NCBI RefSeq assembly: GCF_000445185.1
Contig: NZ_AVAF01000140.1
Coordinates: 1-32,357, forward strand
Length of the DNA: 32,357 nucleotides
Direction: 5' to 3'
Origin: Thermoanaerobacter sp. A7A
GTDB taxonomy: Bacteria > Bacillota > Thermoanaerobacteria > Thermoanaerobacterales > Thermoanaerobacteraceae
Part shown: in pieces, positions 1 through 32,357 of the stretch
Layout: each line of letters begins with the position of its first letter
How positions within the stretch are numbered: position 1 is the stretch's first letter
Position numbers and translations under genes: made by a program
The notes under the pieces: generated by a model
What the model saw: the letters and a program-made list of their open reading frames with translations, nothing else
Told to the model about the DNA's origin: nothing
The model's database searches: none

Positions 1-150
1 GCTAAACTTAGCAAGCTCGAAAGACGGAGGCGGGGCTGGAGCCACGGATGGCGGAAGCGGCCACCTGAGACAGGATGTCGAATGTGGCCGGAACCCCGCT
101 GGAGTCTGAGAGCGAGCGTTAGTTTAGCCTGCTTTGTCGCTGGAGCAAAC
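1..150 (+). ncRNA. Highly structured GC-rich RNA element (possible HEARO/omega-RNA-like), may extend left of window
   Basis: The stretch is far richer in GC than its surroundings and folds into nested helices. These are GCTAAACT (1-8) with AGTTTAGC (121-128), GCTCG (15-19) with CGAGC (113-117), AGAC (22-25) with GTCT (104-107), CGGGG (31-35) with CCCCG (94-98), GGCCAC (59-64) with GTGGCC (84-89), and GACA (69-72) with TGTC (76-79). Small hairpins sit at 34-43 and 51-58, the latter closed by GGAA, a GNRA loop. Purine-rich unpaired bases favour the plus strand as the RNA. From memory only, pieces such as CGAAAGAC and TGGAGCAA resemble IscB omega-RNA (HEARO) sequences. The alternative is the 3' end of a TnpB gene with its RNA, because frame 2 is open up to a TGA at 107-109. 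No IscB or TnpB gene is visible. The structure is well supported; the class is not. Confidence 0.55.
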
Positions 151-192
151 TTGCAAAATGCCAATCAAAATTATACTTTGTGTACAGTCTCA

Positions 193-209
193 CACTCCTT
201 TTCGGAGTG
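193..209 (-). terminator. Weak hairpin just after the ABC ATPase gene
   Basis: CACTCC (193-198) pairs with GGAGTG (204-209) around a five-base loop, three bases beyond the ATPase stop codon on the minus strand. No T-run follows on either strand, so it may be a processing or pausing hairpin and not a true intrinsic terminator. Confidence 0.3.
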
Positions 210-212
210 CCT

Positions 213-935
213 TTACAAAATCTTACTTATAAATTCTTTTGTCCTTTCATTTTTTGTATTGTAGAAAATATCTTCTGGCGTCCCTTCTTCAATTATCATT
301 CCATCGTCCATAAAAATGACTCTATCTCCCACTTCCCTCGCAAAACCCATCTCATGAGTGACAACTACCATCGTCATTCCTTCATTAGCCAATCCTTTCA
401 TGACGTTTAAAACTTCTTTTACCATTTCAGGGTCAAGGGCTGATGTGGGCTCATCAAAAAGCATAATATCTGGCTGCATAGCTAATGCCCTTGCAATTGC
501 AAGTCTCTGCTTTTGACCGCCTGAAAGCTTAATAGGGTACTCGTCCTTTTTGTCTAAAAGCCCTACTTTTTCAAGTAAGCCCAAAGCTATCTCCTCAGCG
601 GTTTTTTTGTCCATTTTTTTCACTTTAATAGGAGCTAAAGTTACATTTTCAAGAGCTGTCAAGTGTGGAAATAAATTAAAATGCTGAAAAACCATCCCTA
701 CTTTTTGCCTTATCTTATTGATGTTTACTTTTTTGTCGTTTATTTTGATCCCTTCAATATAGATTTCTCCTTTAGTAGGCACCTCTAAAAGGTTTATACA
801 CCTTAAAAGGGTACTTTTTCCCGAACCACTTGGTCCTATTATCACAACAACTTCTCCCTTATTTACGTTTAGACTTACACCTCTTAATACTTCTAAATCC
901 CCAAAGGTTTTATATACCTCATTAACGCGTATCAC
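213..935 (-). CDS. Polar amino acid ABC transporter ATP-binding protein
   Basis: This is the nucleotide-binding subunit that powers amino acid uptake at the inner face of the membrane. The 240-residue product has Walker [10 protein letters not shown], a Q-loop ([10 protein letters not shown]), the ABC signature LSGGQKQR, Walker [13 protein letters not shown] and the switch histidine in VVTHE, all in the order and spacing of the GlnQ/HisP/ArtP group. I place the start at the GTG at 935: AGGAGG lies about ten bases upstream, and the protein then begins directly with the family's [12 protein letters not shown] longer open frame to a TTG at 965 has no better ribosome site. The start overlaps the permease end by 14 bases, typical of coupled translation. 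It is the last gene of the binding protein-permease-ATPase operon. The exact substrate (glutamine, cystine, arginine or other) cannot be read from the sequence. Confidence 0.93.
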
Positions 936-1583
936 CAGCCCTAAGCCTCCTTTCAAAGATTCCAAGGAGTCTTGAAAAGATGAAGGTCATTATAAAATAT
1001 ATAGCTGCAATGATGATGTAAGGTTCGAAATACTTATAAGTAACGCTTTGTATAATGTCTGCTTGCCTTGTAAGGTCCGCAAAGCCTATTACTGATACAA
1101 TAGCTGATTCTTTGAGCATCACGATAAATTCATTTCCCAAGGCAGGAAGGATATTTTTATTGCCTGGGGAATTATAACATACCTCATCGCCATAGCATGT
1201 GTCATGCCAAGGGAACGAGCTGCTTCGTTTTGACCGGGGTCTACAGCTTGTATGCCTGCTCTTATAATTTCGGCAACATAAGCAGCGCTATTTATGGCAA
1301 GAGCAGAAACTCCTGCTGTAAAAGCTGGTATATCTATTCCAAATTGCATAAGGCCATTATATATCAATAAAAGTTGTACCAAAAGAGGAGTACCTCTTAT
1401 AATTTCAACATAACTGGCTCCTATAAAGCTTATAGGTTTTATAGAAGACATTTTAATAAGAGCTATGAATAGACCTAATATAACTCCTATAGTCACTGCT
1501 AAAAATGTGAGTTTTAAAGTCATGAGAAGGCCGCTTACAAATAAATGACTGTATTTTAGCATGCTCAAAAAATTTACACTCAT
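922..1583 (-). pseudogene. Polar amino acid ABC transporter permease, frameshifted
   Basis: HisM/GlnP-type inner-membrane permease in two frames. The first part (1583 down to about 1160) has the N-terminal membrane segments, the IIRGTPLLVQ motif and the coupling region ending in AARSLGMTHAMAMRYVIIPQAIK. The family then expects NILPALGNEF. Here the reading frame goes wrong and stops at 1119, while the correct continuation (GNEFIVMLKESAIVSVIGFADL, then a last membrane helix) is in another frame ending at 922. The break is at a five-base T run on the plus strand (1154-1158), A5 in the message; A6 would restore the frame. It could be a real mutation, a sequencing error or a slippage site. The ribosome site GGAAG lies seven bases before the ATG. 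Intact, it would be about 220 residues, the normal family size. Confidence 0.85.
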
Positions 1584-1610
1584 AAAAATCTTCCTTTCAG
1601 CAAAATTTTA

Positions 1611-1638
1611 GTGGAGAATTGTCTTTAAAATTCTCCAC
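1611..1638 (-). terminator. Intercistronic hairpin between binding protein and permease
   Basis: A perfect 10-bp inverted repeat (GTGGAGAATT at 1611-1620, AATTCTCCAC at 1629-1638) with an 8-base loop, followed on the minus strand by TAAAATTTT. Its place just after the binding-protein stop fits partial termination or 3'-end protection, a usual way to make more binding protein than permease and ATPase. Confidence 0.6.
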
Positions 1639-1647
1639 CAAATTTCA

Positions 1648-2433
1648 TCATTGCTTAAACCATTTATCTATAAGTTTGTCATATTCGCCACTAGCTTTTA
1701 ACTCTTTTATCACATCGTTTATTATATTCACTAATTCTTTATTTCCTTTAGCTACTGCAACAGCAGAACCATTTTCTACCGTGTTGATTTCTTTCATGTT
1801 AAGTATTTTCATGTCATTGTATTCTTTGAGATATGCATTTGCTACAGTATTTTCCAATACTATCGCATCACATCTGCCATTTTTTAAATCCATAAAAGCG
1901 TCTCCAACACGATTTAGCTGCTTCAAATTTACATCTGGTATCTTTTTAGCGGCTTCTTCAGAGGTGGTGCCTATTTGCACCGCCACAGTTTTGCCTTTTA
2001 AATCATCAAACTTTGAAATAGGACTGTCATTTTTTACAACTACAACTTGTTGGCTGTTGTAATAAAGGTCTGAAAAGTCAACGCTTTTAGCTCGCTCTGG
2101 TGTGGGAGTCATACCTGCCACAATCATATCTATCCGCCCGGCTTGAAGAGCTGGAATCAATCCTTTAAAGTCCATATCTTTTATCTCCAGCTTAACCCCT
2201 AATTTTTTCGCAATGGCATTTGCTATATCAACGTCAAAGCCCACTATTGTATCTTTGTTTCCTTCTACTTTATGGAACTCATAAGGTGGAAAATCTGCAC
2301 TTGTACCCATTATGATAACGCCTTTTTGTTTGATTTTGTCTAACGCACTAACAGGCTTATTACTACAACCGGATAAAAGCAATGCTAAAACCAATGCTGA
2401 AATCAAAAGAACACCAAGTAATTTTTTATTCAT
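1648..2433 (-). CDS. Extracellular amino acid-binding lipoprotein of ABC transporter (SBP family 3)
   Basis: This 261-residue protein catches an amino acid outside the membrane and delivers it to the permease. It has a lipoprotein signal: MNKK, a hydrophobic stretch, then the lipobox LLSGC with Cys23 as the lipid attachment site. The mature part is a type-3 periplasmic-binding fold, with GTSADFPPYEF near the start of lobe one, VGFDVDIANAIAKKLG, DMIVAGMTPTPER, and FSDLYYNSQQVVVV at the hinge. Length is normal. GGAGGAGAGGAG lies just upstream of the ATG. It is first in the operon and is read from the strong promoter at 2527-2555. The ligand is not assigned; the family includes glutamine, cystine, arginine and other polar amino acid binders. 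Confidence 0.93.
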   Translation of the reverse strand: MNKKLLGVLLISALVLALLLSGCSNKPVSALDKIKQKGVIIMGTSADFPPYEFHKVEGNKDTIVGFDVDIANAIAKKLGVKLEIKDMDFKGLIPALQAGRIDMIVAGMTPTPERAKSVDFSDLYYNSQQVVVVKNDSPISKFDDLKGKTVAVQIGTTSEEAAKKIPDVNLKQLNRVGDAFMDLKNGRCDAIVLENTVANAYLKEYNDMKILNMKEINTVENGSAVAVAKGNKELVNIINDVIKELKASGEYDKLIDKWFKQ

Positions 2434-2526
2434 TTTTCTCCTCTCCTCCGTAAAAAATTTTTTTGGAATAAGTTATTTTTACCTCGCAGTGAGACCGTTC
2501 AAAATCTTACAGAATTCGCTCTCATA

Positions 2527-2555
2527 ATTATAATATCATATGAATAAAATTTCAA
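2527..2555 (-). promoter_or_regulatory. Strong sigma-A promoter for the amino acid transporter operon
   Basis: On the minus strand TTGAAA (2550-2555) is followed after exactly 17 bases by TATAAT (2527-2532). The expected transcript has a leader of roughly 85 bases before the binding-protein ATG. I see no riboswitch signature in the leader. Confidence 0.85.
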
Positions 2556-2624
2556 TATTTTTTTGTTTAAAGAGTAAAGGAAATTTTTTAGAAAGTATAA
2601 AAATATATTGTGAAATAAAAAACC

Positions 2625-2685
2625 TGTGGATAATGGGGATAAGTCTGTGAATAACTTTTAAATTCGCTTTTAACAATGTGGAAAA
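2625..2685. promoter_or_regulatory. Cluster of three DnaA-box matches
   Basis: Three 9-mers on the plus strand, TGTGGATAA (2625-2633), TGTGAATAA (2646-2654) and TGTGGAAAA (2677-2685), are the reverse complements of TTATCCACA, TTATTCACA and TTTTCCACA. All fit the TTWTNCACA DnaA-box consensus. They have the same orientation and start 21 and 31 bases apart, about two and three helical turns. A weaker similar word lies at 2609. The stretch 2560-2698 holds no gene. It lies upstream of the transporter promoter and downstream of the zinc-ribbon gene's terminator. Confidence 0.6.
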
Positions 2686-2698
2686 AGTTCTGAAATGT

Positions 2699-2725
2699 AA
2701 AAAAGACACCGAAATGGTGCCTTTT
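2699..2725 (-). terminator. Intrinsic terminator downstream of zinc-ribbon gene
   Basis: GACACC (2705-2710) pairs with GGTGCC (2716-2721) with one G-U pair around GAAAT. The stem is flanked by an A6 run on one side and T4 on the other, so on the minus strand it ends in six Ts. It could work in both directions. Confidence 0.75.
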
Positions 2726-2727
2726 GT

Positions 2728-2769
2728 ATAATCCTCTTTACTTTTCTTGCGAAAAAGTAAGGGGATTAT
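2728..2769 (-). other. Long hairpin overlapping the stop codon of the zinc-ribbon gene
   Basis: ATAATCC (2728-2734) pairs with GGATTAT (2763-2769), and the inner arms TTTACTTTT (2737-2745) and AAAAGTAA (2753-2760) extend the stem with a bulge and a G-U pair. On the minus strand the 5' arm begins at the TAA stop. The same arm is also complementary to the gene's ribosome-site leader (see findings). Confidence 0.6.
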
Positions 2770-2963
2770 TTACTCATGCCAAAAGCTTTCTTGTCTCTTC
2801 TAGCATTGTACTGATGGCTTCTTCTTTTTTTCGCCTCTCTGCAGGCTTTACATCTTACAGGCTCATTTTGAAAGCCTTTCTCCGCATAAAACTGTTGTTC
2901 TCCTGCTGTCCACACGAACTCTTTCCCACAATCTTTGCACACTAACACTTTGTCTTGATACAT
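2766..2963 (-). CDS. Small zinc-ribbon domain protein
   Basis: The 65-residue basic protein has one zinc ribbon, CKDCGKEF near residue 9 and CKACREAKKRR near residue 39, with the FxxGEQxFYxEKGFxNEPxRC pattern between the cysteine pairs. This is the 'probable zinc-ribbon' family common in Firmicutes; its function is not established, though binding of nucleic acid or ribosome is plausible from the basic tail. I start at the ATG at 2963 (MYQDK), about ten bases after GAGGGG; the longer frame to 2999 adds residues that are not family-like. It stands alone, divergent from the chemoreceptor gene, with its own promoter and a double-hairpin 3' end. A 19-base imperfect inverted repeat (2754-2772 and 2966-2984) brackets the gene. 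Confidence 0.85.
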   Translation of the reverse strand: MYQDKVLVCKDCGKEFVWTAGEQQFYAEKGFQNEPVRCKACREAKKRRSHQYNARRDKKAFGMSK

Positions 2964-2997
2964 AACTAATAATCCCCTCACTTTGAATTTTTGGTTC

Positions 2998-3019
2998 AAT
3001 ATAATCTTTCGATTATATT
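2998..3019. repeat. Short palindrome in divergent intergenic region
   Basis: AATATAATC (2998-3006) and GATTATATT (3011-3019) form a perfect 9-bp inverted repeat around TTTC. It lies just downstream of the -10 box predicted for the zinc-ribbon promoter, where a repressor operator would sit. AT-richness makes chance occurrence possible. Confidence 0.35.
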
Positions 3020-3027
3020 ATAGGTGT

Positions 3028-3056
3028 ATTATATCATCTTAAACCTTAAATAGCAA
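3028..3056 (-). promoter_or_regulatory. Probable sigma-A promoter for the zinc-ribbon gene
   Basis: On the minus strand TTGCTA (3051-3056) and TATAAT (3028-3033) are 17 bases apart. A second TATAAT occurs at 3017-3022 without a good -35. The remaining bases between the divergent genes show nothing else clear. Confidence 0.5.
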
Positions 3057-3108
3057 TAAAATTTTAATAAAATTTTTACGATCTCAAAATACAAATTCCG
3101 ACATTTTA

Positions 3109-3137
3109 TTGTAAAATCCATCTAACAGTGGTATAAT
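3109..3137 (+). promoter_or_regulatory. Probable sigma-A promoter for the chemoreceptor gene
   Basis: TTGTAA (3109-3114) and TATAAT (3132-3137) are separated by 17 bases, about 55 bases before the chemoreceptor ATG, which has a good GGAGGTG site. No SigD-type promoter is seen here, unlike the other motility genes in the window. Confidence 0.6.
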
Positions 3138-3193
3138 ATATTTATACAACCGATTGCATAACTTAATTTGCCCATTTTGGAGGTGTCTAACTA

Positions 3194-4679
3194 ATGAAAA
3201 AACAAAAAAGATTTCAAAAGAAGAAGGAATTCAAACTAAGTTTAAAAATTCCTAAAATCCCCAAGTCAAACGTTAGACTAAAGTTTTTGACCAGGGCTAG
3301 TAGCATATTTGCTAAATTAATGACATTCATAGCCCTTATGATAATCGTTCCTCTCGCTTTCACTGGTTATATGTCTACAAGCAAGTCAATAAAAATTTTA
3401 CAAGATACTATCAACATCTCTAATGCAGATACATTAGGACTAATAAATAATTATGTAGACCTTTTCAAAAATGATATTGAAACTCAACTTATTATACTCT
3501 CTGCCAATCTTCAAATTCTAAATTTGGGACAAGGTAATTTCGAAACTAATAAAAAGAATTTACAGGATTTATTTACAACCGTTTTAAAAACAAAAAGCAC
3601 CAAAATATCTCTTATTTACCTTGCAACTCCAGATAAAAAAATAATTCAATCTCCTGACCTTCCCCTCGACCCAAACTATGACCCTACCAGCCAGGAATGG
3701 TATAAAAAAGCTATTGAAAATCCAGATGCAATAATATGGACTGGCCCTTACAGCAATGATGGAACAAATGGAGGATGCAAATTCTGTATACGAATATTCT
3801 AAAAAAGTATCCTTTGCATCAAATAAAGCTGAGCAAATCACAAATGAAGTAGTTGTAGCTATGGAAGAAATAGCAAAAGGCGCGCAGGAGCAAGCAAAAG
3901 AAGCTGAAAAAGCTGCAACTATTACCAACTTGTTAAGTCAAAATTTAGATGTGACAATGAAAAATTCAATGAATATAAATGAAGAAACTGATTCTGTAAC
4001 AAAAGCAGCAAATACTGGATTAGAAAATATAAAAGAATTAAGCGAAAAGACTAAAGTCACAGAACTAATGCACAGCAAAGTGAAAGAATCTACTTCCTAT
4101 TTAAAGGAAAAATCTCATGAAATAGGAAAAATTGTAGAAACAATAACTGCAATAGCCGATCAAACCAATATTTTATCATTAAATGTTGCAATTGAAGCAG
4201 CCCGTGCAGGAGAAGCTGGTCGCGGTTTTGCTGTAGTAGCTGATGAGGTGAGAAAATTGGCAAATCAGTCTTCTGAAGCCGCTAAAAATATTGAATCTAT
4301 TATAAAAGAAATACAGCAAAACATTGATGATACCCATGAAGTAGTAGAAGAAGCGAGTGCTTCCATAGAAAAACAAAATGAATCTTTAGCAAAAACAGTT
4401 CATACTTTCTATGGCATTCAGCAAGCAGTAAATCGAATCGTAGAGGAGCTTAATAAGCTCAATGACTCAATGCTGAAAATTTCTCAAAGTAGAAGTCAAA
4501 TGTTAGATTCCATACAAAATATCGCTGCAGTAACGGAAGAAGCTGCTGCCTCTACCCAAGAAATATCTTCTGCAACAGAGGAGCAAAAAACCGCAATAGA
4601 AGAAATATCAAAATCCGCACAAGATTTGAGCAATATTGCAAATACCTTGATGAGTACAATAAATAAATTTAAAATTTAA
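3194..4679 (+). pseudogene. Methyl-accepting chemotaxis protein with internal deletion and frame break
   Basis: The first frame (3194-3802, 202 residues) has a basic cytoplasmic start, one membrane segment (about residues 47-66) and the first half of a dCache-like sensor domain, ending near DPTSQEWYKKA and [12 protein letters not shown]. It then runs out of frame and stops. The second frame (from about 3756 to 4679) starts in the signalling region and carries the conserved tip, with [23 protein letters not shown] and [10 protein letters not shown], and methylation-type helices. The rest of the sensor domain, the second membrane segment and the HAMP domain are missing, so a few hundred bases were probably lost at about 3765-3780 with a change of frame. 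The ATG at 3756 has no ribosome site. A truncated cytoplasmic receptor made by reinitiation is possible but unlikely. The gene is probably non-functional. Confidence 0.8.
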
Positions 4680-4681
4680 AA

Positions 4682-4700
4682 AAGCGGGGAATTCCCGCTT
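4682..4700. terminator. Bidirectional terminator between chemoreceptor and fliT-like gene
   Basis: AAGCGGG (4682-4688) pairs with CCCGCTT (4694-4700). An A-run precedes it and CTTTT follows. It lies between two convergent genes and can end transcription from both sides. Confidence 0.75.
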
Positions 4701-4703
4701 CTT

Positions 4704-5174
4704 TTAACGTTTTTTATCTAAAAAATAACTGTCAGGTGTATAGTATTTAAGATATTCTATGTACCCTTCTTTATTCTTTGACAATTCCTCTAATTTGTTC
4801 CCCGTTCTTTCAAAAACATCAGTTATCTCTTTGAGGTTTTTGTCATCTTTTTCTTTTATTTTTTCCAATAAGGCTTTTGCCTCTATGAATAAAGCTTTCA
4901 ATTTACTTACTTCCCCTGTTATTTTATTTTCTAAAGCAAATATACTTTCCACTTTATTTTCTTTTTTGAAATTATTGTACAGAGGAATAAAATCGGTATC
5001 TAGTTCGTTAATCTCTTCAATAATCTGTTGCTTCGTAATAAGAAGATTTTTTAATTCTTCTAAATTGTTTGAAGCTATGGCAATACCTATTTTTTCAGTA
5101 ACCTCACAAAGCTCTTTCAATTTCTGAATTTTATCCTGCACAAGTTGAGTAAGCTTTTCTACAGCATTATTCAT
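4704..5174 (-). CDS. fliT: FliT/FlgN-like flagellar export chaperone
   Basis: A 156-residue, almost wholly helical, charged protein. It lacks a sharp motif but has the size and heptad-rich look of the FliT/FlgN chaperones that bind flagellar cap or hook-associated proteins before export. Position is the main support: it directly follows fliS, as fliT does in Bacillus (flaG-fliD-fliS-fliT). I take the ATG at 5174 (MNNAVEKL), four bases after the fliS stop, with AAAGG eight bases before it; an earlier ATG at 5192 overlaps fliS and has no clear ribosome site. The likely client is FliD, encoded two genes upstream. It ends at a bidirectional terminator. The role is inferred from position and fold type, not from a diagnostic motif. 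Confidence 0.7.
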   Translation of the reverse strand: MNNAVEKLTQLVQDKIQKLKELCEVTEKIGIAIASNNLEELKNLLITKQQIIEEINELDTDFIPLYNNFKKENKVESIFALENKITGEVSKLKALFIEAKALLEKIKEKDDKNLKEITDVFERTGNKLEELSKNKEGYIEYLKYYTPDSYFLDKKR

Positions 5175-5178
5175 CCCA

Positions 5179-5565
5179 TCAACCTTTCGCATAGACTTTT
5201 TCTCTAACTTTATTAAGAGCTACATTCCAAGTATCCCTTAATTCTATTGCAAATCCTTTTACTTCTTCTAAAATTGTCACGTCTTTTTTTACATTAGCAT
5301 CAATTAATCTTCTTAGCATATAGTCATATAAACTGTACAAGTTTTGCGAAATATCATAGCTCATATCTAAAGTAAGCATAAGCTCTGTAATAACGTCTTG
5401 TGCCCTTTGTATACCATTATTTGCTGCCATATAATCTTTTTTCTCTATCGCACCTTTTGCTTCTTCAATAAACCTTATTATGCCATTGTAAAGCATCAGT
5501 ACCAGTTCTTCAGGACTTGCTGTTAAAATCGCGTTTTCTTTGTATTGCTGATATGGATTTACCAT
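5179..5565 (-). CDS. fliS: Flagellin export chaperone FliS
   Basis: FliS binds the C-terminal helix of flagellin in the cytoplasm and keeps it unpolymerised until export. The 128-residue protein begins NPYQQYKENAILTASPEEL and continues LVLMLYNGIIRF, the classic FliS start; later LRDTWNVAL is also typical. I start at the ATG at 5565 (MVNPYQQYK), preceded by AAAGGGG; the longer frame to 5616 runs back into fliD. It lies 14 bases after fliD and four bases before the fliT-like gene, in the flaG-fliD-fliS-fliT operon read from the SigD promoter at 7510-7536. In Bacillus FliS also interacts with FliW, whose gene is at 23085-23537 here. Confidence 0.95.
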   Translation of the reverse strand: MVNPYQQYKENAILTASPEELVLMLYNGIIRFIEEAKGAIEKKDYMAANNGIQRAQDVITELMLTLDMSYDISQNLYSLYDYMLRRLIDANVKKDVTILEEVKGFAIELRDTWNVALNKVREKVYAKG

Positions 5566-5579
5566 CGCCGCACCCCTTT

Positions 5580-7088
5580 CTATTTCCCCATAACCCCTAT
5601 TTGTTGACTCAACCACGCACTTTGTGAATTCATTTGGCTTACATACATCTCTAACTGTGTAAATTGTGCATAATATCTCTGTTCAAGGTTATTTAGATAC
5701 TCTTGCATTTGAACAATCCTATCATCTATTTCTCTTATTCTGTTTCCTATAAAACTTGAATCATAAAGCTGAGTGGTACTACCTGCTTTTTGAGTTATGG
5801 CATCAATGCCACTGTTTAAGGTATCATACAAATTTTGTGCTATACCTGGAGTAACTAAAGTAGTATTTCCATTAGAATCTGTCTGATAAACACCTGAAAA
5901 TATCTTCATCACCTCATCCAGATTATTTGCAATAGCATCTCTAAGCTTTGTTTCGTCGATGTAAAGTTTTCCACCTTCATACCATTGGCCTGTCGTAATA
6001 CCAATTGAACTTAAAGAGCCTACACCAGAAACTGTAGATGAAACAACATTTCTCATGGAATAATATATTCTCATAAGAGTTTCATCATTAGCCAAATCTC
6101 CAGAACGAGCTTTTTGTTCCCATAAAGTTATATCACTGTCTTTCATAGCTTGCTTTTGTTCAGAAGTTAAAGGTGGATAATCGTAATATCTTTTTTCTGT
6201 AAGTTTTGTATTAATTTTTGTAATTACATCATTATATGTATCAACAAAGTTTTTTATGGAGTTATATATTTTGTCAACATCCGTTGAAACAGTTAGAGTT
6301 GTAGTACCTGTACCCGTAAGGGTAATATTTAAACCTAATAATGTAAAATTATTTGTACTTTCGGAATACACAGTAGTACCGTTATTTAAAGTAAACTGGG
6401 AATTCTTACCATAAGCAACATAACTATCAGTTCCCACAGTTGTACCAACATTGATCATTAGGGTATTATTTAATATATTCCACCCATTTGAATCAGAACC
6501 ACTAAAGTCTATTTTAGCACTACTTCCGGTGGTGGTAGATACAAGAAATATAGTCTTTAAATTTGTATCATAACTAGCGGTAACCCCTGCCCCTGCATTA
6601 TTAATTTTTGCTATAATCGAATTTAACGAATCAGTGGAAGTCACTGCTATGCTAACATTATTCAATACAATTGTACCTGTTTGGTTAAGTGCTGCATTCG
6701 GATCTGTAATGCTAAGCTGTCCAGAAGTTCTGTAAGCGGGTTGTGCCAGTTGAGCCACATTTATTGTATAAGTTCCGTTTACCGCACTCGATGTTGCTGT
6801 AGCAGTCGCAATAGCAGAATTTGATGAAACAGTTTTCGCAAGAAAAGTTCCTTGTAATGTAAGTGCAAACACATTGTTATCTCGCAGAGATAAAAGCTGA
6901 CTGTTTATATCTCTTAAATCCTCTTGTTGCCATTGATACCATTGCTTTTGTTGTTCTAATCTATCGAGAGGAATACTGGCAGCTCTTATTAACTGCTTCA
7001 CAATAGAATCAGTGTCAAGCCCTGTTGCAAGACCACTTATTCTTAATAAATTGCTCATATTGTAGTTGTTCATACTTATTGGATCCAT
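5580..7088 (-). CDS. fliD: Flagellar filament cap protein FliD
   Basis: The 502-residue cap protein sits on the filament tip and guides flagellin assembly. The N-terminal FliD domain is clear (ISGLATGLDTDSIVKQLIRA, then IPLDRLEQQKQWYQWQQEDLRDIN), as is the C-terminal coiled region (RIREIDDRIVQMQEYLNNLEQRYYAQFTQLE, MNSQSAWLSQQ). The middle, about residues 90-260, is Ser/Thr/Asn-rich with beta-type sequence, normal for the surface-exposed domains. The ATG at 7088 follows GGGGGT. It lies 14 bases downstream of flaG and 14 upstream of fliS. Confidence 0.95.
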   Translation of the reverse strand: MDPISMNNYNMSNLLRISGLATGLDTDSIVKQLIRAASIPLDRLEQQKQWYQWQQEDLRDINSQLLSLRDNNVFALTLQGTFLAKTVSSNSAIATATATSSAVNGTYTINVAQLAQPAYRTSGQLSITDPNAALNQTGTIVLNNVSIAVTSTDSLNSIIAKINNAGAGVTASYDTNLKTIFLVSTTTGSSAKIDFSGSDSNGWNILNNTLMINVGTTVGTDSYVAYGKNSQFTLNNGTTVYSESTNNFTLLGLNITLTGTGTTTLTVSTDVDKIYNSIKNFVDTYNDVITKINTKLTEKRYYDYPPLTSEQKQAMKDSDITLWEQKARSGDLANDETLMRIYYSMRNVVSSTVSGVGSLSSIGITTGQWYEGGKLYIDETKLRDAIANNLDEVMKIFSGVYQTDSNGNTTLVTPGIAQNLYDTLNSGIDAITQKAGSTTQLYDSSFIGNRIREIDDRIVQMQEYLNNLEQRYYAQFTQLEMYVSQMNSQSAWLSQQIGVMGK

Positions 7089-7102
7089 CTTAATACCCCC
7101 AA

Positions 7103-7444
7103 CTATATTTTTCTATCCACAAAAAGTCCAGCTATTTTCCATAATCCTGCCACAAGGTCAAGTATTTTTTCAGGCGGAATTTCGTCAATAACTTCATTCG
7201 TATCGCTATCAACAATTTTGACCACTATTGTATTTGTAGGCTTGTGCACAGAAAATTCAAAATATGTATGATCGTTAATGCTTATTTTTCTATTTTCTTT
7301 ATTAAGCTCACTATTAAGTTTATCTTCGTCTACAGGTTTACTTAGTATATCTTTTACTGCTTTTATTTCATCTACTAACGCACTATCTCTTTTAAACTGC
7401 GAATTTACTTGCCCCGTTCCCGCAGTATTTATCCCCTGCAACAT
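7103..7444 (-). CDS. flaG: FlaG family flagellar protein
   Basis: A 113-residue protein whose second half is typical FlaG: INDHTYFEFSVHKPTNTIVVKIVD, then TNEVIDEIPPEKILDLVAGLW and a final GLFVDRKI. The family influences filament length; its exact action is unknown. AGGAGG lies eleven bases before the ATG. It is the first gene of the flaG-fliD-fliS-fliT operon, with a SigD promoter about 65 bases upstream. In Bacillus the equivalent gene (yvyC) directly follows hag; here hag is about 14 kb away. Confidence 0.92.
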   Translation of the reverse strand: MLQGINTAGTGQVNSQFKRDSALVDEIKAVKDILSKPVDEDKLNSELNKENRKISINDHTYFEFSVHKPTNTIVVKIVDSDTNEVIDEIPPEKILDLVAGLWKIAGLFVDRKI

Positions 7445-7509
7445 ACCATTATTACCTCCTGCAATAAGAATTTATCATTTGTAATAATTTCTCCCTCTTG
7501 CTAATATAA

Positions 7510-7536
7510 ATATCGACATATATTTTAAAAAGTTTA
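7510..7536 (-). promoter_or_regulatory. SigD (sigma-28) promoter for flaG-fliD-fliS-fliT
   Basis: On the minus strand TAAA (7533-7536), 15 bases, then GTCGATAT (7510-7517), matching seven of eight bases of the GCCGATAT -10 element. Confidence 0.8.
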
Positions 7537-7565
7537 AATTTTTTTATGTAATTTTCACGCAAAAA

Positions 7566-7614
7566 GAAAAACAAGTAAAACAATACTTTATTTTATCTGT
7601 TTTACTTGTTTTTC
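7566..7614 (-). terminator. Terminator overlapping the end of spo0E-like gene
   Basis: A perfect 16-bp inverted repeat (7566-7581 and 7599-7614) with a 17-base loop. On the minus strand it is followed by TTTTTG. The upstream arm lies inside the last codons of the Spo0E-like gene, so the terminator is partly coding. Confidence 0.75.
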
Positions 7615-7773
7615 TCCTTTCATGTACATGACAATCAATTCGTCTAATTCACGACTAAGCTCTAAGGCTTTTGGAAGTTCTATATTGCATTCATTTAATT
7701 TCTTTTTTAGAAACCTTATCCTTTCAGCAATATCATTTTCTTCATAATAATGCTCTTTTATTACTTTCTCCAT
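7588..7773 (-). CDS. Spo0E-like aspartyl-phosphate phosphatase
   Basis: A 61-residue protein of the Spo0E family, which removes phosphate from Spo0A~P and so restrains sporulation. The family signature S-x-x-L-D-x-L-I-x-x-Y is present as LSRELDELIVMYM near residues 39-51. The N-terminal half is a predicted helix (IAERIRFLKKKLNECNIEL), as in the helix-turn-helix-like hairpin of Spo0E. AGGAGG lies ten bases before the ATG. It is transcribed away from asnB and is monocistronic, ending in a strong terminator before the flaG promoter. Whether it acts on Spo0A or another response regulator cannot be told from sequence. Confidence 0.85.
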   Translation of the reverse strand: MEKVIKEHYYEENDIAERIRFLKKKLNECNIELPKALELSRELDELIVMYMKGEKQVKQIK

Positions 7774-7913
7774 AAAAGCTTAGTCCTCCTAAAAAACTTA
7801 TGTCTTTATTATATCATGTAGAAATTAAAAGTTCATTAGAAAATTATAACATGTATCAATGGCAAAAAAAGAGAATATATTTACTTATAGATTTAAATTT
7901 TAGGAGGATTTTT

Positions 7914-9755
7914 ATGTGTGGAATAACAGGATGGGTTAACTTTGACATGGACTTGTCACTTCAAAATGAAATAATCGAAAAAATGACAGACACTCTTAAA
8001 AAAAGAGGACCTGACGGTTCTGGGGTATGGCTATCAAAACATTGTGTTTTGGGGCACCGCCGTTTAATTGTTATAGATCCACAAGGTGGAATTCAACCAA
8101 TGATAAAAAAATACGGCGAAAAAAATTTTGTCATCATCCACAATGGAGAACTTTACAATATGGATGAATTAAAAAACGAACTCATATCCTTGGGATATAC
8201 TTTTAATACCCGTTCAGATACTGAAATTATCTTGACATCTTATATAGAATGGGGTTCTTTATGTGTTAAAAAATTTAATGGAATATTTGCTTTTGCAATA
8301 TGGGATGAAGTACAAAATAGGCTTTTTATTGCCAGGGACCATCTCGGAATAAAGCCACTATTTTATACCATTAAAAATGGGGCTTTGATATTTGGTTCAG
8401 AGATCAAAGCAATATTAGCACATCCTCATGTAAAACCAGAGATAGACTCACAAGGTCTTGCAGAAATATTTGTAATGGGACCTTCAAGAACTCCCGGATG
8501 TGGTGTCTTTAAAGACATTAAAGAATTAAAAGCCGGACATTACCTCATATTCACTAAAAATGGAGTAAATATAAGCAAATACTGGTCATTACAAAGTCTT
8601 CCCCATGAAGATAGCCTTGAGAAAACGTCGGAAAAAATAAGGTATCTCCTTAAAGATTCTTCAGTGAGGCAGCTTATTTCAGACGTGCCTTTATGTTCAT
8701 TGCTATCAGGTGGACTTGATTCAACTGCTGTATCTTTCTTCGCAAATGAAAAATTAAAGCAAAAAGGCCATAAACTTATAACATACTCTGTAGATTATGT
8801 AGGTAATGATAAATATTTTACGCCAAACGAGTTTCAACCAAACTCTGACGCAGACTGGGTAAAATTTGTTGCAAATAAACTTGACACAAACCATAACTAT
8901 GTATTTATAGATAACGAAGAACTTGCACATGCTCTAAAACCAGCCTTGTACGCTCGAGACCTTCCTGGTATGGCAGATATAGATTCATCTTTATATCTAT
9001 TTTTAAAAGAAGTAAAAAAAGGAGCCACAGTCGCTCTATCAGGAGAAGGTGCTGATGAAGTTTTTGGAGGTTATCCCTGGTTTAGAAATAAAGAAGCAAT
9101 TGAAAGTCACACCTTCCCATGGATAAGAATGGTCAATGAACGCATGAAGTTGCTTTTGCCAGAAGTTGTAAAATATATAAGACCTATAGAATACTTAAAT
9201 GATAGATACAATGAAGCTTTAAATGAAGTGCCAAAGCTGAATGGAGAAGACCCATATAATGCTCGAATGAGGGAAATGTTTTACCTTAACATAACAAGAT
9301 TTATGTCCATGCTTCTTGACAGAATGGATAGAATGAGCATGGCAGTAGGTTTTGAAGCAAGAGTACCTTTTTTAGACTACAGACTTGTAGAATATGTATG
9401 GAATATACCGTGGGAAATGAAAAATTTAAATAACAGAGAAAAGGGAATATTGCGATACGCTCTAAAAGGTTACATCCCAGAGGAAGTAATTGAAAGAAAA
9501 AAGAGTCCCTACCCTAAAACACACAATCCAGTATTTAAAAACATCGTTAAAGAATGGCTAAAACAAATAATTGATGACAGTACATCCCCACTTTTGCAAC
9601 TTGTAGATAAAAAAGCAATCGCAGAACTTATAGAAACAGATGCAAAAGCCTATGACCCTGCCTGGTTTTCACAGCTTATGGGCTCTGCCCAACTCTTCGC
9701 TTACCTCGTACAAATAAATATGTGGCTAAAAGATTATAAAATTTCTATAGTGTAG
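7914..9755 (+). CDS. asnB: Asparagine synthase (glutamine-hydrolysing), class II
   Basis: The 613-residue enzyme makes asparagine from aspartate, glutamine and ATP. The start is fixed at the ATG at 7914, because Cys2 (MCGITGW) must be the N-terminal nucleophile of the glutaminase domain; GGAGG lies just before it, and the open frame upstream to 7800 is spurious. The glutaminase domain (about 1-210) has RGPDGSG (31-37), GHRRL (47-51), HNGELYN (76-82) and the RSDTE aspartate (100-104). The synthetase domain has the ATP pyrophosphatase loop SGGLDST (265-271), then SGEGADEVFGGY and DRMSMAVGFEARVPFLDYRL. All key residues are present. It runs opposite to its neighbours and ends in an inverted repeat shared with the convergent restriction-modification operon. 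A dedicated amidotransferase role for surface sugars is conceivable, but the sequence looks like housekeeping AsnB. Confidence 0.94.
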   Translation: MCGITGWVNFDMDLSLQNEIIEKMTDTLKKRGPDGSGVWLSKHCVLGHRRLIVIDPQGGIQPMIKKYGEKNFVIIHNGELYNMDELKNELISLGYTFNTRSDTEIILTSYIEWGSLCVKKFNGIFAFAIWDEVQNRLFIARDHLGIKPLFYTIKNGALIFGSEIKAILAHPHVKPEIDSQGLAEIFVMGPSRTPGCGVFKDIKELKAGHYLIFTKNGVNISKYWSLQSLPHEDSLEKTSEKIRYLLKDSSVRQLISDVPLCSLLSGGLDSTAVSFFANEKLKQKGHKLITYSVDYVGNDKYFTPNEFQPNSDADWVKFVANKLDTNHNYVFIDNEELAHALKPALYARDLPGMADIDSSLYLFLKEVKKGATVALSGEGADEVFGGYPWFRNKEAIESHTFPWIRMVNERMKLLLPEVVKYIRPIEYLNDRYNEALNEVPKLNGEDPYNARMREMFYLNITRFMSMLLDRMDRMSMAVGFEARVPFLDYRLVEYVWNIPWEMKNLNNREKGILRYALKGYIPEEVIERKKSPYPKTHNPVFKNIVKEWLKQIIDDSTSPLLQLVDKKAIAELIETDAKAYDPAWFSQLMGSAQLFAYLVQINMWLKDYKISIV

Positions 9756-9769
9756 TAAATAAAAATACG

Positions 9770-9798
9770 CTAAATGGCGGGAAATCCCCGCCATTTAG
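9770..9798. terminator. Inverted-repeat terminator, copy 1 (asnB / methyltransferase)
   Basis: CTAAATGGCGGG (9770-9781) pairs with CCCGCCATTTAG (9787-9798) around AAATC. On the minus strand a TATTTTTATTT tract follows, so it ends the methyltransferase operon well; its plus-strand T-run is poor. The stop codon of the methyltransferase lies inside it. The 11-bp arm core is identical to that of the repeat at 12735-12769. Confidence 0.75.
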
Positions 9799-10574
9799 TA
9801 TAAGCCCGTGCTATATTTTATTTTGTTTAAATTTTCATCTTTTTTAGGCTTTCTAAATATAAATAAATGTTCATGCATAATCATATAAAAGTTATATTTC
9901 TCTACCTGTCTTTCCCAATAAGGTGTAGACTTACAATTATGTTGAACTTTTATAATGTCCTCCTTTAATACAAAGCCATTCTTAAGGAAAAGTCTCATTA
10001 CATAATATGAAAGAGGTATGTAATGCCCGCTTTTTCTTGTATCTCCTATTAAAATAGCACAATATCTGTCTTCTTTTAAAACCCTATAAAGTTCAATAAC
10101 TCCCTTTTCCAATTCATTGCAAAATTTTTTAACATCAGATATATTTGATAAATCCCCTTTTATTCTCCCATTTGAATACTTTATAATATTTAAATACGGT
10201 GGATGCGTTATTATTAAATCAATACTGCTATCGCCAATCTCTTTTAAATTTCTCACATCCCCTACCCTTACAATCTGCTCATACTTATAATCTCCATCAA
10301 AGTCTAAATTTCTTTTAGTCAGCTCTACACTATCTGGATTGATATCAAAACCTATACCTCGCCTATTTAATATTTTAGTTTCTATTAGCGTTGTACCACT
10401 GCCAACCATAGGGTCGAGTACAAAATCTCCTTCATGGGAATATCTTAATATAACATTCCTTGGAATTTGAGGTGCAAAATTGCCTCTGTAATTTCCCTTA
10501 TGCGTCTTCCATTTTCCCCTTTCAGGAAACGACCATACAGTAGTTATTTCTTTTTTAAAATCTATATCCTGCAT
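9795..10574 (-). CDS. DNA methyltransferase of GATC restriction system (second methylase, DpnA/MboC-like position)
   Basis: The 259-residue S-adenosylmethionine-dependent DNA amino-methyltransferase has motif I DPMVGSGTT (residues 54-62) ahead of motif IV THPPY, and an N-terminal stretch, KGNYRGNFAPQIPRNVILRYS, typical of N4-cytosine/N6-adenine enzymes with the I-before-IV order. The target is not readable, but its place as third gene after a Dam-type methylase and a DpnII-type nuclease implies GATC adenine, perhaps including single-stranded DNA as shown for DpnA. That last point is analogy only. It starts at the ATG at 10574, overlapping the nuclease end by 13 bases with GGAGG inside the nuclease gene. 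Motif IV reads THPPY, a less common variant. Confidence 0.88.
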   Translation of the reverse strand: MQDIDFKKEITTVWSFPERGKWKTHKGNYRGNFAPQIPRNVILRYSHEGDFVLDPMVGSGTTLIETKILNRRGIGFDINPDSVELTKRNLDFDGDYKYEQIVRVGDVRNLKEIGDSSIDLIITHPPYLNIIKYSNGRIKGDLSNISDVKKFCNELEKGVIELYRVLKEDRYCAILIGDTRKSGHYIPLSYYVMRLFLKNGFVLKEDIIKVQHNCKSTPYWERQVEKYNFYMIMHEHLFIFRKPKKDENLNKIKYSTGLY

Positions 10575-11485
10575 AATATTTCCTCCAATAAACCAATACG
10601 CACAAAATGAAGATTTAACAAATAATCTATTTTTTCAAAGCCTTTATGAATTTGATTTTTCTGTCCTCTCCATCCCTCTCCGTCTGTAATCCAAATAAAT
10701 TCAAATCCATTATTTTTAAGTTCATTCTGTCTTTCTATGTAGGAATCCACTATTTCTTGAGGTTTTGAACCAGTTCCTGAATAAAAATTCACTTCGATAT
10801 TGATAACTTTTTTGTTGTCTTTGATTAAAATAAAATCAGCTTTTCTGTTTTTAATTGAAGAATTAACCTCTATACCATAAATAGTTTCCAAATATCCGAA
10901 ATTTTTCTGAAATAAAACTCTTTCAAATCCTTTTTCCTTTGTTGCTATATCTTCAATAATTGGCTTTAATACTAATTCCATCGCATCTCCACTTCTATTT
11001 TTCCTCGCATTGGTATCCATGCCTACTTCCACACCTATTACATAATCTTGTACGCTCTTCGTACCCATTTCCAGAAAAAATCTCTTTAAGCCTGTCTTAT
11101 CAAAAAATTCTATAATATTATCAATCTCTTCTGATGTAAGAGTTCTAGTGTTAAAGTCATAATTCACAATATCCAAGTTTTTATCTGTAAAATCGCGGAT
11201 TACTTTAAAATTAAGGTCTCGTATTGCTAATAAAATCGGTATAACAGGAAGCACTCGAGGATAATTTAATAAAATTTTTCTTAAGTCATTATCAAACTGA
11301 TTACTTCCTATTAAACTATTTAATATATTAAATTCTATTTTGTGTTCTTCAACGTGTTTTCTTACTTTGTCCCAATCAACAAAAAAGTCATAACTCCTAT
11401 TTGTGTCCACAAGTGTATCATGAAATTTTTCTATTACACTTTCCTCATTTTCTACATTTAAAAATTCAATATATAATTCCTTCAT
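10562..11485 (-). CDS. Type II restriction endonuclease, DpnII/MboI family (GATC)
   Basis: This 307-residue protein would cut unmethylated GATC. DpnII-family hallmarks are the N-terminal helical part with LNSLIGSNQFDNDLRKIL and YPRVLPVIPILLAIRD, the RFFLEMGTKSVQDYVIGVEVGMDTNARKNRSG block, and a C-terminal nuclease core with KADFILI and INIEVNFYSGTGSKPQEI. The acidic pair in the core reads D...E-x-N where many PD-(D/E)xK enzymes have ExK; I believe this is normal for the family but could not check. I start at the ATG at 11485 (MKELYIEF), after AGGGGG; the longer frame to 11503 overlaps the upstream methylase. It lies between two methylases, the gene order described for MboI. Confidence 0.93.
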   Translation of the reverse strand: MKELYIEFLNVENEESVIEKFHDTLVDTNRSYDFFVDWDKVRKHVEEHKIEFNILNSLIGSNQFDNDLRKILLNYPRVLPVIPILLAIRDLNFKVIRDFTDKNLDIVNYDFNTRTLTSEEIDNIIEFFDKTGLKRFFLEMGTKSVQDYVIGVEVGMDTNARKNRSGDAMELVLKPIIEDIATKEKGFERVLFQKNFGYLETIYGIEVNSSIKNRKADFILIKDNKKVINIEVNFYSGTGSKPQEIVDSYIERQNELKNNGFEFIWITDGEGWRGQKNQIHKGFEKIDYLLNLHFVRIGLLEEILCRI

Positions 11486-11495
11486 TTTAAGCCCC

Positions 11496-12458
11496 CTACT
11501 CATAATTCCTTATTATCAATTCATTTATATCTCCTCGTTTATCCCCATTACTGTTAATATATCTTTTTGCTTTTACCCTTTCAATAATAAACCCCGCATA
11601 CAATTCATCAAAAAAATTGTCATCTACATCTTCATTCTTGGGGTCCGAATTGCTAAGTATAAGATAAGCGCCTCTTTTATCCATTTCTTTAAAAAACTGA
11701 GCTAACCGCCTCTGGTCATCATCATCAAACCCGTCCTCATTATAACTTGTAAAATTCGAAGTATTGTTTAAAGGACGATAAGGAGGATCGAGATAAACCA
11801 AAGTGTTTTTATGTATATACTTTTTGCTTTCTTCAAAATCTGCACAAATGATCTCTGTATTCTCTAACGCTTTACTTACTTCGATTAAATTGTCAGCATC
11901 ACAAATAGTAGGGTTTTTATATTTCCCAAACGGTACATTGAATTCACCTTTTTTATTTAGACGATATAATCCATTAAAACATGTCTTGTTTAAAAAAATT
12001 AAGTACGCTGCTCTTTTTACCCAGTCCAAATTATAATTTATATAATCAAAATTGTCCTTTTGTCTATTATACTCATCTCTAATGTTATAGTAAAAATCTT
12101 TCCTCTGTTCCTCTGATAATTTTAGATATTTCTCTTCCATGCTGCTTAACTCATCAATTAATTCATTCACATTATTTTGAATTACCTTATAGCCTATTAT
12201 TAGTTCCTTATTTATATCGATTAAAAACGATTCTTTAACCTTGAAATTTCTTTTTAAAAAGAAAAAAAATGCACCACCGCCCACAAAAGACTCAACATAT
12301 CTCTCTATTTTACCACTTTGAATTAAAGAGAATGGCAATCTCTTATATAACTCATCTAATAACTGTGTTTTTCCGCCTGCCCACTTTAAAAAAGGCTTAG
12401 CATTATTTAAAATGCTTGATGATTTGTCTGAAATCTCTATCAAATTCAATGTTTGCAC
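11496..12458 (-). CDS. DNA adenine methyltransferase, Dam/DpnM family (GATC)
   Basis: The 320-residue class-alpha N6-adenine methylase protects GATC sites from the adjacent nuclease. Motif X/I is FLKWAGGKTQLL (residues 23-34) and YVESFVGGGAFFF (54-66); LNKTCFNGLYRLNKKGEFNVPFG (156-178) is the Dam-type recognition region; motif IV is LDPPY (223-227). The first codon is a GTG at 12458, with AAAGGG about a dozen bases upstream, an unusually long spacing. TATAAT occurs on the minus strand upstream at about 12502-12507 with only a weak -35. It is first in the operon, so methylase is made before nuclease. A solitary regulatory Dam is ruled out by the nuclease next door. Confidence 0.93.
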   Translation of the reverse strand: MQTLNLIEISDKSSSILNNAKPFLKWAGGKTQLLDELYKRLPFSLIQSGKIERYVESFVGGGAFFFFLKRNFKVKESFLIDINKELIIGYKVIQNNVNELIDELSSMEEKYLKLSEEQRKDFYYNIRDEYNRQKDNFDYINYNLDWVKRAAYLIFLNKTCFNGLYRLNKKGEFNVPFGKYKNPTICDADNLIEVSKALENTEIICADFEESKKYIHKNTLVYLDPPYRPLNNTSNFTSYNEDGFDDDDQRRLAQFFKEMDKRGAYLILSNSDPKNEDVDDNFFDELYAGFIIERVKAKRYINSNGDKRGDINELIIRNYE

Positions 12459-12570
12459 TTCACCATCACTTCCCTTTAAGCTTGTCTCTTAAAATAATTA
12501 TATCATAAACTCTTCTCAGTTAAATATAATTACTAGTAGTGTTTTAGGTAATAGAAATTTGTTATATGTA

Positions 12571-12710
12571 AGAAGCAGAAAAGCTTATTATAGAAAATAC
12601 TATAGAAATTTTACATCAATAAAAAGGAAGCAACCATTTATGAGAATATTAAATTACTCAATAAATATAATTTAAAGGAAGCAAAGCCTTCCTTCAAGCT
12701 TTTTATATAG
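12571..12710 (+). pseudogene. Unidentified decayed coding remnant
   Basis: The 309 bases between the methylase operon and legF carry no intact gene. On the plus strand one frame reads EAEKLIIENTIEIL then HQ-stop (12572-12622), and the next frame continues KEATIYENIKLLNKYNL and KEAKPSFKLFI-stop (12624-12710). Joined by one frameshift they look like the helical end of a real protein, and a hairpin (AAGGAAG/CTTCCTT, around 12675-12694) with a T5 run lies near its end. I do not recognise the family. In AT-rich DNA chance pseudo-peptides are common, so this is a weak call. Confidence 0.3.
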
Positions 12711-12734
12711 GTATAAAAAGTGAGTTCTGTCTTT

Positions 12735-12769
12735 AATTTAAATGGCGGGAAGTACCCGCCATTTAAATT
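12735..12769. terminator. Inverted-repeat terminator, copy 2 (end of legF operon)
   Basis: AATTTAAATGGCGGG (12735-12749) pairs perfectly with CCCGCCATTTAAATT (12755-12769) around AAGTA, overlapping the legF stop codon. The core arms TAAATGGCGGG/CCCGCCATTTA equal those of the copy at 9770-9798. The minus strand lacks a long T-run after it. Confidence 0.7.
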
Positions 12770-13469
12770 AGCCATATCTATTTATTAAAAATTCAGCAAA
12801 TTTAAAATCCATTTCAGTATCAATATCAATAGATCTTTCTTTAGGCATAATATAGGCATAAGTTTTATCTCCAAAAAAAGTTTTATTTTGTCTCAAATAA
12901 TCCCATTCTGCTATATAAATTGCACCATTAATACGGTAATACTTACCCAACTCCTGTCTATTTTTGTTTAAAATATTTTTTCGAATAAAATCTTTCATAT
13001 TTAGATCATCATTTAGAGTATTCATCCATAAAGGAGAATGTTCTGCTTCACAAACAGAAACCACAGCTTTTGCATTTTTTTCAAAAAATATATCAAGAGC
13101 AGTTTTAATATCTTCACTATTTCTGAAAGGTGACGTAGGTTGCAAAAGTAAAATCAAATTAAATGCACCATGTTCTTTTTCCATCCAGTCCATGGCATGT
13201 AAAATAACATCTATTGATTTTGCTTCATCAGTTGCTAATTCATAAGGCCTTAAAAAAGGGACTTCTGCTCCATATTCTCTAGATATCTGTGCTATCTCTA
13301 AATCATCCGTTGATACTATTACTTTATCTATAAAATCAACTTGTAAAGCGGCTTCAATAGTATAAGCTATAAGAGGTTTATCTAAAAGAAGCTTTATATT
13401 TTTCCTTGGCACTCCCTTGGAACCACCCCTAGCAGGTATCAACGCTAATATTGTTTTCCCTTTATACAT
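12768..13469 (-). CDS. legF: CMP-legionaminate-type cytidylyltransferase (acylneuraminate CMP transferase)
   Basis: It activates the nonulosonic acid with CTP to the CMP-sugar used by the flagellin glycosyltransferase. The 233-residue protein has the NeuA signature IPARGGSKGVPRKNI (11-25) and KPLIAYTIEAAL, then VIVSTDDLEIAQISREYGAEVPFLRP and LLLQPTSPFRNSEDI, with the metal-binding IDIDTEMDF near the C-terminus. The set of surrounding genes indicates legionaminic acid; CMP-sialate or CMP-pseudaminate (PseF) activity is less likely because legB/legC-type genes are present. It is the last gene of the operon, two bases after ptmE, and its stop lies in a strong inverted repeat. Confidence 0.88.
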   Translation of the reverse strand: MYKGKTILALIPARGGSKGVPRKNIKLLLDKPLIAYTIEAALQVDFIDKVIVSTDDLEIAQISREYGAEVPFLRPYELATDEAKSIDVILHAMDWMEKEHGAFNLILLLQPTSPFRNSEDIKTALDIFFEKNAKAVVSVCEAEHSPLWMNTLNDDLNMKDFIRKNILNKNRQELGKYYRINGAIYIAEWDYLRQNKTFFGDKTYAYIMPKERSIDIDTEMDFKFAEFLINRYG

Positions 13470-13471
13470 AC

Positions 13472-14530
13472 TTAGATACCTTCCACCTTTTTAAAATATT
13501 CTAACGTATTTCTATATTCTTCCCATTGACCTACATCAAACCACTTTGAACTTATCGGATACACACCTACTTTATAGCCAAATTCTTTTGATTTTAACAA
13601 TAAGTCTGGCATATTTATTGGCTTACCTTGTGGAATTAAATTGATTAACTCTGGTTCTAACACATAAACTCCTGAATTTATAACAAAGTTGTATTCCGGT
13701 TTTTCAATCATATTTACAAGCTCTCCATTATTTACGTCTATAACCCCATATGGAATCTGCATATTTTTTACTACTCCTACAATTGTTGCATGATTATTAT
13801 TTTTTTTGTGATATTTCAACAATTCATCAAAATCTATATCTATAATTACATCACAGTTTGAAACTATGAATGTATCTTTCAATTTTTCCTCTGCAAGTCT
13901 CAGCGAACCTGCTGTTCCAAGAAAATCTTTTTCGTGTATAAAATTTATATTGTATCCATCAGGATTTTCTGAAAAATATAATTTTATAATTTCTGCTTTA
14001 TAATTCACTGAAATTAAAAAGTTATTAAAACCATATTTTTTGAAATTTTTAACAATAAGTTCAATTATGGGGGTATCTCCAATTGGTATTAAAGGTTTTG
14101 GGAGTATCTTTGTAAAAGGATCCAACCTTGTCCCTTTTCCCCCTGCCATAATAAAAACATAATTTGGTTTTTCAGAATATTCGTATTTCGTTTCAAGAAA
14201 TTTTTCCATCAAAATTAAGTCTACAACTCTTCTTTCTCTATCTAAAACGGGAATAGTTTTTATTCTATGTTTTATCATAAGCTCCTTCGCACTTTCTTCT
14301 TCCCCTATATAAACAAATTTCGGCACTCTATTCATAATCTTGCCAACTGGTTCATCAAAAGAAATATTATTTAGAATTGCTCTTCGTATATCGCCATCTG
14401 TAACAGTACCAATCAATCTATAATTGTCATCTATAACAAGAAGAATTTGAAGGCTATTTTCATTTAATTGTTTTATTGCTTCTTTAATCAAGGATTCTTC
14501 TTTAATAAGAACAGATTTGATCTTTTCCAT
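13472..14530 (-). CDS. ptmE: CBS-domain sugar-phosphate nucleotidyltransferase (PtmE-like)
   Basis: The 352-residue protein has two CBS domains at the N-terminus (about 1-115; TVTDGDIRRAIL and the tandem repeat with IKTIPVLD) and a nucleotidyltransferase domain from about 125 with FIMAGGKGTRLDPFT (126-140), KPLIPIGDTPI, SNCDVIIDID and WFDVGQWEEY. This matches PtmE of the Campylobacter legionaminic acid pathway, shown there to make GDP-glucosamine from glucosamine-1-phosphate. The CBS pair may sense adenylate nucleotides. It follows the acetyltransferase by 12 bases, with AAGGGG before the ATG. The GDP-linked substrate is inferred from the family and neighbours; mannose-1-phosphate guanylyltransferases are relatives. 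Confidence 0.82.
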   Translation of the reverse strand: MEKIKSVLIKEESLIKEAIKQLNENSLQILLVIDDNYRLIGTVTDGDIRRAILNNISFDEPVGKIMNRVPKFVYIGEEESAKELMIKHRIKTIPVLDRERRVVDLILMEKFLETKYEYSEKPNYVFIMAGGKGTRLDPFTKILPKPLIPIGDTPIIELIVKNFKKYGFNNFLISVNYKAEIIKLYFSENPDGYNINFIHEKDFLGTAGSLRLAEEKLKDTFIVSNCDVIIDIDFDELLKYHKKNNNHATIVGVVKNMQIPYGVIDVNNGELVNMIEKPEYNFVINSGVYVLEPELINLIPQGKPINMPDLLLKSKEFGYKVGVYPISSKWFDVGQWEEYRNTLEYFKKVEGI

Positions 14531-14542
14531 TTAAATTTCCCC

Positions 14543-15202
14543 TTAATCATTGTTTTCCCTAAATTTTTTGATTTTCCCCGGCACACCTACCACTACTGCA
14601 TTATCTGGCACATCTTTTAAAACAATAGTTCCTGCTCCAATCAAAGCATTTTTTCCTATCTTTATCCCCTGAATAATAACACTACCAATTCCAATGTGGC
14701 TTGTTTCTCCAATTTTTACCCCTCCTGCAATTTTGACACCTGGAGCTATGTGAACATGATCTTCTATTACACAATCATGTTCTATTATGGAACCTGTATT
14801 TAAAATTACATTATTTCCTATTATTGTATCCGGCCCAACTAATACCCCTGGCATAACAACATTTCCAGCACCAAATTTTACATGATCCGAAATAATCGAA
14901 GAGGGATGAAATGCATTTACAAATGTATAACCGATATTTGCGACTCTTTCATATAACTTTTTCCTTAAAAAATTATCTCCAACACTTCCTACAGCTATAA
15001 GCGCATATTCTATACCTCTCTCAAACAACTCACTTAGCTGTTTATCTGTACCAATTACTGATACTCCTAATATTTTTTTCCCTATATCGTCAGCATCTTT
15101 TGTTATTAGCCCTGCAATTTCTATTCCTTGATTATTTTTTTTAAGTATATCTATTACTGCTTTTGCATGTCCTCCTGCACCAATCAATATTACTTTTTTC
15201 AA
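14543..15202 (-). CDS. legH: NeuD/PglD-type sugar N-acetyltransferase
   Basis: The 219-residue protein has an N-terminal nucleotide-sugar binding part (IGAGGHAKAVIDILK, 7-21) and a left-handed beta-helix of hexapeptide repeats (about 105-195), with the catalytic-type histidine at 142 in IIEHDCVIEDHVHIAPG. The family acetylates the C4 amino group of a UDP- or GDP-amino sugar; here it should follow LegC and precede LegG. Close relatives (NeuD) O-acetylate sialic acid, so the legH symbol rests on context. The start is a TTG at 15202 after GAGGGGGA, read as formyl-methionine. It lies 28 bases after legI. Confidence 0.8.
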   Translation of the reverse strand: MKKVILIGAGGHAKAVIDILKKNNQGIEIAGLITKDADDIGKKILGVSVIGTDKQLSELFERGIEYALIAVGSVGDNFLRKKLYERVANIGYTFVNAFHPSSIISDHVKFGAGNVVMPGVLVGPDTIIGNNVILNTGSIIEHDCVIEDHVHIAPGVKIAGGVKIGETSHIGIGSVIIQGIKIGKNALIGAGTIVLKDVPDNAVVVGVPGKIKKFRENND

Positions 15203-15230
15203 AAAAGTTCCCCCTCACAAAACAGAAAGT

Positions 15231-16274
15231 TTATTCAACCATCGATAGGTCAAGAACTGTATCCTTTAAGATATCAATTTTTGCTTTTTTCCCTATTAAA
15301 TAATCTATAAATTTCGGTGGTATACCTGTCCCAGGTCTTTTTATAGTTAACATATTTTCCTCAATAACAGTTCCTTTTGGTATATAACTTGCTGCAACAA
15401 TTGACTTTCTTGCTATTTTTTTCACGTTTTCCTCACTTTTAGTACATTTTTTTATCCCATCACCCAATGCCTTTTCTATATTTCGTATACTAATAATCAT
15501 TTGCTTTAATTCAGCAGGTTCTAATGATGCTTTATGGTCGGGTCCTGGCATAGTTCTATCAAGAGTAAAATGTTTTTCAATAATTCTTGCTCCTAATGAT
15601 ACTGCAGCAATTGGGGCTTCAATACCAAGTGTATGATCAGAATAGCCTACTGTGAGTTGAAAAGCATTCTTTAAAGTAATCATCGCTTTTAAGTTTACGT
15701 CATTGTATTCCGCTGGATAATTGGATGTACAGTGCAATAAAATTATCTTTTCGTTACCCGTACTTTTTATTATTTCTATTGCATCTTCTACTTCACCTAG
15801 ATTTGACATGCCTGTAGAAACAATCATTGGTTTACCCTTGCTTGCTATGTATTTTAGAAATGGAAGGTTTGTTATGTCTCCTGAACTTATTTTATATGCA
15901 TAAACATTTAGCTCTTCTAATGCGTCAACACTTTCATAATCAAACGGCGTTGAAAGATATATTATATTTCGCTCTTTACAGTATTCCATAATTTTGAAAT
16001 GTTCTTCGTATGAAAGTTCTAATTTTTTTAACATATCATACTGTGTTTCATCTATTCCTGTATTTAACTTTTGATATTCAGCCTTATCCGCATTTTTAAT
16101 CACTAAACTATCTGTTTTAAATATTTGAAATTTTATTGCATCTGCTCCAGCTTCACACGCCGCATCAACCATTTTTTTTGCTATTTCTATATCTCCATTG
16201 TGATTCACACCAGCCTCAGCTATTACAAACACGGGTGAATTCTCAGAAATTGTTTTACTCCCTATTTTAATCAT
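15231..16274 (-). CDS. legI: N,N'-diacetyllegionaminate synthase (NeuB family)
   Basis: It condenses the 6-deoxy mannosamine-type precursor with phosphoenolpyruvate to form the nine-carbon acid. The 347-residue protein has the NeuB domain, EAGVNHNG (20-27), DAIKFQIFK, YKISSGDITN, the GYSDHT loop and IIEKHFTLDR, followed by a C-terminal SAF (antifreeze-like) domain from about 285 with RKSIVAASYIPKG and IKRPGTGIPP. NeuB (sialate) and PseI (pseudaminate) are near relatives; the company of legB, legC and legG favours legionaminate. The ribosome site AGATGGT before the ATG is weak. The gap to legG is 42 bases, the widest in the biosynthetic block. Confidence 0.9.
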   Translation of the reverse strand: MIKIGSKTISENSPVFVIAEAGVNHNGDIEIAKKMVDAACEAGADAIKFQIFKTDSLVIKNADKAEYQKLNTGIDETQYDMLKKLELSYEEHFKIMEYCKERNIIYLSTPFDYESVDALEELNVYAYKISSGDITNLPFLKYIASKGKPMIVSTGMSNLGEVEDAIEIIKSTGNEKIILLHCTSNYPAEYNDVNLKAMITLKNAFQLTVGYSDHTLGIEAPIAAVSLGARIIEKHFTLDRTMPGPDHKASLEPAELKQMIISIRNIEKALGDGIKKCTKSEENVKKIARKSIVAASYIPKGTVIEENMLTIKRPGTGIPPKFIDYLIGKKAKIDILKDTVLDLSMVE

Positions 16275-16316
16275 CTGATTACCATCTCTCTTTACAAAAT
16301 TAATTTAAAATTAACT

Positions 16317-17471
16317 CTAATAAGTAAGCTTCTTTTTTAGAAAATTCTCTTGTTTTGTATTGATCTCTTTTAATATTTTAATAATCTTTTTACTCGTATC
16401 CCCATCTCCATAAGGATTTTTTGTATCTTTAAGTTTTGCTCTAAACTCTTCATTATATAGTGCTTTATTAATACCCTCTAATATCTCCTCTTTAGAACAA
16501 CCGACATCTATAATATTTAGAGCTCGCAGTCTACCTTTTTGCCTGTCACCTATGTTTACGACAGGTAATTTAAAAGATGGTGCTTCGATAATCCCACTGG
16601 AAGAGTTACCTACCATTGCATCCACATATTTGATTAAACTCAAGTATCTCTGCTGTCCCAGATTTATAAAAGCTTTAGCTTTATTATAATTTTTAATAAA
16701 TTCGTTTATCCTTTCAATTATATATCTGCCTCCGCTATCAGAATTAGGATAGGTAAATATAATTTGATGTCCTGTTTGCATCAATGCACTTAAAAGATTA
16801 TCCATTTGCTCTTTTAAAGTTTGTATTTCCAACGTTACTGGATGATACGTAACTAATAATGTAGTTTTACTTAAATCTATATTAAGCAATTTTTCCAGTT
16901 CTTCTCTTTCAAGCAACTTTAATCGTTTAATATTTTCTAGTCCTGGCGCTCCAACATTAAATATACGCCATTCTTCTTCTCCCATTTTTTTTATTCTTTT
17001 TGCATAATAATCACAACTGGTAAAATGAATGTGTGCCATTCTAGTTATTGCATGTCTTATTTGCTCATCAATTGCTCCTTCTGTTGATTCACCACCACCA
17101 ATATGGGCTATAGGTATGTTCATTGCCATTGCTGCCGTTGCAGCTGCAAATATTTCAAATCTGTCACCTAAAATCATGAGTATATCAGGATTTAGTCTTA
17201 CAAAAGCTTGAGCAAATCCTATAACTCCTAATCCTATAGCTTTAGCTACTCCTTGTCCTGTATCAGAGGAAAGCAAAATTTCTATTTTTTCATCTATTTT
17301 AAATCCATCTTTTTCAATCTCCTGCACCGTTAGTCCAAATTCTGGTGATAAATGCATTCCTGTTACAAGAAGTTGTAATTCTAATTCCGGATCATTCTTA
17401 ATTTCTTTCATTGTCCAATACAATAACCCATACTCTGCTCTTGTCCCTGTGACAACTGCAATTTTTTTCAT
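16317..17471 (-). CDS. legG: Hydrolysing NDP-N-acetyl-sugar 2-epimerase (NeuC/LegG)
   Basis: It removes the nucleotide and inverts C2 of the diacetamido sugar, giving the substrate of LegI. The 384-residue protein has the family start VVTGTRAEYGLLYW, ILGDRFEIFAAATAAMA, AHIGGGESTEGAIDEQIRHAITRMAH, TYHPVTLE and GNSSSGIIEAP, all typical of hydrolysing UDP-GlcNAc 2-epimerases (NeuC). Catalytic aspartate and glutamate candidates in the GDR and GGESTEGAID stretches are intact. Its ATG overlaps the legC stop by four bases (ATGA), implying coupled translation. In the pathway it works on a GDP- or UDP-linked sugar; which one depends on ptmE and is inferred. Confidence 0.9.
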   Translation of the reverse strand: MKKIAVVTGTRAEYGLLYWTMKEIKNDPELELQLLVTGMHLSPEFGLTVQEIEKDGFKIDEKIEILLSSDTGQGVAKAIGLGVIGFAQAFVRLNPDILMILGDRFEIFAAATAAMAMNIPIAHIGGGESTEGAIDEQIRHAITRMAHIHFTSCDYYAKRIKKMGEEEWRIFNVGAPGLENIKRLKLLEREELEKLLNIDLSKTTLLVTYHPVTLEIQTLKEQMDNLLSALMQTGHQIIFTYPNSDSGGRYIIERINEFIKNYNKAKAFINLGQQRYLSLIKYVDAMVGNSSSGIIEAPSFKLPVVNIGDRQKGRLRALNIIDVGCSKEEILEGINKALYNEEFRAKLKDTKNPYGDGDTSKKIIKILKEINTKQENFLKKKLTY

Positions 17472-18595
17472 AAAATTACCTCTTTCTTAATACCTAAAAT
17501 ATTCAATAATGTTTTTGCCGCGTATTCTATATTCTCGAGTGTATTTAGGGTAGAAGCTGGTAAACTTAATCCATTTTCAAATATTTCATACGAATTATGA
17601 TAATTACCATTTTTATACTTAACATATGGTGGAAAATCAACTATTGGATTAAATATTCTTCTTGTTGGAATTCCTTTTTCCTTTAATTTGTCTTGAATTT
17701 CTGGAATAGTCATTTTTATTTTTTTGCGATCAATTTTTATCGATGGAAGCCATGCAGAACTTATAGCACCTTCATACTCTTTTTGAAGTGCTATCTCGTC
17801 AATACCTCCAAAAATTTTTTTATACGCTTCAAAATACATACGTTTCTTTTTGAGAAATTCTGGTAAACGTTCTAGTTGAGCAAGCCCAAGAGCCGCTTCC
17901 AGATTTGTCATCCGATAATTAAAACCTATTTCAGGATGGAAATATCCTTGTGATGCATCTCTCGCTTGGTTAACTAAAAATTTTATATGAGAGGCCCATT
18001 TTTCGTTATTTGTTGATATCATTCCGCCTCCGCCCGTTGTGATAATTTTATTGCCATTAAAGCTGAAACATCCAATATGGCCAATTGTGCCTGTCATACG
18101 CCCTTTATATTCAGCACCAAGGCTTTCTGTCGCATCTTCAATTACGTAAAGTCCATATTTTTCAGCAATCTTCATTATTTCATCCATATCACATGGATTA
18201 CCATATAAGTGAACTGGTATAATAGCTTTTGTCTTTGAAGTTATTGATTTTTCGATCTCTTTCGGATCTATATCCCACGTATCTTTGTCAATATCAACAA
18301 ACACTGGAGTTGCCCCACAATAAACTATTGGATTAACAGTTGCAACAAAGGTAATAGCAGGTACAATAATCTCATCTCCTTCTTTTATACCTAGTTCATA
18401 TAGTGCAGCATGAATTGCTGCTGTACCACTTTGTACTGCAACACAAGAGGTTACTCTTAAATATTTTGCAAATTTTTCTTCAAACTCGGGTACAAAAGGG
18501 CCAACAGTCGATACGAAATTACTATCAATCGCTTTTAAAATATATTCTTTTTCTAACTCACCTAAATTAGGAGAATCTAGATATAATTCACACAT
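17468..18595 (-). CDS. legC: LegC-family PLP aminotransferase
   Basis: The 375-residue DegT/DnrJ/EryC1 aminotransferase puts an amino group on C4 of the 4-keto sugar made by LegB, with glutamate as donor. PLP-binding features are SGTAAIHAAL (56-65), PAITFVATVNPIVYCGA (79-95), VIEDATESLGA (151-161) and the Schiff-base lysine at 183 in SFNGNKIITTGGGG. The start PNLGELEKEYILKAIDSNFVSTVGP (9-33) is the LegC-type N-terminus. It overlaps legB by eight bases with GGAGG inside legB. The neighbouring pathway separates it from PseC, its close relative in pseudaminate clusters. Confidence 0.9.
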   Translation of the reverse strand: MCELYLDSPNLGELEKEYILKAIDSNFVSTVGPFVPEFEEKFAKYLRVTSCVAVQSGTAAIHAALYELGIKEGDEIIVPAITFVATVNPIVYCGATPVFVDIDKDTWDIDPKEIEKSITSKTKAIIPVHLYGNPCDMDEIMKIAEKYGLYVIEDATESLGAEYKGRMTGTIGHIGCFSFNGNKIITTGGGGMISTNNEKWASHIKFLVNQARDASQGYFHPEIGFNYRMTNLEAALGLAQLERLPEFLKKKRMYFEAYKKIFGGIDEIALQKEYEGAISSAWLPSIKIDRKKIKMTIPEIQDKLKEKGIPTRRIFNPIVDFPPYVKYKNGNYHNSYEIFENGLSLPASTLNTLENIEYAAKTLLNILGIKKEVIL

Positions 18596-19574
18596 TGTAT
18601 ACCTCCGGCTTATACATATTTAAATGTGTTTTCATCCAGTTTATAGTTTGAATAAGCCCTTCTTCTAAAGTATATTGAGGCTCCCAATCAGTAAATTTTT
18701 TTATTTTTGTATTATCACAAAGCAACCTCTCAACTTCACTCTTTTCTGGTCTAAATCTTTGGTATTCCTGCACTATTTCTATTTCCACTCCCATTAACTG
18801 AGAAATAAGTCTGGCTAAATCTCCTATTGATATTTCCTTCCCTGAACCTATATTCGTTACTTCCCCTAAAAGTTCATCACATTCTGCTATCTTTATAAAT
18901 CCATTCACTGTATCTATCACATAATTCATGTCTCTTGTAGGTCGTAAATTCCCAAGTTTAATTTGTTTTTTACCACTCATAATCTGAGTAATAATTGTAG
19001 GAATTACTGCTCTTGCAGATTGACGTGGACCATACGTGTTAAACGGTCGCACTATTGTTACCGGTAAATTGAATGCATTATAAAAACTCAGTGCTATATT
19101 ATCGGCACTTATCTTGGTAGCCGAATATGGAGACTGTGGCTGTAATGGATGTGATTCATCAATAGGCACATATTTCGCCGTCCCATAAACTTCACTTGTG
19201 GAGGTATGTATTACTCTTTCTACACCTAGTTCTCTTGCAGATTGCAATACATTATACGTTCCTTCTATGTTTGTCTTTATATATGCAAGTGGCGAAATAT
19301 ATGAATACGGTATTCCTATAAGAGCAGCTAAGTGAAAAACAACCTCGATTCCTTTCATGGAATCTTTTACACTATCATAATCTCTTATATCTCCTGTATA
19401 AATTTCTATCTCATCTTTATATGGTGATGTCTCCAACCAGCCCCAGTTGTTTTTTGAATTGTATCTCACAAAAGCCCTTACTTTCGCCCCTCTCTCAATT
19501 AGCCTTTCCACAAGATGTGAACCAATAAATCCCCCTGCTCCTGTCACAAGTACCTTCTTGCCTTTTATTTTCAT
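18588..19574 (-). CDS. legB: LegB-type NAD-dependent sugar 4,6-dehydratase
   Basis: It makes the 4-keto-6-deoxy sugar that starts the branch to legionaminic acid. The 328-residue extended short-chain dehydrogenase has the Rossmann motif TGAGGFIGSH (11-20), HLAALIGIPYSY (81-92), TSTSEVYGTA (124-133), catalytic YSATK with Tyr150 and Lys154, and RPFNTYGPRQSARAVIPT. The match is to the LegB group and not to PseB, which is shorter in this region and inverts C5. It lies four bases after maf with GGAGG before the ATG. The order legB-legC then legG follows the reaction order. Confidence 0.9.
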   Translation of the reverse strand: MKIKGKKVLVTGAGGFIGSHLVERLIERGAKVRAFVRYNSKNNWGWLETSPYKDEIEIYTGDIRDYDSVKDSMKGIEVVFHLAALIGIPYSYISPLAYIKTNIEGTYNVLQSARELGVERVIHTSTSEVYGTAKYVPIDESHPLQPQSPYSATKISADNIALSFYNAFNLPVTIVRPFNTYGPRQSARAVIPTIITQIMSGKKQIKLGNLRPTRDMNYVIDTVNGFIKIAECDELLGEVTNIGSGKEISIGDLARLISQLMGVEIEIVQEYQRFRPEKSEVERLLCDNTKIKKFTDWEPQYTLEEGLIQTINWMKTHLNMYKPEVYNV

Positions 19575-19578
19575 ATAT

Positions 19579-21357
19579 TTATCCTCCTGATATATTTTTT
19601 ATTGTATCTAATGCTTTTTCAAGTCCCTTTTCTGATTGTAATATCGATTCATAAATACCATAATAAAGTGTATATGACATCATCGATACGCGCAGTTTTT
19701 TTTCCTTTTCCGTTTCTTCTTTCTCACTTTTAAATCCTTTAAGAATTTTTGTTGTTACTATATTCAAAATAGAAGATATTAATAAAAAACTTTCCTTAGA
19801 GTTTCTTAGCTTCGCATCAATCTTATCTAATATCGCAAGTATTCTTGTTGTATCGGCATTGATATTTTTCTCATACTCATTATACATTTTTTTTGAAAGT
19901 TTTGCACCTCGCAAACAATCCCATTTTATTATTTTTAACCTTTTAATTGTATTTTCCAACTCTGCTCGAATAAAATCAATTTGTTCTGGTTTTAATTCTA
20001 TTTTATTATTTGCCATAACTTCACTAATTCTTCGATTTATACGCAAATCTTTTGTCATATATTCATCAATTACATCCTTAAAATTCATTACTTTTGTTCC
20101 TTTTATAAATGCGCCACCCTCAGTGGCATTTATGTATATCCTATCGTGATTCTTATATATATAATTTTCAAACCACGTTTTAAATGAAAGTAAAACTCGA
20201 TCTGTTAAAACTTTTTCTCCATAATTGCCGTCAACATATATATATTCTTTCTTATCCTTATCAGAATTGCTATTTATTCTATTTTTTTCATAGGTTGTTC
20301 CAGAAGCATGTGTTCGATTATTTAAATATGCTAGGTCCTGTCCTATAAATACAATAGGATTACATCCCATTTTATAAGTAAAATCTAGCGACAAATTTGC
20401 TACAGATGGACCTGCATTTAAAGTTCCAAATTCTAACGATAGTTTTTCTTCGAATAAAGCAGAAAAGTCTGAAGCAATTCGTCCTATAATAAGTGGACCT
20501 TTATATTCTTTTAATATTCGTGGATATACTGTAAGGTCATACAATAATGGACTGTTAACTGAACAACTCTTAAAATGTTTAAAGTTTTTCTCACTTCCAT
20601 CTATTGAAACAACAAAATCTGGTTCAATGCCTTCTTTTAACAAAGCCTTTAAAGCGGTACCCACACATATTATTACACTCTTGCCTTTCGCTTCTTTTAA
20701 AAGTCTGATATTTTTATCTAATGAAGGACCAGCTGATACTATAACAGCTGGAATATCTTTGAATAAATCGAAAAACGACTTCGCTGGTACACTTCTAAAA
20801 ATAAACTCTACATTTTCCATAAAATTCGATTGCCATTGTGATGCAAAATATAAGGCAGTATTTCTGTTTATCCTCATCACATTAATAGTTTCAATTAGGC
20901 AATTACTAAACATCTTATAGTGGTCTTCAAAAATCTTGGGATACTGTTTAAAATCCTTATACACAAGGTTTTCAAAATTATCCCACGGTATGTACATTGC
21001 TAACAAATTTTTCAGATTTTCTTCCGAATTTTCAGTTATAAAAAATGTATTAGGCCTCTCCTTAAATTCATCATAATAACCATTACTTAAGGCATATTCA
21101 AATACTTCCCTCAATGGTTCCACTAGAATTAACCTGTTGTTCAAAGATAATTTTCTAGTGAGAAAATTTATATGATAACCAAGCCCAATGCCATATACCA
21201 GTATTATCGTTTCATCATCAAATTGAACTCCATTTGCCCATTCTTCTCCTTCTTTTTCAGGGTAATAAAAACTGTGGAGAAAATATTTCCTGTCTCCCTG
21301 TTTTATAACTAATGTATCCTTCCCATCTTTTGCTTTTATAATTTCAAATGATTTCAT
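19579..21357 (-). CDS. maf: Maf/DUF115 motility-associated glycosyltransferase
   Basis: The 592-residue protein of the motility accessory factor family (MptE-like DUF115 core) is thought to transfer the CMP-activated nonulosonic acid onto Ser/Thr of flagellin before export. The core holds DIPAVIVSAGPSLDKNI (201-217), VIICVGTALKALLKEGIEPDFVVSIDGS (228-255), LNAGPSVANLS (313-323) and PIVFIGQDLAY (334-344). The N-terminal part (about 50-130, ILVYGIGLGYH and LILVEPLREVFEYA) is the usual extra domain. It is second in the operon, just before legB and close to hag. Its start overlaps the preceding stop (TAATG). The assigned role follows work on Maf proteins in Campylobacter, Aeromonas and Geobacillus/Clostridium relatives; its target residues here are unknown. 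Confidence 0.88.
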   Translation of the reverse strand: MKSFEIIKAKDGKDTLVIKQGDRKYFLHSFYYPEKEGEEWANGVQFDDETIILVYGIGLGYHINFLTRKLSLNNRLILVEPLREVFEYALSNGYYDEFKERPNTFFITENSEENLKNLLAMYIPWDNFENLVYKDFKQYPKIFEDHYKMFSNCLIETINVMRINRNTALYFASQWQSNFMENVEFIFRSVPAKSFFDLFKDIPAVIVSAGPSLDKNIRLLKEAKGKSVIICVGTALKALLKEGIEPDFVVSIDGSEKNFKHFKSCSVNSPLLYDLTVYPRILKEYKGPLIIGRIASDFSALFEEKLSLEFGTLNAGPSVANLSLDFTYKMGCNPIVFIGQDLAYLNNRTHASGTTYEKNRINSNSDKDKKEYIYVDGNYGEKVLTDRVLLSFKTWFENYIYKNHDRIYINATEGGAFIKGTKVMNFKDVIDEYMTKDLRINRRISEVMANNKIELKPEQIDFIRAELENTIKRLKIIKWDCLRGAKLSKKMYNEYEKNINADTTRILAILDKIDAKLRNSKESFLLISSILNIVTTKILKGFKSEKEETEKEKKLRVSMMSYTLYYGIYESILQSEKGLEKALDTIKNISGG

Positions 21358-21710
21358 TAGTTAAGCTCTCCCTTTTGGCAATGATTTATATAACTGTACA
21401 AAATATCTTTTATTTCATAGTTTAGTACATCAGATATTAATTGATAATCTGAATTTTCAATAGCTGTCAGCAATAAATTTAAACTCTCATTTGTTTTTGA
21501 AATATCTATGCTAAAACCATGAAGTGGTGAAGTTAGAGTAATAGCTTGTATAGACCAATCTAATCCTTCAAGTATATATGTCAGTAATGACAATGCCTCC
21601 GTATATTCTCCATTACTTATATGTTCTATTTCTTTATCAATGCCATTTATTAATTTTGGTATATACTTAAAACTTTCTTCCATCGTTTCCTTCATAAGTT
21701 CATTAGACAT
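21357..21710 (-). CDS. Small helical protein of unknown function, first gene of the maf/leg operon
   Basis: I do not recognise the family. The 117-residue protein is acidic, almost all helical and has no signal or membrane segment. It carries two similar halves in look, EIEHISNGEYTEALSLLTYILEGLDW and LLTAIENSDYQLISDVLNYEIKDIL, a pattern reminiscent of the four-helix flagellar chaperones FliS and FlgN. I start at the ATG at 21710 (MSNELMKE) after TGGAGGT; the frame continues to 21785 but the extra residues are weak. It is read from the SigD promoter just upstream, and its stop overlaps the maf start. A helper for Maf or for flagellin at glycosylation is a reasonable guess, nothing more. Confidence 0.75.
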   Translation of the reverse strand: MSNELMKETMEESFKYIPKLINGIDKEIEHISNGEYTEALSLLTYILEGLDWSIQAITLTSPLHGFSIDISKTNESLNLLLTAIENSDYQLISDVLNYEIKDILYSYINHCQKGELN

Positions 21711-21748
21711 TTTAATACCTCCACAATTATTTGTTTGTTTTATATATT

Positions 21749-21775
21749 TTATCGTCATAGATAAAATATAATTTA
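21749..21775 (-). promoter_or_regulatory. SigD (sigma-28) promoter for the maf/legionaminate operon
   Basis: On the minus strand TAAA (21772-21775), 15 bases, then GACGATAA (21749-21756), seven of eight bases of GCCGATAA. This ties flagellin glycosylation to late flagellar gene expression. Confidence 0.75.
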
Positions 21776-21866
21776 AGCCTTTCATTAAAAATGCTAGTAA
21801 TATTTTCGAGTACTTTTATTATACCATGTATTATGACAATTTAAATCAAACAAATGAAAATAATTT

Positions 21867-21887
21867 AAGGGAGGTAAGACCTCCCTT
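21867..21887 (-). terminator. Flagellin gene terminator
   Basis: AAGGGAGGT (21867-21875) pairs with ACCTCCCTT (21879-21887) around three bases, right after the hag stop. The A- and T-rich flanks are short. Confidence 0.8.
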
Positions 21888-21892
21888 TTGTG

Positions 21893-22747
21893 TTATCTGA
21901 GTAATTGTAAAACAGTTTGTGGTAATTGATTCGCCTGGGCAAGCATTGCTGTTGCTGCCTGGTTTAGTATGTTGTCTTTTGTAAATTCCATCATTGCTTG
22001 TGCCATATCAACGTCTCTTATACGGGATTCTGCTGCTGTTAGGTTTTCTGATGCTGTACCAAGATTGTTTATCGTATGTTCAAGCCTATTTTGTACTGCA
22101 CCAAGGTCAGCCCTTTGACCAGACACTTTATTTATTGCTGCATCAATAGAATTAATTTGGGCACTAATAACAGAAGCATTATTAGTAGCTACATTAATAC
22201 TTGCCATTGATATAGCTCCAGTAGCAGTACCTTTCAACGCCGATGCAGTCATTGTAGCTATATTTAATTTAAGTACTTGCTGGCTGTTAGCTCCAATCTG
22301 AAATGTAAGTGTAGCTTTACCAGCAGCTAAAGAACCATTTAAAAGATTTCGAGTGTTAAACTGGGTTGTTGATGCAATTCTATTTATTTCCTTCTTAAGT
22401 TGGTCAATCTCCTTTTGAATATTTTGCCTATCAGTAAGAGTGTTTGTACTATTTGCCGCTTGAACTGTCAATTCTCTCATTCTCTGAAGTATTGCATGTG
22501 TTTCATTCAGTGCACCTTCAGCTGTCTGGATTAAAGATATACCGTCTTGAGCATTTCTTTGAGCTTGATTCAAACCAGCTATCTGCGCTCTCATTTTTTC
22601 TGAAATTGCAAGACCTGCTGCGTCGTCACCAGCTCTATTTATTCTGTAACCTGATGAAAGTTTCTCTAGCACTTTTTGTGTGTTCGCAGTGTTAACTGAA
22701 AGTGCTCTCCATGCGTTTAGCGCACTTAAGTTGTGGTTAATAATCAT
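21893..22747 (-). CDS. hag: Flagellin
   Basis: The 284-residue filament protein has the conserved N-terminal D0/D1 helices ([62 protein letters not shown]) and C-terminal ones ([43 protein letters not shown]). The centre, about 150-200, is short and rich in Ser, Thr and Ala with no bulky D2/D3 domains; these exposed residues are the likely glycan sites. AAGGAGG lies 10 bases before the ATG and overlaps a CsrA site. It is monocistronic, with a SigD promoter at 22853-22879 and a terminator just after the stop. FliS should bind its C-terminal helix and FliW also interacts with it in the Bacillus system. Confidence 0.97.
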
Positions 22748-22759
22748 TTTTAATCTTCC

Positions 22760-22788
22760 TCCTTGAATTGTTATTTGGCATCCTTGCC
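22760..22788 (-). promoter_or_regulatory. Two CsrA-binding sites in the hag leader
   Basis: On the minus strand GGCA-AGGA-TGCC (22777-22788) is a four-bp hairpin showing AGGA in its loop, the usual presentation of a CsrA site. The second AAGGA (22760-22764) is part of the Shine-Dalgarno sequence. The two GGA cores are 21 bases apart. The arrangement matches the CsrA-repressed hag leader of Bacillus. Confidence 0.7.
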
Positions 22789-22814
22789 TTAATTTTGAAA
22801 GATTTTAAGACTCA

Positions 22815-22828
22815 CAGTTGGCCAACTG
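22815..22828 (-). repeat. Perfect 14-bp palindrome in the hag leader
   Basis: CAGTTGGCCAACTG lies near the 5' end of the predicted hag transcript, about 20 bases after the expected start point. As RNA it can form a five-bp stem with a GGCC loop, perhaps stabilising the message; as DNA it could be a protein site. Confidence 0.5.
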
Positions 22829-22852
22829 CTTCATCTTTTGTTTACACTATAT

Positions 22853-22879
22853 ATATCGATATATTTTTAATTTACTTTA
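22853..22879 (-). promoter_or_regulatory. SigD (sigma-28) promoter for hag
   Basis: On the minus strand TAAA (22876-22879), 15 bases, then ATCGATAT (22853-22860), six of eight bases of GCCGATAT. The TAAA box overlaps the csrA stop codon, so hag has its own start within the upstream operon. Confidence 0.75.
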
Positions 22880-23104
22880 GCGTTTTTTAATAAAATTTTC
22901 TAATTTGCTTAAAGCCTCTTTGTTTACAGTTGCTGCTTTTACGTTTTCATCTTTAACTTCCATAAGCTCTTTTCTTAAAACAGATATATTTTTTGGTGCA
23001 GTAATCCCCAACTTTATTTGACCATCGTCAATTTCTAATATTTTAATTTCTATATCTTCCCCTATAACTATGGCTTGACCTACTTTACGCGTTAGAATAA
23101 GCAT
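22877..23104 (-). CDS. csrA: Carbon storage regulator CsrA, translational repressor
   Basis: The 75-residue RNA-binding dimer begins MLILTRKVGQAIVIGEDIEIKILEI, continues KLGITAPKNISVLRKEL, and has the RNA-contacting Leu4/Thr5/Arg6 strand and the VLRKE region. It is longer than enteric CsrA (about 61) because of a C-terminal helix ending LENFIKKR, as in the Firmicute forms that bind FliW there. It overlaps fliW by 20 bases. In Bacillus CsrA represses hag until FliW, released from flagellin on filament assembly, sequesters it; the same circuit is expected here given the hag leader sites. Confidence 0.97.
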   Translation of the reverse strand: MLILTRKVGQAIVIGEDIEIKILEIDDGQIKLGITAPKNISVLRKELMEVKDENVKAATVNKEALSKLENFIKKR

Positions 23105-23537
23105 TTTTGAGTTCCTCCAATATTGGATGCTTTATTAAGTATTCATCATTGTCAAGAATAACTTGTTTACCTTTGTTATTCTTAGCATTTATAATTATAG
23201 GGGCTTTTAGGTTTGCTGTCATTTTTTCTATTTCATCGGGGATTACCACAATGACATATATAAGAAGATGGTTTACATCTTCAATTTGAAGAGTTTGTAT
23301 TAATTCTTCATCAATTTCAAAGGTATAATCAGGTTTAAATACTCTCGGGTCAATAATTGCAAAAGCTATGTCTGTATTATCAATAGATTGAAGCCACTTA
23401 AAAGGCATATCTTCATTGTTGTCAGTAATTATTAAAAAAATGTGTAAGTCTTCAAAACCTGGTATTCCTTCTTCAAAGTAAATCACGTCTTCAGGATTGT
23501 ATTCTATGATGCCAAAGTTTTTTGTATTTATTTGCAT
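23085..23537 (-). CDS. fliW: Flagellar assembly factor FliW, CsrA antagonist
   Basis: The 150-residue beta-rich protein has GIIEYNPEDVIYFEEGIPGFEDLHIFLII near its start, FKWLQSIDNTDIAFAIIDPRVF, and a C-terminal NLKAPIIINAKNNKGKQVI, all FliW family signatures. It binds both CsrA and flagellin. I start at the ATG at 23537 (MQINTKNFG) after GAGGAAC; the frame continues to 23624 and overlaps yviE, but the extra residues do not look like FliW. It is translationally coupled to csrA by overlap. Confidence 0.95.
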   Translation of the reverse strand: MQINTKNFGIIEYNPEDVIYFEEGIPGFEDLHIFLIITDNNEDMPFKWLQSIDNTDIAFAIIDPRVFKPDYTFEIDEELIQTLQIEDVNHLLIYVIVVIPDEIEKMTANLKAPIIINAKNNKGKQVILDNDEYLIKHPILEELKNAYSNA

Positions 23538-23607
23538 AATCAGTTCCTCACTTTCATATTCGGGTTTTATAGGTATTCCTATAGGGAAAACAGGAAAACA
23601 ATAAAAG

Positions 23608-24165
23608 CTAAACCGTTTTATCAAAATTGTTTCCTACATATTCTATTTTTATTGAAGGATATTGTCTCATGTAAATGTTTATATACCCTGATATTGCAGA
23701 TATTTGAGGCTTATGTGGTATCGCTCTTATTTCTGCGCCGCCTAACTGCCAATTTATTCTTAAATATCCGTCAAACCATATTTTGGGTCGTGACTTTGGC
23801 ATTAGGTCAACATTGAAGTCTATATCCTGAATCATCGCTTCTTCACTTAATTTTACAATTGCATCTTGATGGTTTTCTATTGATGCAAGTGTATCTCCAT
23901 CTTCAGCAATTTTACCTATTGCTTCAAGAGCTATTTGTTTGCTCATCTGGGCTTCATCATGGACAAGGTCAAAAATACTTTTAAGCCCTGATTCATAAAA
24001 ACACTGATACTGATCTATATATACTTGAGGAAGTTTTTGGTCTATTTCCACTTTCGCAGGTATTTGTTTTATTTCAATGTCTGCTTTTGGACTTTCTATA
24101 GAAATTTGGGCAGGAGTGGTTTCTATACCTATCCTGCCAAAGGTTTGATGTATCACTATACTCAT
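23608..24165 (-). CDS. yviE: YviE-like flagellar-locus protein (DUF6470)
   Basis: The 185-residue cytoplasmic protein has an N-terminal repeat-like stretch with short beta words (IGIETTPAQISIESPKADIEI, IPAKVEIDQKLPQVYIDQ), a helical centre (AQMSKQIALEAIGKIAEDGD) and a C-terminal beta part. The size, opening and position between flgL and fliW match B. subtilis yviE. Its function is unknown. It starts four bases after flgL, with AAGGTG before the ATG. Confidence 0.85.
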   Translation of the reverse strand: MSIVIHQTFGRIGIETTPAQISIESPKADIEIKQIPAKVEIDQKLPQVYIDQYQCFYESGLKSIFDLVHDEAQMSKQIALEAIGKIAEDGDTLASIENHQDAIVKLSEEAMIQDIDFNVDLMPKSRPKIWFDGYLRINWQLGGAEIRAIPHKPQISAISGYINIYMRQYPSIKIEYVGNNFDKTV

Positions 24166-24169
24166 ATTA

Positions 24170-25063
24170 TCACCTTAAAAAGTCTATGAGGCTGGGCTGC
24201 ATAATACGAGCTCCTGCAGCTAAAGAGGCTCTATACACATTTTCATCCATTTTGAGATTTGTAATAACTTGTGCCAAATCTGCATCTTCATTTTTTGAAA
24301 GAAGCGATGTGAAATTGTAGTTATCATCTTGGAGCCTATTCTTTATAAGGTCAATTCTGTTTGATTTTGCACCCACTTCTGCTCTTACTGCCAATACATT
24401 TTCCATCTGCTTATCCACATCAACTATTAAATTGCTTACAGCCTGATGGTCTCCCAAGTCTAATGCTTTTTTTAGATTATCCATCATAGTAAGAAGTTGA
24501 GAAGTTCCTGTCGAATCCACATTAAAAACCTTATCTCCTGAGACATTTACAGCTATTTTGTTTCCTCCTGCTCCTACTTCAAACTCTATTAAACCCTTAT
24601 CGCCACTATAAGAATTATTGGTTTCACTAAAAGGCTGGGTTGTAGTTTTAAAACCTGCAAATATATATCTTCCATTGTATTGAGTATTCCCAACTTGTAT
24701 CATTTGCGCTTTTAACTGCTCTATCTCGTTAGCTATTTTTTGCATATCCTCTTGAGTCAAAGTCCCATTTGCACCTTGGACTGCTAATTCTCTCGTACGC
24801 TGCAATAGGCTACCCAATTGATTTAAAGCAGTATCAGTTATGTCCAACCAGGATTTTGCATCATCAGCATTTTTGGTATAAGCGTCGTTTCTTGTCATAT
24901 CTGTTCGAATACGTAGGCTTGTAGCTACTGCAACAGGGTCATCAGAAGGCCTTGATATTCTTTTGCCTGTAGATAACATGTTTTGATTTTTTTGTAACCG
25001 TTCAAGGTTATTGTTGTAGTCATTCAAAAAATTCGTTATAAGCATGCCGTCAGTAATTCTCAC
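24170..25063 (-). CDS. flgL: Hook-filament junction protein FlgL (HAP3)
   Basis: The 297-residue flagellin-like junction protein has the N-terminal RITDGMLITNFLNDYNNNLERLQKNQNMLSTGKRISRPSDDPVAVA and C-terminal SLLSKNEDADLAQVITNLKMDENVYRASLAAGARIM, with a short central domain (YNGRYIFAGFKTTTQPF). The start is a GTG at 25063 after GCAGGTG. It is fifth in the flgM operon, 81 bases after flgK; that gap holds a dispersed-repeat-like hairpin. Together with FlgK it joins hook to filament. Confidence 0.95.
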   Translation of the reverse strand: MRITDGMLITNFLNDYNNNLERLQKNQNMLSTGKRISRPSDDPVAVATSLRIRTDMTRNDAYTKNADDAKSWLDITDTALNQLGSLLQRTRELAVQGANGTLTQEDMQKIANEIEQLKAQMIQVGNTQYNGRYIFAGFKTTTQPFSETNNSYSGDKGLIEFEVGAGGNKIAVNVSGDKVFNVDSTGTSQLLTMMDNLKKALDLGDHQAVSNLIVDVDKQMENVLAVRAEVGAKSNRIDLIKNRLQDDNYNFTSLLSKNEDADLAQVITNLKMDENVYRASLAAGARIMQPSLIDFLR

Positions 25064-25112
25064 CTTTTACACCTGCCTTAATCTAATACTGTATGGTATT
25101 CCTCTTTGGTCT

Positions 25113-25141
25113 GAGATCCTCCGGCTTCGCCTCAGGATGAC
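25113..25141. repeat. Short dispersed-type palindromic repeat in the flgK-flgL gap
   Basis: The stretch at 25113-25141 is GC-rich against AT-rich flanks. ATCCT (25116-25120) pairs with AGGAT (25134-25138), and GGC (25123-25125) with GCC (25129-25131), around TTC. From memory this resembles the CATCCTGAGGCGAAGCC-type intergenic repeats scattered in many bacterial genomes, clostridial ones included. Only one copy is in this window, so dispersal is not shown here. Confidence 0.5.
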
Positions 25142-25144
25142 ATA

Positions 25145-26587
25145 TTATCTTCCTACAATGCCCATCCTATTTATAAGAGTATCTAAAAGTTCATCCATGG
25201 CTGTTATCACTCTTGCAGAAGCAGCATAGGATTTCTGATACTTTAACATGTTTGTCATCTCTTCATCTAAAGATACACCAGATACCGATTGTCTGTTTAA
25301 ATCAATTTGTTTTACCATGACTTCCTGATTTTTTTGCATTAAGTTTGCTTGCTGTGCATCCACTCCAAGATTTGATATTAGTGACCTTGCAAAGTCATCA
25401 AATGTGGCTCCATTTAGTACCGCATTACCTTGATCCCTTAAAGCAATAAGCTTTAATGCATTTGTGTTATCGCCCGGAAGAGTAGCCGTACTTGATGCAG
25501 CAGCTATTTTCTCAAGTCCATCTGCTGCAAGAATATCTGAACTTACTTTAATTAACTTCGCATATTGAACTGTGGAATCATATGGAGTAGTAAAATCAGT
25601 GAAAAGTGGAATTCCTGTAGAACCGTCAAGGCCATAACCTGCTTTATGTACTTCATTTATCGCTTGTGCTATACTATATGCTAATTTATTCCATTCATTT
25701 ATATAATAGGGTACTCCTTTTATCCCGTTGGTGCCATCTCCATCTCTCATATCGAGTAAGCCTTTTAATATACCACTTGAAGGGTTTACAGGTGCCCCTG
25801 TTAAATCCCATACCACAGCACCTGTATTATTTAGACTCATCGTAAATGCAGTTGACCCATCTACCAAAGCTTGTCCCGCTATATCGATTCTGAAATTTCT
25901 ATTGGAGTCTTCATATGTAGTGATATTGACAAGTTTAGAAAGTTGATCAACAAGAAGATTTCTCTGGTCTCTTAAGTCATTTGCTGTTTGTCCGGTAAGT
26001 TCGAATCTATATATTTCATTATTTAATTTACTTATTCTCTCAGCATAAGAATTTATCTCTGCAATTCTACTTTGTATGGTAGAATTTAATTCATTCAATT
26101 TATCATAAAGGTGCTGATATACAGTATTAAAAGTATCAGCAAGAGCAATAGCTCTTTCTCTAACTTCTGCTCTTACCGTCAAACTTTCTGGATTCTTGGA
26201 TAACTCTTGAAGGGAATTAAAAAAGTCATTAAGCACTGTGTTTATTCCGCTATCCGAAGGTTCGTTAAATATATCCTCAACAGCAGCTAAAACTTGCGCT
26301 TTTGTTTCCCATTCACCCAAAAATTTATTTTCCCTTCTGAATTGGTTGTCTAAAAATTGGTCGCGGATTTGCCTTATATCCTGTATTTTTACGCCTTCTC
26401 CTATGGCTTTTCCCCATTGGTCATACATACCAAAAGTAGTGGGTGGTGCAATTGAGGCCATATCTACTACTTGACGAGTATACCCAGGGGTATTAGCATT
26501 AGCAATATTGTGTCCAGTAACATCCAAAGCCTTTTGGCTTACAAACAATCCTGTCTTTGCTATTTCTAATCCTTGAAAAGTAGACAT
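25145..26587 (-). CDS. flgK: Hook-associated protein FlgK (HAP1)
   Basis: The 480-residue junction protein has the flagellar rod motif at its start (STFQGLEIAKTGLFVSQKALDVTGHNIANANTPGYTRQ), GxxxxxIRQIRDQFLDNQFRRE, and the C-terminal SVSGVSLDEEMTNMLKYQKSYAASARVITAMDELLDTLIN. I start at the ATG at 26587 (MSTFQ), six bases after AGGGGG; the frame is open to 26614 with overlap into flgN. FlgN, encoded just upstream, should be its export chaperone. Confidence 0.96.
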   Translation of the reverse strand: MSTFQGLEIAKTGLFVSQKALDVTGHNIANANTPGYTRQVVDMASIAPPTTFGMYDQWGKAIGEGVKIQDIRQIRDQFLDNQFRRENKFLGEWETKAQVLAAVEDIFNEPSDSGINTVLNDFFNSLQELSKNPESLTVRAEVRERAIALADTFNTVYQHLYDKLNELNSTIQSRIAEINSYAERISKLNNEIYRFELTGQTANDLRDQRNLLVDQLSKLVNITTYEDSNRNFRIDIAGQALVDGSTAFTMSLNNTGAVVWDLTGAPVNPSSGILKGLLDMRDGDGTNGIKGVPYYINEWNKLAYSIAQAINEVHKAGYGLDGSTGIPLFTDFTTPYDSTVQYAKLIKVSSDILAADGLEKIAAASSTATLPGDNTNALKLIALRDQGNAVLNGATFDDFARSLISNLGVDAQQANLMQKNQEVMVKQIDLNRQSVSGVSLDEEMTNMLKYQKSYAASARVITAMDELLDTLINRMGIVGR

Positions 26588-26597
26588 CTTCATCCCC

Positions 26598-27074
26598 CTA
26601 TGCCTTTTTGTCAATTAGGCTGGTGTATTTTTTTATATTGCCATTATTCCCATAAACACCATCATCACTTTCTAAGGCACTTGATATTGTTTGAATAGAA
26701 TAATTTACATATTCTAACGCTTGTTCAATTAAAGCAGCATTTAATTTGTTTCTTTCTTCAAGTTCTTTTAAAATATTAGTCAGATTATATTTGATATCTT
26801 TTAGGTTTTCTGCTTCTTCTGAAGAAATTGATTCTATCAAGTCGGTTATTGTCATTTTGCCTTCTATATCAATCTTCTCCAATATATCCTCTCTTTGTTC
26901 TTCTAATTCCATTAGTTTTTTTATAAGTTGCTTCTCTATTTGCACTATTTCATCTAATTCTTTTATTTTTCCCGCAATTATAATATCAGTTTTTTTTATC
27001 GCTAAGTCTAATAAAACTTTGTAAATTTCTGTTTCTCCCCTTAATACATCTACAAGCTTTTGGCTATTAGCCAT
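26598..27074 (-). CDS. flgN: Flagellar export chaperone FlgN
   Basis: The 158-residue helical protein (ELDEIVQIEKQLIKKLMELEEQREDILEKI, SSEEAENLKDIKYNLTNILKELEERNKLNAALIEQALEYVNYSIQTIS) has the FlgN pattern and position between flgM and flgK (yvyG in Bacillus). The client should be FlgK and FlgL. I take the ATG at 27074; a GTG three codons earlier (27083) is too close to the AAAGGG site. Confidence 0.9.
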   Translation of the reverse strand: MANSQKLVDVLRGETEIYKVLLDLAIKKTDIIIAGKIKELDEIVQIEKQLIKKLMELEEQREDILEKIDIEGKMTITDLIESISSEEAENLKDIKYNLTNILKELEERNKLNAALIEQALEYVNYSIQTISSALESDDGVYGNNGNIKKYTSLIDKKA

Positions 27075-27090
27075 TGCCAGCACACCCTTT

Positions 27091-27366
27091 TTAAATTTTT
27101 TTATTCAACAATATTCCCTTAAGAATAGCATCCGCCACATCTTCAGCTTTTACATTGTAAGTCCCAGCACTCAGCATTGCCTTTATGTTTTCAATCTTTT
27201 GATTCTTTATCTTTTCAAATTCATTTGAACTTTGTGCAAGTTTAATTGCTTCTTCTGATATCTCAACTTTATCCTTTATCTCCGCTTTCTTGCTAGCAAC
27301 TTTTTCTACTGCATCTACTCGATAAACTGACATTATTTTTTCAATGTTGTTGTTATAAATTTTCAT
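27091..27366 (-). CDS. flgM: Anti-sigma-28 factor FlgM
   Basis: The 91-residue protein holds SigD inactive until the hook is finished, then leaves the cell. It has a poorly ordered N-terminal half and the C-terminal FlgM helices (VEISEEAIKLAQ, FEKIKNQKIENIKAMLSAGTYNVKAEDVADAILKGIL). I start at the ATG at 27366 after GGGGGTG. It is first after a SigD promoter (27392-27418), so SigD drives its own inhibitor, a known feedback. Confidence 0.93.
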   Translation of the reverse strand: MKIYNNNIEKIMSVYRVDAVEKVASKKAEIKDKVEISEEAIKLAQSSNEFEKIKNQKIENIKAMLSAGTYNVKAEDVADAILKGILLNKKI

Positions 27367-27391
27367 TTTTAACACCCCCGTACTACTACTA

Positions 27392-27418
27392 ATATCGACT
27401 TAATAATTTAAAAGTTTA
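27392..27418 (-). promoter_or_regulatory. SigD (sigma-28) promoter for flgM-flgN-flgK-flgL-yviE-fliW-csrA
   Basis: On the minus strand TAAA (27415-27418), 15 bases, then GTCGATAT (27392-27399), seven of eight bases of GCCGATAT. The TAAA box lies inside the annotated 3' end of yvyF. Confidence 0.82.
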
Positions 27419-27843
27419 ATATAAAAATCATTTTTTCTTTTTTTGATTCTCATAAACGTACAGTCTTTCTCCTGTTTGTTTTTCTTCTTTTTGTCATCGG
27501 ATTGAATCGAATAGCCTTTCATTAATTCCTTAGCTAATTTGGTTTTGCACTCGTCACAAAACCTACCTGTAAGTATTGGTTTACCACATCTTTCGCACCT
27601 AAGACCTATATTGACGTTATTAGAGGTTAAAATAAGCCTGCCTTCCTTTAAAAAATCCATTATTTTCTTTGTAGAAACCTGTGTATTTTGAGATATTTCC
27701 AGCATGGTAGCCGAGGGATGTGTATCTAAATAATCCCTCACTTTCATAAAATCTTCTTCATCCTGTCTATAGCACACTGGACATAGGTCAATTCCTGTGT
27801 ACGTGTAAAGCCTTCCGCACCTTTTACAATTTCTTATTTCCAT
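27400..27843 (-). CDS. yvyF: YvyF-like flagellar operon zinc-finger protein, tail possibly frameshifted
   Basis: The 147-residue protein has two zinc-binding knuckle pairs: CKRCGRLY with CPVCYRQ (residues 6-25) and CERCGKP with CDECKTK (about 83-100). Between them is a winged-helix-like stretch (PSATMLEISQNTQVSTKKIMDFLKEGRL). This is the flagellar operon protein found before flgM in Firmicutes; its function is unknown. The last 20 or so residues (CTFMRIKKRKNDFYIKLLNY) do not look like the family. A single extra base in the A-rich stretch near 27470-27490 would instead give GERLYVYENQKKKK and a stop at 27428-27430. The two-finger core is certain, the C-terminus is not. Confidence 0.85.
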   Translation of the reverse strand: MEIRNCKRCGRLYTYTGIDLCPVCYRQDEEDFMKVRDYLDTHPSATMLEISQNTQVSTKKIMDFLKEGRLILTSNNVNIGLRCERCGKPILTGRFCDECKTKLAKELMKGYSIQSDDKKKKNKQEKDCTFMRIKKRKNDFYIKLLNY

Positions 27844-27881
27844 TTCCTTTCATCCCCCTTTTTGATACTTCAAACACCCCA

Positions 27882-28571
27882 TTACATATTTTTACCCGTT
27901 GCTATGGTAGCCACATATACATCTTTTGCCCCATTTTCTTTTAAGACTTTGGCACACTCGTCCAAAGTAGCACCTGTTGTCAACACGTCGTCTACCAGTA
28001 ACACATTTTTCCCAACAATAGTATCTTTGTAAGTCACTTTAAAAGCACCCTTTACGTTTTCTATCCTCTCTTCTTTGTGCAAAGCAGTCTGGGTTGTTGT
28101 ATTTCTCACTCTTCTTAAAGCCTTAGACATAAAAATATTCAATCGATAAGAAAGTTCTCTTGCTAAAAGTTCTGACTGATTGTAACCTCTTTCGTCAAGT
28201 CTAATTTTGTGAAGAGGAACAGGTACTATGACATCTATAGGCCAGTTCATTTTTTTAACTGCATCAGCCATATAGTCTGCAAAAAAAGGTGCCAATTCTC
28301 TCTCTTTGAAATATTTGAACCGCCCTATTAAGTCTTTTACAACACCATCGTATTCAAAAGGACTTATATTTTGTTTAAATTCATGACCATGTTCTAAACA
28401 ATCAGGACATGTTCCTTCATAGTCTATTGGTTTACCACAAATACTACACCTATTACCCTCAATAAATTTTAATGTGCTTTTGCATTTGTCGCATAAATAC
28501 CCTGTTTTTATAGCAGTTTTACAAATAATGCAGGTTGTTTTTGGTGGAAATAAAAGGTCTAAAAAAATCAT
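27882..28571 (-). CDS. comFC: ComFC-type amidophosphoribosyltransferase-like competence protein
   Basis: The 229-residue protein has an N-terminal zinc ribbon (CIICKTAIKTGYLCDKC, then CSICGKPIDYEGTCPDC) and a phosphoribosyltransferase fold with VIVPVPLHKIRLDERGYNQSELLA and the PRPP loop VLLVDDVLTTGATL near residue 190. ComFC/ComF proteins help take up single-stranded DNA in competence together with the ComFA helicase, which is not in this window. The RNA-free PRT fold's exact reaction is unknown. It precedes yvyF, as in Bacillus, and starts after AAGGGG. Confidence 0.93.
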   Translation of the reverse strand: MIFLDLLFPPKTTCIICKTAIKTGYLCDKCKSTLKFIEGNRCSICGKPIDYEGTCPDCLEHGHEFKQNISPFEYDGVVKDLIGRFKYFKERELAPFFADYMADAVKKMNWPIDVIVPVPLHKIRLDERGYNQSELLARELSYRLNIFMSKALRRVRNTTTQTALHKEERIENVKGAFKVTYKDTIVGKNVLLVDDVLTTGATLDECAKVLKENGAKDVYVATIATGKNM

Positions 28572-28613
28572 CTTTATTGCCCCTTATTGCAATTCACTTT
28601 TCTTTTATATTTT

Positions 28614-28640
28614 ATATCGGCATTATTAAATTAAAATTAA
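28614..28640 (-). promoter_or_regulatory. Probable SigD (sigma-28) promoter for comFC-yvyF
   Basis: On the minus strand GCCGATAT (28614-28621) is a perfect SigD -10 element; the -35 at 15 bases is TTAA (28637-28640), three of four bases of TAAA. The rest of the comFC-recD2 gap is AT-rich without other signals. Confidence 0.6.
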
Positions 28641-28697
28641 TTAAAAAATTATCATTTTACAGTAAATTTTCCTCTATTTTGTGTAAAATCGTAATAT

Positions 28698-30905
28698 TTA
28701 GTTTACATACAAAAGTGCTTTTTTAAGCCTTGAAAGAAGCCCTGAATATCTTTTTGAGATTCTATTGTTGTCAATCATAAATTTCAAATATTTCTCTTGA
28801 CCTACCAAAATAACCAATTTCTTCGCCCTTGTAACGGCAGTGTACAAAAGGTTTCTTGTTAATAGCATAGGGGGTCCATAAGTAATTGGCATTATGACAA
28901 CAGGAAATTCACTGCCTTGGCTTTTGTGTACTGTTATAGCATAAGACAAATTTAGTTCATTCAAGTCAGAAAAGTCATAAGTGACAAATTTTTCGTCGTC
29001 AAAATATACAGTCAATTCCTGTAATTCTTCGTCTATTGATTGAATTATTCCTATATCTCCGTTAAACACTCCTTCTCCTTCTTCATCGCCTTTTTTCCAT
29101 TTTATCTTGTAGTTATTTTTTATTTGCATCACTTTATCCCCCACCCTGAAGACAAACTCCTTCATTATTTTTTCGGCTTTAGTTTTGTCGTGGGGATTTA
29201 ATGCTTTTTGCAGCTCTAAATTTAAATTGTGAACACCAATTATCCCTTTTCTCATAGGGGTGAGTACTTGAATATCATTAATAGGATGAAATCCATAAGC
29301 TTTAGGAAGTCTGTTTGTCACAAGCTCCAATATGGTTTTTAATATATCCTCTTGGGTGTTAGCATTTATAAAAAAGAAATCACTATTTTTATCGTTATAG
29401 GTTGGATATTCTCCATTATTTATCTTGTGAGCATTTACTACTATCAAACTTTGCTTTTGCTGTCTAAAAATTTCTTTTAAACGTATCACTTTTACTATTC
29501 CACTGTCTATTATATCTCTTAGGACATTTCCGGCTCCAACAGATGGAAGCTGATCAGCATCCCCTACTAAAATCAGTTTTGCCCCTATAGGTAGGGCTTT
29601 TAATAAAGCATTCATAAGCAATATATCTACCATTGAAGCTTCGTCAACTATTATAACGTCGTATTTTAATGGGTCTTTTTCATTTTTGTTAAAGCCCTTC
29701 CCTTCTTCCTCCGAATAAGTATATTCTAAAAGCCTATGAATAGTCTTCGCCTCTTTTCCAGTAGCTTCCGTTATCCTTTTTGCGGCTCTTCCTGTTGGGG
29801 CTGCAAGAGCCACTTTTTTACCAGCTTTTTCAAAAATACGTATTATACAATTTATTATTGTAGTCTTTCCTGTGCCTGGTCCTCCCGTTATGACAACAAC
29901 AGAATTTTTAACAGCTTCTTCAACAGCCAATTTTTGATTTTCTGCTAACAAAATACCTGTTTCTTTTTCAAAATTTCTAATTTCTTTTTGGACATCTATG
30001 CCTAAATCTTCATTTTCCATTAGTGTCATGTTAAACAATCTCTCTGCTGTGTGTAATTCAGCTATATAGTAAGGTATATAGTAAATTCCTACAGTATCAT
30101 CTTCAAAAGTTTCAATATGTATTTTTTCATTTTGTACTAAAAGCACAAAAGAATCCTCTACTTCTTCTTCGCTCACTTCTAACAAACTTGCTGCTTCTTT
30201 TTTTAACAATTCTTTCGGCACATAGGTGTGACCATTTGCCGCATACTGCATCAAAACATATCGAGTACCAGAAGATATGCGATATAGAGAATGAGGGTCA
30301 ACTCCTAGGCTCTCTGCTATTTTGTCTGCAGTTTTAAATCCTATTCCAAATATATCGTCAGCCAATCTGTAAGGGTTTTGCTTAATAATTTCAATCGCGT
30401 TGTTTCCGTATTCTTTATAAATCTTTATAGCCATTGCAGTGGAAATACCGTACCCCTGCAAAAACACCATCACTTCTTTTATGCCCTTTTGCATTTCATA
30501 AGCTTCACAAATTCTTTTTATCTTCTCATCGCTTAGACCTTTTATTTCTTTTAATCTTTCTGGTGCAGTTTCAATTATATTTAAAGAATCAACGCCAAAC
30601 TTTTTTACAATTTTTCTTGCTGTAACAGGACCTATTCCAGGAATTAAGCCAGAAGATAAAAACTTTTCTATTCCCTCTAAAGTGGTAGGAGCCAAGGTTT
30701 CATAATTTAAAACCCTAATTTGCTCTCCGTAATCAGGATGTTCTACCCATTCACCTTCAATTTTAATTCTTTCCCCAATGTTTACAAAAGGCATATAACC
30801 TACAGCAGTAACTGCTAAACCTTGGGTACTTAATTCTAAAACTGTATAACCATTTTGTTCATTTCTAAAAATTATTTCTTCAACTATACCTTCTATGTCA
30901 ATCAT
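28698..30905 (-). CDS. recD2: RecD2-type 5'-3' DNA helicase
   Basis: The 735-residue superfamily 1B helicase is of the RecBC-independent type. It has an N-terminal OB-like domain (1-75), helix-hairpin-helix units (about 85-200, LIPGIGPVTARKIVKKFG, IFGIGFKTADKIAESLG), Walker A GGPGTGKT (341-348), APTGRAAKR (369-377), Walker B IIVDEAS (418-424), VGDADQLPSVGAG, and the C-terminal UvrD-like motif YAITVHKSQGSEFPVVI with YTAVTRAKK. RecD2 proteins act in DNA repair and replication fork upkeep. The start is the ATG at 30905 after AGGAGA. It lies downstream of metK behind a terminator and is not obviously part of the flagellar operon. Confidence 0.95.
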   Translation of the reverse strand: MIDIEGIVEEIIFRNEQNGYTVLELSTQGLAVTAVGYMPFVNIGERIKIEGEWVEHPDYGEQIRVLNYETLAPTTLEGIEKFLSSGLIPGIGPVTARKIVKKFGVDSLNIIETAPERLKEIKGLSDEKIKRICEAYEMQKGIKEVMVFLQGYGISTAMAIKIYKEYGNNAIEIIKQNPYRLADDIFGIGFKTADKIAESLGVDPHSLYRISSGTRYVLMQYAANGHTYVPKELLKKEAASLLEVSEEEVEDSFVLLVQNEKIHIETFEDDTVGIYYIPYYIAELHTAERLFNMTLMENEDLGIDVQKEIRNFEKETGILLAENQKLAVEEAVKNSVVVITGGPGTGKTTIINCIIRIFEKAGKKVALAAPTGRAAKRITEATGKEAKTIHRLLEYTYSEEEGKGFNKNEKDPLKYDVIIVDEASMVDILLMNALLKALPIGAKLILVGDADQLPSVGAGNVLRDIIDSGIVKVIRLKEIFRQQKQSLIVVNAHKINNGEYPTYNDKNSDFFFINANTQEDILKTILELVTNRLPKAYGFHPINDIQVLTPMRKGIIGVHNLNLELQKALNPHDKTKAEKIMKEFVFRVGDKVMQIKNNYKIKWKKGDEEGEGVFNGDIGIIQSIDEELQELTVYFDDEKFVTYDFSDLNELNLSYAITVHKSQGSEFPVVIMPITYGPPMLLTRNLLYTAVTRAKKLVILVGQEKYLKFMIDNNRISKRYSGLLSRLKKALLYVN

Positions 30906-30999
30906 AGCCGATTCTCCTGTTTTAATTCTTTTCTTTATTTAATTTTACCTTATATTTAAAGCAAATTAAAGCCAATTCATTTCTTTTTTTCAATTTTTG

Positions 31000-31008
31000 T
31001 GGTATAAT
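31000..31008 (+). promoter_or_regulatory. Orphan extended -10 promoter on plus strand in the metK-recD2 gap
   Basis: TGGTATAAT (31000-31008) is an extended -10 element facing metK on the opposite strand; no good -35 lies upstream. No plus-strand gene follows. A transcript would run into two hairpins ending at 31097. Confidence 0.35.
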
Positions 31009-31042
31009 TAAGGTAGCGAAGCGTTTACAAAACATAAGTTCT

Positions 31043-31097
31043 ATGGCATTAAAAAAGATATATAAAAAATGCCATAAGCCCGGGTTTACCCGGGCTT
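31043..31097 (-). terminator. metK terminator with two hairpins
   Basis: AAGCCCGGG (31076-31084) and CCCGGGCTT (31089-31097) form a nine-bp stem with a TTTA loop seven bases after metK. On the minus strand it is followed by a second inverted repeat (AATGCCAT 31068-31075, ATGGCATT 31043-31050), whose first arm leads into TTTTTTATAT. Confidence 0.75.
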
Positions 31098-31103
31098 TCA
31101 AAT

Positions 31104-32291
31104 TTATATTCCTGCCAACTTTTTTAATATATCTACTTTGTCTGTTTTTTCCCATGGGAGGTCTAAGTCGTGTCTCCCAAAGTGACCATAGGCTGCAACT
31201 TGTCTATAAATAGGTCTTCTCAAATCTAAATCCCTAATTATAGCTGCAGGTCTTAAGTCGAAAACTTGCTTTACAATTTCCGAAATCTTTTCATCTGGTA
31301 TCTTGCCTGTACCAAAAGTATCAATACCTATTTCAAGAGGTGTAGCAACACCTATTGCATAAGCCAATTGCACTTCACATTTCTTAGCAAGTCCTGCTGC
31401 TACAATATTCTTTGCTACATATCTTGCAGCATAACTTGCGGATCTGTCCACTTTCGTCGGGTCTTTACCTGAAAAAGCCCCGCCCCCGTGCCTTGCATAT
31501 CCGCCATAGGTGTCTACAATAATTTTTCTTCCTGTCAGTCCGCTATCACCTTGAGGTCCACCAATAACAAATCTCCCCGTTGGATTTACAAAAATTTTTG
31601 TTTTATCGTCTAGCATATGAGGAGGTATAATGGCCTTTATCACATGCTCAATAATATCTTTTTCAATAATGTCATGGTCAACCTCAGGTGCGTGTTGAGC
31701 TGAGACAACAACAGAATCTACCCTCACAGGCCTGTCATCTTCATACTCTACAGTTACTTGAGTCTTTCCGTCCGGCCTTAAATAGCTTAGTGTACCATTT
31801 TTTCTAACTTCAGCCAGTCTTCTCGCAAGCTTGTGAGCCATCATTATAGGCATAGGCATTAATTCTTCTGTTTCATCACAAGCAAAGCCAAACATTAAAC
31901 CTTGATCTCCAGCTCCAATAGCTTCAATTTCCGAATCTGAAAGTTCTCCTCTTTTAGCCTCTAATGCCTTGTCCACACCAAGGGCAATATCAGGAGATTG
32001 CTCATCAATAGAAGTGATAACTGCACAAGTATCAGCGTCGAAACCGTATTTTGCTCTTGTGTAGCCAATCTCTTCTACTACTTTTCTCACTACTTTTGGT
32101 ATATCTACATAGCACTGAGTAGTAATTTCTCCCATTACCATGACCAAACCTGTAGTCACAGCTGTTTCACAAGCAACTCTGGCATAGGGATCTTTTTTCA
32201 AAATTTCATCTAATATTGCGTCAGAAATCTGATCGCAGATTTTATCAGGATGTCCCTCAGTAACAGATTCAGATGTAAACAGTTTACGCAT
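31104..32291 (-). CDS. metK: S-adenosylmethionine synthase
   Basis: The 395-residue enzyme makes S-adenosylmethionine from methionine and ATP, the methyl donor for, among others, the two DNA methylases in this window. Family motifs are [24 protein letters not shown] (5-28), the GAGDQG loop (127-132), and [23 protein letters not shown] (269-291). The length is normal and all active-site loops are intact. The start at 32291 matches the conserved N-terminus, but AGGAGG lies 14 bases upstream, farther than usual, with a mini-frame ATG-AGA-TAA in between. An intrinsic-terminator-like hairpin precedes the gene. Confidence 0.97.
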
Positions 32292-32327
32292 TTTATCTCA
32301 TTATTCCTCCTTAAAAACAAAATAAAA

Positions 32328-32346
32328 CCCCTTCCAAAAGAAGAGG
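32328..32346 (-). terminator. Leader terminator (attenuator) of metK
   Basis: On the minus strand CCTCTTC (32340-32346) pairs with GAAGGGG (32328-32334) with one U-G pair around TTTTG, followed by TTTTATTTT. It lies about 35 bases before metK, inside the leader. Clostridial metK genes are usually controlled by a SAM (S-box) riboswitch whose switch helix is such a terminator. The aptamer would lie beyond the window edge and is not seen. Confidence 0.65.
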
Positions 32347-32357
32347 CACATACCCTC

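What the first reader, a model, noticed from the sequence alone, without database searches (positions are those of the whole stretch)
1..150. Orphan structured RNA at the window edge, possibly a stand-alone omega-RNA/HEARO
At least six nested helices, including the terminal pair 1-8/121-128, occur in a GC-rich island within AT-rich DNA, with GNRA-type and purine loops on the plus strand. No protein gene explains it. If it is an IscB-type omega-RNA (guide at its 5' side, outside the window) or a TnpB-derived RNA, it sits without its nuclease gene. It may also be a new RNA class. The resemblance to HEARO is from memory of short words only.
Basis: partly seen in the sequence, partly recalled or inferred. 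Interest (0 to 1): 0.65.

Follow-up and report, generated by a model that had tools for sequence, protein, structure and literature searches.

The report
Terminator-inserting mobile element encoding folded RNA
The folded RNA at the window's edge is the right-hand three quarters of a small (about 265 bp) jumping element of the bacterium Thermoanaerobacter; it is moved by an IS1182-type transposase, inserts at transcription-terminator hairpins and duplicates them, and it spreads a conserved RNA of unknown function (TwoAYGGAY-like) around the genome.

Summary
The structure is real, including the 1-8/121-128 helix, but it is not HEARO or omega-RNA (no RF02033 hit in the genome). It is the truncated right part of a ~265-bp element, cut by the contig edge; complete orthologs in relatives supply the left ~77 nt. 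The whole element folds at z = -9. The assembly holds 19 complete and many contig-cut copies. They share imperfect terminal inverted repeats (CAGACTGTAGACAAAC... / ...CTTTGTCAACAAACTG) with a 1560-bp IS1182-family insertion sequence, so they are MITEs of that IS. 18 of 20 copies are flanked by direct repeats that are each one complete terminator hairpin (null 1.35%). At the window's own site three relatives have a single, empty terminator, two have the same insertion with the hairpin duplicated, and one has a different copy in opposite orientation, also with duplication. The RNA covaries strongly (21 of 66 pairs changed on both sides; 0 of 500 shuffles). It aligns full length to Rfam TwoAYGGAY (RF01731), below cut-off here (ortholog 37.8 vs 43 bits) and above it in sister families, where the same core sits in elements with other ends. 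Two GGA-loop hairpins are almost invariant. What the RNA does is unproven; a CsrA decoy is the best published guess.

The parts
1..191 (+). right ~190 nt of a ~265-bp MITE (left ~77 nt lies beyond the contig edge); plus strand is the RNA-like strand
   Evidence: 75-97% identical copies elsewhere in the genome; complete orthologs L119/L191 and L187
1..128 (+). TwoAYGGAY-like folded RNA core, inner helix pair 1-8/121-128 and everything inside it
   Evidence: fold, covariation on 20 copies, RF01731 23 bits at 35-91 in the window and 37.8 bits full length in the ortholog
41..52 (+). hairpin 1, GCC-ACGGAT-GGC, GGA loop (GGA in 40/40 aligned copies of two lineages)
69..79 (+). hairpin 2, GAC-AGGAT-GTC, GGA loop (36/40 copies)
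150..165 (+). 3' half of the outer helix (window ...TTGCAAAATGCC; ATGCAAAAT in most copies); its partner lies outside the window on the left; 9 of 16 pairs of this helix have two-sided changes among copies
   Evidence: helix 2
175..191 (+). right terminal inverted repeat of the MITE (diverged: ACTTTGTGTACAGTCTC; most copies ACTTTGTCAACAAACTG)
192..210 (.). right copy of the duplicated terminator hairpin (ACACTCCTTTTCGGAGTGC) of the glnQ-like operon; the left copy is beyond the window, probably just before C72:4979
213..965 (-). ABC transporter ATP-binding gene (glnQ-like, identified by eye) whose terminator was the target; it reads towards the element

Best explanation
The feature is the right part of a non-autonomous transposon (MITE) of Thermoanaerobacter. 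An IS1182-family transposase encoded by full-length copies elsewhere recognises the shared terminal inverted repeats and inserts the element at the foot of intrinsic-terminator hairpins, so that the whole hairpin ends up as a direct repeat on both sides. The target gene thus keeps one hairpin before the element and another, with the original T-run, after it. Between the ends the MITE carries a folded RNA related to TwoAYGGAY (RF01731), under selection for RNA structure and for two GGA-loop hairpins. SHOWN by sequence: copies, ends, hairpin duplication, empty sites, a second insertion in the opposite orientation at the same site, an IS with the same ends and target, covariation. INFERRED: that this transposase does the moving; that the RNA is made, by read-through from a neighbouring gene (no convincing internal sigma-70-like promoter in the two copies scanned); that its GGA loops bind a GGA-binding protein, most plausibly CsrA, as a decoy or as a local 3'-UTR regulator. 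I give the last step about 0.35; the confidence below is for the element and its RNA body, not for that step.
For: Multicopy: (41 TIR sites against 2 for the reversed control). Hairpin direct repeats; 18/20 versus 1.35% of random stretches; 44 of 46 scorable copies in further records, mostly Thermoanaerobacter, median 23 bp. Empty, occupied and oppositely occupied orthologous sites. IS1182: NF033551 E 1.6e-38; two complete 1560-bp IS in G005 with the same ends and 20-bp hairpin repeats. IS1272, also IS1182 family, is reported to target stem-loops, and whole-stem-loop duplication was drawn as model pathway b (PMC5678879). RNA: full element z = -8.96; 97.5% of cells paired, 21/66 pairs with two-sided change versus 8.5 in shuffles, 0/500; independent set from another family 19/43 versus 7.4, 0/500; G-U 31 versus A-C 8 on the plus strand, p = 3e-4 by cell. 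TwoAYGGAY: full-length 1-168 alignments. A csrA gene is in the genome, in this very window.
Against: Window and genus copies stay below the RF01731 gathering score (best 40.3 versus 43). Two of 20 copies lack a hairpin-type repeat, and 24 of 70 copies in the larger set gave no clean repeat by my script. No expression data. The complete IS1182 is seen only in a relative; this genome's own copies are contig-cut or degenerate. csrA is in 35 of 37 genomes of the class, so co-occurrence carries no information. Compensatory changes in a near-palindromic DNA could partly come from template-switch correction rather than RNA selection. The G-U excess is not significant when counted by column. Orientation relative to host genes in Thermoanaerobacter is not significantly biased (30 versus 18, p = 0.11).
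Confidence: 0.85

Rival explanations
1. A purely selfish MITE: the body is only a long imperfect DNA palindrome (cruciform) kept for transposition, and no RNA function exists.
For: Nearly the whole element is one long hairpin. Insertion orientation in Thermoanaerobacter is close to random. A second element with the same ends and an unrelated body also folds strongly (L083, z = -4.9).
Against: G-U is favoured over A-C on one strand in the own-genome set (31 versus 8). GGA loops, which no palindrome requires, are kept in 40/40 and 36/40 copies across two families whose joint alignment has only 57% mean column identity. In the sister family the same core sits in elements with other ends, mostly in sense orientation upstream of genes (16 versus 3).
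Confidence: 0.3
2. A stand-alone omega-RNA/HEARO or TnpB-derived guide RNA.
For: Transposon-linked, GC-rich, folded, without a protein gene.
Against: No HEARO match anywhere in the genome at E 10; no transposon RNA family matched in the window. The element has inverted repeats at both ends and long direct repeats, unlike IS200/IS605. Covariation supports the TwoAYGGAY architecture instead.
Confidence: 0.01
3. A cis-acting RNA (attenuator or mRNA-stability element) dispersed by transposition: it acts on the gene it lands next to.
For: Rfam lists RF01731 as cis-reg. In G022/G023 copies lie mostly 24-70 nt before a start codon in sense orientation, 16 versus 3 (binomial p about 0.004, weaker if two orthologous pairs are merged). 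In Thermoanaerobacter copies lie directly 3' of genes and almost never between divergent genes.
Against: In Thermoanaerobacter the position downstream of genes follows from terminator targeting, and orientation is not significantly biased. Weinberg 2010 rated the motif as probably not cis-regulatory (PMC2864571). Whether neighbouring genes share a theme was not tested.
Confidence: 0.25

Closest known systems
TwoAYGGAY RNA, Rfam RF01731
   Same: Full-length 1-168 alignments, a junction with two GGA-loop hairpins, outer helix; sister-family copies exceed the gathering score (59.9 bits).
   Different: Thermoanaerobacter copies score 17-40 bits, below 43. Here it is embedded in a MITE, a link I found in none of the TwoAYGGAY papers that I opened.
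IS1182-family insertion sequences (IS1272 of Staphylococcus, PMC5678879)
   Same: Transposase family NF033551; target is an inverted repeat (stem-loop), not a sequence.
   Different: IS1272 replaces its target stem-loop without duplication; here the complete stem-loop is duplicated, the outcome that paper only drew as model pathway b. The passenger here has no transposase gene.
Bacterial MITEs that yield small RNAs (Coxiella QMITE1/2; review PMC10969869)
   Same: Short, TIR-bounded, non-autonomous, multicopy, strongly folding transcript.
   Different: Here the internal RNA shows compensatory evolution and is related to a recognised structured-RNA family; the target is the terminator hairpin.
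CsrB/RsmZ-type CsrA-sequestering sRNAs (function only)
   Same: GGA in hairpin loops; RMfam predicts CsrA sites in TwoAYGGAY (PMC4333381).
   Different: Two sites per copy dispersed over dozens of loci instead of many sites in one RNA; binding untested.
HEARO / omega-RNA RF02033
   Same: Transposon-associated non-coding RNA.
   Different: No sequence or model match; no guide arrangement; different transposon type.

Membership tests
TwoAYGGAY (RF01731) | score at or above the curated gathering score (43 bits) | tested here: not met
   23.0 bits window, 37.8 ortholog, 40.3 best copy in the genome. Met by G022/G023 copies, up to 59.9. So: divergent relative, not filed as a member.
TwoAYGGAY (RF01731) | two GGA-loop hairpins inside a multi-helix core | tested here: met
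   GGA in 20/20 and 18/20 own-genome copies; architecture aligned by cmscan
TwoAYGGAY (RF01731) | covarying helices | tested here: met
   0/500 shuffles reach the observed values
MITE of an IS1182 element | terminal inverted repeats shared with an autonomous IS1182 IS | tested here: met
   CTTTGTCAACAAACTG identical at the right end, CAGACTGT.GACAAA at the left
MITE of an IS1182 element | no transposase of its own, under about 500 bp | tested here: met
   261-275 bp in 19 complete copies
MITE of an IS1182 element | target duplication and empty orthologous sites | tested here: met
MITE of an IS1182 element | trans-mobilisation by that transposase | not testable with these tools
   needs a transposition assay
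HEARO/omega-RNA (RF02033) | covariance-model match | tested here: not met
   0 matches in the genome at E 10
HEARO/omega-RNA (RF02033) | adjacent or trans IscB-type nuclease using the RNA | not tested
   not pursued after the model match failed
CsrA-sequestering sRNA | binds CsrA and is expressed as an RNA | not testable with these tools
   only GGA-loop conservation and csrA presence were checked

The most novel reading that the evidence does not exclude
TwoAYGGAY is a mobile RNA module that has been carried by more than one kind of miniature transposon: IS1182-type ends with terminator duplication in Thermoanaerobacter, other ends with apparent 8-12-bp repeats or none in sister lineages. It seeds the ends and leaders of dozens of transcripts with GGA-loop hairpins, making a dispersed decoy or regulatory network for CsrA or another GGA-binding protein.
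Probability: 0.3. Interest if true: 0.75.

Novelty: new variant of a known kind. Interest (0 to 1): 0.5.

Why it matters
It gives an Rfam motif of unknown function a genomic life: a transposon-borne RNA that lands at transcription terminators. It also provides many natural examples, with empty sites, of a transposition event that treats a hairpin as its target and duplicates it whole, an outcome only drawn as a model for the IS1182 family in the paper read here. Both points can be tested directly (transposition assay, CsrA binding, RNA-seq).

Tried and rejected
HEARO search of the whole genome: no hit. Other Rfam hits in the window were far below threshold. csrA co-occurrence as a test of the decoy idea: csrA is in 35/37 genomes, so no information; the two genomes that lack it also lack the RNA, but that is weak. 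Internal sigma-70 promoters in two copies: no more than chance. Orientation bias in Thermoanaerobacter: not significant. Joint MAFFT alignment of the two lineages (A2) was poor, so covariation was tested per lineage. L003 was entered in A3 with a wrong range; A3 is not used for any claim. The 5S rRNA expansion segments known in Thermoanaerobacter (PMC7812874) were considered because they are also inserted folded RNA; that paper gives 41-46-nt segments found only in 5S genes, so no link. Paper searches turned up no report of this element; the library lacks most subscription journals.

Full report
Observation. Window 1-150 folds on the plus strand as described, with the pair 1-8/121-128 and six or more nested helices, in a GC-rich island free of protein genes. 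Taken alone the window part is only moderately better than shuffles (z -2.4), because the left side of the structure is missing: the window begins at a contig edge (G000:C140:1).

Copies. A search of the same genome finds many copies, 75-97% identical. Nineteen are complete, 261-275 bp long; others are cut by contig ends, since the repeat breaks the assembly. A pattern search for the left end finds 41 sites against 2 for the reversed control. The genus is Thermoanaerobacter: the same core occurs in T. wiegelii Rt8.B1, T. thermocopriae JCM 7501 and a Bu09 MAG with dozens of copies.

Ends and target. Complete copies start with (C/T)AGACTGTAGACAAAC or a close variant and end with ...TTTGTCAACAAACTG or a close variant. 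Outside these ends lie direct repeats, mostly 14-34 bp, that are, copy by copy, different terminator hairpins. A hairpin spanning the repeat is present in 18 of 20 copies against 1.35% of random stretches of equal length. In a second set of 70 copies, 46 gave a clean repeat and 44 of those are hairpins, median 23 bp.

Empty sites. At the glnQ-like terminator next to the window copy, relatives G006, G007 and G011 have one hairpin and no element. G005 and G012 have the window's element with the hairpin on both sides. G004 has a different copy in the opposite orientation, again between two hairpins. This shows mobility, duplication of the complete hairpin, and repeated use of one target in both orientations. 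The window's missing left part is readable in L119/L191, and the end of contig C72 (L082) carries the matching flank in the own genome.

Mobiliser. Two contigs of this genome start an IS with the same left end, also directly behind a hairpin; its ORF is an IS1182-family transposase. G005 has complete 1560-bp copies with the same ends and 20-bp hairpin repeats. Stem-loop targeting is known for the IS1182 member IS1272, which however replaces its target; [quoted passage not shown] That this transposase moves the MITE is inferred from the shared ends and target.

RNA. The complete orthologous element folds at -118.6 kcal/mol, z = -9. In 20 copies of the own genome 97.5% of cells pair and 21 of 66 pairs have two-sided compensatory changes (8.5 expected by shuffling, 0/500; slid structures fall to 33-41% paired). 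G-U cells exceed A-C cells 31 to 8 on the plus strand (p = 3e-4 by cell, not significant by column), which favours RNA on that strand over a DNA cruciform. The core aligns end to end to TwoAYGGAY RF01731, below its cut-off in Thermoanaerobacter (best in this genome 40.3, cut-off 43) and above it in another family of the order, where G023 holds 29 matches that covary independently (19 of 43 pairs). Hairpin loops with GGA are kept in 40/40 and 36/40 copies.

Same core, other ends. In G022/G023 the element ends differ, no hairpin repeats are seen, and G023 has no IS1182 match. Flanks there share words longer than expected (mean 7.3 versus 5.9 +/- 0.16; for example TCAGTGATT, TCAAAAATGGTT), suggesting 8-12-bp duplications by another transposase. 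These copies lie mostly in sense orientation shortly before start codons, 16 versus 3. In a third genus (L100, L102, L103, L107, L113) the ends differ again and no repeat is visible. The conserved unit is therefore the RNA core, not the transposon ends.

Function. TwoAYGGAY was described as probably an RNA, probably not cis-regulatory, in human gut, gamma-Proteobacteria and Clostridiales (PMC2864571). RMfam proposed that its loops bind CsrA (PMC4333381). The genome encodes csrA, at 22958-23104 of this window, but csrA is too common for co-occurrence to test the idea. I take the GGA-protein decoy as most likely (about 0.35 for this step), with a local effect on flanking transcripts and a purely selfish palindrome as rivals.

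Verdict.

Noticed in passing
window 22958-23104 (-): csrA (PF02599, E 5.5e-22) lies in the same window, the only match in the genome.
   Followed up: partly
window 1119-1583 and about 1150-1165 (-): The ABC permease next to the glnQ-like gene is split by a one-base difference in a T/A run relative to three intact orthologs; probably a sequencing or assembly error.
   Followed up: yes
L083 1343-1519 (G000:C108:41833-42009, -): A second 177-bp element with the same IS1182-type ends but an unrelated, strongly folding body (z = -4.9), behind a terminator hairpin; G005 has a copy as well. No Rfam match above threshold.
   Followed up: partly
G005 chromosome (L166, L173, L180): 111 matches to the IS1182 transposase model in one relative; at least eight full-length ones belong to the type with the MITE's ends, the rest mostly to other types.
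   Followed up: partly
L126-L165 (G023): 29 TwoAYGGAY matches with their own end sequences and apparent 8-12-bp duplications, mostly just upstream of ribosome-binding sites; the transposase that moved them was not identified.
   Followed up: partly
L019 594-857: One complete copy has an 8-bp non-hairpin duplication (AATTTCTT), so a hairpin is preferred but not always used.
   Followed up: no
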